Shown in pieces: positions 1-64,000 of a DNA stretch of 64,000 bases. A program made the translations under genes and the position numbers. This DNA is from Sporosalibacterium faouarense. Lineage in GTDB: Bacteria > Bacillota > Clostridia > Tissierellales > VENL01. The first letter of the stretch is position 1, and every line of letters begins with the position of its first letter. The notes below the pieces were generated by a model. It saw only the letters and a list, made by a program, of their open reading frames with translations, ran no database searches and had not been told where the DNA came from. The stretch spans positions 1-64,000 of the forward strand of contig NZ_JAETGO010000017.1 in NCBI RefSeq assembly GCF_016765695.1, given 5' to 3'.

Positions 1-60
<60 letters not shown>

Positions 61-67
61 TAATGAG

Positions 68-110
68 AACAGCAGAGATTTTGAATATCTTTGTTGTTTT
101 TTTATTTTTT
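68..110 (+). terminator. Rho-independent terminator after tRNA-Thr
   Basis: A 12-bp stem (68-79 with 87-98, two G-U pairs) is followed by a long T-rich tract. It starts eight bases after the tRNA CCA end and ends rightward tRNA transcription. Confidence 0.85.
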
Positions 111-118
111 CTAAAACA

Positions 119-156
119 CAAACCCTGTACATTTAAATCTAAATGCACAGGGTTTT
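119..156 (-). terminator. Terminator of the dnaI/dnaD operon
   Basis: The inverted repeat AACCCTGT ... ACAGGGTT has additional pairing through the ATTTAAATCTAAAT centre. It lies immediately after the leftward helicase-loader stop codon, with a T-rich stretch on the minus strand. It sits between converging transcripts and may work in both directions. Confidence 0.8.
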
Positions 157-157
157 A

Positions 158-1153
158 TTATTCTTCATAAGGTTGCCATCTTAAATCTGGACCAAAAAAT
201 TTAAGAGGAGTAAACTTACTAAAGATTCTAGAGAAAATTCTCTCTGTATAGATATTTGCAATTTCTATTGGTGAAAGATTAGTAGAAATAATAGTTTTAT
301 TCCCTTTTATTAATCTTGAGTTCACAATATTAAAGATTTCTGTGTTAGTAAATGAATTTGTAAGCTCAGTTCCTAAATCATCAATAATTAGTAAGTCAGC
401 TTCAAATAAAAGATTATAGTCCTCTTTACTAATCTTACCGTTATAGTCCTTGTTAAACCTATGACTCTCTACTATCTCTAGTATCTTGAAGGCCGTTTGA
501 TAGATTACTATTTTTCCTTTATCAAGTAAAGCTTTTGCAATACAGTTTGACATAAAAGTTTTACCTAATCCTGTTGTACCATAGAATAGCAGATTTTCAT
601 CATTATCCTGATCAAAGTTAAAACAGAATCCTTCACATATATTAAGAATTTCCATCATATTTTGTCTAGGAGTCAAATCTTCTTCATTAAAATGCTCAGG
701 TGAAAATAGGGATATGTCAAAGTTTTGGAAATTTTCTTTTCTTAAGGTAGCTTGTAAATTTGACATTTTATAAGCTTCATTTATAAGAGCTTGCTTAAAG
801 CAACTACATTTTTTCCCATTTTCTAAAAAACCTGTATCGTTACATTTGTTGCATTTATAATTGATATCTAAATATTCTAAAGGGATATTATTTTCTGTCA
901 TTAGAAAGGCTTTCTCTGCCTTAAGATTATCCATTTTATTTTTTATAATCTGGACATTTTTTTCATAGCTATCTGGATTTTTAAGAATTTCCTTAGAAAT
1001 TAGAAAGCCCGTCCTAGATATTTCTTCATCAATTTCCTTTACTCTAGGAACCCTTAAATAAACTTCCTCTTGACGTTTTCTTTGTTGGTATTTGGCTATA
1101 TTTCTATTCTCTTCATATTCCTTTAAAATTCTAGTTATGAATTTTTTATCCAT
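158..1153 (-). CDS. dnaI: DnaI/DnaC-like replicative helicase loader ATPase
   Basis: This is an AAA+ ATPase of the DnaC/DnaI family, which loads the replicative helicase onto DNA; 331 residues, normal for the family. A Cys cluster (CNKCNDTG then CSC, about residues 101-117) is the zinc-binding region of DnaI-type loaders. Walker A GTTGLGKT lies near residue 190 and Walker B LLIIDDLG near 255. The start is the ATG at 1153, which has AGGAGG seven bases upstream. The in-frame ATG 15 bases earlier lies inside that Shine-Dalgarno sequence and is not used. It follows the dnaD-like gene on the same strand by 21 bases, a standard Firmicute primosome pairing. Confidence 0.92.
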   Translation of the reverse strand: MDKKFITRILKEYEENRNIAKYQQRKRQEEVYLRVPRVKEIDEEISRTGFLISKEILKNPDSYEKNVQIIKNKMDNLKAEKAFLMTENNIPLEYLDINYKCNKCNDTGFLENGKKCSCFKQALINEAYKMSNLQATLRKENFQNFDISLFSPEHFNEEDLTPRQNMMEILNICEGFCFNFDQDNDENLLFYGTTGLGKTFMSNCIAKALLDKGKIVIYQTAFKILEIVESHRFNKDYNGKISKEDYNLLFEADLLIIDDLGTELTNSFTNTEIFNIVNSRLIKGNKTIISTNLSPIEIANIYTERIFSRIFSKFTPLKFFGPDLRWQPYEE

Positions 1154-1174
1154 AACTAACCTCCTCATTTTAAA

Positions 1175-2269
1175 TTAGCGATTAGTATGTTTCTTTCTTA
1201 TGTTCCTTGCAACTTTTTCTAAATCCTCTGCACTATAGCTCGATGTTCTTTGCTCAAAGTTATGGAACTTTGTGTGTACTTTTTTAGAACCATTATTTTT
1301 GCTAGATGCTGGTTTAGATATAAAATTCTTACTATTATTCGAACTTGGTCTATCTAATTTTTCAATATCATCCACACTGGAGATACCTTTGTCGTACCAA
1401 GCTTCTAAAATTTTATCAATATAATTAACATTTGGATTAGAAATATTCTTAGTGTTTTCGCAGGCTTTTAATACGACTTCTAATGTGAATTTCCATTTAT
1501 CAAACCATTTATTTATTACTTTCATTTCACCTTCACTCAAAAGTCTATTTTTAAATCCAAGAGACTTCATGATACGTTCATATTTATAAAAGGATTCTTC
1601 CTTAGATTTATAGTGTTCTTCAAGAGCTTCTATATTAGTGATGTTCATATCGTACCAATTTCTAATGATTCCACCTACATATTGCACATTTCTCTTGCCC
1701 TTTTTTTCTACAGAATAAAAATATGCTTTAATGATAATATCAGGATTCATATTATAGTTCTGAATCCATTCTAGAATCTTCATCTTTTCATTAGGAGCTA
1801 AAGTTCTTCTAATAATATCATTAATAGTATTAAACATATCTTGTATTCCAGGTATATTATTAGCTTCGACAAGATCTTTTACTGAACATGAGTATGTATT
1901 AGGTTTTTCAGTTTTATCATGTGATGAAACTACCCTATAATTATTATTAATATATAATTGTTTAAGATTTAAAAACTCTACACTGTAGTCATATTCATTA
2001 TTATTTTCTTTTTTGTGTTTCTTAATAATACCTTTATTTTCCCAAAAATCCCATGCATTAAGGACATCAGTAAGGGGGATATCTAGGTGCTTAGCAATAG
2101 TTAAGTTGTTTAAAGATATATTTTCATCTTTATCCATAGCATATTTATAGCCTAATAGATAAACTTTAACATAAGTTCCATCTGCCATAGGCATAAAATC
2201 ATTAATAAAAATATTTTCAATAGGGGTATCCCCTAAGTCCATATCAGTAGTCTGTATAACAAAAGACAA
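1175..2269 (-). CDS. dnaD: DnaD-like primosome protein with tandem DnaD/DnaB_2 domains
   Basis: This is a replication-initiation protein of the DnaD/DnaB family, which remodels DNA for helicase loading. Residues 1-90 look like a winged-helix N-domain. Two DnaB_2-type helical domains follow (about 145-220 and 225-300), each ending in the family signature of Tyr, Ile and Trp (VGGIIRNWYDMNI and IDKILEAWYDKGI). A basic Ser/Asn-rich tail ends the protein. The GTG at 2278 lies inside the Shine-Dalgarno AGGTGA, so TTG at 2269, five bases after it, is the better start. A TATAAT-like -10 on the minus strand lies near 2352-2357. It is co-transcribed with the helicase loader. Confidence 0.88.
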   Translation of the reverse strand: MSFVIQTTDMDLGDTPIENIFINDFMPMADGTYVKVYLLGYKYAMDKDENISLNNLTIAKHLDIPLTDVLNAWDFWENKGIIKKHKKENNNEYDYSVEFLNLKQLYINNNYRVVSSHDKTEKPNTYSCSVKDLVEANNIPGIQDMFNTINDIIRRTLAPNEKMKILEWIQNYNMNPDIIIKAYFYSVEKKGKRNVQYVGGIIRNWYDMNITNIEALEEHYKSKEESFYKYERIMKSLGFKNRLLSEGEMKVINKWFDKWKFTLEVVLKACENTKNISNPNVNYIDKILEAWYDKGISSVDDIEKLDRPSSNNSKNFISKPASSKNNGSKKVHTKFHNFEQRTSSYSAEDLEKVARNIRKKHTNR

Positions 2270-2481
2270 TATACTCACCTTCCATATAATACTTTATGTC
2301 TCATTACTTAAAAATGCAAATATTAGACAAAAATACTTACAATATATAAGTATTATATCATAAACAATTAATAAATTTATAATCTACATTAAGTTATATT
2401 TTAACATGTAAACAATATATTTAATACTATAGAAATTACCAATATATTTTTAAAAATAATAAATTAAGTAAGGAGATTTAA

Positions 2482-3201
2482 ATGGATAGTATATACATTA
2501 AAATGATAAAGAAAATAATATTATTGTTTATTATCACAGTTTTACCTTTAACCATATATATATACATGGATAAAGAAGTAAAAGAAACATTAAAATTTAA
2601 TATAATTGGCAATAATGATAGATATATAATTGAAGGAGAATTTATTGAAAAAGAGCAAAGTATAGATTTTATTCAAATCATTCAATATACTAATAGTAGT
2701 AATCATGAGTTAAAGAAGATATATGCTAAAAATAAATCAGAGCATGCTGAGGTAAGCAGTATACAAATTAACGATGAAGTGAGTAACTTTAAGATTATTG
2801 GTAAAGATAGAAATACTATATTAATAGTGCCAAAGAAAGAAATTGCTAAAGGAGAAACAATAACTCTCAACATTGAGTATAAGCTACATTTAAAGCAATA
2901 TAATTCTAATAATAATGAAAAAAACAAAGAATATATCTTAGAAAATTGGTATCTAACAATGGCTGAATTAAATCAGAGTGGTTGGCAATTAGAATCTGAT
3001 TATACTAATTCAAATATTGATAAATTAGGAAATTATAGTATAAAAATTATTTTACCAGTAAATTATAAGATAGATACTCAAGAAGGAATTAACAATTTAA
3101 GTAAAACAGCAAAAAATAATACAATTTATTATTTGCAGGCTTCAAATATAAATAAAATATTACTAAAAATAGTTGAAAAAAATCACAATGAAAGTAAATA
3201 A
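2482..3201 (+). CDS. Membrane-anchored protein resembling an M1-peptidase N-terminal domain
   Basis: This 239-residue protein has one N-terminal membrane segment (about residues 8-28) and an extracytoplasmic, probably beta-rich remainder. The stretch with WYLTMAELNQSGWQLE and the later 'GNYSIKIILPVNYKI' resembles the N-domain of M1 aminopeptidases. There is no HExxH zinc motif, and the protein stops where the catalytic domain would begin. It is therefore a stand-alone N-domain-like protein or a decayed M1 protein. The start ATG has AAGGAGA upstream. The resemblance is from reading only, so the function is unknown. Confidence 0.55.
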   Translation: MDSIYIKMIKKIILLFIITVLPLTIYIYMDKEVKETLKFNIIGNNDRYIIEGEFIEKEQSIDFIQIIQYTNSSNHELKKIYAKNKSEHAEVSSIQINDEVSNFKIIGKDRNTILIVPKKEIAKGETITLNIEYKLHLKQYNSNNNEKNKEYILENWYLTMAELNQSGWQLESDYTNSNIDKLGNYSIKIILPVNYKIDTQEGINNLSKTAKNNTIYYLQASNINKILLKIVEKNHNESK

Positions 3202-3361
3202 ACATATTATTTACCACAAGGAAGGATTTTAAAAATCAATATAGAATTTCTATTATTGGATAGTTTAGTTAGATAAATAAAAAAAATCGAATAAAAGGAA
3301 AAGTAAGTTAATAAATATAAAGTATATGTAGACAGGCATTAAAGCACTAGAAAATTTTGGG

Positions 3362-3389
3362 TTGAACAATTAATCTAGTATGATATAAT
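3362..3389 (+). promoter_or_regulatory. Sigma-A type promoter for the M23 hydrolase
   Basis: TTGAAC at 3362-3367 and TATAAT at 3384-3389 are separated by 16 bases. They lie about 85 bases before the peptidase start codon, and no other gene lies between. Confidence 0.65.
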
Positions 3390-3475
3390 TTAGACAGGCT
3401 TTATTGCACTTTTATTACATATTAATAAAAACTACATAAAGTGAATTTTTATGAAACACGTAAGGAGGAACTTTT

Positions 3476-4954
3476 ATGAATAACTCAGCTTTTAGCAGAG
3501 TTAAAGCTAAGGTGGTAAGATTTATTAATGAGGTTACTCGAGATGAAAATGGCAAGATAAAGTTTAATAAAAGAAATAAGATTATTATAGCATCTGTCAT
3601 TGTCGCAGTCATTGTTGTGGTTTCTGGTTCTTTAGCGCTGAGAAATACACAAGTTATGAAAAATCTGGAGACACAATCATTAGAAGCAAATGCCTACAAA
3701 GTTTATTTTGGTGGGGTTGAAGTAGGTATAGTGCGAAATTCTCAAGAAGCAACACAGGTTCTTCAGGAAATACAAAAAGAACTAATTGAGAAAAATGACA
3801 TGGATATAGCTATTGACCAAGACTTATCATTTGAAAGTGTTAATGTAGATGAAGAAGCATTAACATTAACTGAAAAATTGAAAAAAAACATTAAAAATAA
3901 TATGACCTATGAGATTTATGCGAGTGCATTATATATTGATGGCAAAAGAATTGGAGCTATGGAGTCTGAAGAGCAGGCTGAGAAATTATTGGAAGAAGTT
4001 AAGGAAACCTATGTAGGAAGAGCTAGGGAAGAAGGCTCTGAAATTGAAGAAATATTAATCGTCGAGAATGTAGAGATTAAAAGGGAAAAAACTCCTATAT
4101 CTTCAGTTTATGACTATCAAGAAATGTTGGATTTAGTCCAAAAAGGAACTACTGAAAAGAGAGTACATAAAGTAGCTAGAGGTGAGAGCTATTGGGGAAT
4201 AGCTAATAAATACGATTTATCAGTTGATGATTTAGTATCAGCTAATCCAGATAAAGATAGCACATTAATTCATCCAGGAGATGAATTGAATTTAATAGTT
4301 CCTAAACCATATTTAACTGTTGAAACATATGAAAATCAGATATTTAGAGATAAGATAGATTTTAATAAAGAAGTTAAATATACATCATCCCTTTATAGCG
4401 ATCAGAAGACAGTTCAAAAGGCAGGAGTGTATGGTGAAAAAGAAGTGTTTGCAAAAGTTATAAGGCATAATGGTGTCGAAGTTGAAAAAGAAGTTATGAA
4501 GGAAGTAGTAATATCTGACCCTAAGGTACAAGTAGAGCTTCAAGGTACAAAAGCATTACCGCCTAAAAAAGGTACAGGTATATTTATGAGGCCGACTAGA
4601 GGAACACTAACATCTAGATTTGGTGCTAGGTGGGGAAGAATGCATTATGGTGTTGATCTTGCATCTAGAATAGGTACTCCTATTAAAGCGGCTGATGGTG
4701 GAGTTGTTACTTTTGCAGGTTGGAAGGGAACCTACGGATATATGGTTGAAATAGACCATGGCGCTGGATTTACAACTAGATATGGACACTGTAGTAAAAT
4801 ATATGTAAAAGTAGGAGAAAAGGTATATAAAGATAAAACTATAGCAGCAGTGGGTAATACTGGAAGAAGTACAGGACCTCATGTTCATTTTGAAGTAAGA
4901 AAGCATGGAGTTCCTCAAAATCCATTGAATTATATAGGCAAACAATATAGATAA
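3476..4954 (+). CDS. M23 peptidoglycan endopeptidase with LysM and G5 domains
   Basis: This secreted or membrane-anchored cell-wall hydrolase has 492 residues. A cytoplasmic lead of about 35 residues precedes one membrane helix (37-56). An alpha/beta region follows, then a LysM peptidoglycan-binding motif (about 229-274), a G5 domain (about 276-356) and a C-terminal LytM/M23 catalytic domain. The zinc site is intact: His390 and Asp394 in HYGVD, and His469 plus His471 in HVHFE. It should cleave peptide cross-links in peptidoglycan. The start ATG follows AAGGAGG. It has its own promoter and ends in a strong terminator, so it is monocistronic. Confidence 0.92.
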   Translation: MNNSAFSRVKAKVVRFINEVTRDENGKIKFNKRNKIIIASVIVAVIVVVSGSLALRNTQVMKNLETQSLEANAYKVYFGGVEVGIVRNSQEATQVLQEIQKELIEKNDMDIAIDQDLSFESVNVDEEALTLTEKLKKNIKNNMTYEIYASALYIDGKRIGAMESEEQAEKLLEEVKETYVGRAREEGSEIEEILIVENVEIKREKTPISSVYDYQEMLDLVQKGTTEKRVHKVARGESYWGIANKYDLSVDDLVSANPDKDSTLIHPGDELNLIVPKPYLTVETYENQIFRDKIDFNKEVKYTSSLYSDQKTVQKAGVYGEKEVFAKVIRHNGVEVEKEVMKEVVISDPKVQVELQGTKALPPKKGTGIFMRPTRGTLTSRFGARWGRMHYGVDLASRIGTPIKAADGGVVTFAGWKGTYGYMVEIDHGAGFTTRYGHCSKIYVKVGEKVYKDKTIAAVGNTGRSTGPHVHFEVRKHGVPQNPLNYIGKQYR

Positions 4955-4979
4955 AAAAGCGGCTATAGCCGCTTTTTTT
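4953..4979. terminator. Bidirectional terminator between M23 gene and HDOD gene
   Basis: The perfect palindrome AGCGGCTATAGCCGCT is flanked by A6 on the left and T7 on the right. It begins at the M23 stop codon and reaches the HDOD stop codon, serving two converging genes. Confidence 0.92.
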
Positions 4980-5841
4980 AATTTATGATTAAATAGTAAC
5001 CTGATTTACTAACCTCATCTGGTAGTTTTTTTCCTATGTAATTAATAATATCTTCGCTTATACCTAAATCATTCATTATTCTTTTATTCATACGATGGTT
5101 TAAATTGACTCCTAAAAGCCTTTCATAATACATAGTGCTAATAACATCAGCAATACATACTAGTTTTAGTTCATCCGTTGTATTTTCTGATAAGAAAGGC
5201 ATATGGTGGAACTCTACAATATCAGTGATGTCTCTACGAATATTCCATTTCCTACATAGCCATCCTCCAACTTCAGCATGGGTTATTCCGCCAAATATTG
5301 AGCGTTCCGCTATAACTTGGTGAATCCCTTTTTTTAATTTTTGGGTTACTTGGTCTAGACAGTTGGGAACACATGTATCTAGTAGAGCAACACCTATATC
5401 ATGGATAAGTCCATAGGAGAAAAGCTTGTACTTATCAGCAGTTTTTAGATGAGAAGATAACATACTACTAGCTATTGCAGTTCCTAATACGTGTTTTAAA
5501 TAGATATCCATCTTGAAGACTCTGTTTTCATTCGTCGGTGAATATGAAAAAAGCTCCATAGTAATGAAAAAAGTTAAAAGATTTTGAACTGTTTCCATTC
5601 CAAAAAAAACTATAGCATCCTTTATTGAAGTTAATTCTCGATTGGTTTTAAAATATCCTGTATTTAGATTTTTCATCATTAATTCATTCAACTTATCAAT
5701 TTTGCTTATTTTTTCCACTAAAATATCAATATCAGAATCAATTGGATTATTTAAAATTTTAAAAATATCACTGATATCCTTACTAGGTTTAGGTACTAAG
5801 TCTGAGTTATCTAAAATATGTAATAATTCTTGTTTATCCAA
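4978..5841 (-). CDS. HDOD-domain signalling protein
   Basis: This 287-residue single-domain protein is of the HDOD group, HD-hydrolase relatives found in bacterial signal transduction. The N-terminal part (about 15-125) shows helical HDOD features, including KDAIVFFGMETVQNLL. Unlike many HDOD proteins it keeps an HD pair (GLIHDIG, about residue 150) and later His residues (FHHMPF), so some phosphohydrolase activity is possible. The GTG at 5850 overlaps the Shine-Dalgarno AAGGGGTGA, and TTG at 5841 is five bases after it, so TTG is chosen. Two HD-GYP proteins are encoded nearby. Confidence 0.82.
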   Translation of the reverse strand: MDKQELLHILDNSDLVPKPSKDISDIFKILNNPIDSDIDILVEKISKIDKLNELMMKNLNTGYFKTNRELTSIKDAIVFFGMETVQNLLTFFITMELFSYSPTNENRVFKMDIYLKHVLGTAIASSMLSSHLKTADKYKLFSYGLIHDIGVALLDTCVPNCLDQVTQKLKKGIHQVIAERSIFGGITHAEVGGWLCRKWNIRRDITDIVEFHHMPFLSENTTDELKLVCIADVISTMYYERLLGVNLNHRMNKRIMNDLGISEDIINYIGKKLPDEVSKSGYYLIIN

Positions 5842-5953
5842 CCCATTCACCCCTTATAATTATATATTTTGTCTGTATGTAATTTAAAATAATTTGTAAA
5901 AATGAAGGTTAATATGTTTTAAAGAGCGTAAAGACTGAATCCACTCATTAAAC

Positions 5954-7135
5954 CTAACTTATTTTTATAAGTGTGTCAAGTATATACTTGTGATAATACC
6001 CTTTATTTACCAGATTGTTTAGAATCTGAAATGCTTTGTCACAAGACATGCCTGGTCGATACACTCTATCCTCGATTAATGCTTGATATATGTCACAGAT
6101 AGCTATTATCTGAGCCTCCTCAGTAAACTGTGAACCAGAAAGTCCTTCTGGATAACCAGTTCCTAAAAGGTTTTCGTGATGGTTAGGACCCCATTGAGAA
6201 ATTTCTTCAAATCCTTTTATTTGTTGTAACATAAACTTTGAATAGTAGGCATGTTTCTTTATAATTAACATTTCTTCATTTGTCAATTTCCCTGGTTTTT
6301 CAAGTATATAATTAGGTATAGTTAGCTTTCCAATATCATGTAAATAACCAGATATTTTTATTTTTCTGCACTTTAAGTCATCATATCCTAATGCTTTAGC
6401 TATTTTAAAAGCTCTTTTAGAAATCATTTTTGAATGAGTAAGAGTAAACTCACTCTTTTTATCAATGATCATAGCAAAGGCTTCAGAAATTTGTTCTAGT
6501 TCATCTATATTGATTTTAACAGATTGTTTAGGTATCAAAGGCAATAATAGAGAATCTATATTGTACACACAAAGATCTAACCATAATTTATCTTTTTGTA
6601 ATAGTTCTAGCAATATATCAACAAGACTATCGTTAAATTTCAAATTCTTTTCCTTTTCTAGCATGTCTCTAAAATCATTTCTATACTTAAAACTATCTTT
6701 AGTCTTATCATAATTTAATTCAACATAATCTGCTAATGATATAACTTGTGCTAGAAAAGGTATATTATCACCTTTTAGTCTTTCAACACCTAGTCCATCC
6801 CATCTCTCATGATGATACTTTATGGTGATTGCCACTTTTTTATCAACTGGTAAAGTTCTTACAATTTCATAGCCTACTTTGGTATGAATATCCTTTGCTA
6901 TAGTCTCTCCTTTTATAAATTCTTCACTTCCATGTAGAAAAATTGAATGAGAAAGGCCTATATCATGAAGAATCGCAGCTTGAAAGGTTAAGTTTAGAAA
7001 CTCTGGCTTGTTAAGCTTAAGGATGATTTGCATAGCGATGTATGCTACTCTCTTGGAATGCTGCAACTGATTACCTTCTGCTATATCTAGTAGGTATGAA
7101 AAGGATAACAATAGTGCATTCAAGTTAGTTTTCAT
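5954..7135 (-). CDS. Tandem HD-GYP protein, likely c-di-GMP phosphodiesterase (copy 1)
   Basis: This 393-residue cytoplasmic protein is built from two HD-GYP-like halves. The N-terminal half has HDIG near residue 55 and a variant second motif HHERWDGLGV. The C-terminal half has the full set: HDIGK, HH-E and GTGYPEGL, followed by the ICDIYQAL helix. HD-GYP domains hydrolyse c-di-GMP; the C-terminal half looks catalytic and the N-terminal one may be regulatory. The start is the ATG at 7135 with AAAGGAGG upstream. An upstream in-frame extension of 17 codons has no ribosome site. A close paralogue lies at 14138-15328. Confidence 0.9.
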   Translation of the reverse strand: MKTNLNALLLSFSYLLDIAEGNQLQHSKRVAYIAMQIILKLNKPEFLNLTFQAAILHDIGLSHSIFLHGSEEFIKGETIAKDIHTKVGYEIVRTLPVDKKVAITIKYHHERWDGLGVERLKGDNIPFLAQVISLADYVELNYDKTKDSFKYRNDFRDMLEKEKNLKFNDSLVDILLELLQKDKLWLDLCVYNIDSLLLPLIPKQSVKINIDELEQISEAFAMIIDKKSEFTLTHSKMISKRAFKIAKALGYDDLKCRKIKISGYLHDIGKLTIPNYILEKPGKLTNEEMLIIKKHAYYSKFMLQQIKGFEEISQWGPNHHENLLGTGYPEGLSGSQFTEEAQIIAICDIYQALIEDRVYRPGMSCDKAFQILNNLVNKGYYHKYILDTLIKIS

Positions 7136-7474
7136 TAATAATCCTCCTTTCATTAAATTTTTCAAAATTATAATGGAAAGATTCACCTAATATAATAGAG
7201 CAAAGAAAAAAACTAGGCTGTATGATTATAAAATACAATGCATATATAACTAATTCTCTAAATATATCTTAAAACCTCTATACTATGACAAGAAAAGATA
7301 TTATATAAGAATGCAAAGCATAGGATCAACATAAAAATATTTTATATAAGTGATATAAATAAAAATAGTTTTTTACCTAAGGCACTGTTGAGTTGGAAAT
7401 ATAGAATTATCTTATTTGTTATATTTCAAGAAATGGGGTATTAGAGGGAATTTGTTGGTGTATAATAAGGAATT
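7136..7474. other. Non-coding AT-rich region
   Basis: No open reading frame with a ribosome site was found on either strand. It holds the upstream region of the HD-GYP gene. On the plus strand it leads into an orphan terminator, so a small untranslated RNA is possible but unproven. Confidence 0.4.
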
Positions 7475-7499
7475 AGCGGCCAAAGTGGCCGCTTTTTTA
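7475..7499 (+). terminator. Orphan rightward terminator
   Basis: GCGGCC and GGCCGC form a stem with loop AAAGT, followed by TTTTTT on the plus strand only. No plus-strand gene lies upstream within 2 kb, and the subtilase fragment on its right runs leftward. Confidence 0.75.
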
Positions 7500-7507
7500 G
7501 TTTGGGA

Positions 7508-8209
7508 CTAGAATCTTTCGGTTAAAAGGAGTATAACTAGTATGATGATTATAAAGCTTTCCCCAAATACATTTGTAGTTGTAGGATGTTGTTGTGGTGA
7601 AGCCTCTTTTATTTGGGAATTGAAAAGTTTATCAAGGGAGATGATACCAGATCCTTGATTATTGTAATTATCATTTAGACTTAAGCAGTTATCCATTAAA
7701 TTAGATTTTATCATCGCTGGAGTTAAATTATTTCGTTTACTATGAAGTAATGCAATTGTTCCAGCGACAAAAGGAGTAGCCATTGATGTTCCACTTTGTG
7801 AAACGTAGTCATCTAGCTTGCTATTAGATAATGACATTATATCAACACCTGGAGCCACAAGGTCAGGTTTTTTATAACCCGATTTAGTAGGTCCTCTACT
7901 AGAGAAAGGTGCAATTGCGTCATCATCTAATTCTGGAGTTTTATTATCATCTACAGCGCCTACAGTTATTACCTTAGGACTATTTCCTGGAGAAAGAATG
8001 GTTTTTTTTGAAGGCCCACTATTTCCAGCTGCTACTACCACAGTTATCCCTGCTTTAGCAGCTTCATCACAAGCTCTAACAAGAGGATCTGAGGATATGG
8101 GGTCAGTAACAGGTGTACCTAAGGATAAGTTAAGTACCTTAGTATTATACACATCTTTCGTTTCTATAACCCATTGGATGGCACTAACTATACTATATAA
8201 AATGCAATG
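7508..8209 (-). pseudogene. C-terminal fragment of a subtilisin-like (S8) serine protease
   Basis: The reading frame encodes the second half of a subtilase: KVLNLSLG, the oxyanion Asn region VVVAAGNSGP, and the catalytic Ser motif SGTSMATPFVAG, followed by a hydrophobic C-terminal anchor. The N-terminal half with catalytic Asp and His is missing. Subtilase-like sequence (AIQWVIE) continues upstream of the GTG at 8152 until about 8194, then meets a stop at 8210-8212. No Shine-Dalgarno sequence precedes the GTG. This is best explained as a 5'-truncated, inactive gene. Confidence 0.82.
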
Positions 8210-8697
8210 CTAGGCATTTAACATTCAGTGTCTAGATTTTATGGGGAGAAGCTAGTCATTACTTGCTCATAAAGAAATGTATAGCTTTGTATCTGATACT
8301 AGAATCTTCTTTTGGTTTAGAAGAGAGAATGCATATATATATAATTACCAGAGAGTTATTATGATTATACTATACCATAAAAGTAATAGCATATTATTAC
8401 TGATTTTATGCATTGATATCAAGAACTTGTATAAGTTATCTATTGAACTAAAGAAGTTAGTATGTTAACCTTTAAAAAGTAGAGTGTCCTGATCCTTATA
8501 TTACAAACTCAGGTCTTCCCTAGTTTAAAATAATTAGTAGATAAACATAATCAAAGTGACATAGTTAAAGTAGGGAATCAACGATTAGAAAGATTTTATA
8601 GAAACTAATTTTAATTACTGAAAAAGTACTATGTGGTGTGAGGACTATGAAAATGGGTAACAAATAAATTAAATAGCATACTATAGGGGGTATTCTA
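8210..8697. other. Gene-free region between subtilase remnant and chemoreceptor
   Basis: About 490 bases carry no convincing gene. A 63-codon frame at 8277-8468 is low-complexity and lacks a ribosome site. The missing front of the subtilase gene is not present here. The right end contains the AGGGGG ribosome site of the chemoreceptor. Confidence 0.5.
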
Positions 8698-10023
8698 TTG
8701 AAAAATAACACAAAAAAAGTGAAAAGATCAATTGAAAAATCTTCAAGTCAGGTTAGTTGGATGAAAAGTATAAGAGCTAAGCTTATAATTTCTATGACTA
8801 TTGCCATATTATTAAATGCTCCAATAGTAAATCTAATTAATAGTGGGATAAGCAAAGTTATAACAATCAATGAATCTTTTGGAGTATATGTAACATCAAT
8901 ATTAAATGTACTCGTAATATTTTTCATAACACTTTTTATAACTAATATTTTCATTATTAATCCAATAAATAAAATTATTAGCGCTATGAATGAAGCATCT
9001 AAGGGAAACTTAAAAGTAAAAGCTGAAATAAAAAGCAATGATGAGATTAAAGTATTAGCTAACAACTTTAATAAAATGGTTTTTAATATTAGTAAATTAG
9101 TTGAAGATACTACAATAATGGCTGATAGAACTGAAAAAACTTCAGGGTCTGTAACTAAATCCATTGAAAGAATCAGCAATTCAACTGAACAAATATCCGA
9201 TATGATAGGAGAAATTGCAGATGGAGCTATTCGTCAAGCTAAAGACAGCGAAGATACATTAAATTCAACTGTTGGACTATCTAATAGTATAGAAAATATG
9301 TCAGAAAAAGTTAGCTCTACGGTTTATAATGCGAATGAAATGATGGATAAAAATGATATTGGATTAGAATCTTTAGACCATCTTGAAAGTAATTTTAACA
9401 AGTATATGGAAACAGCATCAAATATAGTATCAAGTATTGATGACTTATCTGTAAAATCAAACTCAATAGAATCAATTATTACTACGATAGATGAAATATC
9501 TGAGCAAACTAATCTTTTAGCACTAAACGCAGCCATTGAGGCTGCTAGGGCAGGCGAGGAAGGAAAAGGATTTGCAGTTGTAGCAGAAGAGGTTAGACAA
9601 TTAGCAGAGCGTTCTTCTCTATCAACAAGCGAGATACAAGAGATCATTCAAAACATAACCAATGATATAGGTAATACTAATAAGATGACAAGAGAATCTA
9701 TGAATCTAGTTAATAATGTAAAGGATTCATTAGTGAACTTAAAGAAGGTTTTTGATAATATCAGTACTAATACAAATGAAGTAGTGAAGAAAATACAGTC
9801 TTTGAATGGTGACATAAAAAATATAGTTGAAGTGAAAGAAACTGTTGTTAAATCTATTGAGAGTATAACAACGGTAAGTCAACAATCTTCTGCTACAACT
9901 GAACAAATAAAATCTACTTCAGAAGAAGAGGTTAATAGTTTACAAAAAGTATTAGAAAATATGGAAGACCTAGACAATATGGTCAATCAACTAAATAAAT
10001 CAATTAATACTTTTAGAATATAA
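8698..10023 (+). CDS. Methyl-accepting chemotaxis protein without a large sensor domain
   Basis: This is a transmembrane chemoreceptor that feeds the CheA/CheW pathway. Two membrane helices (about 27-46 and 62-84) are joined by only some 15 outside residues. A HAMP segment (about 85-140) and a long coiled-coil signalling domain follow. The conserved hairpin tip is clear: [18 protein letters not shown] followed by [17 protein letters not shown] near residues 265-305. At 441 residues it lacks the usual extracellular ligand-binding domain, so it probably senses membrane or cytoplasmic cues. The start is TTG at 8698, preceded by AGGGGG. Confidence 0.92.
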
Positions 10024-10267
10024 TAATTACCAGTATTATTATAAAGATAAAGTATAAAAATTTTGAAAAAAGTAAAAGTCCTTTATTTTGAATGAGCATT
10101 TATATAAGAGATAAATCTGAGTATATTTAAGCTATAAGATTTCTTTTAGTTAATTTAAAAGAAGCTGTATCAGATAAGAATCAAAATACACCTCATGAAA
10201 ATATAGTTCGGAATTTTACTCAGGATTCTCTTATATAAAACTAGAAAACTTAGGTTATAAGATTTGA

Positions 10268-11401
10268 TTAATCAATACTTATCTTTGTAGATGAAGCTGA
10301 CCTTAAGTTGACAATTATATTAATTTTAAATTCAGTGTTCGCATATTCTTCTTCCCAATTAATTTTATCCCAGTATTTCATGTGATTTGCTCTAACATAT
10401 TTACCAATTCCAAATATATCTGAATTGTAATCTTTAGACTTTTTGATTAAAGATTCTAAATCTTTCAAGAGCTGTCTTTCTAGCTGTTTTTCAACCATTC
10501 TATATAAATCTTGGATATCTTGATTTCGCTTTATGTTTGAATACTCAGATATTCTAGCATTGAGCTTAATAGTTAAGAAGGCTTTAATATGAGAATCCTC
10601 GAGACTCACTTTGATCTTACTTGATTTATTGCTTGTTCTAATTGTAATATAAGTCTTTTCATCATTATTAACATCACCTCCAGGCACAGTGTAATATTCA
10701 GAAGTAAAGTCAGGTGAAATTAGTAAAGACAAAGCTCTAGTCTCTTCACCGTTTAATTCGCCTATAAAATTGTCATCATGAAAAACGCCCATTCCATTTA
10801 CTTCTATAATATTATTATTTACCTTTGCTAATGGAAGAATAGGTGCATATCCAATTCCACGATATTTAAATATAAACTCATCTAAAGTAACGGGAATAAA
10901 GTTATTGGTTTTATTAATATCGAACATATTTGCTAGGTCAGGAATAGGAGCTACGTCTAAGGGATTGACTGATCCTATTATATCCTTTGCTTCTTTGTCT
11001 GAAATCAATAAATATAATTTTCTCTGTACATGTGGATTTCTTGAAAAATTATCGATTACCCTTTCAATATCAGATTTAGCTATATCTCTACTAATTATTA
11101 CAACTTGAAGATGCCCTAAGAAAATTTCTTTCTTTAGTTCATTACCCATTTTTTGTAATGCATTTAGTATAGTATTACCTCTACGTGATATGACTCTACC
11201 CTCAGTAGTAAATGTACTAGAAGTTTGAAGTCCAGTTATCGGAACAGGTATTCTAGTTGTAACTACAAATTCACCATCTTCGTTTTTGTCAATGCCTAAA
11301 CCTGTAATTATATAATAATTATCAATTTGCTTAAAATCCCAACAACCTGTGAAAATAAAAACTATAATAAGTATATAGGATAGAAAAATCAATTTTTTCA
11401 T
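10268..11401 (-). CDS. gerAC: Spore germination lipoprotein, Ger(x)C family
   Basis: This is the C subunit of a GerA-type nutrient germinant receptor, lipid-anchored on the outer face of the spore inner membrane. The lipoprotein signal ends in FTGCWD, with lipidation at that Cys near residue 20. The remainder (377 residues in total) fits the family, with typical GLGID near the N-terminus and a C-terminal conserved domain with KLNARISEY. Its ATG overlaps the gerAB stop codon by four bases (ATGA), giving translational coupling within A-B-C. Confidence 0.92.
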   Translation of the reverse strand: MKKLIFLSYILIIVFIFTGCWDFKQIDNYYIITGLGIDKNEDGEFVVTTRIPVPITGLQTSSTFTTEGRVISRRGNTILNALQKMGNELKKEIFLGHLQVVIISRDIAKSDIERVIDNFSRNPHVQRKLYLLISDKEAKDIIGSVNPLDVAPIPDLANMFDINKTNNFIPVTLDEFIFKYRGIGYAPILPLAKVNNNIIEVNGMGVFHDDNFIGELNGEETRALSLLISPDFTSEYYTVPGGDVNNDEKTYITIRTSNKSSKIKVSLEDSHIKAFLTIKLNARISEYSNIKRNQDIQDLYRMVEKQLERQLLKDLESLIKKSKDYNSDIFGIGKYVRANHMKYWDKINWEEEYANTEFKINIIVNLRSASSTKISID

Positions 11402-12480
11402 TTATTAGCACCTCTTAACTTTATTATAATTAATAATAATAGAGTGATAGAAGTTGATAGAATAATACCTGTATTTCCAGCTAAATTTAATAACTTAATT
11501 GTATCTTCATTATTTTGTGGGTACTGAGCCAATAAGTAAGTTATGACAAGATAAAAAGGTAATACTAAACGAGATAATCTCTTCGGTAAAATCTTTGTTA
11601 ATAGGTAAAAACCACAATAATAGTATATAGAAATCGTGGTGAAAGCAGCAGTTAACCAGAGAGTTAAAAAAAATAATTCGACGCGTTCAAAAATAAAGAA
11701 GCGAATTTCAATAGTCTTAAACAAACTAATTACAGGGAAAACAAGTACTTTCACTTGGTCAATTCCAAAATAACCAATCGTAAATTCAACAAGTAATACA
11801 TAAAGTAAACCAATGAAAATGATACTCTTGTAAATAGTAGGTTTAATATTAATTTTATCGCTTATAAATTTATTGAATATAAATAATGTTTCAATTCCTA
11901 ATAAAGATAGTAATGACGCTTTAGTACTCCTAAAGAGATGTGAAAGATTAGTATGAAAGAAAGGACGTAAATTATACTCTTTTAGACTAGGAAAAGTAAA
12001 AAAAAGTACTAAAACTACTGATAAAACATTGAATATTAAAAAGACAGTACAAAATCTTCCTAAAGTTTCAATTTTTTTAAAACATATATAAGATGCAATT
12101 GTTAAGAGAGTTAATATAATTACCTTCATTGGAGTAAGGGGTAGCATCCAAATATTTACTACATCTGTTGTAAATCGAACCGTTGAAGAAGACACAAGAA
12201 TAAAGTAAGAAATAAAAAGCAAACATACTATTATAGAAATGTACTTACCTAATACGTTTTTTGAAATTTCGTATATGTCACTATTAGGAAAATGATTTAG
12301 TAACTTCAATATAAAATACGATATTATAAGGATTAGAATTAAACCTAATAGCATTGGTAACCATGAAGTTGTGCTAGTTTCTTTAGCTAATACTCTAGGA
12401 AGTGTAATAAGTCCTATTCCAGTAGTAACTGTTATTAATATAGCTCTAATTTGAAAAATATTTATTCTTTTAACATTCAT
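11398..12480 (-). CDS. gerAB: Spore germination permease, GerAB/ArcD/ProY family
   Basis: This is the B subunit of the germinant receptor, an APC-superfamily-like integral membrane protein that carries the germinant site in characterised homologues. It has 360 residues with about ten hydrophobic helices. The N-terminal signature includes GIGLITLPRVLAKE and the next helix follows STTSWLPMLLG. It overlaps gerAA upstream and gerAC downstream by four bases each. The target amino acid or nutrient cannot be told from the sequence. Confidence 0.92.
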   Translation of the reverse strand: MNVKRINIFQIRAILITVTTGIGLITLPRVLAKETSTTSWLPMLLGLILILIISYFILKLLNHFPNSDIYEISKNVLGKYISIIVCLLFISYFILVSSSTVRFTTDVVNIWMLPLTPMKVIILTLLTIASYICFKKIETLGRFCTVFLIFNVLSVVLVLFFTFPSLKEYNLRPFFHTNLSHLFRSTKASLLSLLGIETLFIFNKFISDKINIKPTIYKSIIFIGLLYVLLVEFTIGYFGIDQVKVLVFPVISLFKTIEIRFFIFERVELFFLTLWLTAAFTTISIYYYCGFYLLTKILPKRLSRLVLPFYLVITYLLAQYPQNNEDTIKLLNLAGNTGIILSTSITLLLLIIIKLRGANK

Positions 12481-14021
12481 TTTCTCACCTTTTTCTCATT
12501 TTTAGTTCTATAGTAGCTATGTCTTTTAAAATCTAATATGAATGGTTGTCTAAATAGACTTTTCAAACTATTTTTTATACCTTCTTCGCTGAATGGAGCA
12601 AAATAAGGAACTCCAAATGATGTGAGGGAACAGCAATGTATAACTAGTAAAGTTACAGAAGCACCTAGTCCATATAGACCAAATATGCCAGCGCTTACAA
12701 TAAAAAGAAATTTAATAATTCTAAGAGAAATTACTAAATCTACTGACGTAACAGTAAAAGAACCTATTGCAGACAAAGCCACTATGATTGTTAAAAAAGG
12801 ACTAATTAAACCAGCATTGACAGCTGTTTGACCTACCACTAACCCTCCTACTATACTTATAGCAGGGCCTATAGGACTTGGTATTCGTAATCCAGCTTCT
12901 CTTAAAATTTCTAGTGTAATCTCCATAATTAATGCTTCAATTATTAATGGAAATGGGACAACGTATCGGACTTGTGAAAATGGGATAGCTAGTTTAGTTG
13001 GTAGCATATCTACATTTACTGAAGTAAGAGCAATATACATAGGAGTAGAAAAAACAGCAAGGAAAGCTCCTATATATCTAATAATTCTTGAAGCAATTGC
13101 ACTATAAAATCTTTCATAAAAGTCATCTTGTACATGTAAAAAATCTATAAACACAGTAGGTAGTGTTATAGCAGTTGGACTATTATCAGATAAAAGTATC
13201 AACTTCCCTTGTAATAGACTTGATGCAGCACGATCAGGTTTTTCTGTAGGATACATTAAAGGAAAAACTGTAATAGGATTATCACTAACTAAATGAGCCA
13301 GAAAGGTTCCATCTTGAATTTCATCATAGTCAATTTGAGAAAGTCTTTCCTTAGCTTCATTAACAATTTTAGGATTTGCTATATCTCTAATATATAAAAT
13401 AGCAGTATTTGTATTAGTTCTAGAACCAACAATTAAATTATCAACCTGAAGTGTTGTGCTTTTTATTCTTTTTCTAATGAGAGCAATATTAGTATTAATG
13501 TCTTCTATAAAAGCATCTCTAGGTCCCCTTAAATTCTTTTCTAGGTCTGAATCTGCAATATTTCTTGTATTAGATTCAATAAAGTTTAGTGCGTATGCAA
13601 TCTTATAACCTTCAACCAAAACAACTACTAGTCCGTTAAGAATGAATTTTACTAACTCTTCATAATTATTGCTTCTTTCTATAGAAGTTGAAGCTAGATA
13701 TTGTTGTGAAAATAAAGCTTCGATAGAGCTTTCTATATTAGTTTTAATAGACAAATACTCAGCTATGAATTCATTTAAAGATGTTTCGTGAACAAGCCCA
13801 TTAATATATAATAAAGTGATTTTATTACTAGAGTTACTAATTTCTCTAAATTTAAAATCTTGACTGTTACCAAAAATCTCTTTTATTTTATGTACATTTT
13901 TAGACATGGACGAATCTATTGTTTCTTTAATTGAATAATTTTGAGACTTAGTGTTACTTTCATATGGGAAGTCATGCTTCTTATTCGTTAAACTAAACAA
14001 ATGCTTCAATTTATTTAGCAT
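12477..14021 (-). CDS. gerAA: Spore germination protein GerAA
   Basis: This is the A subunit of the receptor: a large soluble N-terminal part (about 1-290) and a C-terminal membrane part with five or six helices (from about 300). Family signatures are visible, including DNSPTAITLP and the long PSPIGPAISIVGGL region. The ATG at 14021 has CAAGGAG seven to eight bases upstream; the longer in-frame extension to 14048 lacks a ribosome site. It is the first gene of the tightly overlapping gerAA-AB-AC operon, 116 bases after the second HD-GYP gene. No forespore sigma-G promoter was convincing by eye. Confidence 0.93.
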   Translation of the reverse strand: MLNKLKHLFSLTNKKHDFPYESNTKSQNYSIKETIDSSMSKNVHKIKEIFGNSQDFKFREISNSSNKITLLYINGLVHETSLNEFIAEYLSIKTNIESSIEALFSQQYLASTSIERSNNYEELVKFILNGLVVVLVEGYKIAYALNFIESNTRNIADSDLEKNLRGPRDAFIEDINTNIALIRKRIKSTTLQVDNLIVGSRTNTNTAILYIRDIANPKIVNEAKERLSQIDYDEIQDGTFLAHLVSDNPITVFPLMYPTEKPDRAASSLLQGKLILLSDNSPTAITLPTVFIDFLHVQDDFYERFYSAIASRIIRYIGAFLAVFSTPMYIALTSVNVDMLPTKLAIPFSQVRYVVPFPLIIEALIMEITLEILREAGLRIPSPIGPAISIVGGLVVGQTAVNAGLISPFLTIIVALSAIGSFTVTSVDLVISLRIIKFLFIVSAGIFGLYGLGASVTLLVIHCCSLTSFGVPYFAPFSEEGIKNSLKSLFRQPFILDFKRHSYYRTKNEKKVRK

Positions 14022-14137
14022 AAAAACAACTCCTTGTAGATTTGTCATACTATTATTAGGTTATTTTTAGCTAAATAATAATTTTTATTACTTTAAAAAG
14101 AAAAAGATAGCATAATTTATATTTTACTATCCATATA

Positions 14138-15328
14138 CTATGATATTTGATTAACTGCTATAAGAGCATCAAGTAAATTTTTATTATAATATCCCTTCTT
14201 TACTAACCTATTTAAGATTTGTAATGCTTTTTCATTAGTCATACCTTGCCTATATACTCTATCCTCAACTAGTGCCTGATAAATATCACAAATAGCTATT
14301 ATTTGAGCTTCTTCTGTAAACTGGTTGCCCGAAAGACCTTCTGGATATCCAGTTCCTAATAGATTTTCATGGTGATTAGGTCCCCACTCAGAAATTTCTT
14401 CAAATCCTTTTATCTGTTGGAGTATAAACTTTGAGTAATATGGGTGTTTTTTTATGACTAACATTTCTTCGGTAGTTAATTTTCCAGGTTTATCAAGTAT
14501 AGTATTTGGTACAGTCAATTTACCAATATCATGTAGATAGCCAGATATTCTCATCTTCTTACACTTTAACTCGCTATAGCCTAATGATTTTGCAACTTTA
14601 AAAGCTCTTTGAGATATCATTTTTGAATGTTCAAAAGTAAACTCACTTTTTCTATCAATAATCATAGCAAATGCCTCAGAGATTTGCTCTAGATCGTCTA
14701 TACCAATTTCAACAGATTGGCTAGGTATTAAAGGTAATAATAAAGAATCAATATTGTACACACAAAGGTCTAGCCATAGTTTTTCTTTCTGTAATATTTC
14801 TAATAATTCATCAACAAGATTATCATTAAATTTAAATCCTTTTTCATTTTCTAATTTAATTCTAAATTTATTTCTATATTTAAAACTATCCTTAGTTTTA
14901 TCATAGTTTAATTCAACGTAATCTGCTAATGCTATAACTTGTGCTAATAAAGGAATATCACTTCCTTTAAGCCCTTCAACTCCTAGTCCATCCCATCTTT
15001 CATGATGAAATCTTATAGTTTTAGCAACTTCATATTGTATCGGTAATGTTTTCGCAATATCATACCCAACTTTCGTATGAATGCTAGTAGATTTAGTTTC
15101 GCCTTTAAGAAACTCTTGCCTTCCATATAGGAATATAGAGTGTGTAAGTCCAATATCATGGAGGATTGATGATTGAAAGGCTAAGTTTAGGAGCGATTCT
15201 TTCTGCAGTTTAATAATAATTTTCATGGCGATATATGCTACTCTTTTTGAATGTTGTAAATGGTTGCCTTCGGCCATGTCAAGTAAAAGTGAAAAAGATA
15301 ATAAAAACTCATTTAAATTAGTTTGCAT
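14138..15328 (-). CDS. Tandem HD-GYP protein, likely c-di-GMP phosphodiesterase (copy 2)
   Basis: This 396-residue paralogue of the protein at 5954-7135 has the same two-half layout and most residues identical. The first half has HDIG and HHERWDGLGV; the second has HDIGK, HHENLLGTGYPEGL and ICDIYQAL. The start is the ATG at 15328, preceded by AAGGAGG; a 38-codon upstream extension has no ribosome site. It lies upstream of gerAA on the same strand. A duplicated c-di-GMP hydrolase flanking sporulation and chemotaxis genes suggests a shared role in lifestyle choice, which is inference. Confidence 0.9.
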   Translation of the reverse strand: MQTNLNEFLLSFSLLLDMAEGNHLQHSKRVAYIAMKIIIKLQKESLLNLAFQSSILHDIGLTHSIFLYGRQEFLKGETKSTSIHTKVGYDIAKTLPIQYEVAKTIRFHHERWDGLGVEGLKGSDIPLLAQVIALADYVELNYDKTKDSFKYRNKFRIKLENEKGFKFNDNLVDELLEILQKEKLWLDLCVYNIDSLLLPLIPSQSVEIGIDDLEQISEAFAMIIDRKSEFTFEHSKMISQRAFKVAKSLGYSELKCKKMRISGYLHDIGKLTVPNTILDKPGKLTTEEMLVIKKHPYYSKFILQQIKGFEEISEWGPNHHENLLGTGYPEGLSGNQFTEEAQIIAICDIYQALVEDRVYRQGMTNEKALQILNRLVKKGYYNKNLLDALIAVNQIS

Positions 15329-15675
15329 TTTTACATTCCTCCTTAGCTTAATTAGTGCAAGATTAATATAAAGGGACCACAGATGAAAATTGAAATACAA
15401 TGAAATCATTTTGTGAATCAATAAAGAAGTGTATTTATTCATTTCTCCACAAAATTCTTAAGTCCTCTAGTATAGTAAAATTAACTTCTAAAGTTTAGTT
15501 ACTTGTAATAAATCCATATATCTCTGTAAGTTTACTTCATGCTGTAACTAAATCTGTTTAAAAATCCAGAGTAATTACAAAGAGCATTTTAGAGTAATAT
15601 CAAGAAAATCTAGGAGAATAACAGATTTATATTTAAATTTGAGAGTATACTTAATAATATGTAAATATATTATGG

Positions 15676-15704
15676 TTGTAAATTGTTATATATGGGTATA
15701 TAAT
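15676..15704 (+). promoter_or_regulatory. Promoter of the c-di-AMP riboswitch/potassium operon
   Basis: TTGTAA at 15676-15681 and TATAAT at 15699-15704 have an ideal 17-base spacer. They lie about 30 bases before the riboswitch aptamer. Confidence 0.75.
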
Positions 15705-15737
15705 AACTAATAATTTCATTAAGAAAAATAATTAAAT

Positions 15738-15872
15738 CGCTTAATTCTAATAGAAGCGGGGGACCCATTTTTTTGGGGCGAATTCCGAAAGGATAGGATA
15801 ACTCTTTCAATCCGAGCCCGACAGCTAACCTCGTAGGCGTTGAAGGAGAGAATCATGGTATGCTTTGCATTT
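15738..15872 (+). ncRNA. ydaO/yuaA leader, c-di-AMP riboswitch
   Basis: The conserved blocks of the ydaO-yuaA class occur in the right order: GCGGGGGACCC, a T-rich linker, GGGGCGAAT, a variable stem, CCCGACAGCTAACCTCGTAG and GAAGGAGAG. This class binds cyclic di-AMP and normally turns off genes for potassium import or wall hydrolysis when the ligand is abundant. The operon downstream encodes potassium uptake, an exact match. Pairing ATTATTC (15874-15880) with GAATAAT (15889-15895) just after the aptamer may be part of the switch. Confidence 0.93.
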
Positions 15873-15897
15873 GATTATTCTTTTTTTGGAATAATAG

Positions 15898-15932
15898 GAC
15901 CATAGTTCTCTATGGTTCTTTTTGTGTTTTTG
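15898..15932 (+). terminator. Riboswitch-controlled intrinsic terminator
   Basis: GGACCATAG and CTATGGTTC pair around the loop TTCT, followed by a T-rich run. It sits between the aptamer and the first gene, so it is the expression platform: ligand-bound RNA should favour termination before the kinase gene. Confidence 0.8.
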
Positions 15933-15955
15933 TATAACTGAAAGAGGGTGATGAT

Positions 15956-17809
15956 TTGAAAAAAAGTATTAAATTTAAAATGTTAGGTATATTTATTTTA
16001 ATTTTTTTAGTTCTAATATTAAATAGCATGTGGGCCATATTCAATTTTACTGGATTAAGCAACTCAATAGAATCAATTATGGAATCAAACTATAGGAGTG
16101 TTGTTGCAGCCCAAAATATGATAGTAGCATTAGAGCGTCAAGACAGTGCTGAGTTGTCATATATGTTTGCTAGTAACCAGTCGGCAGCAGATAATTTCCT
16201 CGAGAATCAAAAAACATTTTTTAAGTGGTTATCTAGAGCAGAGGATAATATAACTGAGTCTGGAGAAACTGAAATATTAGAAAATATTAACCAATTATAC
16301 ACTCAATATATACAAGAGTTCTACAAATTGACAGAAATTGAGAAGCAACAAGGAACTGCAGAAGCAAGAGATTATTACTATAACAACATACTGCCTTTAT
16401 TCGAAGATAACAAAGGAGAATGTAGAAAGCTATTAAATCTTAATCAAAATACCATGTTAAATAGAAGAGATAAGGCACAACAAACTGCAAAAAAGGCATC
16501 TTTCTCAACATCAGTGGTATCATTACTTACAATAACTATTGGGTTAATATTAGCTATTTACTTAACGAGAAAAATAGTAAGACCTATTGAGAATCTTATT
16601 GATAAGATTAAAAATATTTCTGAAGGTGATTATAGTCAGCAGTTAGACATTACAGGAGCTGATGAGATAGGTGAACTGGCTAGAGAATTTAACACAATGA
16701 CTGAAAAGCTAAAGTCTTATGAATTACTTAATATTAGAAAGCTTAAGAAAGAAAAACAAAAAGCTGAGGCTATTGTTGAGAGTATTAGTGATGGGATTAT
16801 AGTAACTGATGAGAATAATAATATAATTCTAGTAAACAGAGCAGCAGAAAAAGCTTTGGATATTAAAGAGAAAGAAGTTTTATATAAGCACTTCCTTGAA
16901 GTAATAAAGCAGGATGATATATTTAATACCATTAATAAAGTAAAAAATGCAAAAGAAATAAGTGAATATAAAAAATACAAAGATATATCTATTTCACTTG
17001 ATGAGGTAACTAAACATTATAGAATTAATGTTAAACCTATGTCTGATAAAGAAGGAGATAATGTTGGTGTTGTTACATTAATGCAAGATATAACCAAGCT
17101 AAGAGAAGTAGACCAGATGAAATCAGATTTTGTATCCACAGTATCCCATGAATTTAGGACCCCTTTAACCTCCATTAGTATGTCAGTAGAATTATTACTC
17201 GATAAGACACCTGGTGATATTAATGATGACCAACAGCAATTATTAGAGGCAATCAGGGAAGATGGAGAGAGACTAAAGAATCTGGTAAGTGACTTATTAG
17301 ACCTATCAAGATTAGAATCGGGAAAGGTTCAAATGGATATTGGTTCTTATAGCATAAAGGAAATAGTTGATTATGCTGTTAAGCCATTCTTAAAACAGGC
17401 GAAGGATAAAAATACATCTATTGAAGTTAATGTTAAAGAAACCTTATCTAGAGCAAAGGCTGATTTTAATAAAGTTTCTTGGGTAGTGACTAATTTAGTT
17501 AGTAATGCGCTTAGATATACTCCAACTGATGGGACAGGTAAAATTGAAATTATAGCTAAAGAAACGGCAAATAAAATTTTAGTTTCTGTAACTGATAATG
17601 GTAGAGGTATCCCAGAAGATGACCAGAGTAAAATTTTCGATAAGTTTATCCAGGCTAAGGATGAGAATGGAGAAACGTCTGGTGGAACTGGATTAGGTCT
17701 AGCAATAAGTAAAGAAATTATAAATGCCCATGGAGGCGATATATGGGTTAAAAGTAAAATTGGGGAAGGAACAACGTTCTACTTTACTCTTTACACTGGT
17801 AATAAATAA
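15956..17809 (+). CDS. Membrane sensor histidine kinase (HAMP-PAS-HisKA-HATPase)
   Basis: This 617-residue kinase has helix 1 (about 9-30), an extracellular helical sensor of about 150 residues, helix 2 (about 180-202), HAMP (203-255), PAS (about 262-375), a dimerisation domain with phospho-acceptor His398 in SHEFRTPLTS, and an HATPase_c domain with N, G1 (DNGRGIPEDD) and G2 (GGTGLGLAI) boxes. It is the first gene after the c-di-AMP riboswitch, starts at TTG with GAGGGTGA upstream, and lies 12 bases before a receiver-only regulator. It probably monitors osmotic or potassium stress for the operon, an inference from context. Confidence 0.9.
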   Translation: MKKSIKFKMLGIFILIFLVLILNSMWAIFNFTGLSNSIESIMESNYRSVVAAQNMIVALERQDSAELSYMFASNQSAADNFLENQKTFFKWLSRAEDNITESGETEILENINQLYTQYIQEFYKLTEIEKQQGTAEARDYYYNNILPLFEDNKGECRKLLNLNQNTMLNRRDKAQQTAKKASFSTSVVSLLTITIGLILAIYLTRKIVRPIENLIDKIKNISEGDYSQQLDITGADEIGELAREFNTMTEKLKSYELLNIRKLKKEKQKAEAIVESISDGIIVTDENNNIILVNRAAEKALDIKEKEVLYKHFLEVIKQDDIFNTINKVKNAKEISEYKKYKDISISLDEVTKHYRINVKPMSDKEGDNVGVVTLMQDITKLREVDQMKSDFVSTVSHEFRTPLTSISMSVELLLDKTPGDINDDQQQLLEAIREDGERLKNLVSDLLDLSRLESGKVQMDIGSYSIKEIVDYAVKPFLKQAKDKNTSIEVNVKETLSRAKADFNKVSWVVTNLVSNALRYTPTDGTGKIEIIAKETANKILVSVTDNGRGIPEDDQSKIFDKFIQAKDENGETSGGTGLGLAISKEIINAHGGDIWVKSKIGEGTTFYFTLYTGNK

Positions 17810-17821
17810 GAGGGGGTTTAC

Positions 17822-18193
17822 ATGAGAAAAATACTTGTAGTAGAAGATGAAAAAAATATAATTTTACCTTTAAAGATGTTTTTACAAAAATCAGGATATG
17901 ATGTTAGAATTGCCCGCAATGGTGTTGATGCAATTAATGAAGCACAAGAATTTATCCCTGATTTAATACTACTAGATATATTGTTGCCAAAAATGAATGG
18001 ATATTTAGTGTGTCAATCATTAAAGGAAGAGCAAAAGACTAAACATATACCAGTTATTTTCATGAGTGCTAAGACTCAACAAGAGGATATTAAAAAGGCT
18101 CTTAGTGTTGGTGGAGAAGAGTACATTGTTAAGCCATTTACCAACGAGGAATTAAAGAAGATATTAAATAAATATTTGAAGGAGGATGAATAA
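17822..18193 (+). CDS. Receiver-only response regulator
   Basis: This 123-residue CheY-like domain has no output domain. The acidic pocket is E8/D9, the phospho-acceptor is Asp52 (LLDILLP), and the conserved Lys sits in VKPFTNEE. It is the likely partner of the kinase just upstream and may act as a phosphate relay or sink, or by protein contact. The next gene also begins with a receiver, so two receivers share one kinase locus. Confidence 0.88.
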   Translation: MRKILVVEDEKNIILPLKMFLQKSGYDVRIARNGVDAINEAQEFIPDLILLDILLPKMNGYLVCQSLKEEQKTKHIPVIFMSAKTQQEDIKKALSVGGEEYIVKPFTNEELKKILNKYLKEDE

Positions 18194-18194
18194 A

Positions 18195-18881
18195 ATGAGT
18201 AAAAAAATATTAGTTGTCGATGATGAAAAGAACATTAGGATGACCTTGAGTCAATGTTTAAAAGGTGAAAACTATGATGTTGAGCTAGCAGTCAATGGAG
18301 AAGAAGGACTAAATAAACTAGAAGGTAATGATTTTGATTTAGTACTTTTAGATATAAAAATGCCTGGACTAACAGGGATGGAAGTGTTAAAAAAATTAAG
18401 AGATAAAGGGAATAATATCAATGTAATCATGATGACCGCTTATGGAACCATAGAAAAAGCTGTTGAGGCAATGAAATTAGGGGCAATTGATTTCCTTAGC
18501 AAACCCTTTACTCCTGAAGAAATACGAAAGCTAGTAAATGATGTATTGGGCAGAGAGGCTTTAAATGAAGATGAATTAGAATCATTTAAAGATATTGTTG
18601 AATTCGCTAAGAAATGTATATTAACTAGAGATTATGAAAAAGCTGAAGAATACTTAAAGAAGTCTATTGCAGAAGACGCATCATCACCAATACCCCATAA
18701 TCTCCTTGGAGTACTAGCAGAATATAAAGGGGATGTTCAAAGAGCTCAAAAACATTATAGAGCAGCCCTAGCCTTAGACCCAACCTATAAGACTGCTGAT
18801 AAAAATTTAGAAAGGACTATACAAATGAGGTATACTACTAAGGGTATAAGCTTAGGAGGAAGCTTCGATGAAGAAGAATAA
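18195..18881 (+). CDS. Response regulator: receiver fused to TPR repeats
   Basis: This 228-residue protein has an N-terminal receiver (1-120) with D9/D10, phospho-acceptor Asp53 and the Lys of LSKPFTPEE. The C-terminal half carries TPR-type helical repeats (about 135-215) with typical motifs such as YEKAEEYLKKSI and AQKHYRAALALDP. No DNA-binding domain is present, so output is presumably by protein binding, perhaps to the transporter subunits encoded next. The ATG at 18195 is preferred: GGAGG at 18181-18185 is nine bases upstream, while the earlier ATG at 18186 touches it. Confidence 0.87.
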   Translation: MSKKILVVDDEKNIRMTLSQCLKGENYDVELAVNGEEGLNKLEGNDFDLVLLDIKMPGLTGMEVLKKLRDKGNNINVIMMTAYGTIEKAVEAMKLGAIDFLSKPFTPEEIRKLVNDVLGREALNEDELESFKDIVEFAKKCILTRDYEKAEEYLKKSIAEDASSPIPHNLLGVLAEYKGDVQRAQKHYRAALALDPTYKTADKNLERTIQMRYTTKGISLGGSFDEEE

Positions 18882-19299
18882 GGATGAATATATAATTATT
18901 GTTGGATGTGGAAGGCTAGGTGCAAATCTCGCTAGCCTTCTCTCTAAGGCAAGAAAAAGCATAGTAGTAATAGATAATGATAGGGATGCCTTTAATAGAC
19001 TATCCGATGAATTTAGTGGATTCACAATTGAAGCTGATGCCACTGAAGAGGCAGCATTACTTGAAGCTAAAATTGAAAGGGCAGATGTTGTAGTAGCAAC
19101 TACAAATGATGACAACACTAATATAATGATAGCTCAAATAGCTAAATCTATCTATAACGTTGATAAAGTGGTTGCTAGGTTATTTGAACCATCAAGGCAA
19201 AAAGTTTATGAGGAACTAGATATTGAGACCATATGTCCTACTGAATTATCGGCAATTGCCTTTAGAAATATTATTTTAGAAGGACAAGGGGAGGGCTAA
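18868..19299 (+). CDS. TrkA/KTN-domain potassium channel gating subunit, short form
   Basis: This 143-residue Rossmann-fold RCK/KTN domain has GCGRLG at 13-18 for nucleotide binding and the acidic residue of VVIDND at the end of strand 2. It has no C-terminal RCK_C domain, unlike the next protein. KTN rings gate TrkH/KtrB-type channels in response to nucleotides. It overlaps the preceding gene by 14 bases and has AGGAGGA upstream. It probably pairs with the fuller subunit that follows in a mixed or paired ring, which is inference. Confidence 0.88.
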   Translation: MKKNKDEYIIIVGCGRLGANLASLLSKARKSIVVIDNDRDAFNRLSDEFSGFTIEADATEEAALLEAKIERADVVVATTNDDNTNIMIAQIAKSIYNVDKVVARLFEPSRQKVYEELDIETICPTELSAIAFRNIILEGQGEG

Positions 19300-19300
19300 T

Positions 19301-19969
19301 ATGAATATCATTATTGTAGGAGGAGGAAAAGAAGTTCACTTCTTAACGAGATCTTTTATCTCTAAAGGATACAATGTAACAATAATCAATAATAAAAAAG
19401 AACACTGTGAAAAGTTAGCACGAATGCATGAAAAAGCTTCAATAGTATATGGAGATGGAACAAAACCATATGTTTTAGAAGATGCAGGAGCTGCATATTC
19501 TAACATAGTGATAGCACTTACACCAAAAGACCCAGATAATCTTGTAATATGTCAATTATCTGAGAAAATATTTAAGATAAGAAAAACCTTTGCTGTAGTT
19601 AACGACCCTAAGAATATTGATGTTTTTAATCGTCTTGGTGTTGGAACAGTGATAAGTACATCAGATATCATATCGTCGTTAATTGAACAGAAGATATCTG
19701 TAGATGAAATAACCAATCTTATTCCAATTGAAGAAGGAAAAGTTGCAATTATGGAAGTTGAAATTAATAAAGACCATGATATATTAGGAAAGCAATTAGT
19801 TAATTCTAATCTACCAAAGGAAGCAATTGTTGGATGCATTATAAGAAATGGGAATGCAGTTATACCTAGAGGTGACACTGTCATATTAAACAAAGATAAA
19901 CTTATAATATTATCTCTACCCAAGGTACAATCAGATGTATTGACGGCTATAAGGGGAAGGATTGATTAA
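19301..19969 (+). CDS. ktrA: TrkA-family potassium uptake protein (KTN plus RCK_C)
   Basis: This 222-residue cytoplasmic regulatory subunit has an N-terminal KTN domain (1-130) with GGGKEV at the nucleotide loop, where the second Gly of the usual GxGxxG motif is followed by Lys-Glu-Val, so the loop is slightly divergent. A C-terminal RCK_C domain (about 137-222) follows. In other Firmicutes the RCK_C domain of KtrA/KtrC binds c-di-AMP, so this operon may be controlled twice by the same signal, at RNA and protein level. It lies one base after the short KTN gene and overlaps nothing. The TrkH channel gene follows. Confidence 0.87.
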   Translation: MNIIIVGGGKEVHFLTRSFISKGYNVTIINNKKEHCEKLARMHEKASIVYGDGTKPYVLEDAGAAYSNIVIALTPKDPDNLVICQLSEKIFKIRKTFAVVNDPKNIDVFNRLGVGTVISTSDIISSLIEQKISVDEITNLIPIEEGKVAIMEVEINKDHDILGKQLVNSNLPKEAIVGCIIRNGNAVIPRGDTVILNKDKLIILSLPKVQSDVLTAIRGRID

Positions 19970-19970
19970 G

Positions 19971-21452
19971 ATGATCTATTTAGAACAATTAAGAGAACGC
20001 TATCAGCTGATAGTTGGATATGTTGGAATAATTTTGATAGGAGTAGGTATTGCACTGCTTTTGCCATTATTAATATTACCAGTGTATCAATCGGAAGTAA
20101 ATCAAATATTTTATTTTTTAATTCCTTCAATATTAGCTATTATGAGCGGTTTGTTAATGAGACGGAGCAAGAAATATGCAAATGAAGAAACTTTAACCCT
20201 TCACGAAGGTGGAGTTATAGTTGTACTGTCTTGGCTATTGACTGTTGTAATTTCAGGACTTCCTTTTATATTATCAGGTCAGCTTAATTTTACTCAGGCT
20301 ATGTTTGAGGCTGTGAGTGGGTGGACAACTACTGGACTGTCAGTTGTAGATGTAACTAAGACTCCAAATACTTTTCTGCTATGGAGAAGTATAATGCAGC
20401 TTTTTGGTGGGGCTGGTCTAGCAGTGGTAATGTTATCAGCAATCATTGGACCCCATGGATTGGGATTGTATAATGCAGAAGGTAGATCAGATAAGCTATT
20501 GCCCCATGTTGCTAAGTCCACAAAACTAATAATGATGATATATATGAGTTATGTTACTACTGGAGTTATTTTATATATTTTAGCTGGAATGCCTTGGTTT
20601 GACTCAATTAACCACTCCATAGCTGCATTATCTACTGGAGGCTTCTCAACTGTAACTGGTAGTATTGGAGAGTATGATAGCTTAGCAATTGAACTAATTA
20701 CGATAGTATTAATGTTTTTAGGAACAATAAATTTTGCTGCACACTTTATACTACTGAAGGGACAAGTGAAGAATTTCTTCAAGGTTGGAGAGATAAGATT
20801 TATGTTCTTACTCTTAACTTTAGCAATACCTATAATTATATTTGTTAGTATGATTCCTCTTTATGAATCTATATCTAAAAGTATAAGAGTAGGATTGTTT
20901 GAAACGATTTCTGCCTTATCAACAACAGGATTCTCTACTGTGGGATATGGTGATTGGAATAGCTTTGGAGTATTCATTCTAATAATTTTTATGATTATAG
21001 GCGGTGGAGCAGGTTCTACAGCAGGTGGTATGAAGCAGTACAGAGTTTATATTATGATTAAATCATTAATATGGAACATAAAAAGCTACTTTCTACCCCA
21101 GAGGTCTGTTAGACAGGAATATGTAAATCGACCTGAAGGCAAATATTATGTTTCAAAAGACCATGTGTTTGAAATTGGGACGTTCACGACCATTTATTTT
21201 ATAGTTTACGCCATAGGAGTTCTGATATTACTGGCTCATGGATATAACCTGCAAGATTCAATGTTTGAATTTGCATCAAGCTTAGGTACAGTTGGTTTAT
21301 CAGTTGGAATAACGTCACCTAGTGCTCCAGTTATGGTGCTATGGACTGAAATTGTAGGTATGATGCTAGGAAGGCTTGAGTTTTTTGTAATATTCTTTGC
21401 AGGTATTAAAATATTTAAGGATCTAAGATTAATTTCTAAGAATAGAGCTTAG
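19971..21452 (+). CDS. ktrB: TrkH/KtrB-family potassium channel subunit
   Basis: This is the integral membrane pore of a potassium uptake system, 493 residues with four loop-helix repeats. The filter loops are recognisable: TTTGLSV, STGGFSTV, STTGFSTVGYGD and the last SLGTVGLSVGI. The start ATG at 19971 lies after the Shine-Dalgarno AAGGGGAAGGA; the ORF could begin at an upstream TTG but with poor spacing. It is the transport component of the riboswitch-controlled operon and works with the two KTN proteins encoded upstream. Confidence 0.93.
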   Translation: MIYLEQLRERYQLIVGYVGIILIGVGIALLLPLLILPVYQSEVNQIFYFLIPSILAIMSGLLMRRSKKYANEETLTLHEGGVIVVLSWLLTVVISGLPFILSGQLNFTQAMFEAVSGWTTTGLSVVDVTKTPNTFLLWRSIMQLFGGAGLAVVMLSAIIGPHGLGLYNAEGRSDKLLPHVAKSTKLIMMIYMSYVTTGVILYILAGMPWFDSINHSIAALSTGGFSTVTGSIGEYDSLAIELITIVLMFLGTINFAAHFILLKGQVKNFFKVGEIRFMFLLLTLAIPIIIFVSMIPLYESISKSIRVGLFETISALSTTGFSTVGYGDWNSFGVFILIIFMIIGGGAGSTAGGMKQYRVYIMIKSLIWNIKSYFLPQRSVRQEYVNRPEGKYYVSKDHVFEIGTFTTIYFIVYAIGVLILLAHGYNLQDSMFEFASSLGTVGLSVGITSPSAPVMVLWTEIVGMMLGRLEFFVIFFAGIKIFKDLRLISKNRA

Positions 21453-21478
21453 AGTAGTTAATAGTTAAGGGGGATTTT

Positions 21479-21619
21479 ATGAGTAGGTTGAGAGAATTTG
21501 AGATAAAAAGAGGGAATATTTTATATAGAAGAAAAATAGAATTCAAATCATCTCTTCAAGAGTTTATATGGAAACTTAAGATGAAGATAAAGGGGTATAC
21601 AATAAAGGAAATGAAATAA
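21479..21619 (+). CDS. Small basic protein of 46 residues, end of potassium operon
   Basis: This short reading frame begins with ATG, has AAGGGGG well placed upstream, and sits 26 bases after the channel gene and directly before the operon terminator. The product is rich in Lys, Arg and Glu and probably helical, with no membrane segment. It resembles nothing I recognise. The position and ribosome site argue that it is translated; its link to potassium transport is only positional. Confidence 0.5.
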   Translation: MSRLREFEIKRGNILYRRKIEFKSSLQEFIWKLKMKIKGYTIKEMK

Positions 21620-21636
21620 CGTTTTGAGTTGATGTG

Positions 21637-21670
21637 AAGAAAGGACCTAACAATTAGATCCTTTCTTTTT
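21637..21670 (+). terminator. Terminator of the potassium-uptake operon
   Basis: AGAAAGGA (21638-21645) pairs with TCCTTTCT (21659-21666), with extra CTAA/TTAG pairing inside, followed by TTTTT on the plus strand. It marks the probable end of chromosomal DNA before the mobile element. Confidence 0.88.
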
Positions 21671-21742
21671 GATTAAATATATCAGGATAAAATTTTAAAT
21701 TTAAGTGAACTTTTAGTTATATATAAGATAAATACATTCAGC

Positions 21743-23359
21743 TTATTCTCCAAATACCTTAATCTCTAAATTTTCTCCATCCCAAAGTATTTGATCAACT
21801 ATCATATTAAGCATTTTCTTTTTTTCATTATGTTCAAGTTCATCAGCATCTTCAGCAAAAGAAGTGAGTAAATGTTGTATCATATCAATATTTTTCTGCT
21901 GATATAAAGAGTTCTCCTTTTTTTCATCTGCGTTATTTATTATTTTCTTAAGGGACTTAATATCTTTATCAAGCTCTTCAATCTTTTTTATAATATATTT
22001 ACTCGCAGTAGAGGCCTCGTTTTCACCTAGCTGTATAGTTAAATTACTGATAATTTTCTCTTTTTCATTTAATTGAGATATTAGTTCTTTAGTATTATCT
22101 TCATGAAGTTTTGTCTGGGATCTCGCATAGTCTCTATCCTGGTTCAGAGTATTGAAATATTCACCAGTATCCTTAGCAAGGCTTTTTATATGATTCACCA
22201 CTAATTCGTCAAGTTGTTCTCCTTTTAAATTAGGAACCGAACATTTAGTACCCTTAGATTTCTCTTTTAACCTACATTTATAATAGTGAGGTCTTGTGCC
22301 ATCACTTCTCTTAGTACCATAAAGAATACGAAATCTACTACCACAATTTTTGCATTTTAAGAGGGTATTTATTAATCCAACTTTACTAGTTCCTTCTCTA
22401 GGGGCCTGGAACTTATTTTGATTAAGCATTTCTTGTATTTTAATGAAATCAAATGAATCAATAATTCCTTTATGATTTCCCACTGCTACAATCCACTCAG
22501 ATTTATCCCTTAGCTTATGACTCTTACCCTTTCGTTCAATGTTTTTATTATATGTCATTAGACCATGTTTACCATCGAATTCAGATTTATTTGAGGCTAT
22601 GTCCATATTATGCCTTTTGCAATACTCATACATCATATCATCAGCCTTAACATATACCATATTTGTTAAAATGCCCTTAGCTGCAGTTATATCAAAAAAC
22701 TTATTATTAACAGTGGTTATGTTATTCATAGTTGACCAGACTTCTATCTGATTCAAACTACCAAATTCTAAATATTTTCTAAAGACTTTTTTAACAATTT
22801 CTATTTCTTTAGGAACTTGTTTAAGCTTATACATAGTTTTTTTATTCATATTTGAATCGAAGTATGTAATTGGTTCGCTCTCATATCCTGTTGGTGTCTT
22901 ACCCCCTAGCCATCTGCCTGATCTGGCTAAGCTAAGCATATTATCTCTAATACGTTCTGCAATAGTTTCTCTTTCCAGCTGAGCAAATACACTAGCAATG
23001 TAAAGCATCGCTCTTCCCATAGGGGTAGAAGTATCAAACTGCTCCTTCAGAGAGACAAAAGAGATATCATTTCTTTCTAGGGTTTCTATGGTGTCTGAGA
23101 AGTCTGATATGTTACGGCTAATCCTATCGAGTCTATAACATATTAAAACGTCAAATTTCCCGCTTTTAGCTGCTTTTAACATGCGTTGGTACTCAGGACG
23201 ATCTGAATTGCTCCCTGAAAAGCCTTCATCTTCATATATGATAAAACTATCTACAGAGAAATGATTATTAGCATACTCCTTACACATATCTATTTGATTA
23301 CGAGTTGATTCACCTTTACCTGTGAATCGAGATTTTCTAGAGTAAATTGCAATTTTCAA
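21743..23359 (-). CDS. Large serine recombinase, probable integrase of the mobile element
   Basis: This 538-residue recombinase of the large serine (TndX/phiC31-like) type integrates and excises DNA at att sites without host factors. The N-terminal resolvase domain (1-150) has catalytic Ser10 in YSRKS and the RLDRISRN helix. A recombinase domain follows, then a zinc ribbon with paired Cys (CKNCG and C ... C), then a coiled coil (about 410-490) as in the family. GTG at 23368 lies inside GAGGTGA, so TTG at 23359 five bases downstream is the likely start. It stands alone, reading out of the element. Confidence 0.92.
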   Translation of the reverse strand: MKIAIYSRKSRFTGKGESTRNQIDMCKEYANNHFSVDSFIIYEDEGFSGSNSDRPEYQRMLKAAKSGKFDVLICYRLDRISRNISDFSDTIETLERNDISFVSLKEQFDTSTPMGRAMLYIASVFAQLERETIAERIRDNMLSLARSGRWLGGKTPTGYESEPITYFDSNMNKKTMYKLKQVPKEIEIVKKVFRKYLEFGSLNQIEVWSTMNNITTVNNKFFDITAAKGILTNMVYVKADDMMYEYCKRHNMDIASNKSEFDGKHGLMTYNKNIERKGKSHKLRDKSEWIVAVGNHKGIIDSFDFIKIQEMLNQNKFQAPREGTSKVGLINTLLKCKNCGSRFRILYGTKRSDGTRPHYYKCRLKEKSKGTKCSVPNLKGEQLDELVVNHIKSLAKDTGEYFNTLNQDRDYARSQTKLHEDNTKELISQLNEKEKIISNLTIQLGENEASTASKYIIKKIEELDKDIKSLKKIINNADEKKENSLYQQKNIDMIQHLLTSFAEDADELEHNEKKKMLNMIVDQILWDGENLEIKVFGE

Positions 23360-23368
23360 ATTAATCAC

Positions 23369-23583
23369 CTCAAGGATATTATATCAAAACAATTAGTATA
23401 AGTAACTAGAACTATTAGAGAGATTACCTCTTTTAACTTTTGAGAACACAGGTTATTCTCAAGCCAATAACTGAGAAGCAATTATAGAAAATTATATAGA
23501 AAACAATGAAGTCCTAATATCCTGCTGCAAGATGCACAAATATACATAAATATGGAAATTATGATATAATATAGGGAAGTGCA
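23369..23583. other. Intergenic region with nested dyads upstream of the recombinase
   Basis: TTGAGAA (23440-23446) mirrors TTCTCAA (23456-23462), and GTTATT (23452-23457) mirrors AATAAC (23466-23471). They overlap in a 32-bp patch about 80 bases upstream of the recombinase start. This is a candidate binding or att region. A TATAAT at 23565-23570 may serve the rightward gene. Confidence 0.35.
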
Positions 23584-23670
23584 TTGGATAAAAAAGATAT
23601 TACTGACTGTGTTCGTGAACATAATGTATTTTTATATTTCGGCGACATAGTGATGGTAAGAAGATGCTAG
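23584..23670 (+). CDS. Possible 28-residue leader peptide before the HEPN-like gene
   Basis: A TTG-started frame follows AGGGAAG and a TATAAT at 23565-23570. Its TAG stop overlaps the ATG of the next gene (ATGCTAG), a layout often seen in translational coupling. The product has no recognisable feature and may not be made. If the -10 is real, the 5' leader would be only a few bases long. Confidence 0.25.
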   Translation: MDKKDITDCVREHNVFLYFGDIVMVRRC

Positions 23671-24944
23671 TCAAAAAAATTATAGAGTGGGTGATGACTC
23701 TGAATTATGATTGGATTGTACATAAAGCTAGAAAAGAGTTAAATGAATTTCGAAAAGGAAGCTATATTATAACGGAAGAATTTATAAGAAATATTACTTC
23801 TATTTATACAAGCTATATGACAAAATTAATTAATATTCCTATAAGTGGAAATAGCTATTATGACCTTAAAAAGAAATATAATATTTGTAATTGTATAACA
23901 AAAAAAGATTTTGTTAAAAAACTTATTAGTATCAATCCATATTACTCCATGGTCTTAGTAACAAATTTTTATGAAGAAAAATTAGATAGAATAAAGATTT
24001 TAAATTATGAACTATTGTTTAATGAATATAAAGAAGTACTAATTACCGGAAAACTATCTATGTCTAACTTGCAATATATATCTCACTTTAAAGTACTAAA
24101 TGTTTTAGATGAAAATAAAAAGAGTATTGATATTACTCACTCAACCTTTGATTTTAATATTAATAAAAAGGAACTTAATTTCAAATTGAAGTGCCATAAT
24201 AAGTGTAAAAATAAGTTGATTAATCATAATCCGATTACTTTAGAAGTTGAGGTTTTTGGACTTAAGAAAGATAGCTTAACAAATATACTTGACTATGTCC
24301 ATACAGCAATATACCATATGGAACAAGGAAATATTAAGTATGCTTTTTATGCTTTATATTCATCTTTTGATAATTTAGTCAAAATACTATATGATGGATA
24401 TTTCGAGTTTCTAATTGATAATTATGAAAAGATTAAAAACTCTGCTGATAAAATTGGGAAGGATTTGCTTGACTTTAGTGAAGGAATGTATTGTGATGAT
24501 TTTTGTTCATTTAAAGATAATTGTGAATATAAAGATGGGAGTAGTCAAGATAAAAAACAAGAACATTGTTACTATGTTCAGTTTATTGAAGATGAGCATA
24601 ATAAGTTAATAAATCAAGAAATAATTAATTACAAAAAAGTTATTGATGATTATTTAAAAAAGGAAATTAGAGAATTCAGTAATAAACAGAGAAATTTGCA
24701 AACAAAATACAAGTTAGTGTTTGATAGAATTAATACTAATAGAAGTTATGATGAACTTGTTTTAAAATTAGATTACCTTTATAATTTTACTGATATTAGA
24801 AATAAAATCGCACATGGTGTTAGTGTTGAATTGAAAACACTTGATTTAGAAAATATGTTATATAATCTCTTAACTGTTATATTTGCATTTGCTCGTAGTT
24901 TTTCATCTGAAGAAGATATGTGGGAGTTTTTGTTTTCAGGATAG
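23664..24944 (+). CDS. HEPN-like accessory protein with RX4H motif and Cys cluster
   Basis: This 426-residue protein has no close family that I recognise. Near the C-terminus, R379 to H384 (RNKIAHG) is the RX4H signature of HEPN domains, many of which are RNases in defence or toxin systems. It is embedded in a helical region (about 215-415) typical of HEPN. A Cys/His cluster (CDDFC, C, HC; about 272-305) inside this region might bind metal. The N-terminal half is Lys/Asn-rich alpha/beta of unknown role. It lies between the integrase and a GIY-YIG gene, a usual place for cargo such as defence genes. Confidence 0.5.
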   Translation: MLVKKIIEWVMTLNYDWIVHKARKELNEFRKGSYIITEEFIRNITSIYTSYMTKLINIPISGNSYYDLKKKYNICNCITKKDFVKKLISINPYYSMVLVTNFYEEKLDRIKILNYELLFNEYKEVLITGKLSMSNLQYISHFKVLNVLDENKKSIDITHSTFDFNINKKELNFKLKCHNKCKNKLINHNPITLEVEVFGLKKDSLTNILDYVHTAIYHMEQGNIKYAFYALYSSFDNLVKILYDGYFEFLIDNYEKIKNSADKIGKDLLDFSEGMYCDDFCSFKDNCEYKDGSSQDKKQEHCYYVQFIEDEHNKLINQEIINYKKVIDDYLKKEIREFSNKQRNLQTKYKLVFDRINTNRSYDELVLKLDYLYNFTDIRNKIAHGVSVELKTLDLENMLYNLLTVIFAFARSFSSEEDMWEFLFSG

Positions 24945-25345
24945 TGCTAAAATTTCTTCGTCTAACATTGGCTTGATTGAGATTGAGAAGAGCACTCAAT
25001 GTTGCAAATCCTTAGACGTTATAAGACATGGCGATATAGATTAATATGTGTACATAGAAATAAAATAAATTAATTAATATCTGATAACCTTTAAAAATAC
25101 ATACTAAATCATAAAGATCATATAGAAACAGTCATGTGGTTGGAACGTAGAGTATAATAGATTTTTCAGGTTACCTGCTACTAGAGATGGAGAGATTGCT
25201 ACTAATAAATATATAAAAAGTAGAATTTATACACAGAAAAGTGCTAATAAATCCGTATGTAAGTTTAATGAAATTCTAGTTTTAATTATCTATGTAATAT
25301 GAGGATTTTGATAAAGAAATTGTAGGAAAGTGAAAGAGGGATGCT
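24945..25345. other. Gene-free spacer with a large imperfect hairpin
   Basis: The spacer has no supported gene. A hairpin at 24959-25018 has outer arms CGTCTAA/TTAGACG and inner arms ATTGAG/CTCAAT, giving a 60-base folded element directly after the HEPN-like gene. There is no T-run, so it is not a normal terminator. The remainder is AT-rich, and the last 20 bases hold the ribosome site GAGGGATG of the GIY-YIG gene. Confidence 0.45.
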
Positions 25346-27016
25346 ATGGATATTGATTTAATTAAGCATAAAGTTCAAACATTGATAAAAGTAAATCATA
25401 ATGAAGTGACTAATAAATCAAAATATAATAAAATTTCAGGGATTTATATGATTTATATTGATGATTTTACAGATAAACATATTGTGCCAATTTATATTGG
25501 TCAAACAAGTGATATCCAGAGAAGGTATAAAGATCATTTAAAAGAGTTAATGGCATTAAATCGTTTAACAAAAAAATTCTATACAGCATATTTAGAAGAT
25601 TTATTTTATGAAGGCAGATATAAAAGTTGTAAGGTATTTAAATATATGGTGGAACACAACTGTTCCCTAAACGATTTTCACATGATAATGTTAGAAGAAT
25701 GTGATAAAAATTCTTTGCTAGACAAAGAGACTGAGCACATATCAGAGTTTAAAACTGAATTTGTTGGTTTTAATCAACTATCATCAGTCACGAGTTTATT
25801 GTCAAAGGATTATGAAAAAATGACTAATGAAGATAAGAATAATTTATCAGTTGCTGAGTTGAAGGAGATAAAAAAGTATATTAAGGATGGATATTGTAAG
25901 TTCAATTATTTTTACTGTTATGGTTTAATTAGCAAAAAAGTCAGAGATATAAGAATTGAAGAGTTAAGAAAAGATATCTATTATAGTTTTCATGGAGCAG
26001 ATGAAAATAAAAAATATGATGTGGAGTATAACAATGTTCTTAATAATCCAGACTTGTACTGGGATAAAAGATTAGCAGAGAGGAAAAGTGCTGTTATTAA
26101 ATATTTAACCCCTTATGAAGATTATGTTGATTTTCCTTTAAGAAACTTGAGTTGTGATATACATTTTCCAAGATTGAAGAAAAATGAATGTGGTGTTTAT
26201 TTTGTAATATCAAACATGAATAGGTTTTATAATGACTATCAATATAGTGCAGAAATAGTAAAAATAGTTGTTTTATACACAGATGACGAAAAGAACATTT
26301 ATCAAGAGTATTACATCAAGAATCAAGCCATAAATCAAATGTACTTCGAAAAGGATTATAAAAGAATGTACTGCTTCAGACCAGAACAGTTTCAAATAAC
26401 ACATAATTCTAATGATTTACACCTAATTACATTAACTACAGAACTTAAAACAGGAGTAAATGATTATGAGTTTGAAAAGAATCAACTTTGGGATTTAAAA
26501 GAAGCTATAGATAATATTATAAATAATGTGAATTTAAATATGAGTTTTAGGATGGAATCAAATCAATCTAAAAAAGTAATGGAATGGTGTCTTTCAAATG
26601 TGAGTTATATACAAAGGCAGATTCTTTATAATAAAATGGAAAAAAGAATTAGTTTTGAAGATAAAAAAATCTTATTTGTTCACAACGATATGTTTACCCA
26701 AAAATATTATAAAGAGCGATTTAAAAAAGAAGGAATAAAGACAAGAAGGTCAAATGACTATACTAGAGGAGTTCGCCTAGCAAGTAAAGGAACTTATGAT
26801 TGCATTATATTCAAAATAAAAAGGAATAATGACCCTGCAATATCTGCGATTAAAAATTTGAGGGAAATTAATTCTAATATTCTTATCATCGCTTATGATA
26901 ATAGACATTATAAATCAGATAAAAATATATTAGAAGTTGATAATGTGTTTATACTTAAATCTTCTATACCAAAAATAGAAGAACTTTTAGAAATTTTACT
27001 AAAACACTTCTCTTAA
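25346..27016 (+). CDS. GIY-YIG nuclease-like protein with C-terminal pseudo-receiver
   Basis: This 556-residue protein has a GIY-YIG endonuclease fold at the N-terminus: GIY at 32-34, YIG at 50-52, Arg60 (QRRYKDH) and Glu128, the usual catalytic set. A middle region of about 280 residues, alpha/beta and unrecognised, follows. Residues about 440-556 read like a CheY-type receiver (KKILFVHND, then YDCIIFKIK, LIIAYDN and VFILKSS) that keeps the Lys but has lost the phospho-acceptor Asp, so it is probably a binding or dimer domain. It could be a homing, restriction or defence nuclease; no partner gene is evident. Confidence 0.6.
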   Translation: MDIDLIKHKVQTLIKVNHNEVTNKSKYNKISGIYMIYIDDFTDKHIVPIYIGQTSDIQRRYKDHLKELMALNRLTKKFYTAYLEDLFYEGRYKSCKVFKYMVEHNCSLNDFHMIMLEECDKNSLLDKETEHISEFKTEFVGFNQLSSVTSLLSKDYEKMTNEDKNNLSVAELKEIKKYIKDGYCKFNYFYCYGLISKKVRDIRIEELRKDIYYSFHGADENKKYDVEYNNVLNNPDLYWDKRLAERKSAVIKYLTPYEDYVDFPLRNLSCDIHFPRLKKNECGVYFVISNMNRFYNDYQYSAEIVKIVVLYTDDEKNIYQEYYIKNQAINQMYFEKDYKRMYCFRPEQFQITHNSNDLHLITLTTELKTGVNDYEFEKNQLWDLKEAIDNIINNVNLNMSFRMESNQSKKVMEWCLSNVSYIQRQILYNKMEKRISFEDKKILFVHNDMFTQKYYKERFKKEGIKTRRSNDYTRGVRLASKGTYDCIIFKIKRNNDPAISAIKNLREINSNILIIAYDNRHYKSDKNILEVDNVFILKSSIPKIEELLEILLKHFS

Positions 27017-27186
27017 TTTGAAGAAGTATCGAAACTGTGCTAAAGGCGTTATACAGGGTAAAGCCAATATATATATCTATTAAATATAATACTAGGAAGC
27101 CTATATGTTATAACGATAAATAACCTATCATATTAGAATTCTGTAACAATATGATATGAATAATGAAATTAAGCAAAGAACATTAT

Positions 27187-27213
27187 AAAAAAGCTCCTCA
27201 GAGGAGAGTTTTT
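27187..27213. terminator. Bidirectional terminator between GIY-YIG and NERD genes
   Basis: AAAAAGCTCCTC and GAGGAGAGTTTTT form a hairpin with A-run and T-run on either side. It lies between two converging genes. Confidence 0.75.
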
Positions 27214-27281
27214 CACATTAGCAAATATTTATCTATAGTAAGGGCAATGAAAAACATATCATAAGTACTATACAATATTTA

Positions 27282-28694
27282 TCAATAATCATCTATCTCG
27301 TTAGTAGTAAAGTTGTAATCAAAATAACCTAAGCCCCTATATGTATTTTCTCCATGAGTTATTATAGTGTGGGAATTAGCCACTTCGATTTCTAAAATAT
27401 CTCCCTCAACATACTTTTCAATTAACTCACCATTTTGTTCTAAAATAACCTTCTTATCATTATAGAAGATGAATTTAGTACCTTCTTCATATAGTCCTGG
27501 TTTAAAAAGATGGCTACCATTATCTTCAATTGAAATGTAAGTTCCAGTCACACCTGTTCCAACGTCCTTTTTAAGCTTAACTTCAAAGGTCATTACTACA
27601 TTATTGATGTTATCGACTTCATTTGATTGCTTTTCATTTTCATCATCTGAATTCAAGCTATTTGCAAGCTTGGCACTACTTTGAAGAATACTTGATTTTA
27701 CATCTAAAAAAGTATTCCTAATAGTACCATAGTTACTGTAAATAAGAAGTATAACAAAGAAAGTGATAACAGCCTTTCTATTTATCACTGGCTTGAAAGC
27801 AAAACGTTTGTAAATTGGTGGTTTTTCATCATTTAGATAAAAATACCTTTCATTAGGTGTGACAGAAAACGCATGAGTATTTTCTCCATATGAAGTCTTG
27901 ATTTTTGAAGCGGTATAGCCTTTAGAAATATACGTACTTCTAAGACTTCGAGCTTCATCAAAGGTACCTTTGATTCTCACAGCTCTAACATCTTCAAAAT
28001 CAAAATTGTTATTCATCCATTCTAAATGATCAAGAGGTTGCGCATCACATATAGCTTTAGAAATATCATCACGAGTGGAATCAGAGATATTATTGGAACC
28101 AACTTGGTTTCTAATATATATAGCACCCGCCATTGCACCTCGCCTTGTTTCAAAGTTAGGATTTTTTGTATACTGATTAATTTTACCCTTTAGTAATATG
28201 ATTACCCCGGTAAAATGATGTTTCACTTCATTATATTTAGAGCTTGACAGAACTCTTTTGAGATAAGTCTTAATTAAACTAAGGTGGCGTTCTTGCTGAT
28301 AAATAGGATTAGCAACAGCTTTTCTTTTGCTATAATCATCAACATAATTCCAAGAATCTTTATCACAATGGTAGTTGCCCCTCCATGATTTAGTTTCTAC
28401 AACAAATATCCCATTTCTGCCTATTACGAGATGATCAATTTGTATAAAATCATTTGGATTTACCTCAATACATACATTATTTATCACTGTATATTTTCTA
28501 GATAAAAATAGCAGCAAAAATAATCTTACCCTAAACTCTCCTAAATGACCTTGTATAATCTTTCGCATATATTTTAATCTTATCTTTAGATTTCTATCCC
28601 TATCTGTACTAACTTCTCTTTGCTTATTTATTCTTCTTATAAACTTCTTAAAATGCCTCTTGGTTTTATAATTTTGAAATTCAATCCTAGCCAT
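27282..28694 (-). CDS. NERD-domain protein with membrane segment
   Basis: This 470-residue protein has a nuclease-related NERD domain at about 45-170: a GE pair in GHLGEFRVR, then IQIDHLVIGRNGIFVVETK, which carries the Asp and Glu-x-Lys of PD-(D/E)xK-like nucleases. A membrane helix near 305-325 is followed by an outside or C-terminal domain of about 110 residues with beta character. NERD proteins are common on mobile elements and plasmids, with poorly defined DNA-processing roles. The ATG at 28694 is preferred, with GGGTGG upstream; 16 upstream codons lack a ribosome site. It lies on the same strand as immA and immR. Confidence 0.8.
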   Translation of the reverse strand: MARIEFQNYKTKRHFKKFIRRINKQREVSTDRDRNLKIRLKYMRKIIQGHLGEFRVRLFLLLFLSRKYTVINNVCIEVNPNDFIQIDHLVIGRNGIFVVETKSWRGNYHCDKDSWNYVDDYSKRKAVANPIYQQERHLSLIKTYLKRVLSSSKYNEVKHHFTGVIILLKGKINQYTKNPNFETRRGAMAGAIYIRNQVGSNNISDSTRDDISKAICDAQPLDHLEWMNNNFDFEDVRAVRIKGTFDEARSLRSTYISKGYTASKIKTSYGENTHAFSVTPNERYFYLNDEKPPIYKRFAFKPVINRKAVITFFVILLIYSNYGTIRNTFLDVKSSILQSSAKLANSLNSDDENEKQSNEVDNINNVVMTFEVKLKKDVGTGVTGTYISIEDNGSHLFKPGLYEEGTKFIFYNDKKVILEQNGELIEKYVEGDILEIEVANSHTIITHGENTYRGLGYFDYNFTTNEIDDY

Positions 28695-28780
28695 AATACC
28701 ACCCACTCCATGAAAAAATAAAACTACTTTAGAATATACCATTTTTGCATAATATTTCTCACATAGGTAAAAAAATATAG

Positions 28781-29290
28781 TTAATTAAATCTATTCGCTA
28801 CATAAACATTCGGCCAATTACTAAGCACTAAAGATTGATTGTATCCAATATCAATTACCTGATACTTATGTGATAGAAGTTCAAGTCTTTTATATAATAT
28901 TTCAGTAGGGACTTGAAGCTTGTTAGCTATATCAGAAAAAGAACAACTTCCTGCACTTAAAACATCCTTAAGTTGTTGTATAGGAATCAAAAACCTTACT
29001 GCCCATTTCATGGCCATTAACTCCGCTTTATTCAATTTCAATCTATCTCTATAATGAAAAAAAGGTCCAACAAATTCACCAGTAGTAGTAAAATGATGGC
29101 CTAATTCTTCAGCAAGAACAATTAATAGTTGCTCTTCATTGTTTTCTATAGATCTATCAATACCAATAATAGCAGGCATGTCCATATTTTTAACGTACAT
29201 ACCAAGAACATTATTGGGTAAATTACCATAATCGATAATAATTCCTTGTTCATCACAAAGGTCAAACAAAATTTTTAGTTTACTCCTCAT
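28781..29290 (-). CDS. immA: ImmA/IrrE-type metalloprotease (anti-repressor)
   Basis: This 169-residue zinc protease of the ImmA/IrrE family has the active helix EELGHH at 61-66, a form in which the first His of HExxH is Glu, seen in mobile-element members. The third-ligand region KAELMAMKWA is about 30 residues later. In ICEBs1 and related elements ImmA cleaves the ImmR repressor on DNA damage or cell signalling, releasing excision and transfer genes. Here it lies next to an ImmR-like gene in the same order and orientation, so the same job is likely. Confidence 0.87.
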   Translation of the reverse strand: MRSKLKILFDLCDEQGIIIDYGNLPNNVLGMYVKNMDMPAIIGIDRSIENNEEQLLIVLAEELGHHFTTTGEFVGPFFHYRDRLKLNKAELMAMKWAVRFLIPIQQLKDVLSAGSCSFSDIANKLQVPTEILYKRLELLSHKYQVIDIGYNQSLVLSNWPNVYVANRFN

Positions 29291-29359
29291 TATGTAATAC
29301 CTCCATTAAGTATAAAGTATATGTTCAACTGAGGCAGAAGATTGATAGAATAGGTTACA

Positions 29360-29695
29360 TTATTTCTTATATTTATGTCGAAGGTACTTTAAATACTCCT
29401 CAAGTTCTTTTTGAGCTTCTTCAGGAAGATCATCTGCATATCCATCTGTTCTATGTAGAGCCATAGTTTTAACTTTATCATTTAGGTTTCTAATATCTGA
29501 TTTGCCTAATAAGTAGTCGATAGATACATTAAAAAAATCTGAAAACTGCTCTAACAAGTCTATTTCAGGAATCTGTTTATTCTGTTCATATCTAGAAATA
29601 GAACTTTTATTCAAATAAAATTTTACAGCCAATTTTTCTTGAGTTAAGTTCTTTTCCTTTCGAAGTTCTTTAAAGCGTTCTCCAAAAGTAGCCAT
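29360..29695 (-). CDS. immR: ImmR/CI-like repressor, XRE-family HTH
   Basis: This 111-residue protein has an N-terminal XRE helix-turn-helix (about 5-60; the recognition helix is around LNKSSISRYEQNK) and a short acidic C-terminal tail suited to protease control. It stands first in the leftward immR-immA pair and faces a divergent HTH gene across 161 bases, the layout of the lysogeny-type switch of ICEBs1-like elements. It is expected to keep the rightward operon off. Confidence 0.88.
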   Translation of the reverse strand: MATFGERFKELRKEKNLTQEKLAVKFYLNKSSISRYEQNKQIPEIDLLEQFSDFFNVSIDYLLGKSDIRNLNDKVKTMALHRTDGYADDLPEEAQKELEEYLKYLRHKYKK

Positions 29696-29699
29696 TTTA

Positions 29700-29856
29700 T
29701 CACCGTCCTATTAACTAATATTATACATAAAGTTGCTTCCTAAGTAATAAACATTGCGTTTCGAGAAACTTTTTTTCTGAAAAACGTTGACAAGTTGCGT
29801 TAAAAGTATATAATATAAATAAAAGTTGATGTAAAAACAACTAAAGGAGGTTTGTT
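29700..29856. promoter_or_regulatory. Divergent switch region with repeated GTTGC-type operators
   Basis: Several copies of a GTTGCGTT-like sequence occur (GTTGC at 29732-29736, ATTGCGTT at 29753-29760, GTTGCGTT at 29794-29801, GTTGATG at 29825-29831) plus the dyad GTTTCGAGAAAC at 29758-29769. A minus-strand TATAAT at 29720-29725 probably starts immR. These are candidate ImmR/Cro sites. Confidence 0.5.
29787..29814 (+). promoter_or_regulatory. Strong rightward promoter of the element
   Basis: A perfect TTGACA (29787-29792) and TATAAT (29809-29814) are 16 bases apart. One GTTGCGTT operator-like repeat lies within the spacer, so a repressor there would block RNA polymerase. Confidence 0.82.
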
Positions 29857-30090
29857 ATGTTACCTAGGGAACTAAAATCAATACGGATAAAAATGGGATA
29901 TACGCAGAAAACTCTAGCAGAGAAGTTAAACATGAGTGAAACTTCATACTCTAAGAGAGAAAACGGCATAATCATTTTTAGTGTATGTGAAGTAAAAAAG
30001 CTAAAAGAAATACTAGAGTTAGACGATGAAGACATACTAAGAATTTTTTTTGATGACAGTGTTGCTTTTGATGCAACTTACCACAACTAA
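29857..30090 (+). CDS. Cro-like small XRE-family HTH regulator
   Basis: This 77-residue protein is almost entirely one XRE helix-turn-helix domain (MGYTQKTLAEKLNMSETSYSKRE) with a short acidic end. It is transcribed away from the ImmR-like gene from the strong TTGACA/TATAAT promoter. AAAGGAGG is well placed. By position it is the Cro- or Xis-side regulator of the element's switch. Confidence 0.85.
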   Translation: MLPRELKSIRIKMGYTQKTLAEKLNMSETSYSKRENGIIIFSVCEVKKLKEILELDDEDILRIFFDDSVAFDATYHN

Positions 30091-30221
30091 AGTCTTATGA
30101 TTAATTATTAAATTCTATATATTTAATTAATCACCTTTATATTTTCATTACTACATAATATGAATCACATATCATAGTACAAACCATAAGTTGCATAGAT
30201 TGAAGCAAAGGGGGAATGCAC

Positions 30222-30470
30222 ATGCAAAAAATAAATGTTATCGTAACTATACCAAATCAAAAAGCTCTTGAAAAAAGGGTGGCAAAGGCAGCTGCATATG
30301 CTAAAAAGTGCTTAATAAACAGATTGCCAGAAGAAAAACGATACCAAGCATATGTGCATTTAATTGAACATGAAAGGAGAAAGATAAATAAGGAAACAAG
30401 GGGAGAAGATGAATGGAGTTTGGATGCTGTTCACGATTTAGGAAATGCTCAGAAGAGGGCTTCTGTATAA
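30222..30470 (+). CDS. Hypothetical element protein, 82 residues
   Basis: This small basic helical protein has no family I recognise. The ATG at 30222 is preferred because GGGGG lies seven bases upstream; an in-frame ATG two codons earlier is too close to it. A region rich in Ala, Lys and Arg (about 15-60) suggests nucleic-acid or protein binding. It overlaps the next gene by 58 bases in another frame. Confidence 0.5.
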   Translation: MQKINVIVTIPNQKALEKRVAKAAAYAKKCLINRLPEEKRYQAYVHLIEHERRKINKETRGEDEWSLDAVHDLGNAQKRASV

Positions 30471-31081
30471 CTGATATTTCTGAGCTAAGAAACAATTGCT
30501 TATATAGAAAAAGACTAAAGCAAGGATATAATTTTTATTCCGAGGAACACAAGAAAAACAAATTTTATTTAGTTATAAACAATAGGCAATTCTATATTGG
30601 GAAAAGAAGCAGTTATGGGAGCTATACATATTCCTTAGACTATAATCAGAAACAAGAATTGCTTAAACAATTAGATGAAATTAATATATACCATACAGAA
30701 AAACAAGTTTTTAACAGATGTAAGGTAGAAAAAACTACTGAAACAGATAGAGCATACTGCATTGTAGTTATAACTATAGATGGTATAAAATATAATGTTC
30801 AAAATTTTAATATTCGAGCAATAAAAAAGAGTACAGCTTCGGAAATTAAGAGATATTTTATTAACAAAGGAATTGCAGCATATATTGAAAGAATAGGAAA
30901 AAAGGCTGCATCTATAAAAAAATACAAAATGAAAAAAGTAGGGACTTCAAAAAATACAAAAGAAGACTCTAAAAGAAAAGAAGAAAATTTATCCCAAGAT
31001 ATATTTAAAGAGCAGATATCTATATTTGACTTGAAAAACATTAACTTTCAACATACTACAGATATGAGACATCTCAATTAA
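30413..31081 (+). CDS. Hypothetical element protein, 222 residues
   Basis: The family is not recognised. The start ATG has GGGGAG upstream but lies inside the preceding gene, an unusually long 58-base overlap, so a later start is possible. The N-terminal 40 residues carry several Cys. A central alpha/beta region (about 50-150) contains FYLVINNRQFYIGKRSS, and a Lys-rich tail follows. It lies between the switch genes and the partition module, the position of early, often recombination- or replication-linked genes in such elements. Confidence 0.5.
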   Translation: MEFGCCSRFRKCSEEGFCITDISELRNNCLYRKRLKQGYNFYSEEHKKNKFYLVINNRQFYIGKRSSYGSYTYSLDYNQKQELLKQLDEINIYHTEKQVFNRCKVEKTTETDRAYCIVVITIDGIKYNVQNFNIRAIKKSTASEIKRYFINKGIAAYIERIGKKAASIKKYKMKKVGTSKNTKEDSKRKEENLSQDIFKEQISIFDLKNINFQHTTDMRHLN

Positions 31082-31138
31082 TGTAAGTAAAGACAACAGT
31101 AATAACTTTAATAACTAAAAAAAATGGGAGGGGATTTC

Positions 31139-32125
31139 ATGCTACATATTTTCAGTGTAGATCCAGGTAAAAGAATTACTAAGTTTGCTTGGCTTAGTGA
31201 AGATGGCGAAATAAAAGTGGACAGCTTTCCTACTAAATATACTGAGATAAATGAATTAAATGATTCAGATATAGTAGGAGAAGATAGTTTTTTAGTAAAA
31301 TATAATGAACAAAAGCTTGTAGTGGGAGCACAAGGAGAATTAGATTCATTAGACAAAAGGACTAAGAAGAATAGCTTACATAAAATAGCTGCTTTTACAG
31401 CTGTAACTAGAATGCTTAAGGATAAGAAACCATCTGATGAAGATGAAATAGTATTAATCAATACAATACCAGGGACAAGCTATAAATCTAAAGAACTAAA
31501 AAAACAATATATAGATTTTTATCTAGAAGAAAAAGAACAATTAATTAGCGTAAATGATAAGGATTTTAGTTTTACTATTAAAGACACTTGTTTCCTACCA
31601 GAAGGAATTGGTTTTAAATTTAAGTATCCTGAGTTTTGCAAAGCAGGTAAGGTATGTGTAGTAGATATAGGTGGATTTAACATTGGGATCACAGTGTACA
31701 ATAATGGAGCTATAGAAAGAATAATTTCATTGGATTTAGGTGGTATTGAATTAGAAAACGACACTATAGAGTTACTGGAGGCAAAACTTGATCAAGGAAT
31801 TGATAAGAAAAACATATTGAAGTATTTGGGAAATGGTTATGTAGAAGATTGGGGTATTGAGGTAGAAGGTTCTAGAGAGATAATTAAGAACTCAAAGTGC
31901 AACTACATCGAGAAGTTCATTAAAGAAGCTGCAAATAAGAAAGTATATTTTAAAGATATGGATAAAATTAATTTCATTGGAGGCACATCTTTATCATTAA
32001 CAGAAGAAATAAAAGCACATAAAAACCTAAGTAACGTCAGTGAAGTATTCAAAGATGGTAAATATATAACAGTAATAGGAAATCTATTGTATGGGGTAAG
32101 GAAGTATAATGGAAGATCAATCTAA
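31139..32125 (+). CDS. parM: ParM/Alp-like actin-family partition ATPase
   Basis: This 328-residue actin-like ATPase of plasmid segregation (ParM type) forms filaments that push plasmid copies apart. Phosphate loop 1 is visible as FSVDPGKRITKFAW near the start, loop 2 as VVDIGGFNIGITVYNNG (about residue 180), and the adenosine region as FIGGTSLSLTEE (about 285). The ATG at 31139 has GGAGGGG upstream; the ATG 15 bases earlier is within that site. The ribbon-helix-helix partner gene overlaps its end, and centromere-like repeats follow, so the whole module is present. Confidence 0.88.
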   Translation: MLHIFSVDPGKRITKFAWLSEDGEIKVDSFPTKYTEINELNDSDIVGEDSFLVKYNEQKLVVGAQGELDSLDKRTKKNSLHKIAAFTAVTRMLKDKKPSDEDEIVLINTIPGTSYKSKELKKQYIDFYLEEKEQLISVNDKDFSFTIKDTCFLPEGIGFKFKYPEFCKAGKVCVVDIGGFNIGITVYNNGAIERIISLDLGGIELENDTIELLEAKLDQGIDKKNILKYLGNGYVEDWGIEVEGSREIIKNSKCNYIEKFIKEAANKKVYFKDMDKINFIGGTSLSLTEEIKAHKNLSNVSEVFKDGKYITVIGNLLYGVRKYNGRSI

Positions 32126-32441
32126 TATTAAGAAGAAACTAATCAGTATCAATATTAAAGAATATAAGGATGTTTTCAATGCAATAGAAAAAGAAAATAA
32201 GAATAATAATGGTTCAATATTTGTATGTGAAGCGGTTAGATTCTTTTTAAATAATAATCCAAGATTTAAAGCAGACGAATATAGAATAAGGGAAATAGTT
32301 AAAGAAGAATTGTTGACTTTACTTAATAGTGGAACAATTAATGTAGTAAATAATCATAAAGATAATATTCATGACATTATAAATAATGGTGATTTTGAAG
32401 ATGCATTTGCAGAGTTTGAAAAGTTTGATCAGGATGAATGA
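32109..32441 (+). CDS. parR: ParR-like ribbon-helix-helix centromere-binding protein
   Basis: This 110-residue protein has a beta strand and two helices in the first 50 residues (KLISINIKEYKDVFNAIEKE then FVCEAVRFFL), the pattern of ribbon-helix-helix ParR proteins. An acidic tail follows that would contact the ParM filament. It overlaps parM by 17 bases, as in other ParMR operons. Paired repeats immediately downstream are its likely binding site. Confidence 0.72.
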   Translation: MEDQSNIKKKLISINIKEYKDVFNAIEKENKNNNGSIFVCEAVRFFLNNNPRFKADEYRIREIVKEELLTLLNSGTINVVNNHKDNIHDIINNGDFEDAFAEFEKFDQDE

Positions 32442-32450
32442 TAAAGTTTC

Positions 32451-32520
32451 ATATATCTAAATATATCTACAGATATACAAAAGGCCAAACATTATATATC
32501 TAAATATATCTACAGATATA
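32451..32520. repeat. Two 27-bp direct repeats, candidate parC centromere
   Basis: Identical 27-bp units occupy 32451-32477 and 32494-32520, with starts 43 bp apart. Each holds two ATATATCTA half-motifs and a dyad TATATCT-AC-AGATATA. They lie just after the ParR-like stop codon and before the replication gene, so they may be the ParR-binding centromere, an operator, or both. Confidence 0.72.
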
Positions 32521-32569
32521 TTCATAATAAAGAAAGTTAAATAGCTCCTATAAAAGTGAGGTGAAATAA

Positions 32570-33493
32570 GTGAGTTATGAAATCAGAAGAAGTGGGAAAA
32601 GAAGCAGAAAACAACTTACTTTCAGCGATACCTATGGTGTATTAGATAATATAAGGGAATATGACTTTGATCTTGTAAGTTTCTATGTAACATTTACCCA
32701 GTTTATTGATAGGAGCTTATATAAACAAGGAGCAAATAGATTAATATTTAAAAATAATCCTGCATTATATAAAGCATTTAATATTTCTAATAACAAATTT
32801 TATAGATTGCTAAGAAAGGCTTATGAATGTGGACTGGTAGATATAAAAAAGGGAGCAAGTAATAAGAATATCTATGTATTGAATGACGATATTCCCTTAG
32901 AACCACTAAAGAAATATCGAGAATGGGAAAATAGATTTGATGCAAATGAAGAATTTGAAGAAGATACCCAGTCATCGCAAAATGCGACGACCGAAAATGA
33001 GCCATCGCAATCTGCGATGACGCAAACTGCGACGTCGCAATTTGCGACGACATATAATAGTTCTAATATTTATAATAATTCTAATATTTATAAATCAGTC
33101 TATCAGTCAGAAGAAGATAAAAGTATTTCAAATAATGAAAGCGAGATTGACAAGATAGAATTAAACAAATTTAATCAAATTATTAAAAATTGTGAATTAC
33201 ACTTGCTAGACAAATCAAAAAGGGTGTCTATAGAAAAGGCACTACGACTTTTATATTTTAGTGATAAGAGATTGCAAATTGGGGATAACTACATTCCTCG
33301 AGAAATGGTTAGAAAAGATATGAAAAGGATAACTTTACCAGTAATAGAGTATGCACTAAAGAAGTTTGAAAATGCTTGCAGGACTAGGCAAATTAGCAGT
33401 ACTATGGGATATTTGAAAGTATGTATATATAATTCCATTGCAGAAATGGATTTAGATATTGAAAGTGAACTTTTACATAAAGGTATATTATAA
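32570..33493 (+). CDS. Replication initiator-like protein with internal iterons
   Basis: This 307-residue protein has a winged-helix-like N-domain (about 25-110; NNKFYRLLRKAYECGLVDIKK), a low-complexity linker (about 125-180) and a helical C-domain (about 190-300). This split layout matches RepA_N-type theta plasmid initiators, where the origin lies in the linker-coding DNA; indeed that DNA here carries a 15-bp-periodic iteron array. The start is GTG at 32570 with GAGGTGA five bases before. It follows parMR, so replication and partition are adjacent as on plasmids. Family assignment is by architecture, not by a recognised motif. Confidence 0.6.
   Translation: MSYEIRRSGKRSRKQLTFSDTYGVLDNIREYDFDLVSFYVTFTQFIDRSLYKQGANRLIFKNNPALYKAFNISNNKFYRLLRKAYECGLVDIKKGASNKNIYVLNDDIPLEPLKKYREWENRFDANEEFEEDTQSSQNATTENEPSQSAMTQTATSQFATTYNSSNIYNNSNIYKSVYQSEEDKSISNNESEIDKIELNKFNQIIKNCELHLLDKSKRVSIEKALRLLYFSDKRLQIGDNYIPREMVRKDMKRITLPVIEYALKKFENACRTRQISSTMGYLKVCIYNSIAEMDLDIESELLHKGIL
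32975..33047 (+). repeat. Iteron array inside the initiator gene, candidate origin
   Basis: Four palindromic 13-mers TCGCA-N3-TGCGA (one with ACGCA) start at 32975, 33005, 33020 and 33035, with a degenerate fifth (ACCGAAAATGAGC) at 32990. The period is exactly 15 bp, so the array also encodes five-residue units such as SQNAT, SQSAM, TQTAT and SQFAT. This is GC-rich compared with its surroundings. Confidence 0.8.
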
Positions 33494-33519
33494 TTACCAA
33501 CATAAGGGGGACAAGGAAG

Positions 33520-33687
33520 ATGAGTAAATTAGAAGATATGAGACATAATCTACACTTGGAAATAACTGATAATAACAATGAATTAATTAATGATAAAGTA
33601 CTTGAACAAAGTCAGAAATTAGACAAGCTGGTAGTAAAGGAGCAAAGAACTCGATTGAATAGAATTAGGAGGTATAAAAATGACTAA
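33520..33687 (+). CDS. Spo0E-like aspartyl-phosphate phosphatase
   Basis: This 55-residue protein has the Spo0E family signature S31-Q-K-L-D35 in the second of two helices (LINDKVLEQSQKLDKLV). Family members remove phosphate from Spo0A and so delay sporulation. The length is normal for the family. The start ATG follows ACAAGGAAG. Its stop overlaps the next gene's ATG by eight bases. Carriage on a mobile element next to replication genes suggests that the element restrains host sporulation. Confidence 0.82.
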   Translation: MSKLEDMRHNLHLEITDNNNELINDKVLEQSQKLDKLVVKEQRTRLNRIRRYKND

Positions 33688-34243
33688 ATGGAATTCATGG
33701 GCTAAAAATCATAAAGAGTATAAGAAAAGCTTAGGCAAGCTTAGTAACTTTATAGAAGTAGAAAAGAATGAACCTAAGAATAATTCTAGAGACGTTAACT
33801 TGGAAATAGCTAGGTCAATGAAAAGTGGACTTAAAGAAGCTGAAAAGGCAGTCAAGAATAAAGCTATATATGAGTTCAATAGCCTAGATGAAGAAGAGAT
33901 TAAAGATCTAAACCTAACTGATAGACAAAGGGAAATAGCTATTTTAAGGCAAAGTTTATCCTATGAAGAAATAGCAGACAAGCTTAAAATGAAACGGGGT
34001 GCAGTATATGATATATATACACAAGTGCTCAAAAAGTTTGACAAATATAAAAATGATAAGGAAGTATACTTACTTAGCAATCAACAGAAGGAGATATATA
34101 AGCTTTGTAATCAAGGAAAGACTAAAAAGGAAATTGCTAATAGTTTAAACACAACACCAAGTGCTATTAAAACACAACTTAATAGAATCAAGAGAAAACT
34201 AATGAAGGAGGGTAACAAAATTACATGCATTAGAATGGGGTAG
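33680..34243 (+). CDS. Sigma-70 region 4-like regulator with two HTH units
   Basis: This 187-residue protein contains two successive helix-turn-helix units. The first (about 80-125) is LTDRQREIAILRQSLSYEEI and onward; the second (about 130-177) is LSNQQKEIYKLCNQGKTKKE and onward. Both have the sigma region 4 / LuxR-like pattern. There is no sigma region 2, so it is unlikely to be a full sigma factor and could act as an activator or as a split-sigma partner. It is the last gene before a terminator and the secretion operon. Confidence 0.72.
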   Translation: MTKWNSWAKNHKEYKKSLGKLSNFIEVEKNEPKNNSRDVNLEIARSMKSGLKEAEKAVKNKAIYEFNSLDEEEIKDLNLTDRQREIAILRQSLSYEEIADKLKMKRGAVYDIYTQVLKKFDKYKNDKEVYLLSNQQKEIYKLCNQGKTKKEIANSLNTTPSAIKTQLNRIKRKLMKEGNKITCIRMG

Positions 34244-34272
34244 AGGTGTGCCCAATAAGGGAAAGTCTTAGA

Positions 34273-34310
34273 AGCAAAGGTTATTAAAAACCTTATGCTT
34301 TATTTTTTTA
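34273..34310 (+). terminator. Terminator ahead of the pilus/secretion block
   Basis: AAGCAAAGGTT pairs with AACCTTATGCTT around ATTAAA, followed by TATTTTTTT. It lies between the regulator and the first VirB2-like gene and separates maintenance genes from transfer genes, possibly as a regulated attenuator. Confidence 0.78.
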
Positions 34311-34342
34311 CCAAAAATTAAGTATTTATGGAGGGATAGATT

Positions 34343-34813
34343 GTGAAGAATAAAAAATTAATTATGATATTAATGGCAACTTTTGTAGTATTAACTAACA
34401 TGACAAGTGTTGCGTTTGCTGATGGAGGAGTAATAGGTCAAATAGGTAATAGGTGGAAAATACCTTGGGACGATGTATTTAATATAGTAAGTCCAGCTTT
34501 ATTCTTCGTTATGCTTGGTATAGGAATATTAGGTGTAATTATTATAGTTGGAACTTTAGTTGTCATTGGAATATGGACATTAAATTCAATTAGGGGTAAA
34601 GACAGTTGGAACAAAAAGAAAATTGGGGTAGTTGTAACTGCAGTTGTGGTAGGACTACTAATGACTGGTACTGGATGGATAAAGATCTTCGGATTTATTG
34701 ATTCGACAGTTGTAAAGCCTGGTGAAAATACAATAAACAAACAAGAAGAAAATAATAATGAAAATAATGATAGTTCATCTAGAAGGGCTCTATATGAGAG
34801 TATTAATATATAG
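34343..34813 (+). CDS. VirB2/TrbC-like secreted pilin-type subunit (copy A)
   Basis: This 156-residue protein has a cleavable signal (1-26, ending SVAFADGG) and two membrane helices (about 50-75 and 92-115). The end of the second carries GWIKIFGFIDSTVVKP. The size, signal and two helices resemble VirB2/TrbC subunits of type IV secretion systems. A hydrophilic Asn/Glu-rich tail follows. It starts with GTG behind GGAGGGA. A shorter paralogue follows 22 bases later. Confidence 0.6.
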   Translation: MKNKKLIMILMATFVVLTNMTSVAFADGGVIGQIGNRWKIPWDDVFNIVSPALFFVMLGIGILGVIIIVGTLVVIGIWTLNSIRGKDSWNKKKIGVVVTAVVVGLLMTGTGWIKIFGFIDSTVVKPGENTINKQEENNNENNDSSSRRALYESINI

Positions 34814-34835
34814 CTAAGGAACTAAGGAGTGAGTT

Positions 34836-35195
34836 ATGGGAAAATATCTAACCCCTAAAGCAGGAATCATTAATTGGGATGCATTAGATGGCTTCTTTCA
34901 AATAGGAGCAACAGTCATAACTATATTAGGAGTATTTATCATACTAGGAGCATTGATTTTTCTAGGAATTAGAACTGTGGGATTGTTAATAGGCAAAGGT
35001 GGAGGAATTGATAAAAAAAGCATACAAATACTGACTATTGGAATTATTGCAGGAATTCTACTGGCCAGTCCTGGATGGTTAAAACTACTAGGCTTTATAG
35101 ATAAAGGTATAATCAGGCCAGCTTTTAATGAAAAACCTTATGAAAAAAGAATGGATGATAAGTATGAAGATATAGAAGATGACTTCATATATTAA
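34836..35195 (+). CDS. VirB2-like two-helix membrane protein (copy B)
   Basis: This 119-residue protein has two membrane helices (about 22-50 and 64-85) and no signal peptide. After the second helix it reads GWLKLLGFIDKGIIRP, closely matching GWIKIFGFIDSTVVKP of the preceding protein, so the two are paralogues. The acidic tail is different. It may be a second pilin, a minor subunit or a chaperoning partner. The ribosome site is AAGGAGTGAG. Confidence 0.58.
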   Translation: MGKYLTPKAGIINWDALDGFFQIGATVITILGVFIILGALIFLGIRTVGLLIGKGGGIDKKSIQILTIGIIAGILLASPGWLKLLGFIDKGIIRPAFNEKPYEKRMDDKYEDIEDDFIY

Positions 35196-35211
35196 ATGGG
35201 AGGTGAAGAAG

Positions 35212-36624
35212 ATTAGTAAAAGTGAAGAAAAAACTATAGAAGAGATTCTCAAAAAAGAATTTAGAATACTTATTGCTACTTCCCAAGATGACAAATATAA
35301 ACTATTAGAACAGAATATCTCAGGATTAAAAGAAGCTAAAATAATTGGCAGAGCTACAAACCAGGATGAAATGATAAGTTCGTTAAATAATAATGAGATA
35401 GACATAGTAATATTAACAACAGATCTAAAGTGTAAAGAAAATCTTATGTATATAACAAATGAAATTCCTCAATATATAAGGATAATAGCAATTGACACAA
35501 TTAAAATCAATTATTTGATTTATGGCAAGATGGAAGTAAACGGAGTAGAATTTATTAATCTTGATGAGATTGAGGATATAAAGAGTATAATACAAAACAA
35601 GACCGAAGATGAAGATGAGGAAAAGGATAAGAAGACCAAGAAATCTAGCATGAAAGAAAAAAGTAAATCTAAAAACAATAAGATTCAAAAACTAAAACTG
35701 AGTAATTCGGGTATCATTAAAAGGCAGCTAAAAAATGTGTCAGGGTTATTTAAGGATAATAATACTCAGGAAACTAAGGAAGTAAAGATTACTCCTCAGG
35801 TTCAAATGAAAGAAGTTATTAGGAAGCTAGAAACAACTAGACATCATGTAATAGAGAAAATACACATTCAAAAGGATATTATTGCTCCAAAGGATTACCA
35901 AAAGGTTGTAGCAGTTGTTGGTGATAGAGAAGTAGGAAAAACATTTATTACTTCCACACTTCTTAGAGAACTTGAGGAAAGGAAAAAGATAGTATCAGGA
36001 GTTGATTTTACAAGTAATCGAGGACTTTATCACTTTTTTAAATCTGAAGAAGATGAAGATGGATTAAACAAATTGATAAATGGAGTAAATGACCCCTGGC
36101 TAGAAAGTCCTAATTTAGCAATATATACATCGAATCCTGAAATAGAAGTCCCTAAAGTAAAGGGTGGGGATTTTTTTCATGTAATTGAAAATATTAAGCG
36201 TGAAAATAATATTGTATTAGTTGATTTTAAGAGACCAGAAAGTGAAGAAGAACTAAATCTTTTTAAAGAGTACCTTATGATTTGCGACCAGGTACTCTTT
36301 ATTTTAAATCCTGATCCTTTAAAAATATTAGAACAAATTAAGCTGTTTGTTGAAGTATTAGAAGTAACTAGTATTTTTAAGCTTAACGTAGTAATAAACA
36401 ACTATACAAAGAGTGGATTAGGAAAGAGTCAAATCAGAAATAAACTCCAGGAAGTATCAATGGAACCTATAAGAGAAATGTTTATGATTGAGTTAAATAA
36501 GAAGGATATAGAGTACACACGGAAAGGGTTAACGAAAGAAAAGTTTAAATTTTCAGGACTTAGTAGAGAAACGAAGAAAACCATAAAAGATATTAGCAGT
36601 AGCATATACCCGAAGAATAATTAA
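35212..36624 (+). CDS. tadZ: CpaE/TadZ-like protein: pseudo-receiver plus P-loop ATPase
   Basis: This protein has about 470 residues. The N-terminal 120 form a receiver-like domain lacking the phospho-acceptor Asp (IVILTTDL), as in CpaE/TadZ. A charged Lys-rich linker (about 125-220) and a ParA/MinD-type ATPase follow, with P-loop GDREVGKT near residue 245. TadZ proteins place the Tad pilus machine at a cell site. The in-frame ATG at 35179 lies upstream of the only Shine-Dalgarno, GGGAGGTGA at 35198-35206; an ATT at 35212, five bases after it, is the likely start. It is the first of three related ATPases. Confidence 0.72.
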   Translation: MSKSEEKTIEEILKKEFRILIATSQDDKYKLLEQNISGLKEAKIIGRATNQDEMISSLNNNEIDIVILTTDLKCKENLMYITNEIPQYIRIIAIDTIKINYLIYGKMEVNGVEFINLDEIEDIKSIIQNKTEDEDEEKDKKTKKSSMKEKSKSKNNKIQKLKLSNSGIIKRQLKNVSGLFKDNNTQETKEVKITPQVQMKEVIRKLETTRHHVIEKIHIQKDIIAPKDYQKVVAVVGDREVGKTFITSTLLRELEERKKIVSGVDFTSNRGLYHFFKSEEDEDGLNKLINGVNDPWLESPNLAIYTSNPEIEVPKVKGGDFFHVIENIKRENNIVLVDFKRPESEEELNLFKEYLMICDQVLFILNPDPLKILEQIKLFVEVLEVTSIFKLNVVINNYTKSGLGKSQIRNKLQEVSMEPIREMFMIELNKKDIEYTRKGLTKEKFKFSGLSRETKKTIKDISSSIYPKNN

Positions 36625-36636
36625 GGATGTGATGAA

Positions 36637-36768
36637 ATGGAAGTCGTAATTCCAATAGTTATTAGTATGGCCATAGGATTGTTAATACTTGTAAATCCTA
36701 TAAATGAGGAAGATGATGAGGTATATATAACTAATGCTTTGAGAAAGAAGGGAGATTTAAATGGGTAA
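36637..36768 (+). CDS. Small membrane protein, 43 residues
   Basis: This frame has ATG and a GGATG-type ribosome site, followed by one hydrophobic helix (about residues 3-20) and an acidic then basic tail. The stop overlaps the next ATG by eight bases, which supports translation through coupling. The family is unknown; it is positioned among Tad-like genes. Confidence 0.55.
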   Translation: MEVVIPIVISMAIGLLILVNPINEEDDEVYITNALRKKGDLNG

Positions 36769-37504
36769 AGTTGTTCTTTTTACTGGAGCTCCAAAAACAG
36801 GAAGCACCTTCTTAGCTAAATATGCAGCAAAAATAATTTCTAAGGACAATAAGAGAATAGCTGTAGTAGATATCTCTAAGAATAAAGGAATATATCACAA
36901 TATTTGTTTTGGAAGGGACCAGGACACGATTGGTTTACTTGAGCTTCTAAATGGCAATGGGAATAAAAGAGCATTGCCATATGGAGAAAATATAGATATA
37001 TTCACAGTTACTTCAAAGGTGATCTTAGATTTAGTACCATCGGTATTATTAAAAAGGGTTGAAGAAATCAGAGAAGAGTATGACCTAGTTATAATTGATT
37101 CAGATTTAGAAACATCAAAGTCATTAATAAGCTGCAGCGTAAAAACAATAGATGAGTTATATCTTATCCAGGACCTTCATGAAGAGAATGCAGCTCAAAT
37201 GGAGATTTTTTTAAATAAAATTAAGGATAGATTAAAGGAAAATGAAATTAATGCAACTATAGTCTGCAATAAGTCCATATACTGTAAGGTCAAATTTGAA
37301 TATTTTGAGAAGTACTTTAACACCCTTGGAGAAGTAAAAGCAGTACTTATACCTTTTGAAGAGAGAAATATGATAGTGGATTTAAATAACAAGAGTACTG
37401 GTCATATAAAAACAAATAAGTTTACCAACAATCTTAAAAAAGCTTTATATGGGTTATGCAGTAATATAACAAACGTCAACTCTAAGGTAAAAAACATTGT
37501 TTAG
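36761..37504 (+). CDS. CpaE/MinD-like ATPase (second copy)
   Basis: This 247-residue P-loop ATPase of the ParA/MinD group lacks the receiver domain. The P-loop GAPKTGST is at 9-16, and strands with VAVVDIS and YDLVIIDSD supply Walker A-prime and B positions. The deviant signature Lys is replaced by Pro-Lys order, and no membrane-targeting helix was obvious. It probably works with the larger TadZ-like protein in positioning or assembling the secretion machine. Confidence 0.68.
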   Translation: MGKVVLFTGAPKTGSTFLAKYAAKIISKDNKRIAVVDISKNKGIYHNICFGRDQDTIGLLELLNGNGNKRALPYGENIDIFTVTSKVILDLVPSVLLKRVEEIREEYDLVIIDSDLETSKSLISCSVKTIDELYLIQDLHEENAAQMEIFLNKIKDRLKENEINATIVCNKSIYCKVKFEYFEKYFNTLGEVKAVLIPFEERNMIVDLNNKSTGHIKTNKFTNNLKKALYGLCSNITNVNSKVKNIV

Positions 37505-37516
37505 GGAGGTGGTTAA

Positions 37517-38365
37517 GTGTTAAAAGGACCTGCAATGAATACACCAAGGATGAGGGATATAAAAAAGATAAACTGGATTCAAAGATTTATTGGAGGAGCA
37601 CCTATTCTCCTAGTCTTGGTAGGGTTAACCTCGTACTTAGTATTTATTAAGATTCCAGATGTTAGAGAACAAACTAAGCTAAATACCATAAATGAATTAA
37701 AAAATATCGAAAAGGAAAAGCAAGTTGAAGTACTTACCTTAAGTGATAATGTTAATCAAGGAGAGCTAGTAAGAAATATAGTTAGTAAAAGGGCCATGAG
37801 CTTAGATGAAATTCCTGATAATGCAATTAAAAGTATACAAGATTTAAATAATAAGGTTATTCGCTTTGATGCTCAAAAGAAAACCATTTTAACACCTGAT
37901 ATGTTAGTAGATAAGGATGAAAAAGTAACAAATGATATGAGAAGACAAGAATATAGCCAAATCAAATTACCTAGAGATATTCAAAAGGGAGATATTGTTG
38001 ATATAAGATACAAGGATAACCAAAGGGATAAAGTGGTTATTTCCCATAAAAGGGTTGAAGATATTGAGGGAGGATTAGCAATAAATATAAGTGAGATTGA
38101 AAGACAATTCATAAATGCAGCTGATATAGAAAGCAGGATAAATAGTGGAGAGCTTTATGTAACAGTATACCTAGATCCTGAAAATCAAGAACCTGCTGCC
38201 ATTACATATTCTCCAAAAAAAGAAATTATTGAAGCAATGAGAAGAGATCCAAATATCAATGAAAAATCCTTAGAGACTATAGTAGAAGTATTAAATGAAA
38301 TAAAGATTGAAATTAAGCCAAATGATAGCGAAAATTTTGAAAAAAAGAACAAGGTAGACAGTTAA
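37517..38365 (+). CDS. CpaB/RcpC-like pilus assembly protein with SAF-type domain
   Basis: This 282-residue protein has one N-terminal membrane helix (about 26-46) with most of the chain outside. Residues about 74-150 (VLTLSDNVNQGELVRNIVSK and onward) have the SAF/beta-clip character of CpaB/RcpC proteins, and a second CpaB-like region (about 155-235) follows. In Tad systems this protein helps assemble or stabilise the pilus at the envelope. The start is GTG with GGGAGGTGG upstream. Confidence 0.7.
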   Translation: MLKGPAMNTPRMRDIKKINWIQRFIGGAPILLVLVGLTSYLVFIKIPDVREQTKLNTINELKNIEKEKQVEVLTLSDNVNQGELVRNIVSKRAMSLDEIPDNAIKSIQDLNNKVIRFDAQKKTILTPDMLVDKDEKVTNDMRRQEYSQIKLPRDIQKGDIVDIRYKDNQRDKVVISHKRVEDIEGGLAINISEIERQFINAADIESRINSGELYVTVYLDPENQEPAAITYSPKKEIIEAMRRDPNINEKSLETIVEVLNEIKIEIKPNDSENFEKKNKVDS

Positions 38366-38379
38366 AGGAGGACTTGGGA

Positions 38380-38595
38380 ATGGAAGATCTATTAGATGAA
38401 ATTGAAATGGACATAGAATCTTTAAAAGATAATTTTATGGAAGTTAAAGAGAAGTTAGAAGAAACAAGCAAGTATATTAAAGATAAAATTGAAGTCTTAG
38501 AACATGCTAAAGATGATGATTGTTTAACAGAAGGTGGTGAAGCAATACTAGAAGAACTAAAATATATTTGTGAGTTACTAGGGATAGAAGATTAG
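38380..38595 (+). CDS. Small acidic coiled-coil protein, 71 residues
   Basis: This protein is almost wholly helical with heptad-like hydrophobic spacing (about 5-50) and is strongly acidic. The ATG at 38380 is favoured because AAAGGAGG is then at a normal distance. No known family was recognised. It lies between the CpaB-like and third ATPase genes and may be an adaptor within the complex. Confidence 0.6.
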   Translation: MEDLLDEIEMDIESLKDNFMEVKEKLEETSKYIKDKIEVLEHAKDDDCLTEGGEAILEELKYICELLGIED

Positions 38596-38614
38596 CCAAT
38601 GAGGAGGAATAATT

Positions 38615-39421
38615 TTGAAAAATGGGAAGGTCATTTCCTTTTGGAGTCCAGTTCATGGGCAAGGGAAAATAACCACAAATGCTTGTCTAATCTCGACATA
38701 CTTAAGCCTTATAGAAGATGAAAAACAAGTGCTTTCTATGGATAGCCAGTTTATATATTCAAGAATGCAGGAGTTGTTAAAAGAAGATGCTGAGGATGGA
38801 ACAAGTCAAATTTATACCTTTGTCCACAGTAGGAATCTAGATTCTGAAAAGCTTAGGATTTTTACAAGTGGAGTAATAGAAAATAGACTATATCTTCTAG
38901 GTTCTACTAAGCAGAGTTTAGTCGGGGAGAAAGTAACTGAACACTTAAAAGATATTATAAAGTGTGCAAGGGAAAGTTATGATTATGTAATAATCGATAC
39001 AAATTCAGGTACTTTTAATAAGAACACTAAAAAGGTACTGGAAAATTCAGACTTAGTTATAGTAAATCTTCCCCAGGAAGGCCATATATTAGATAAGTTT
39101 TTTGGTGGAAAAGAGAGATTTTATCATGAAGCTTTAGATAAAACAAAGTATATATGTGTTATAGGTAATTATCATCCATATAAGCATTTTAATCTTAAAA
39201 AGATAAAGAGATGGTATGGAATTAAGGAGATATATAAGATTCCCAATAATGAAGAACTTCATAAATCTATTAGTGATCAAAGACTAGTTGAGTGGATGAT
39301 AAGTAACTACAACATAGATAAAAAGGACGATAATAGAGAGTTCATAAACAGTATTAGTGAAATAGTAGACAGAATAAGGGAATCTGATAATAAAAGAAGA
39401 AGTGGATTCTCATTTTTATAG
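38615..39421 (+). CDS. ParA/CpaE-like ATPase (third copy)
   Basis: This 268-residue MinD/ParA-fold protein has the nucleotide loop SPVHGQGKITT (about 11-21), an altered P-loop, and YDYVIIDTNSGT near residue 125 as Walker B. It resembles TadZ-like ATPases without the receiver. It starts at TTG after AGGAGGAA, 17 bases before the ATPase motor gene (tadA). Three such ATPases in one cluster is unusual; they may be specialised for different steps. Confidence 0.68.
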   Translation: MKNGKVISFWSPVHGQGKITTNACLISTYLSLIEDEKQVLSMDSQFIYSRMQELLKEDAEDGTSQIYTFVHSRNLDSEKLRIFTSGVIENRLYLLGSTKQSLVGEKVTEHLKDIIKCARESYDYVIIDTNSGTFNKNTKKVLENSDLVIVNLPQEGHILDKFFGGKERFYHEALDKTKYICVIGNYHPYKHFNLKKIKRWYGIKEIYKIPNNEELHKSISDQRLVEWMISNYNIDKKDDNREFINSISEIVDRIRESDNKRRSGFSFL

Positions 39422-39437
39422 TAAAGGTGGTGTAAAG

Positions 39438-41408
39438 GTGATTCTAAACAGTTTACAGGGCAAAGGAAAAGAGCATAAAATTAGATATTCCCATCTATAT
39501 AATTTTAAAAGCTTAAAGAAATTTGTTGATTTATATATAAGTGAATACTTAACACAGGAAGTGCTGGCTAAAGGGAAAACAGAAGAAGAATATCAAAAAG
39601 TTAAAAAGAGAAAGGATTTTCTAAAAGAGTACTTAGACGAATGTGCTTACGGAGACCCTAAAGAAAGGGACTATGTTAAAACATATATAAGACAACTAAT
39701 TACTTCAAGTAATAGGGACGATGGAATAATCGTACAGGGCTATCCTGAAGATTACATAGTTACACCTGAGAATATAAATAAATTCTTACAACTTAATAAG
39801 GACAAGCTCACAGTCGAAAATGCATGGAAGGTTATACTTAGTACCTTTAGGAAGAAAAATGGCAGGAAAGGACTTTCTCGCTTGTTAGAAAGGTATAATT
39901 TCAACAGACTTAGGGTAGATGATTTCGATGAAGAAATGTTCTATATTAATACAGATGACATTAAGGAAGTATACAATTCCGAGAATCCTAAAATAGAATA
40001 TGAGGACCACTTAGATATATTAGTACAAAAGATATATGAAGACTATAAGGGAAATGGAGTAATAGATGAGCTTTTATATCAGGATATAGATGAAGTAGCT
40101 ATAGGGGTTACAGGATTGGTTGATGATATAATGCCAGTTTCAAGTAGACTTAGGGACAAAGAAATCAAAAAAGCCTATGATTCTATTGTTGTAACCTATA
40201 ATGGTAATCCAATTCATTTTAAGTTTTTATCTCTAGGGTCTTGGGAAGAGCTAGAAAGAATAAATAGACAACTTGTAAAATATGAGCAAAACAATCAATT
40301 TTCAAGAAAAGATGGATATCTCCTTGGATTTGGAAAGGATGGTTCTAGAAGGACAGCAGCTAGAGAACCCTTTGGCGAATGTAGAGCTGCATGGGTGAGA
40401 ATGTTTTGTATTGAAGAAGATGAAAATGAAGACCTGGTTAAGGGAATGGATAAGGATAAACCATTAAAAGGATGGGAAAAAGTAATAAGAAGGGAAAGGT
40501 TGCTTATAAGGGGTGGCGCTTCTCTTCCTATTTCAGGTCCACAAGGAGTAGGTAAAACCACAAAGATGGTATCACTTCTTAAATATGCCTATCCTTTTTA
40601 CTCCGTTAGAATTATAGAGGCAGTATTTGAAGCTCATTTAAGGAGAAGATATCCAAATAGGAATATATTCTCTGTTCAAGAGACTAACGATATTGATTCA
40701 ACAGAAGCATATAACTTTACTCTAAGAACTTCAGGAAATATTAATCTAATAGGTGAAGTTAGAAAAGATAAGATGACAGCAGAGATAATTAAATCAGGAA
40801 ACAGGGGTAGTGAGTTTACAATTTTCACTTATCACCCAAATAATCCTGATGTATTACCAATAGAACTTGCAAATTCACTTTTAACATTAGGAATATATAA
40901 AAGTCTGAAAGAGGCTTTAGCAGTTGTTTTTAGAACAATTCAGTGTTGTATTCAAGTAGATAAAGATTTAGATGGTAATAGATATTATAATCTATATGAA
41001 TTTATTCCAAGTTCAATACCTATAGATAATAGATATCAGGAATTAAAGGGTTATGATAGGGTTGAAGCCTTTATGGACACTTTTTATACTGCAGCTTTAA
41101 ATTTAACTGACAATAGCCTTTATAAAACAGTACCTATAGTAGAATATGATGATATCAAAGGATATACAGTTAAAAACACCATATCTGATAGCTTATATAA
41201 CAGGCTTAAAAAGGGAATGAGGAAGAAGGATGACAGAATAGAACTAATGAAAGTATTTAGGCCTGAAGAGTATATTAAGGTGGTACTAGAAGATGATAAG
41301 CTTGATAAAACAGCTGAAAATATTGAGAATATAATAATAAACCATAACATAGATTCCTTTGAAGATATAAAGGTTAAGTCACTAGAACTAAGTAAGATAT
41401 GGAGGTGA
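39438..41408 (+). CDS. tadA: TadA/CpaF-like secretion ATPase
   Basis: This is the cytoplasmic motor of Tad pili or type II/IV secretion (VirB11/PilT superfamily), 656 residues. A long N-terminal region (about 1-345) precedes the ATPase core: Walker A GPQGVGKT at 367-374, a Glu in SVQETND, Walker B with INLIGEVR, and a His-box with FTIFTYHPNN. GTG at 39438 has AAAGGTGG seven bases upstream; the ORF extends to a GTG at 39402 that overlaps the previous gene and has no ribosome site. It is four bases before the membrane platform gene. Confidence 0.85.
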   Translation: MILNSLQGKGKEHKIRYSHLYNFKSLKKFVDLYISEYLTQEVLAKGKTEEEYQKVKKRKDFLKEYLDECAYGDPKERDYVKTYIRQLITSSNRDDGIIVQGYPEDYIVTPENINKFLQLNKDKLTVENAWKVILSTFRKKNGRKGLSRLLERYNFNRLRVDDFDEEMFYINTDDIKEVYNSENPKIEYEDHLDILVQKIYEDYKGNGVIDELLYQDIDEVAIGVTGLVDDIMPVSSRLRDKEIKKAYDSIVVTYNGNPIHFKFLSLGSWEELERINRQLVKYEQNNQFSRKDGYLLGFGKDGSRRTAAREPFGECRAAWVRMFCIEEDENEDLVKGMDKDKPLKGWEKVIRRERLLIRGGASLPISGPQGVGKTTKMVSLLKYAYPFYSVRIIEAVFEAHLRRRYPNRNIFSVQETNDIDSTEAYNFTLRTSGNINLIGEVRKDKMTAEIIKSGNRGSEFTIFTYHPNNPDVLPIELANSLLTLGIYKSLKEALAVVFRTIQCCIQVDKDLDGNRYYNLYEFIPSSIPIDNRYQELKGYDRVEAFMDTFYTAALNLTDNSLYKTVPIVEYDDIKGYTVKNTISDSLYNRLKKGMRKKDDRIELMKVFRPEEYIKVVLEDDKLDKTAENIENIIINHNIDSFEDIKVKSLELSKIWR

Positions 41409-41411
41409 CCC

Positions 41412-43517
41412 ATGACTTTAGAATATATATATAAAGCAATGATGGTGGTTGGTCCAGTCTTAATAGTTCTACCAATAATGATATTAATAGCCAGGAGAAT
41501 AGGAATAGTATTAAGTATTCCTTTTTTTAATGAGAAAAAACGAAAGGATTTAAAGAGTAGAGTTTACTTGCTGATCAGAAAGGTACCTTTTAGTGGCCAA
41601 TACTTTAAAAATGTTAAGAAAAGACTTTATTTTAGCCATTATATGGACATAGCTTCTTTAGAAAGAAAAACAATAGATGTAGTATTTATATCGAGCATTT
41701 GGGCAATTGTAGTTTTCATATTACTTCTAATTCCATTTAAAAATCCAATACTATCTATAATAGTTGCAGTTGCAGTATTTAGGCTAAGGATTGAGAAGAA
41801 AATTGGAGATGACTATGAACTTTTAGGAGACCTTACTGAAGGAATAAAGGACTTAAATCACAATTATATAGCAGAAAATAAAGCTATGGAAAAAGCCTTT
41901 GAAGAAACTATAAAAGTAGCTCCAAGGAGAATAGCACTTCATTTTCAAAGAATTCTTGAAATTATTAAAAAACCTAGTAAAGAAGCTGATAGGGAAGTGA
42001 AGAGATATTATGAAGAATGTCAAAATAAGTATTTGAGATTAATTGCAGGATATTCATTATTAACTTCAGAATATGGAGATATTGAAACAAATGAGGGAAG
42101 TCTCTTTCAGAAGAATATGTTTTATATAATTAGAGAAATTCAAAATGAATATAGACAAAGGAAGAATCTTAAAAATAAGACTTTTGGAGAAAGTTTTTTC
42201 ATTATTGCTCCAATAATAGCACTTCCACTACTAAAAAAATATATGATAATGGTTGTAGAACAATTTAACATACCAATAAAGGGGTTAAGTGAATTCTACA
42301 ATGGTAGTTTAGGATATATAGATATGCTTACATGTGTGACAATTAGTGGTGTTTGCTTCTTAATATATACAGAGCTGATGAAAAGTAATGAAGTAAAAAG
42401 AATTAAACTATCACAACAAGCTTGGGAAGAAAAGTTTATTAGAATAAAACCAATAGGATATCTGGTTAAAAAGCTCACTCCTGAAAAAAGAAGTAAAAAA
42501 CATCAAAGGATTAAGAATTTAATGATTAAGAGTGGGAAGCTTGAAAAATTGGAATGGTTTTATTTTAGAAAGTTAATTCTCTTTATTACTAGTTTTGTTC
42601 TAATACTGTCGATTGTTCAAGGTTCAAAGATTCTTAATAAGTATCAAGTATTACAAGACCTAGATTATGGACTATCAAATAAGTATATATATCAAAACAT
42701 GATAAGGGTACAAAGAAATTTAAGTAGACAAGAAAAGGAGAATTTAATAGAAGAGGATAAGGAGTTAATAAATATCTTAAATCATAATAAAGATAAACTT
42801 CCTGAAAAAAACTTAAGAGAATATATAATTGAGATTCTAGAAGCTAGAAACCTTAAGGTTCCAGTTTCAGTTGAGATGACAGCTGAAAGAATCTTGATGA
42901 AATATAGAGTATTAAGTAATACAAATACTTTCTATACCATACTAGAAGTGTTGTTTATAGTGCTTCTTTCACTTCTTATATATAATTTTCCTAATATTAA
43001 AATGAGTTTATCAGCTAAAATCAATAGAGAGACTGTAATGTATGATGAGACAATGGGGTTCTATACAATAGCTATCTTACTTATGCACCACAAAAGCGCG
43101 ACTACAGAAATGGTTATACAGTGGCTTGCTTGGTTTGCTGATATATTCTATAAGCCACTATATGAAATAAAGAATAGATTTGCTGATAAAGATAGGGGAG
43201 GTGTTAAGGCATTAAGGGAGCTTAAAGAAGAAGTTGACTATAAACCTTTTAAAAGATTACTAGATTCTCTCATAATTGCAGAAGATAGATTACCACTATA
43301 TCAAGCATTTACAGGAATTGAACAGGATCAAAGATTTAATGAAAGGACTAGGGAAGATAATTCAGAGCTCTTAATCAGTATTAAAAGTGGTATTATAACA
43401 AGACTTGGATGGATTAGTTTAGGAGCAACTAGTTTTCTATACTTTGTAATACCTATAGTATGGTCTATATTTAGTATGCTTATGGATACATATGGAGCGA
43501 TTCAACCATATTGGTAA
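41412..43517 (+). CDS. TadB-TadC-like membrane platform fusion
   Basis: This 701-residue protein seems to carry two T2SSF-type halves in one chain. The first half has membrane helices near 10-30, 95-130, 255-275 and 300-325. The second has helices near 385-405, 510-535 and 665-690, with a cytoplasmic loop MHHKSATTEMVIQWLAWF like TadB/TadC proteins. In Tad systems TadB and TadC are separate proteins of about 300 residues forming the inner-membrane platform that the TadA motor turns. It follows the motor gene by three bases, so the pair is coupled. Confidence 0.72.
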   Translation: MTLEYIYKAMMVVGPVLIVLPIMILIARRIGIVLSIPFFNEKKRKDLKSRVYLLIRKVPFSGQYFKNVKKRLYFSHYMDIASLERKTIDVVFISSIWAIVVFILLLIPFKNPILSIIVAVAVFRLRIEKKIGDDYELLGDLTEGIKDLNHNYIAENKAMEKAFEETIKVAPRRIALHFQRILEIIKKPSKEADREVKRYYEECQNKYLRLIAGYSLLTSEYGDIETNEGSLFQKNMFYIIREIQNEYRQRKNLKNKTFGESFFIIAPIIALPLLKKYMIMVVEQFNIPIKGLSEFYNGSLGYIDMLTCVTISGVCFLIYTELMKSNEVKRIKLSQQAWEEKFIRIKPIGYLVKKLTPEKRSKKHQRIKNLMIKSGKLEKLEWFYFRKLILFITSFVLILSIVQGSKILNKYQVLQDLDYGLSNKYIYQNMIRVQRNLSRQEKENLIEEDKELINILNHNKDKLPEKNLREYIIEILEARNLKVPVSVEMTAERILMKYRVLSNTNTFYTILEVLFIVLLSLLIYNFPNIKMSLSAKINRETVMYDETMGFYTIAILLMHHKSATTEMVIQWLAWFADIFYKPLYEIKNRFADKDRGGVKALRELKEEVDYKPFKRLLDSLIIAEDRLPLYQAFTGIEQDQRFNERTREDNSELLISIKSGIITRLGWISLGATSFLYFVIPIVWSIFSMLMDTYGAIQPYW

Positions 43518-43541
43518 AAAAATACGGAAGGGAATGAGAAG

Positions 43542-43715
43542 ATGCAAATAGATCCGTTTGAAAAAAAGAAAAAAGTAAAAGAAAGTAACCCCAAAAGTAT
43601 ATTAGACTACACAGAAGACGTAGTTGAAAATAATGAAAAGGAAGAAATAGAAATATTTAAAGTTAACTCCAAAGATTATAAGATGAAAGAATTTAATAAT
43701 AAAAAAGATAATTAA
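43542..43715 (+). CDS. Small charged protein, 57 residues
   Basis: This Lys/Glu-rich soluble protein starts at ATG with GGAAGGGAATGAG upstream, 24 bases after the platform gene. The composition suggests disorder or a helix. The family was not recognised. It closes the Tad motor block before a stem-loop. Confidence 0.5.
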   Translation: MQIDPFEKKKKVKESNPKSILDYTEDVVENNEKEEIEIFKVNSKDYKMKEFNNKKDN

Positions 43716-43737
43716 ATATGCAAATGGCAATCCCCAT

Positions 43738-43779
43738 GATAAAACCTACGGAAAACTCCCCCTTTTCGTGGGTTTTATC
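43738..43779 (+). other. Long stem-loop before the pilin gene
   Basis: GATAAAACC ... GGTTTTATC with inner ACG/CGT and GAAAA/TTTTC pairing gives about 17 base pairs. No clear T-run follows, so it looks like an RNA processing or stabilising element at the 5' side of the pilin message rather than a plain terminator. Confidence 0.65.
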
Positions 43780-43827
43780 TATATAAATAAATTTAAATAC
43801 AAAAAATAAAATTAGGAGGAATGTAAA

Positions 43828-44265
43828 ATGGCAGATGTAGGTGCAAAAGTAGACAAGGGAGTTGGATTGTTAGTAACATTAGCTATTACAGGAGTAGTAT
43901 TAATTATTGTTGGGATTATTTTAAATATGCTCTTCGATGGACAAAGCAAGTTAGGTAGTTATGCAAAGACAATAGATTCATATGATTATATAGGTTATGA
44001 TGACAAATACGTTAGTGGTGATAGTGTGATATCTGCAATAAAAAATGCGAAGAATCCTTCACCAAATAAGTTAACTGTCACTGTAACTACTCTTGCAGGG
44101 AGCTCAACAAGCTATGGTTATGATGATGAAGCTGACACTACTTACGCAGGGTACTCAGAGAGTGACCCTGGAGATACTGATTTTATAAATCCAAATGGTA
44201 CTTTTAAAGCTAGCTTAGTAAAAAATAATGATGTAGTCACAGGCATACGATTCCAGCAAGAATGA
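43828..44265 (+). CDS. Flp/major pilin-like secreted protein
   Basis: This 145-residue protein has a short polar lead (1-12), one long hydrophobic helix (about 13-35, GVGLLVTLAITGVVLIIVG) and a polar, Gly/Ser/Tyr/Asp-rich remainder. This is the layout of type IV pilin-like subunits, though larger than typical Flp pilins (50-80 residues). It has the best ribosome site of the block (AGGAGGAATG) and is bracketed by two stem-loops, as expected for a highly expressed structural subunit. No standard prepilin peptidase motif or peptidase gene is seen in the window. Confidence 0.6.
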   Translation: MADVGAKVDKGVGLLVTLAITGVVLIIVGIILNMLFDGQSKLGSYAKTIDSYDYIGYDDKYVSGDSVISAIKNAKNPSPNKLTVTVTTLAGSSTSYGYDDEADTTYAGYSESDPGDTDFINPNGTFKASLVKNNDVVTGIRFQQE

Positions 44266-44270
44266 CAATT

Positions 44271-44297
44271 TTAGGAGCAGATTCTATCTGCTCCTAA
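44271..44297 (+). terminator. Partial terminator or attenuator after the pilin gene
   Basis: A perfect 12-bp stem, TTAGGAGCAGAT/ATCTGCTCCTAA with loop TCT, starts six bases after the pilin stop codon. The T-tract after it is weak, suggesting partial termination or 3'-end protection that would raise pilin mRNA over downstream genes. Confidence 0.7.
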
Positions 44298-44325
44298 TTA
44301 AATATTCTAGATTGGAGGTAATAAA

Positions 44326-44496
44326 TTGAAAAGATATTTATTTTTAGTAAAATACGTAGGAAAAAGTAATAACTACTTTACAAAAGATAAGATATATAAA
44401 GTGATTCACGTTGATGAGGATGGAGATTACGTATTAATAGATGATTTTTATAATGAAATGCTTCATTATAAAAGTAAATTTGTAAAAGTGGAATAA
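44326..44496 (+). CDS. Small SH3-like or OB-like protein, 56 residues
   Basis: This TTG-started frame has GGAGGT seven bases upstream. The product (KRYLFLVKYVGKSNNYFTKD, then IYKVIHVDEDGDYVLIDD) reads as a compact beta barrel of the kind found in small phage and element proteins. No partner is known. It lies between pilin and minor pilin-like genes. Confidence 0.5.
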   Translation: MKRYLFLVKYVGKSNNYFTKDKIYKVIHVDEDGDYVLIDDFYNEMLHYKSKFVKVE

Positions 44497-44519
44497 ACTT
44501 CAAAATAGGAAGTGATTTG

Positions 44520-44999
44520 ATGGATAGTGTTTCAAAGCTATTTAGCATAATGGGAATTGTATTTATAGTTATTTTAATTCTATTATTAATATTTTTTATA
44601 CTGAAAATTGAGCAGGACCAGGTTATCAAAGATGCAACCAAAGACTTTAATGAAAGAGTAAGATTTGAAGGATATATCACAAGGGATATGTATGAAAATT
44701 ATATGGAAAGGATCTCTATAAAACCTTTAGAAATTCGATTTAGACATATTAAATATAAAATAGATAGCTCAAATAGAGAAGTATTAACTATATACACACA
44801 AAGAGAGATAATTGATGAGATATATAATAATCCAAATAAAATATATAAGCTTGAAAAACATGATGAGTTTATAGTCCAGGTTAAAGAGTTGCAACCATCA
44901 ATATTTGAAGGAGTCATGCAGATACTAACTAAATCATTAGCAAAACCCCATATTATTGTTTCAAAGGGGGGCGTAGTACATAATGAATCATATAGATAA
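44520..44999 (+). CDS. Pseudopilin/TadE-like single-helix protein
   Basis: This 159-residue protein has one N-terminal membrane helix (about 8-30) followed by an outside or periplasm-side domain that begins ATKDFNERVRFEGYITRDMY, typical of minor pilin-like proteins of Tad loci in Firmicutes. No catalytic motif is present. The ATG at 44520 is chosen over the TTG just before it. It overlaps the next gene by 17 bases. Confidence 0.5.
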   Translation: MDSVSKLFSIMGIVFIVILILLLIFFILKIEQDQVIKDATKDFNERVRFEGYITRDMYENYMERISIKPLEIRFRHIKYKIDSSNREVLTIYTQREIIDEIYNNPNKIYKLEKHDEFIVQVKELQPSIFEGVMQILTKSLAKPHIIVSKGGVVHNESYR

Positions 45000-45819
45000 A
45001 GAACTTATATTCACAGCAATTGTATCCATTGCAGTTATAACTTTATTAGCATGGATACTTAGATATACAACAAATGACACTGTAGATATGTATGAGTACG
45101 CTTTAACACAAGCAACTAGTGATGCTACTTTGGTAGTTAGAGAAGATAGAAATGAAGATGGTTCTAACTCAAATTATGGAGGATTTGAAAAGGGAGAAGA
45201 GAAGATAAATATTGACTATAAGGGAGCATTAAAGAGCTTTTATAACACCATTTTCTATAACTTAGGTATTTCAACAAACATAGAAGCGAAAAATGCTTTT
45301 AGGAGTCATATCCCCATTAAGGGAGTAGTTGGTTATGACAATATAGTTATTTGTACGTACAATGATATTTGGTTGCCACCAGAGAGTTATTCATACTTTG
45401 ATAAAGATAGAGATTTAATATATAGATTTACTTTAGGTGAAGTTGTATATGTATACGACATAAATACTGGAACCGATACAAAAGAAACGCTTGATTCACT
45501 AATTCAGATAACAACTGATATGACAAACAAGCAACTAAAAAATTATGTAGTTATGGAAACGATTAATAAAGCACTAACAAAAGCAGCTTCTTCAGAGTTG
45601 AACTATACATCGTTGAATTTAATGAAAGGAGTGGTATTTAATCTAGTTCATTTTGATCATGAAGTAATTGGTGGAAGAGACATATACAATTCTGAAGGAA
45701 ATATAATTGATAGTCCTGGATTCTTTGCTATGATAGATGGAATTGCAGTTGGACTAAATAGTGAAAGGATTAGGTTAGCTTCATTTGGAGGAGCAAAGAT
45801 GGAAGTAATTAACAAATAA
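44983..45819 (+). CDS. Minor pilin-like protein, 278 residues
   Basis: One N-terminal membrane helix (about 10-28) precedes a large extracytoplasmic region. The first part after the helix (EYALTQATSDATLVVREDRN) has the pattern of pilin-like proteins whose helix continues into the pilus core. No known domain is recognised in the C-terminal 220 residues. The position after the TadE-like gene suggests a TadF/TadG-type minor component. Confidence 0.5.
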   Translation: MNHIDKELIFTAIVSIAVITLLAWILRYTTNDTVDMYEYALTQATSDATLVVREDRNEDGSNSNYGGFEKGEEKINIDYKGALKSFYNTIFYNLGISTNIEAKNAFRSHIPIKGVVGYDNIVICTYNDIWLPPESYSYFDKDRDLIYRFTLGEVVYVYDINTGTDTKETLDSLIQITTDMTNKQLKNYVVMETINKALTKAASSELNYTSLNLMKGVVFNLVHFDHEVIGGRDIYNSEGNIIDSPGFFAMIDGIAVGLNSERIRLASFGGAKMEVINK

Positions 45820-45832
45820 TAGCATGACTGGG

Positions 45833-45861
45833 TTGACAATGGGCGCACAATGGAATATACT
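45833..45861 (+). promoter_or_regulatory. Promoter for the surface-protein module
   Basis: A perfect TTGACA (45833-45838), a 17-base spacer and TATACT (45856-45861) lie 33 bases before the next start codon. It gives the SLH and adhesin genes an independent start within the long block. Confidence 0.8.
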
Positions 45862-45893
45862 GTAAATATAAATATATATTGGAGGAGAAGTAT

Positions 45894-46124
45894 ATGAATA
45901 ACAACAAAATTAAAACAAAATTGGCAACTCAGGGATTCACTGAAGAAGAAATAAAGGAAATACTTGCAGAAGAAGGAACTGCTAGAGTTTCATTTAGAGC
46001 TTCAGGAGTATTAAAAAAGTCCTTTGAATTGGCAGTTGAAAAAGACATACGATTTACTACTGCGACAGATGCTTATCTATATCTTATGAGAAGATATATC
46101 CAGGAAGCTATGGAAGAAAAATAA
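45894..46124 (+). CDS. Small regulator-like protein, 76 residues
   Basis: This helical protein has an N-terminal TQGFTEEEIKEILAEEG motif and a central RVSFRASGVLKKSFELAVEKD. The latter has a strand-helix look, like a ribbon-helix-helix or similar DNA-binding protein, but this is not certain. The start ATG at 45894 has GGAGGAG upstream. It is the first gene after the 45833 promoter and could be the autoregulator of the surface module. Confidence 0.5.
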   Translation: MNNNKIKTKLATQGFTEEEIKEILAEEGTARVSFRASGVLKKSFELAVEKDIRFTTATDAYLYLMRRYIQEAMEEK

Positions 46125-46143
46125 AACATGGGAGTGGTTAAAA

Positions 46144-47337
46144 ATGAAAAAAATTACATCTATCATCTTAATTATAGCTATCATCTTTTCTTCAGTTGTA
46201 ACATTTGCAGATGGAAATACAAATAAGTTAAGTGATATCGAAGGCCATTGGGCTAAGTATTATGTAACTAATCTAATAGATAAAGAAGTTATAGATGGAT
46301 ATCCAGATGGAACCTTTAGACCTAACAATCCAGTAAGAGTGGATGAATTTTTAAAACTAACTTTAGTTGCTATGGGTCATAGATTAGAGCAAGGGAATGT
46401 CTATTGGGCTCAGCCATATATTGATAAAGCAATAGAACTAAAGCTTATATCTGAAGGAGAAATCGGAGATTATCAAGCATATATTAAGCGTGAAGAAATG
46501 GCAAGTATTATAGTTAATGCAGCTTCATTAACTGAACCAAAACCTAATCCAAACGCTGAAAATTATATAAAGTCAGGGATTAAGGATTACTATAAGATAA
46601 GTGATGAGTATAAGCAAAGTGTGTTAGATTCATATAATATGGGCTTTATAACAGGGAAAGACGATGGAAATTTTGATTCACAAGGAACTGCAACCAGGGG
46701 TGAAGCTTCAACTATAATAAATAGACTATTAGATAAGGAAATTAGACAGGCCTTTGAAATGGATGAAATAGAAAGTGTTGAAGTTCTTAATCTAATGACA
46801 GGAGAAATGATGGAAGTATATCCTCCCGTGGTTGATGGAGAAGAAGTTACTGAAATTATAGATGCAATAAAGGCTTTAAAAGAAAGCTTTAAATTAACGG
46901 ATGGATATAATTACATTGAATATAATCCTTATGAACACGTTGTAACAACATCATCCTATGAAAATGAAGAAATGTCACATAATACATCATCTAATCCTAT
47001 GGCTCAACTTATGAATCAACAAATGATAATACAAATCAGGACACTGGATTGGGGACAAGTGGAAGAACCACGTCAAACTAAAAATCTAACATATCAGTTT
47101 ATGTTTGTTAAAAAGGATGAAGTGTTTGACTATCATAGAAAAGTTATAGAAAGTATGTTTTTACATCTATTTGAAGATGATTACGAAGAAGCCATGAAGT
47201 ATTTAGATGAAGCCTTTGGAAGACCCCAAGGGGAATTTGAAAAAAGAGTATATCAATTAAATGATAGATATATGTATATATACATTTTTACAGATGGAAG
47301 GATAGACACATATATTAGTATCAAAAATCCAAAGTAA
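46144..47337 (+). CDS. SLH-domain cell-surface protein
   Basis: This 397-residue exported protein has a signal peptide (1-22, ending VTFADG). Three S-layer-homology-type repeats follow: LSDIEGHWAKYYV to about residue 75, YWAQPYIDKAIELKLI to about 125, and IKDYYKISDEYKQSV to about 197. SLH repeats bind pyruvylated wall polymers. A C-terminal domain (about 200-397) is of unknown type. It probably anchors or organises the large protein encoded next on the outer surface. Confidence 0.8.
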   Translation: MKKITSIILIIAIIFSSVVTFADGNTNKLSDIEGHWAKYYVTNLIDKEVIDGYPDGTFRPNNPVRVDEFLKLTLVAMGHRLEQGNVYWAQPYIDKAIELKLISEGEIGDYQAYIKREEMASIIVNAASLTEPKPNPNAENYIKSGIKDYYKISDEYKQSVLDSYNMGFITGKDDGNFDSQGTATRGEASTIINRLLDKEIRQAFEMDEIESVEVLNLMTGEMMEVYPPVVDGEEVTEIIDAIKALKESFKLTDGYNYIEYNPYEHVVTTSSYENEEMSHNTSSNPMAQLMNQQMIIQIRTLDWGQVEEPRQTKNLTYQFMFVKKDEVFDYHRKVIESMFLHLFEDDYEEAMKYLDEAFGRPQGEFEKRVYQLNDRYMYIYIFTDGRIDTYISIKNPK

Positions 47338-47383
47338 GGAATTAACTAAAGAGAAGTAAATACTAAGAAAGGAGGAATATACT

Positions 47384-50300
47384 TTGAATAAGAGCAATAG
47401 AGCATTAACTATACTCCTTATGATAACAATGTTAGTGCAAGTGATATATTTTCCACCTAAGATTGTAAATGGAGAAGAATATAGTTATGGAGATCCTTTA
47501 GTTTATGAAGGAATAAGTTATTTGATTTCCTTTGATAGCATTAAGGATGAGCTGCCAATGGGAATAACCGAAACAAATGCAAATGGTTTAAAGCTTAATA
47601 CAGAGATATGGGTAGATCATCATAAAGCTGTATATGGATGGTTTGATATAGATAGAAGTAGTGGAATGGAAAGTCCTAAATACCAGGATATAAACTCAGG
47701 AGTAAATGATAAGAAAACCACTACCCTAAATCCTAAAGGTGCATATTTTAGGGATGATGAAGGAAATCCAGTTGAATGGAGATGGTGGGGATTTTCCTTT
47801 GATGGAAATCCATATATAAACTTCTTTTTTCCTCCCGATTCCACAAGTGGCAGACCTAATGAAAACAAGAAATGGTACTACAATGTGTGGGACGTAAAGG
47901 ATGAAGATAAAATAAGTGTGTTCAATACTGGAGCAATATTTAAAGGTAATGTTTACGCTAAAAAATGGATTAATGACTCTATAGATTGGGAAATAAAAAA
48001 TGGGATATTTGCATTAAATAACGAATCAGTACCTAAAGAACATTTTGATGGAATGGAAAAGTATAGATATATAAATGTTCTTAGTCCTCCCACTACAGAA
48101 TATTCTGGAGATGGAATAATGAGACATCGGGATAGTTCGGGAAAGGTATGGTATCAAACCTTCTCAATAAACCCTATTAAGGAAAAGGAAGAGCCTGATA
48201 AGATTAGTAATATAGAGATTAAAGAAAAGAATAATCTATTACTATCAGAGCTCATGGGAGCAATTACAATCGAGGTAACTGTAACAGCTAAATTAGAAGA
48301 TGAGTTCTGTTTTGACAATATTTCTTTAGAAGAAAAATATACAGGACCTAAATATGATGAATATGAAAGATCAGTTTACTATCACAGGAAGAACATTGAG
48401 GAATGGGATATAACCTTAATAGATAAAAACCATAGTAAAATGGTCAATGAAGTGGAAGATATGAGTACTGGAAATATGGTTAAGAAGAAATTTGAAATAG
48501 TTTATACCAGGGAGGAATTAGAGAGTAATAGCTCCTTAGATTTTGAAGCAAATACCTTTATAAGCTATGATAATGGATTCGTTGGAAGTCCAGTGAAAGC
48601 TACTAACAATGCTACAGTTACAGTTGAAGAAGGGAACGGATTCAAGTCTCTATTCACAATCAACAATGATATAACAGTAAGCGAGGATGCTCCCCTTGTA
48701 CCTTCTAAAATTAATTATATGAATGCTAGTGTGGGAGATATAGCAAGTTATAACATAGAAATAGTAAACGAAACGACAAAGGAAATGACTTCTGTATCGG
48801 GAAGTACAGTTGATAATGACTCAGTTAATCAAGCCTTCTTTGATATGGCAAACCCGTATATAGAAAATTATTACAACTATGTTGATGAAGAAAATGGAAA
48901 TGATCACTACTTTACTGTTAGACAGACTGTAGAAAGTCCTAGGGGCAGACAAGACATATACGAGGAAACAGTGAAAATATCAGTAGATTCATATATTCCT
49001 ATAGTAGTACCTCCAGATGTTAGTCTACCTAAAAGAGCCTTTGATATAGTTGAATATAAACCTAGAGATAATACAGATATGACAGATGTTGTAGACAAAA
49101 AGGTATTCGTAGATGGACAAGCAGTAGATTATAATGAGTTTTTTAGTGGAAGTTATACCTTTGGAGCTTCAGATAAAGATAAAATAGTCCAGGTTAAAAT
49201 ATTATATACAAGTGTTGATGATGTAACGTCTAAATTTATATCCTATGTAAGGGTACTATCAACTAAACCGAAGGTGCAGTTTAAATTAGATGGTTACTTT
49301 AAGGAGAATAGGAAGCTAACACTAGATAACACCTCAGATAATGCTAATGATCCTTATCTAATTTCTAATTACCCTATTAGCTATTCATGGAGCTATGGAG
49401 CTATAGGTGATAGTAATGATTCAGATAGAAGGATGAAGGATATTTCAGTTCTATACAAAGAGCTTCTATATAAGGAACCAGGAACCTATACAATAACGTT
49501 GGAAGGAAGTAATTCTTTAGGAAGAGTAGCAGATCCCTATGTACTTGAATTTTCTATACAAGAAGATACGACTCCAGCTATAATAATGAACTTGTGGAAT
49601 AACGTTCTGGCCAGAGATGAAGTTTTAAATATGAGCTATGAAGCAGTTAGTATAGAAGGAGATATAATAAGCACTAACAGACTTGAAATTTGGTATGACA
49701 GTGGCAATGACGGAACCTTTGATCAATTAATAAATACATTTGAAGATCCGACATTATTTAAGGATTATAGTCCACCAAAGTTAGGATCATATAAAATGGT
49801 GAGCTATGTAGAAGAAGATTTTGGGCAAGAAACTATACCAGAGTTTATTACTGAAGATGACAAAGTTAGTGAAACTAAGGAAAGATTATTCTATGTACAA
49901 AACCTTAGACCTATGACTCAGCTATATGTTGATATACCACAGGATTTTCCTGAAGTAGACATATATTTCATGAATGATAAAAACTTAGCTAGAAATACAA
50001 ACGATAATATCAGGAATGAAAGAATAGACTATGAAAATGAGCTAAGAAAGAATAATATACTACCTAAAATAGAAGTGTGGGATATGCACACTTATATGTA
50101 CTCTAAAACAGCTTATTCTTCAAGAAGTACAGGGACCAGGTATCCTTCTTCATCTAAATCATACTCTTCAGGAGGTTATTCAGGTACTTTAAGTAGATAT
50201 AAGGTAGTTGACAATGGTGAAAATGTAGATTTTGGTAAATATGTAACTAAGACAGATAGTAAAACTGCTACTGGTACAAAAAGAACTACATCTTGGAGTA

Positions 50301-52792
50301 AGTATGATGCAGATGGAAAAATGACAAGTTCATCCGGATCCAGTAGCACATCGTCCATTTCTTATAGTAGTGGAGGATATACAGGTACTTTACACAAAAA
50401 TGGATATTCCTTTGATGGAGAGTCAAAAACTACTTATTCTGATGGCAGCTATAAAATAACTAGAAGATATACTGGATATTATTCAGGAACTGTAACTAAG
50501 ACCTACCAAGTATGGGAGAGTGATTGGCGTTGGGTATCAGATTATAGGGGCTACTATTCAGGAACTGTAAGAAAATATGTAACACAACCCTATAGTAATC
50601 CCTTCAGAACATTATCTGATAAATACATTGTGTATGTTTCAGATGATTATATAAACCAAATGTCAAACCTTACAATGGTTAGAGAAAAATCGGATGCAAA
50701 ATTAATTTTAGTAGGTTCAGAAGCGATAAAAAATCAAGTAGAGTATGATTACTTTATTCCTATATCGAATGATATTGGAGACTTCATGCCTCAAATAATG
50801 AATATAGTAACAACTGCAAATCCTTATGAGTTAGGGTACAAGATTATAAAGGGAGAAGCATTTACGATTAATTATGCAGATATAGATGAAGAAGGAGATC
50901 CAATTATAGAAAGGAAGTTTCAATATATACATGATGAAAATTACTATGACAATAGTGAGGGGATAGCTAGTGTTGCTTACTCGATATTTGATGAAACTCA
51001 ATACTCGAACACTGAGATTACTTCTTTTAACAAAGTGGGTAAATATGAGGTCTATAGAAGGATTAAAGATGAGCCTATAGACATACCAAGCATGGGATTA
51101 TATTCAAATGAACCTAAGCTTACTATATATGTACACAGAAAGCCTATAGCAAATGCAACTTTAGACTGGGATTATGATAACTCAACAAGCACATATAAGA
51201 CCACATGGGTAGATAAATCCTATGACCTTGACCATGAGTTTAGTCGTCCAGATAAAGGCATAATAGAAAGAAAAATTATGTATAGAAGAAATAGTGGAGA
51301 GTGGAAGTATAAGATTCCTGATAATCTTATACCAGGTAATTATGAGCTCAGGTATTATGTTAAAGACCTAGAAGGCGTATGGTCTGAACCATATAGCATG
51401 GACTTCACATTGGCCTCAGCTCCACCGATACAATTTAGTGCGTCTGCAAGAGCTCTAGATAACAACTTTAGTTTAGCAAGCATTCCTGCCAGTGAGTATT
51501 TAGAACTATATAATATTTGGACCAGGTATCCATATTCATTAAAGTTACAAACTGCTTTATATGATGGAGGAACTAGAGTAAGCCCAATTAAAACTATTAA
51601 TTACTATACAGGAACTAAAAATGATAACGATATAGATTGGGATAATATAGATTATGAAGTCCCTGCTACACTTTCTGATAAAAGTTATACATTAAAATTA
51701 ACTGCAGTTGATGCAAATAATAGTAGTAAGGAGAAAGAATTAAATTATAATGTAACACTATCTACTCCAGTAGATTTATTAGTTACCTATATGCCTGAAG
51801 AATACATAACTGAAGAAGAAAATATTATGGAAGTTGAAACATCTAAATATGTTGAGGAAGTGGAAGTTACTCTATTTAAAGGGACTCCATATGAAGTAAC
51901 AGAGTATATGAATCTTGAAGATAGTCAAACTAAAAAGACTTGGAACCATTCATATATTCCATCATCATCTATCCCTGAAGGAAATTATATGGCTTCAGTT
52001 ACTGCAACAACATTTAATGGAAATACTGAATCAATAGATATGAACTTTAAGCTTGAGAACGTTAAGTTATTTGATTTTAAGGTAATCAAAGTAACTGATT
52101 GGGATTTTGAATCTATATGGAAGAATACAGGACTTGAAATCGGAGTAGGGAACTTGGCCATAGATGAGACAGACCATCCTGAAGGAAAATTAATGAAACG
52201 AGGATATGCATTCTACTTCAGTGTTTCATCGAAGGGACTGGATGGTCCTAATGATACTATACGGATAAGACCAAAGTTTTATGATATGAATACAGGCAAT
52301 GAACTAGACATGTATTATGCAACCCATAAGGATGCATATGTATTGGCTACAAGTGACTATGGAGATAGGGACGAGAACGATAATATAAGGATATTTTACA
52401 CTGGAGATTTAAATGATGATGAACTACTTGGATATCACAATGAAATTTTTCTACCTAAGAGTTTAAGAACCATTAATGGGCAAGAACAGACATGGATAGG
52501 AAGATATGGAATTCCTTCAACAGCTATTTTCGTTGAGAAAGGAAAAGAACCTTGGATTGAAGAAAATAGGATTTTAAATCCAGTCAAAGTTAATTTTGAT
52601 ATAGATGCATTTAAGAATGGAGCAAAGAAGCTAGATTATATTGATAGCGGTCAGTGGGAAAAAGAAAGAAGAGATAATAATGGGTTAATAATGGACCTAA
52701 TAAAATATAACAAATATAGTCCAGGAGATGTAATAGTTATTGATCCTAGTTTATCGATAGATGACGATTATGAAGTAACACCAATTTGGTAA
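47384..52792 (+). CDS. Giant secreted surface protein / putative adhesin, 1802 residues
   Basis: A signal peptide (1-30, ending VNGEEY) precedes a long extracellular chain with many beta-rich, Ig/PKD-like stretches. A Ser/Tyr/Thr-rich zone at about 905-1065 contains four YSGT-type motifs (GGYSGTL, GGYTGTL, GYYSGTV, GYYSGTV at about residues 930, 997, 1030 and 1056). No LPxTG sorting signal or C-terminal membrane helix is visible, so attachment may be through the SLH protein encoded upstream or the pilus. It starts at TTG behind AAAGGAGG and is followed by a terminator. A role in contact between mating cells is likely but inferred. Confidence 0.75.
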   Translation: MNKSNRALTILLMITMLVQVIYFPPKIVNGEEYSYGDPLVYEGISYLISFDSIKDELPMGITETNANGLKLNTEIWVDHHKAVYGWFDIDRSSGMESPKYQDINSGVNDKKTTTLNPKGAYFRDDEGNPVEWRWWGFSFDGNPYINFFFPPDSTSGRPNENKKWYYNVWDVKDEDKISVFNTGAIFKGNVYAKKWINDSIDWEIKNGIFALNNESVPKEHFDGMEKYRYINVLSPPTTEYSGDGIMRHRDSSGKVWYQTFSINPIKEKEEPDKISNIEIKEKNNLLLSELMGAITIEVTVTAKLEDEFCFDNISLEEKYTGPKYDEYERSVYYHRKNIEEWDITLIDKNHSKMVNEVEDMSTGNMVKKKFEIVYTREELESNSSLDFEANTFISYDNGFVGSPVKATNNATVTVEEGNGFKSLFTINNDITVSEDAPLVPSKINYMNASVGDIASYNIEIVNETTKEMTSVSGSTVDNDSVNQAFFDMANPYIENYYNYVDEENGNDHYFTVRQTVESPRGRQDIYEETVKISVDSYIPIVVPPDVSLPKRAFDIVEYKPRDNTDMTDVVDKKVFVDGQAVDYNEFFSGSYTFGASDKDKIVQVKILYTSVDDVTSKFISYVRVLSTKPKVQFKLDGYFKENRKLTLDNTSDNANDPYLISNYPISYSWSYGAIGDSNDSDRRMKDISVLYKELLYKEPGTYTITLEGSNSLGRVADPYVLEFSIQEDTTPAIIMNLWNNVLARDEVLNMSYEAVSIEGDIISTNRLEIWYDSGNDGTFDQLINTFEDPTLFKDYSPPKLGSYKMVSYVEEDFGQETIPEFITEDDKVSETKERLFYVQNLRPMTQLYVDIPQDFPEVDIYFMNDKNLARNTNDNIRNERIDYENELRKNNILPKIEVWDMHTYMYSKTAYSSRSTGTRYPSSSKSYSSGGYSGTLSRYKVVDNGENVDFGKYVTKTDSKTATGTKRTTSWSKYDADGKMTSSSGSSSTSSISYSSGGYTGTLHKNGYSFDGESKTTYSDGSYKITRRYTGYYSGTVTKTYQVWESDWRWVSDYRGYYSGTVRKYVTQPYSNPFRTLSDKYIVYVSDDYINQMSNLTMVREKSDAKLILVGSEAIKNQVEYDYFIPISNDIGDFMPQIMNIVTTANPYELGYKIIKGEAFTINYADIDEEGDPIIERKFQYIHDENYYDNSEGIASVAYSIFDETQYSNTEITSFNKVGKYEVYRRIKDEPIDIPSMGLYSNEPKLTIYVHRKPIANATLDWDYDNSTSTYKTTWVDKSYDLDHEFSRPDKGIIERKIMYRRNSGEWKYKIPDNLIPGNYELRYYVKDLEGVWSEPYSMDFTLASAPPIQFSASARALDNNFSLASIPASEYLELYNIWTRYPYSLKLQTALYDGGTRVSPIKTINYYTGTKNDNDIDWDNIDYEVPATLSDKSYTLKLTAVDANNSSKEKELNYNVTLSTPVDLLVTYMPEEYITEEENIMEVETSKYVEEVEVTLFKGTPYEVTEYMNLEDSQTKKTWNHSYIPSSSIPEGNYMASVTATTFNGNTESIDMNFKLENVKLFDFKVIKVTDWDFESIWKNTGLEIGVGNLAIDETDHPEGKLMKRGYAFYFSVSSKGLDGPNDTIRIRPKFYDMNTGNELDMYYATHKDAYVLATSDYGDRDENDNIRIFYTGDLNDDELLGYHNEIFLPKSLRTINGQEQTWIGRYGIPSTAIFVEKGKEPWIEENRILNPVKVNFDIDAFKNGAKKLDYIDSGQWEKERRDNNGLIMDLIKYNKYSPGDVIVIDPSLSIDDDYEVTPIW

Positions 52793-52794
52793 TG

Positions 52795-52836
52795 AAAGGT
52801 GGTCCTTCCTGAAAGGGAAGGATCATCTTTTATTTA
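52795..52836 (+). terminator. Terminator after the giant surface gene
   Basis: AAAGGTGGTCCTTCC pairs with GGAAGGATCATCTTT around TGAAAG, with TTTTATTTATT after it. It ends the surface module; some readthrough into the next gene is possible. Confidence 0.85.
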
Positions 52837-52865
52837 TTATATAAATCAAAGAAAGGAGTGATTAT

Positions 52866-53945
52866 TTGATTTATTCTCTAATGGCTTTAACATTAATATT
52901 TACAAGTCTTATAGGATGGCAGCTATATAGAGTTAATAAGTTTAAGAATGAAATACAAGATTTAAATAGATATAAGATTATAAAGGATGTTATGGAAGTA
53001 AGTAGTAGAGAAAAAAATATAATTAAAGGACTTAGGGATATAAACTCAGTGATACTTGAAGAACTTCAAATGGATTATAGTTCCTTTTTTATTTACAACG
53101 AGGATACAGATGAAATAAGTCTTAAAGAAACAAATTTAATTAATGAAAGGCTAAACAGAGAATTAACTGACATAAAAGAATATAGGGCAGAGTATGAAGA
53201 TACTCCAAGGGACTTTAGGGAAGTCTTTGAAGAAAATAAATATATAATCCTATTTTCTGAAGTTGATTTAGAATATCCAACTGCAGGAGAAAGGGGAATT
53301 AAAAGTTCTATACTCATCCCACTTATATTTAATTCAAAAGCCATAGGATATTGGCTTATAGAAGATTGCAGTACTAAATATTCAAAGGAAATTGATAAGG
53401 AGCAATTAGTTATACTTGCTGACCAATTAGCTGCAGTAATAGCTAGTGGGCTATATACATATTTAGATCCTTTGCTAAATATTCCAAAGAGAGATTTTTT
53501 ATTAGAATTTATTGAAGATAGTATGCAAAATAAGGATAAGACATCGGTTGTGTTTGCTGATATAGACCACTTTAAAAGTGTTAATGATAACTATGGTCAC
53601 AATATTGGGGACCAGGTACTTAAAATTGTAGCACAATTATTTCAACAAAGTATTAGAACTACTGATATGGTAGGACGATATGGAGGAGAAGAAATAGTCT
53701 TTTGTCTTCCAGATATAAACAAAGAAGATGCAGTTAATAGGATAGAAGATATTAGAAGGAATTTAGAAAGGGCAGAGTTAGAATTAAGTGATGAAACTAT
53801 TATAAAGATAACTGCAAGCTTTGGTGTGGTTACATATCCTGATGAATTTAGTGGAAAAGTACCGCCTGAAGAAATATTAAAAAAGGCTGATGAAAGAGTA
53901 TATATTGCAAAAGAACAAGGAAGGAATAGAGTAGTTTATAGATAG
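52866..53945 (+). CDS. Diguanylate cyclase, GAF-like plus GGDEF
   Basis: This 359-residue protein has a short N-terminal membrane helix (1-18), a GAF-like sensor region (about 40-200) and a C-terminal GGDEF domain (about 210-359). The active loop is GGEEI at 273-277 and the Mg-binding DIDHFKSVND motif is intact, so it should make c-di-GMP. No RxxD inhibitory site stands before the loop at the standard distance. It starts at TTG with GGAGTG. It lies between the adhesin and secretion genes, suggesting that it tunes surface attachment. Confidence 0.9.
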   Translation: MIYSLMALTLIFTSLIGWQLYRVNKFKNEIQDLNRYKIIKDVMEVSSREKNIIKGLRDINSVILEELQMDYSSFFIYNEDTDEISLKETNLINERLNRELTDIKEYRAEYEDTPRDFREVFEENKYIILFSEVDLEYPTAGERGIKSSILIPLIFNSKAIGYWLIEDCSTKYSKEIDKEQLVILADQLAAVIASGLYTYLDPLLNIPKRDFLLEFIEDSMQNKDKTSVVFADIDHFKSVNDNYGHNIGDQVLKIVAQLFQQSIRTTDMVGRYGGEEIVFCLPDINKEDAVNRIEDIRRNLERAELELSDETIIKITASFGVVTYPDEFSGKVPPEEILKKADERVYIAKEQGRNRVVYR

Positions 53946-53972
53946 ATGGGGATCATGAATATACAAGCTATA

Positions 53973-54566
53973 TTAAGAGAATAAAACAAAACCTAAATAA
54001 ACCCCTCCTAAAAATATAGTAACTATAAGTATAAAGTGGATTATAAACCAACCTATTCTATTGTATCTAATACTATTATAATCAATAGGGTTTCGTAGAC
54101 TGTCAGGTATAATAAAGGTGCTTATCCATTCAAAACCAATTAAAAATAACCACCACCAAGTATATGAATCCCAAAAATCCCACTTTACATTATATTCTAT
54201 TAGATTAGTATATTGCAGTGCTAAAGTTTCGAAAAGCATACCAATATGAACTAATACCCAATAGAAAGGAATTTTCCAAAGAAAGGGTTTAGGTGCATAG
54301 TTTACTCCAACTAAGACAATGAAGGGGAACATAGTTAAAACAACATCAAAAGGCATAATTGCAAATGAAGAAAACAATCTATAGGGAAAAGAATAAAATC
54401 CTAGCCTAACAAAGATGTAACAAAGAATATTTCCACTAATAGCAGTTAAAAGATAAAGGAGGCCGTATCTTCTCCAATCTTTTCTTACTATTAGATAGGA
54501 GCCAATTAAAGAAAAAGCGATAGAAAATAAAGTAAGATAGGTCTCAATATTAGACTGTAAATTCAA
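53973..54566 (-). CDS. CBO0543-family integral membrane protein
   Basis: This 197-residue protein has about six hydrophobic helices, with motifs such as IGSYLIVRKDWRRYGLLYLL and VKWDFWDSYTWWW typical of CBO0543-like membrane proteins of spore-forming Firmicutes. The function is unknown. It is the only leftward gene in the long rightward block, so it probably arrived separately or is independently regulated. Confidence 0.72.
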   Translation of the reverse strand: MNLQSNIETYLTLFSIAFSLIGSYLIVRKDWRRYGLLYLLTAISGNILCYIFVRLGFYSFPYRLFSSFAIMPFDVVLTMFPFIVLVGVNYAPKPFLWKIPFYWVLVHIGMLFETLALQYTNLIEYNVKWDFWDSYTWWWLFLIGFEWISTFIIPDSLRNPIDYNSIRYNRIGWFIIHFILIVTIFLGGVYLGFVLFS

Positions 54567-54746
54567 TTTATGTACCCCCGATCATATTAAGTTAAGGTAA
54601 TAATATTATTATTAAGAAATTACATCTTAATGATAATTATAAGCAGTTGATGTTTTTTTATACTAGTTGAATTATGGTGTTCTTTAATATTGTTCTAAAT
54701 AAGTATTTAAGCTATACTTAAATCTAGTAATCTAAAAAATGATACC

Positions 54747-54773
54747 TTGAAATCTATTTATTTATGATATAAT
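54747..54773 (+). promoter_or_regulatory. Possible promoter for the coiled-coil gene
   Basis: TTGAAA (54747-54752) and TATAAT (54768-54773) have a short 15-base spacer. They lie about 30 bases before the GTG start, in a region opened by the divergent CBO0543 gene. Confidence 0.5.
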
Positions 54774-54804
54774 TGATTTATGAATATTATAGGGAGGAAA
54801 TATT

Positions 54805-55092
54805 GTGGATGAAAAAGTACTTGCCTTGTTAGAGAAAATGTATATAGAAATGCAGGAAATGAAAACAGGTTTAAAAACAGAAATGCAAGAAATGAAAACT
54901 GAGCTGAGAACAGAAATGCAACAAGGATTTGTTAAACTTGAGCATAAGATAGATGAAAATCATAAAGCACTTTACGATGGATATAAACAAAGTATTGAAG
55001 GCATAAATGAAACAAGAGAAAAATTAGATAAATTAACTGATAAAGTAGATAATCAAGAAATTAAGCTACAAGTACTGAGGACTGTAAAATAA
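54805..55092 (+). CDS. Coiled-coil protein, 95 residues
   Basis: This fully helical protein has near-repeats MQEMKTGLKTE and MQEMKTELRTEMQQ in the first 40 residues and then a heptad pattern, giving a two- or three-stranded coiled coil. It is a common type of small Firmicute protein of unknown function. It starts at GTG after AGGGAGGAAA, has its own promoter-like sequence and is closed by a terminator, so it is an independent unit. Confidence 0.7.
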   Translation: MDEKVLALLEKMYIEMQEMKTGLKTEMQEMKTELRTEMQQGFVKLEHKIDENHKALYDGYKQSIEGINETREKLDKLTDKVDNQEIKLQVLRTVK

Positions 55093-55121
55093 ATCATGGA
55101 TATTTATTATTTAAAACGATA

Positions 55122-55169
55122 GAAAGAAGCTTCATAGTATGAATATGAGGCTTCTTTTTTATTTTTTTC
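55122..55169 (+). terminator. Terminator after the coiled-coil gene
   Basis: AAAGAAGCTTCATA and TATGAGGCTTCTTT form a stem with one mismatch region, followed by TTTTATTTTTTT. It separates this gene from the secretion genes. Confidence 0.85.
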
Positions 55170-55188
55170 TAAAAAGGGGGTGTAATTA

Positions 55189-57000
55189 ATGCTTAAGAAA
55201 TTAGGGAAGTTAAAGTGGGTAATTTCAATAGTATCTTCACTAGCTCCAGTGGTGCTGGGAGTGATTCTTTTAGCAGCTCCTATAGCTGGATTATATAAAG
55301 CTAAATCATATTTTATGAATCTTTTCTTTGGAAATGACAAGGAGGAAGAAGGTATAGTCTTAAGTCTGGATATAGAACCAAAGAAGCTTGAAGAAATATT
55401 AGCTAAGGTAGATAGGAAAGCATATGAAGAACTTAACTTACCAATATCACTAGACGAAATCAATAGCTTCCTAGACAGAGAAAAGAGTACATATTCCGAT
55501 AATACTTTTTATTATAAAAAAGTTAGAGTCAGAGATGTAAGAAAGTACGATAGAAAGGATAACAGGACTATAAGACATAGTAATAAAATGTTAGGCTATG
55601 AGCCTTTAAAACAAGATTTTAAGGAGTTAGAGTACGAATATAGACTTCCTTGGCAGATAATATATGGAGCAAACTTCTATAAAAGTGAAGATGTAACTGA
55701 AGGTACAATGAAAGCTTTAATGCCTAAGTTTGTATATGTTTATCCTTACTCTAATCATAGTATTCCTTTTCCCAAGTCTAAAACTGCTGATGAGCAAACA
55801 GGATATGATGCTGAGAGTAAAACAGCTAAAAATCATATTATCAAGATAGATAAGTCCCTTACGATCCCATATGATGAAGAACACTCAAGATTTCTAGATG
55901 AAGATAATATGTATCTAGATAGTGAAGATAGTGACTATGGGAGGTTTGAAGAAGTAACAGAGACCAGGATAAAAAGAGAAGTAAGTATAAAAGAGACTAG
56001 TAGTGAAACAGGGAATACCACTACAAAGGAAAAAAGCAGGACAACAACTAAATATATTGAAAAGACATACCCTAAATTCAAATTACAAGGAGTAGATACT
56101 CCACTTAAGACATTAAAGTTTATTTATGAAAGGAAGCAAATGTTAAATGAGCTATATGACTATGATTACGATAGAGATAAGGTACTAGATGATAATGGAA
56201 ATATTATTGAAATAACAACAAGAACATGGAGATATAGAAGTTTTGACAAAATAGTTTTAAAAGACATTATAGAGACAGACAATTCAACTAGATTTGCAAA
56301 CTTTTTAGAAGAGATAGAAATAGGCGTAGATGGAGCTAATGAATTTAAAAACATTGTATCTTTATTTCCAGCTGGTTATTATGTGGCAGCAGATATACAA
56401 GGGAGTTATATTAATCAGTACCTGGATGGAGAGAGTTGGTTAACTGATATAAATGGATATTCATTTGGGTTTTTAGAAGATATAGTAATAGAGCCTTCTG
56501 AGTTATTATTACCTATACCAAGGTTTTCTCAAATAGACAAGAGATGGGCTAACTTACCCTATGGGGATTCTACTATAGGCAGAGCTGGGTGTGGACCAAC
56601 GAGTGCATCGATGGTTTTGACAGGTTTATTAGATAAGGTTATTTCTCCTGTTGAAGCTGTTAAGTTTGCAATTGACAATAGATGTAAAGTAGAATCAGGA
56701 ACCTCATGGAATTACTTCTCTCTTATAGGTAAGCACTATAACATCGATGTACAGCAACTAGATCCTAAAAACTATAGAATGGTTTTAGAAGAGCTAAAGA
56801 AGGGGAATCCAGTAATAGCTAGTATGGGGCCAGGACATTTTACCTCAGCAGGCCACTATATAGTTTTAACTGGAATAGATGAGGATAATTTGATTATAGT
56901 TAATGATTCCTATGACCCATTAGGTATAAAAAATAGAAGTTGGGATTTTAAGATAATTTTAAGTGAAGCTAAACAATTCTTTGTATTTAAAAAGACTTAA
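55189..57000 (+). CDS. Membrane-anchored C39-like cysteine peptidase of the transfer block
   Basis: This 603-residue protein has an N-terminal membrane helix (about 10-32), a long charged region (about 60-430) and a C-terminal papain-like Peptidase_C39_2 domain. Its catalytic residues are Cys468 in AGCGPTSASM, His556 in GHYIVLTG and an Asp near 574 in VNDSYD. Conjugation systems of Gram-positive bacteria carry a wall hydrolase (VirB1/TcpG/Orf14 type) here; this enzyme may open peptidoglycan or process a surface protein. The ribosome site GGGGGTGTAATTA contains the same GGTGTAATTA motif as the repeats near 63.4-63.9 kb. Confidence 0.72.
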   Translation: MLKKLGKLKWVISIVSSLAPVVLGVILLAAPIAGLYKAKSYFMNLFFGNDKEEEGIVLSLDIEPKKLEEILAKVDRKAYEELNLPISLDEINSFLDREKSTYSDNTFYYKKVRVRDVRKYDRKDNRTIRHSNKMLGYEPLKQDFKELEYEYRLPWQIIYGANFYKSEDVTEGTMKALMPKFVYVYPYSNHSIPFPKSKTADEQTGYDAESKTAKNHIIKIDKSLTIPYDEEHSRFLDEDNMYLDSEDSDYGRFEEVTETRIKREVSIKETSSETGNTTTKEKSRTTTKYIEKTYPKFKLQGVDTPLKTLKFIYERKQMLNELYDYDYDRDKVLDDNGNIIEITTRTWRYRSFDKIVLKDIIETDNSTRFANFLEEIEIGVDGANEFKNIVSLFPAGYYVAADIQGSYINQYLDGESWLTDINGYSFGFLEDIVIEPSELLLPIPRFSQIDKRWANLPYGDSTIGRAGCGPTSASMVLTGLLDKVISPVEAVKFAIDNRCKVESGTSWNYFSLIGKHYNIDVQQLDPKNYRMVLEELKKGNPVIASMGPGHFTSAGHYIVLTGIDEDNLIIVNDSYDPLGIKNRSWDFKIILSEAKQFFVFKKT

Positions 57001-57009
57001 AATCACAAC

Positions 57010-57036
57010 GGACCCCTACTTCAAAAGCAGGAGTCC
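57010..57036 (+). other. Hairpin after the C39 gene
   Basis: GGACCCCT (57010-57017) pairs with AGGAGTCC (57029-57036) with one mismatch. It lies ten bases after the stop codon and has only a TATATATA tail, so it is a weak terminator or processing site. GC-rich sequence continues to about 57080 with no gene. Confidence 0.4.
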
Positions 57037-57175
57037 TATATATAAATGGGCCTTTGGCCTTCCTGGGGGGATAGGAAGATTGATTGTCAATTATATAGTA
57101 ACAAATAAATATGATGAAAATATGAACATCATATTAATAAATAATAACATTTAGAAATGAGGAGGATTTACTAAT

Positions 57176-57451
57176 ATGACACTTAAAGAATTTAAAGAAG
57201 CAAAATGTGATAAATTACTGAAGTATGGTGCAAATAAAGACTATCTATGGCTTACTGAATGTACAACTGTAGAAGACTTTATAAGCATGTATGGACGTGA
57301 CCTTGCTGAAGATTTAGAACTATTAGAGTATAAATACGTTCTATATTATCATGAAAGTGGCAGTGTTAATGCCATAGGAGGCTTTAACAATCAGGAAGAA
57401 TTTGAAAAAGCTTGTGAGTATGTAGGGAATTATTTAGATGCTCCATATTAA
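57176..57451 (+). CDS. Hypothetical acidic protein, 91 residues
   Basis: This soluble acidic alpha/beta protein has several Tyr and a C-terminal GGFNNQEEFEKACEYV helix. No family was recognised. The start is ATG with GGAGGATTTACTAAT before it. It is one of two small genes between the wall peptidase and the VirB8-like candidate. Confidence 0.55.
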   Translation: MTLKEFKEAKCDKLLKYGANKDYLWLTECTTVEDFISMYGRDLAEDLELLEYKYVLYYHESGSVNAIGGFNNQEEFEKACEYVGNYLDAPY

Positions 57452-57490
57452 GAAAAAAGACTTTAATAGTTGTAAGGGAGGAACTAATGG

Positions 57491-57718
57491 ATGAATTATA
57501 TTGAGATAGACCATAGTAAAGTAGATGGATATGATAAAATGTCCAGAAAAGCTAAGGAAATATTTAATGCTGTATATAAGAAACATAATTCTAGTATTGG
57601 TATGGATAGTAAAGGACAATGGGTTCCAACTAAGGTTAAAGAACACAGCAGTTTATTAAAAGTTCACTTTAACAATAGAGAATGGTTACACTATAGTTAT
57701 AATTATACTTGGTATTAA
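57491..57718 (+). CDS. Hypothetical basic protein, 75 residues
   Basis: This small basic protein is rich in His, Lys and Tyr and ends in LHYSYNYTWY. The ATG at 57491 follows GGGAGGAACTA; an overlapping ATG at 57487 opens only a five-codon frame. No known domain was recognised. The product is predicted to be soluble. Confidence 0.5.
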   Translation: MNYIEIDHSKVDGYDKMSRKAKEIFNAVYKKHNSSIGMDSKGQWVPTKVKEHSSLLKVHFNNREWLHYSYNYTWY

Positions 57719-57732
57719 TTTAAGGAGGAAAT

Positions 57733-58416
57733 ATGGAAGAATCAAAGGGTAAGAAAATAAAGAAGATATTGTACATATTGCTGGCCATAGGGACAGTTTT
57801 TTTTATTTCCTTTTTAATCTATACTATGGTCCAGTATTTGGAGGTGGCAAGAAGGGTGGAAAAGCAAAGGAATCATATAGAAGAAATTAAGGAGTTTCAA
57901 AGAAGTTCAGAAATAGAAAGCATAGTAAGTGATGATGTAGACTCCAGGAGTAATAAGGGTGGAGCTTTAAAAGAAAAACATAGAATAACTTCAGGTGGAA
58001 TAGATATATCCAATGAAATATACATAGAAAATTCCCATATGCTCCTGGAATATTTCACTTATGAAGAGTATGTAAAAATAAAAGAAAATATATCGAAAGT
58101 GATCCTTCTAATTCTTCCTGAATTAAACGATTTACACCAGGAAGAAATAGAAGGATATTTTAATGAAAATTATCAGGATATTGCAAATCATTTAGGGGTA
58201 GATACTCTAGAAAATTTTCATAAATATCTAGATAGGATAAGGATACTTAAGAATAAAGAAATAGATAGAGTATATATCGATATGAATTCTATTGAGTCTT
58301 ACGAAGGTATTTCATACTTTGACTTACGGATCATAGCTAAAGATGGAGTTAAGGAAACATTTAAAACTAAAGTTGTGAAAATAGAAGAGATATTCAATGT
58401 AATGGTCACAAGATAG
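57733..58416 (+). CDS. VirB8/TcpC-like single-helix protein (candidate)
   Basis: This 227-residue protein has one N-terminal membrane helix (about 12-35), a short coiled linker and a C-terminal globular domain (about 95-227). The order of helices and strands in that domain (FNENYQDIANHLGVDTLENF and onward, then IDRVYIDMNSIES, and YFDLRIIAKDGVKETFKTK) is compatible with the NTF2-like fold of VirB8 and TcpC. It stands right before the VirB6-like gene, as in other conjugation clusters. Identification is structural guesswork. Confidence 0.45.
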   Translation: MEESKGKKIKKILYILLAIGTVFFISFLIYTMVQYLEVARRVEKQRNHIEEIKEFQRSSEIESIVSDDVDSRSNKGGALKEKHRITSGGIDISNEIYIENSHMLLEYFTYEEYVKIKENISKVILLILPELNDLHQEEIEGYFNENYQDIANHLGVDTLENFHKYLDRIRILKNKEIDRVYIDMNSIESYEGISYFDLRIIAKDGVKETFKTKVVKIEEIFNVMVTR

Positions 58417-58435
58417 CATGAAGGGAGGGCAAAGA

Positions 58436-60745
58436 ATGAAAAGCAAGAGAATATATATAATATTAGGCATATTTCTATCTATACCAGGAGTAGTATTTGC
58501 CGACGATGGTGGTTGGTTCTCAAAACTCATGGAGAAGTTTACAGGATTAACCCTGGAGAAAGCTTTTGAAGGTTCATCAAGTCTTATAACTAAATGGGTA
58601 CTACAAACACCATATTTAATTAATTATGAGTGGATACAAAAGGTATGGTGGTTCTGCTTTATAATTTCTATAATAATGTTAGGAGTTGGAGCAGGTATAA
58701 GTGTAGTCAAGCTATTTGCTGGTTGGACTGCTGCTGGAGCAGTGTTGACATCGATACTTATAGCTTTTGTTGGTTCTACATTATCTTTATATGGTTCAGA
58801 TAAGCTCATTTCTGGCATTAACTTTGCGACCAATGAGCTAGTAAATGGTACATTGGTCACAGAATACTATAGGGGTGAGAACCAAAAAGCTATACTCGAG
58901 GAAGGTTTAGATGAAGATGATATAGGTTTTGATTCCTTTGAAGGAAAAGCTTTAATGAAGGTATCCTTTGGGGGGAATCTAACAGATGAAGAAGAGCTAT
59001 ATAAGACCTTCACTGGAAATGGAGGTGGAGGAATCATATTAATGATTTGGGGAATGCTTGTATTATTTCTCATAGGACTATTTGGTCAGATTAGATATGG
59101 AATCATCGGACTGCTGGCAGGAATAGCTCCATTTTGGTTTTCATCAAGTGCCTTTACAGGAGATTCAAGGCCAGCTGTAGGATACATAAATTTATTTGTC
59201 AGGAGTGTATTATTATCTGGAATATTTGATATTGCATGGTTATTTGCTACTTATACAAATAGGTCATTAGAATTTGCTGATTTAGGAAGACAAAGTATTT
59301 CGTGTTTAATATATACCATTGCATTAGTTGCTGCCATTTGGTTTTGGTTTAGGTGGGTTGTGAAGGCTGCCATTAAGCCTGCTACACTAGCTGGAGGAGC
59401 AGTTCAAAAGCATTATGGTAAAATGGGGTCTAAAATTGGTAAAGCAATGGAAGGTGTAGGAGCAAGATTTGGAATGGAAACTTTAGAAGTTAAGGGTGGA
59501 GAGATAAGAGCAACAGGGGAAGAAAGAAGTAAAATAGCAAGTGAAAAAAGAGCTGGAGATTTCACAGGAAATACAAAAGATAGGTTAGCACAAGCAAGAA
59601 ATAAGTACCGATATGAAACATATAGTAAAAAGGCTAAGCAGGATATAGTTAAGGACTTCCAATATGGAAGTGGAGGAATGGTTAGAAAAATGGATGAGGT
59701 GGATACATTAGGAATAAATGAAAATGAGCTTGTTAATATGATAAGAAATAAGAATCTTGGTAGTGTAGTTAGAACAGAAAATGGCAAGGTTTTAGTTGAC
59801 CAAAAGGCTAAACACAAGGTGGATAGCCTTATTAAAGATTCGTATTCAAGTGAACATATTCAATCTAAAGAATTTAATGGAGATAAGGGATATTTACTAA
59901 AAGGTGTAGACCAACATGCTGATGAACTATTAGCACTCCTAAAAGAAGAAAATATTAAACATAAAGATATTAATAATGTAGTTGTGACCAAGGAAGTTAT
60001 AAAGGCTTTAGAAGAAAGAGTTAAAGAGATAGAACCATTTGATAATAGTAAATTACAGAAACTACCTGAAGGCAAAGTAAGTATTAAGATAGAGAATATT
60101 AAGGAGTTAGAAAAAGCAGAAAGGATGCTTAGTAATAACAAAGTTAAATTCTCTAATGAGGGTGGATATTTGATGTTTGATGAACAAAGATATAAGAATA
60201 TGCTTCATAAAACCGATATCACCAGGGATCTTTTAAAGAATAAGAACAATGATGGTGAGATTGAATATAATTTTGAGTATAAATTTGATGATAATAAGAG
60301 AAAGCAATTAATGGACACTCTTAAGGACCTAGATGTAAGCTATAAAGAAAAGGAAATCCTATGGGTTGATGAAGATAGCAAAGATAGAGTTCTAGATAAG
60401 ATTGTTACAGTTGAAAAAACTAAGAGAAAAAGGGAGCATAAGCAGTATGCTAATCTGCAGCTTGGGAAAGGACAATTCTATGATGATATTTATGAAGAGA
60501 TAAATAAAAAATATCCTGAAGCTATTTTAAATAAAGGCAGTAGAAATAAAAATCAAGGAAATATAATCATTGATAATGAGTATATGGAGAAGATCAAAGA
60601 TATTGTTAAGGATTATGAGAATAAAACACCATACTGGAAGGATTCAACTGGTGCATATTATTATATTGACAGCAAGCTCAAGATGGTAGTTAAACATTTA
60701 AATCCACCTGGGAACGGAAGATATATGGGTTTATATAAAGAATAG
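58436..60745 (+). CDS. VirB6/TrbL-like polytopic membrane protein with long cytoplasmic tail
   Basis: This 769-residue protein has a signal-like N-terminus (1-24, ending VVFADDGG) and about six membrane helices before residue 315. These resemble VirB6/TrbL channel proteins; one cluster reads GGGIILMIWGMLVLFLIGLFG. The C-terminal 440 residues are charged and contain about five repeats of roughly 75 residues, each a helix plus strands with patterns like LLKEENIKHKDIN and MLSNNKVKFSNEGG. ATG at 58436 follows GGGAGGG; an in-frame ATG 18 bases earlier is upstream of that site. VirB3- and VirB4-like genes follow. Confidence 0.72.
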   Translation: MKSKRIYIILGIFLSIPGVVFADDGGWFSKLMEKFTGLTLEKAFEGSSSLITKWVLQTPYLINYEWIQKVWWFCFIISIIMLGVGAGISVVKLFAGWTAAGAVLTSILIAFVGSTLSLYGSDKLISGINFATNELVNGTLVTEYYRGENQKAILEEGLDEDDIGFDSFEGKALMKVSFGGNLTDEEELYKTFTGNGGGGIILMIWGMLVLFLIGLFGQIRYGIIGLLAGIAPFWFSSSAFTGDSRPAVGYINLFVRSVLLSGIFDIAWLFATYTNRSLEFADLGRQSISCLIYTIALVAAIWFWFRWVVKAAIKPATLAGGAVQKHYGKMGSKIGKAMEGVGARFGMETLEVKGGEIRATGEERSKIASEKRAGDFTGNTKDRLAQARNKYRYETYSKKAKQDIVKDFQYGSGGMVRKMDEVDTLGINENELVNMIRNKNLGSVVRTENGKVLVDQKAKHKVDSLIKDSYSSEHIQSKEFNGDKGYLLKGVDQHADELLALLKEENIKHKDINNVVVTKEVIKALEERVKEIEPFDNSKLQKLPEGKVSIKIENIKELEKAERMLSNNKVKFSNEGGYLMFDEQRYKNMLHKTDITRDLLKNKNNDGEIEYNFEYKFDDNKRKQLMDTLKDLDVSYKEKEILWVDEDSKDRVLDKIVTVEKTKRKREHKQYANLQLGKGQFYDDIYEEINKKYPEAILNKGSRNKNQGNIIIDNEYMEKIKDIVKDYENKTPYWKDSTGAYYYIDSKLKMVVKHLNPPGNGRYMGLYKE

Positions 60746-60761
60746 AATGGAGGATTAATAT

Positions 60762-61538
60762 ATGGCACTTAGAGAAAGATTTGTATCTGCAGATATTCAG
60801 GAAGATATAAAAATAATGAAAGTATTTCCAATGGGGGCTTTAAAGTGGCTAATAGCAGTTTTTATAATATCTATTATAGTCTCTTTTATATTTTTTGGTC
60901 CTATAATGAGAATTGTATTTGTAATAGGTTCAAGCTTTATGACAGTTTTTATTTTCTCAGCTGATATACCAAATCAAACAAGGAAAGTGAAAAGTTACTT
61001 TAGCTCAAAACATAAAATTAAAAATTTTAATTCAGTTATAGGAATTGATGAGTTTGATGCCATCTCCAAGAAAGATTCAAAGGAGATGGTATTTTTAGAA
61101 TACGAAGTTGAGCCTTGGGAAGTGTCTGAAGAAGGAACAAAGGAAGCTAAAGCTAGAAAGTTTGCTCAAGATGTAATGGCTGCAGTAAGTCTAGGAGGAG
61201 AAGTATCTATATATGCAACATGCTCTAGCGAAGATACAAACGTACTTGAACGTAGATTAGAGAATCTAGAAAACTTATCAGGAGGAGTAAAGAAACTTGA
61301 AAACAATAGGATTGAACATCACTATAAGTTATCTAGATTTGCCAGTAAAACAAAATATAAGATTAGAATCGAAAGAGATACAAAGAAAAACATTGAGGAA
61401 GAAGTAGAAGACATAGGCGAAATGATAAGCTTTGATGGACAAGTTATTGGCGGGGACTCAGTTAAAGAATATATTAAAAATCAGCTAACTCCTGATTCTA
61501 AAATAAAAAGGGGTAAAGGAGGAGACATAAATGATTGA
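60762..61538 (+). CDS. VirB3/PrgI/TcpE-like membrane protein
   Basis: This 258-residue protein has two closely spaced N-terminal membrane helices (about 28-47 and 49-68) and a soluble remainder. This is the layout of PrgI/VirB3-type proteins that accompany VirB4, though the soluble part is longer than usual and may include a VirB4 N-domain-like segment (residues 90-250). It overlaps the VirB4 gene by eight bases, showing translational coupling with the ATPase. Confidence 0.6.
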   Translation: MALRERFVSADIQEDIKIMKVFPMGALKWLIAVFIISIIVSFIFFGPIMRIVFVIGSSFMTVFIFSADIPNQTRKVKSYFSSKHKIKNFNSVIGIDEFDAISKKDSKEMVFLEYEVEPWEVSEEGTKEAKARKFAQDVMAAVSLGGEVSIYATCSSEDTNVLERRLENLENLSGGVKKLENNRIEHHYKLSRFASKTKYKIRIERDTKKNIEEEVEDIGEMISFDGQVIGGDSVKEYIKNQLTPDSKIKRGKGGDIND

Positions 61539-63354
61539 TTTAAAGTTGATGTATAAGAAGGCAAAACTAAATGATACCTATGTAACAACATTACTGATTA
61601 CAGACTTTCCAGATAGAGCTGTGCCAGGATTTATATATAACCTTACTCATGGAGAGTTTGCACATACTAAAGATGAAAACAAAAGGATTAGTGTTAATGT
61701 TGCTACCCATATAAGAAAAGCTCAGGTAAAGTTTGATTGGCAAATGAATGCTAAAATGAATAGACTTGATAGGAATATTAATGCTTCAAACACAGGGAAG
61801 ATAAGTGACAAGCCTAGGGAAGAAGAAGTTAAGGCTTTAAATAGTATCCTTCATTTTAGGGATGGTTCAGGAAGTGATAAATATGTAGAGCTATTCTTGT
61901 TAGTAACTATATCTTCAGATGATAAAAGACTATTTAGAAGAAGACTGAGAAGTTTAAAGAACATGCTTAAAGACAGTATGAAAATGAAATATAAAGAACT
62001 TGCTATGGAACAACACTTAGCATTGTCGGCTGCATGGGCTGGAGGAAACAAAAAATTATTAGATAAATATCATGGAAGAATAATGGATATGGATACTTTA
62101 GCTGCCTTTTATCCTTTCTTAGATGGTTCTATAAGCCATAAAAAAGGCTGTTACATTGGTCATAGAACTAAAGATGGCACTGCAGTATATAAATCCTTTA
62201 CAGATACACCTGATGACCAGAACTTTATTGTAACAGGAAGAACTGGATGGGGTAAGTCAACAGAACTTAAAGCTTTGGTTGAATCAATGGAAAATCAAGG
62301 AATGAAGGGATATATTTACGATGTTGATGGTGAGTATTATGAATTATGTCAGGAGTTAGGAGGACTATGGATAGACCTCACCCAGGGAAGTGGAAAATTC
62401 ATTGATCCAACTTACATAGAGAATTCAATTTTTAATGAAATAGACCCAACAAACTTGAGTGAGACTGACTATAAAAAGGCTAAAGAAGCCGACGATGCAA
62501 GATATTCAGAAGCTTCTCACAATACTTTAGGAGTTATCGGGTTATTAGTTGATAAATTCACTGCTAAGAAAAGAAATGCTGCTGCATATGCACTTTTAAA
62601 AATGTGGGAAAATGCAGGAATTAAAGAAGAAGAACCAAGCACCTGGAGTACTAGGGAAGGTTTAGGAATTCATAAGTGGTATGAAATACTAAAGGAGCAT
62701 GCTAATTCAGATGATGAAGATATTCTCCATAAAGAAGGAGCTAGATTACTTCATGAAGATTTATGGAATTACTTTGAAGGGGTTGATAAAAACTTATTTA
62801 AAAATGCAATCTCTCCTGATTATATAAAGAATACTGAGTTAGTAGTATTTCATGTTGCTTCAACCATAGAAAACGCTTTGGATCAGCAAATTGGTGCTGC
62901 CAAAATGGTAATGGCATCCCACATGGCCTGGGAGCAGATAAAAAGGGACAGGCTTAAAAAACAGAAGTTTAGCTTTTCAATATATGAAGAAGTTCAAAGA
63001 CTTATAAAGAATGATTATGCTGCCATGTCAATATATAGGGATACTACAACAGGAAGAAAGTTTAATCTCCAATGTATGATTGGTTTTAATGACCCATCAA
63101 TCCTCTTTCCTGATAATAAGGGATTATGGGACAATACAAAATACAAAATACTCTTTACACTAGAGAAAAACACAATAGAAGAGTTAGCTGATAATGGAGC
63201 TATGCCAAGGGAAGTAATAGACGAGTGGTTACAGCTCGAAAAGTATCAATTTATACTAGCTGAGAAAACTGAGAAAGGTAATGCATATGACATTTTAAGG
63301 GCAGAGCTTCCTGATAGTGAACTTAAGTTATCAAAGACCAGGGGACTTAATTAA
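61531..63354 (+). CDS. virB4: VirB4/TraE-family conjugation ATPase
   Basis: This is the energy-providing ATPase of type IV secretion and conjugation (HerA/FtsK-like fold), 607 residues. Walker A GRTGWGKST is at 236-244, followed by the family's GYIYDVDGEYYELC strand. Walker B with the Glu pair is in FSIYEEVQR near 485, and the C-terminal motif FNLQCMIGFNDP follows. The N-terminal 210 residues form the membrane-complex-binding domain. It is the clearest evidence that the block transfers DNA or protein. It starts at ATG with AAAGGAGGAG. Confidence 0.9.
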   Translation: MIDLKLMYKKAKLNDTYVTTLLITDFPDRAVPGFIYNLTHGEFAHTKDENKRISVNVATHIRKAQVKFDWQMNAKMNRLDRNINASNTGKISDKPREEEVKALNSILHFRDGSGSDKYVELFLLVTISSDDKRLFRRRLRSLKNMLKDSMKMKYKELAMEQHLALSAAWAGGNKKLLDKYHGRIMDMDTLAAFYPFLDGSISHKKGCYIGHRTKDGTAVYKSFTDTPDDQNFIVTGRTGWGKSTELKALVESMENQGMKGYIYDVDGEYYELCQELGGLWIDLTQGSGKFIDPTYIENSIFNEIDPTNLSETDYKKAKEADDARYSEASHNTLGVIGLLVDKFTAKKRNAAAYALLKMWENAGIKEEEPSTWSTREGLGIHKWYEILKEHANSDDEDILHKEGARLLHEDLWNYFEGVDKNLFKNAISPDYIKNTELVVFHVASTIENALDQQIGAAKMVMASHMAWEQIKRDRLKKQKFSFSIYEEVQRLIKNDYAAMSIYRDTTTGRKFNLQCMIGFNDPSILFPDNKGLWDNTKYKILFTLEKNTIEELADNGAMPREVIDEWLQLEKYQFILAEKTEKGNAYDILRAELPDSELKLSKTRGLN

Positions 63355-63395
63355 TAGAGATAATGAATTATTAAAAGGTTAATAAGATGTAAACA

Positions 63396-63434
63396 GGGTG
63401 TAATTAACACATTATTAATATACTAATTACACCC
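63396..63434. repeat. Inverted GGTGTAATTA repeat pair before the 63457 gene
   Basis: GGGTGTAATTAA (63396-63407) faces TAATTACACCC (63424-63434) in the leader of the next gene, giving a dyad that could fold or bind a repressor. Confidence 0.75.
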
Positions 63435-63456
63435 GCAAAAGAAAAGGAGGACAAAT

Positions 63457-63768
63457 ATGTTAGAAAAAAAAGATGGAAATAGGGTGAAGTTAAAATTTAA
63501 TAGTTTTGAGGATACAAAGAATGAACTAAATGAAAGTATGACTTATAAATCAAATGAAAGTATGAATGAGCAATCTAGAGAAGAAGAACCGATTAATAAA
63601 GAAAGTATTGGAAGGCCTTATAAAAATGAAAAAGATAAAAGGGACAAGAGAGTATATTCATATTTAACTGAAGATGAAAAAGAAAAGTATTATAGATATT
63701 GTGCTTCTATTAGAAAGGATGCTTCAGATGATTTAAGAGAATATATATTAGGGTGTATTAACCAGTAG
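63457..63768 (+). CDS. Small protein with RHH-like C-terminus, 103 residues
   Basis: The N-terminal 60 residues are polar, repetitive (NESM repeated) and probably disordered. The C-terminal 45 residues (RVYSYLTEDEKEKYYRYCAS and onward, then a helix with DDLREYIL) have the strand-helix-helix pattern of ribbon-helix-helix proteins such as MobC- or ParG-type accessory factors. Repeats of GGTGTAATTA flank the gene on both sides, so it may bind these. The start has AAAGGAGGAC. Confidence 0.5.
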   Translation: MLEKKDGNRVKLKFNSFEDTKNELNESMTYKSNESMNEQSREEEPINKESIGRPYKNEKDKRDKRVYSYLTEDEKEKYYRYCASIRKDASDDLREYILGCINQ

Positions 63769-63770
63769 GT

Positions 63771-63872
63771 ATTAATTACACCCAAACAAGATATTAATTA
63801 TACCTTATTAAGGTGTAATTAATGATTAATAGATGTTATTTACACCCAACTAAGGTGCTAAAAGGGTGCAAT
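63771..63872. repeat. Cluster of GGTGTAATTA-type repeats after the 63457 gene
   Basis: Six related elements occur within 100 bp: ATTAATTACACCC (63771-63783), TTAATTATACC near 63794-63804, AGGTGTAATTAAT (63811-63823), TTATTTACACCC (63836-63847), AAGGTGCTAA (63852-63861) and AGGGTGCAAT (63863-63872), in both orientations. They are candidate operator, oriT-accessory or origin iterons. Confidence 0.72.
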
Positions 63873-63892
63873 ATAATAAAGGATGTGATTAA

Positions 63893-64000
63893 ATGGAAAC
63901 TAAATTAATCATAGCTTTAATAATAATTTTAATAGCAGTTATATTTGTTAAAGCTGTAAGCAAAGTCCCAAAGATAGTTTTTATGACTATCCGAGGGATT
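63893..64000 (+). CDS. Small membrane protein, partial (cut by window edge)
   Basis: The first 36 codons are seen. One hydrophobic N-terminal helix (about 4-20) is followed by a basic segment. The start ATG lies 12 bases after GGATGTGATT, which contains the ribosome site. The C-terminus is beyond the window; it may be part of the transfer operon (for example a coupling-protein partner), but nothing more can be said. Confidence 0.5.
   Translation, partial: METKLIIALIIILIAVIFVKAVSKVPKIVFMTIRGI

Follow-up and report, generated by a model that had tools for sequence, protein, structure and literature searches.

Palindromic iterons in the linker-coding part of a replication initiator gene: a probable gene-embedded origin in an apparently integrated element of Sporosalibacterium faouarense

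Lambda-type origins lie inside phage O genes. Plasmids in which the origin lies inside the initiator gene have also been described, and are listed in PMC3155836. In the staphylococcal plasmid pSK41, four Rep boxes situated midway along rep are bound by the initiator's N-domain. The peptide linking the two domains can be dispensed with, and the C-domain, whose conservation stops at the genus level, binds DnaG primase (PMC5703833). The initiator of pPR9 is chimeric, its N-domain and origin having been replaced as one block (PMC5703833).

The window analysed here is the whole stretch of 64,000 nucleotides from Sporosalibacterium faouarense NZ_JAETGO010000017.1 (GCF_016765695.1), positions 1–64,000, forward strand. 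It contains a gene with a comparable arrangement, made up of the following parts:

32570–33493, forward strand: rep, predicted replication initiator of 307 residues with a GTG start (open reading frame; C-domain homologous to DUF6017 initiators)
32570–32944, forward strand: N-domain coding part (residues 1–125), winged-helix type, presumed to bind the iterons (low-confidence AF2 model; 66% identity with relative L002)
32945–33133, forward strand: linker coding part (residues 126–188), predicted disordered, putative origin (pLDDT below 50 over residues 115–190)
33134–33490, forward strand: C-domain coding part (residues 189–307), DUF6017-like (profile comparison, intermediates and model)
32975–32987, unstranded: palindromic iteron, exact, TCGCA-AAA-TGCGA (motif scan)
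32990–33002, unstranded: doubtful fifth site, very degenerate, 5 of 10 specified positions, ACCGAAAATGAGC (sequence)
33005–33017, unstranded: palindromic iteron, exact, TCGCA-ATC-TGCGA (motif scan)
33020–33032, unstranded: palindromic iteron with one mismatch, ACGCA-AAC-TGCGA, ACGCAAACTGCGA (motif scan)
33035–33047, unstranded: palindromic iteron, exact, TCGCA-ATT-TGCGA (motif scan)

The palindromic repeats are real. Codons 135–160 of the open reading frame hold 13-mers of the form TCGCA-N3-TGCGA at 15-bp steps, in which the arms are constant between copies and the middle three bases differ. The initial annotation had counted four such 13-mers and one degenerate copy; the placement in the linker-coding part and the 15-bp steps hold, but three copies rather than four are exact, and the fifth, at 32990, is barely recognizable and unconvincing on its own, so that the strong copies stand 30 bp apart with weaker sites in between. 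With at most one mismatch the motif has 4 matches in the window against a mean of 0.29 (0 of 100 shuffles reach 4), and none of 20,000 codon-resampled versions drawn with local codon usage contained as many perfect 5-3-5 palindromes as the block, which has three, although both the shuffle and the resampling figures assume independent copies and are somewhat overstated if the copies were duplicated. In the assembly of 4,119,796 bases the exact 13-mer occurs at these three places only. The block is written in codons that are locally rare (TCG, GCG and ACG, each 3–5% of its own codon family), has a G+C content of 53% against 30% for the rep gene, and has a codon log-probability of −45.9 against −24.7 ± 2.8 for resampled versions of the same peptide (7.5 standard deviations below), so that by this measure no other part of the gene is as extreme. 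The use of locally rare codons, together with the uniqueness of the palindromes in the genome, points to constraint on, or amplification of, the DNA rather than the peptide. A repeat-pair test, which compares direct and inverted 10-mers with codon-resampled controls, gave 47 pairs for the gene against 9.3 ± 4.1, with 87% in the linker; identity at lag 15 alone was only slightly in excess (0.80 against 0.77 in controls).

The encoded protein had no significant match in Pfam, PHROGs or NCBIfam. Its N-domain had no Pfam match above cut-off, the RepA_N model (PF06970) matched neither the whole protein (E up to 1) nor L002 (E up to 0.1), and an hhalign comparison of this N-domain pair with the RepA_N relatives gave a probability of 21%, with RepA_N homology undetected. 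As judged from sequence, the protein falls outside the RepA_N family. The Pfam model of DUF6017 (PF19481) did not match it either; hhalign aligned the C-domain with DUF6017 at 97% over 113 columns, and the relative L027 scored 30.2 bits against a Pfam cut-off of 27. Through profile comparison and intermediate sequences, the C-domain is assigned as a DUF6017 relative.

The whole-protein model has a winged-helix-like N-domain of low confidence, a disordered linker (residues 115–190) and a folded C-domain. The best PDB matches of the N-domain model, whose pLDDT is mostly 40–60, are the Rep initiators 4pt7, 4pql and 5kbj (Z 8.2–8.5; top match Z 8.5, rmsd 3.4, 86 aligned), with MarR-type folds close behind, a ranking to be read as that of a low-confidence model. 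The C-domain modelled alone reached a pLDDT of 86, and its best VIA match was, weakly, 4pqk (Z 5.3, rmsd 5.4, 85 aligned), an entry entitled as the C-terminal domain of a DNA binding protein. From titles and dates, we take 4pql, 4pt7, 5kbj and 4pqk to be the structures of staphylococcal Rep by Schumacher et al. 2014. A PDB sequence search with the domain profiles gave no credible match. By fold, the best matches of both modelled domains would thus be RepA_N-type Rep structures.

Searches with the full protein against genome contigs, viral contigs, plasmids and phages returned no homologue, and the C-domain alignment found nothing in viral contigs; relatives came to light when whole genomes from the order were searched. 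These homologues share mainly the C-terminal 110 residues with the window protein and carry various N-domains: RepA_N in L003 and L025 (E < 1e-23), HTH_36 in L019, and a phage O-like or DnaD-like domain in L005 and L027. The N-domain type of the window recurs in L002 (66% identical over the aligned part) and in L004, a decayed copy, and a search for it in 391 genomes of the class returned the window itself only. PHROGs labels the relatives as replication initiation proteins or DnaD-like helicase loaders. In one genome, a decayed relative of the window rep with a frame break and two TCCTAAAAMAGGA palindromes (L037, about 5750–6700 of G039:C1) is separated by about 20 kb from an intact rep of RepA_N type (L038, 6289–7317 of G039:C1). 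The rep of the closest relative is split over two contig ends (L035 on G010:C136 and L036 on G010:C145); the C145 end carries a ParM-like gene, a small gene and the start of rep, arranged much as in the window, and C136 the remaining rep and a sigma-like gene.

TCGCA-N3-TGCGA was found in none of the fetched relatives. Taken literally, these are the homologues lacking the palindromes that the initial annotation had named as evidence against itself, yet they carry other palindromes or repeats at the same place in the linker, as one would expect of sites that vary together with the DNA-binding domain. In the linker of L002, three copies of CGGTTG follow one another every 23 bp as part of CGGTTGGNCCAAAA-like units; in that of L025, the same 23-bp spacing separates four copies of TTTCAGTC, which lie within TGAAAGANTCTTTCA-like palindromes; that of L003, with its RepA_N N-domain, has TGAAAGANTCTTTCA-like repeats at 23 bp; and the streptococcal plasmid genes L105 and L106 have linker repeats of the CATTGGGTCAAAATGACCCAATG type. 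In the repeat-pair test, L002, L003, L005, L019, L024, L025, L026, L105 and L106 reached P ≤ 0.01, the peak of L024 lying outside the linker. Since 23 cannot be divided by three, the 23-bp arrays span all three reading frames, which indicates that the repeat unit is DNA. The proposal that DNA and protein repeats evolve together consequently lacks support as a general rule, since L002 and the RepA_N-type relatives step by 23 bp through all three frames.

A validation set of DUF6017 genes was chosen by PF19481 alone, irrespective of repeats, from 291 genomes of the class, 55 of which were DUF6017-positive. Twenty of the 27 genes (14 of 20 similarity clusters) beat every codon-resampled control and 7 of 27 did not rise above the controls; the repeat peaks lay mostly in the linker. 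The two dominant steps were mostly 15/30 bp or 23 bp, the former going with HTH_36 and the latter with RepA_N N-domains where this was tested, and among L110–L139 the 15-bp and 23-bp classes mostly track N-domain type. L110 carries TTGGAAAATCCAA at 15-bp steps, the same architecture of 13-bp palindrome and 15-bp step as in the window, and in several DUF6017 arrays the best lag is 30 bp, as for the strong sites of the window. Linker repeats therefore appear to be common in the DUF6017 family. Two points are the weakest in this comparison: the exact window iterons are carried by one genome only, with no second genome sharing them, and L002 has another iteron sequence and a 23-bp step despite an aligned N-domain that is 66% identical, a shift that is large for such similar DNA-binding domains and counts against the reading.

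Two further elements follow the iterons:

33054–33092, forward strand: AT-rich stretch in which 13 successive triplets have T as their second base (TnnT), putative unwinding element (P 0.022 against the codon-resampled gene)
33095–33108, forward strand: (TCNN)3TC element, TCAGTCTATCAGTC, common to relatives with several N-domain types

The layout of an iteron replicon, tandem repeats beside an AT-rich region, is thus present in the window at the level of sequence. Near the linker, DnaA boxes occur as one-mismatch sites only, fewer than chance, the nearest at 33280; some iteron replicons are without DnaA boxes. A run with T at every third base rose above controls in L001, L006 and L025 and did not in most relatives, and reading the AT-rich run as a DnaA-trio is only suggestive. 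The host oriC, which follows dnaA (L140, about 1779–2000 of G000:C62), has DnaA boxes and a clear DnaA-trio/TnnT run, CTACTACTATTACTACTA, and DnaD of B. subtilis binds TnnT pairs in single strands (PMC10201434); on these grounds the AT-rich run is a plausible candidate loading element.

Sixteen of the 21 related genes contain four TC dinucleotides spaced at 4-bp intervals; the expectation with fixed peptides is 0.29, a comparison that is not an independent test, as the element was noticed on the same 21 genes; GA at period 4 was also raised (12 against 2 expected). In the linkers of L002–L026 the element appears in all three reading frames and alongside differing N-domains. It is absent from the host oriC locus, and it was found, in the same part of the linker, in 2 of the 27 wider DUF6017 genes, a rarity outside the window lineage that marks it as a lineage feature rather than a general one. 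A scan with the 16-mer TCAGTCTATCAGTCAG gave 50 genome matches, of which the true ones are rep genes of Anaerosalibacter and the remainder are most likely chance. The element may be new. We would entertain, with more doubt than confidence, the idea that four to five TC dinucleotides in 4-bp register make up an undescribed origin element, recognized in single- or double-stranded form by a host loader or by the C-domain and held fixed while iterons and N-domains are swapped; these genes would then be modular origin cassettes in which the recognition part can be exchanged and the part for opening or loading stays tied to the lineage.

The surroundings of rep include the following features:

31124–32125, forward strand: actin-like partition protein, ParM/Alp (ALP_N 2.7e-12; PHROG 'partition protein' 7.9e-41)
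32109–32441, forward strand: ParR-like small protein, so called from its position, with no convincing family match
32451–32520, unstranded: two identical 27-bp AT-rich repeats (32451–32477 and 32494–32520) between the ParR-like gene and rep
33680–34243, forward strand: sigma region-4-like protein, adjoining rep also in L002/L035
21743–23368, reverse strand: large serine recombinase, close to the element's left end

Of the parMR pair claimed beside rep, the actin-like partition gene is thus borne out by its family match and the ParR assignment stands on position. The 27-bp repeats are a candidate parC or rep operator. The contig runs into chromosomal genes on both sides of the element: at its left end the serine recombinase adjoins a TrkH-type gene, and to the right, beyond the window, are genes that read as the walRK region. 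Within it lie genes for secretion- or conjugation-type ATPases and an FtsK-type protein. The chromosomal flanks and the recombinase agree with the initial description of an integrated element, but no att repeat of at least 13 bp was found; as no relaxase was identified in the element either, 'integrative conjugative element' is no more than a likely label. Also inside the element are a GGDEF protein (52866–53945) and an HD_5 protein (L031:6278–6892), which perhaps serve c-di-GMP control of transfer. A surface-type protein of 1802 residues (47384–52792), with Ig-like and PKD-type matches, adjoins an SLH-domain protein within the transfer-type region.

Three other accounts of the palindromes were weighed against an origin. 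They could form an internal operator, at which the initiator or an XRE-type repressor (29360/29857) blocks rep transcription while the origin lies elsewhere, for example at 32451–32520. This account is favoured by the perfect palindromes of 13 bp, of a kind suited to dimeric regulators, by nearby short genes that read as XRE-type repressors and by another cluster of repeats immediately before rep; yet the genome has no further copy of the palindrome, at promoters or elsewhere, the family has linker repeats that change in sequence and keep their position in the gene, and that position is the proven origin in RepA_N plasmids (PMC5703833). We regard an operator as unlikely.

The block might instead be a minisatellite, an in-frame 15-bp tandem duplication tolerated in a disordered linker and having no function as DNA. 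That the step of 15 bp keeps the frame, that the linker is predicted to be disordered and that duplication would copy rare codons along with the rest all fit this account, which nevertheless seems very improbable: the palindrome arms are kept as the middle three bases vary among copies, duplication alone is not expected to give palindromy, the 23-bp arrays of relatives are out of frame, and linker repeats of unrelated sequence are common across the family. Least credible, with hardly any weight in our judgement, is a centromere-like site of the neighbouring ParMR-type partition system; actin-like and ParR-like genes do lie directly upstream, but L003 and L025 have linker repeats with no ParM match in the (short) flanks searched, and 32451–32520 is the better parC candidate.

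From these comparisons we therefore consider it likely that an integrated mobile element with partition genes of the actin type has its iteron origin in the linker DNA of its own initiator gene. The predicted winged-helix N-domain of the initiator would bind the 13-bp palindromes as a multimer, and the AT-rich DNA just downstream (33054–33108) would open. The DUF6017-type C-domain could recruit the host helicase–primase machinery, by analogy with pSK41, in which the C-domain binds DnaG primase, and the excised element would replicate as a theta-type circle kept by the actin-type partition genes. Initiator genes with embedded origins seemingly extend beyond classical RepA_N plasmids: linker repeats are the rule in the DUF6017 family, with 15-bp and 23-bp classes that mostly track the type of DNA-binding domain, and they offer a simple sequence-based predictor of the origins of integrated elements, many of which may replicate in a plasmid-like manner once excised. 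The TC element is a concrete candidate recognition site for the host loader or the conserved C-domain. In the literature searched, no paper joins DUF6017 with iterons or with ICE replication.

Among described systems, the origins of RepA_N plasmids (pSK41; also pSK1, pAD1 and pLS32) combine a winged-helix N-domain, a linker encoded by the origin, central Rep boxes and a C-domain for host factors (PMC5703833, PMC3155836). The window gene matches this layout, with a winged-helix-like N-domain predicted at low confidence, and its iterons likewise lie centrally in rep between N- and C-domains. The window differs in an N-domain that the RepA_N model does not recognize, a DUF6017-like C-domain, residence in an apparently integrated element, and perfect 13-bp palindromes at 15 bp. 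The initial comparison with RepA_N plasmids is thus well supported by the linkers and the structure matches, and departs from them in that the protein is not RepA_N by sequence. As in pPR9, N-domain and origin vary jointly while the C-domain is kept (PMC5703833), the C-domain here being combined with RepA_N, HTH_36, phage O-like or window-type N-domains, although the N-domain family and the host group are other than those of pPR9. The DUF6017 initiators of Clostridia and streptococcal elements (L110–L139, L105 and L106) share C-domain homology and linker repeats, many of the 13-bp/15-bp kind, but have HTH_36, RepA_N or O-like N-domains and different iteron sequences. In repABC plasmids oriV also lies in the initiator coding sequence, inside repC (PMC3155836), which is without iterons, and for the phage O genes the hhalign comparison did not show sequence homology to the window N-domain. 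Given a protein that is not RepA_N by sequence and has no direct DUF6017 match, we class it as one that would work like these initiators, with DUF6017 homology of the C-domain at profile level. The best reading of the window is of a well-formed gene-embedded origin, ordinary in kind, that would work in the manner of the RepA_N origins of pSK41 and the chimeric pPR9.
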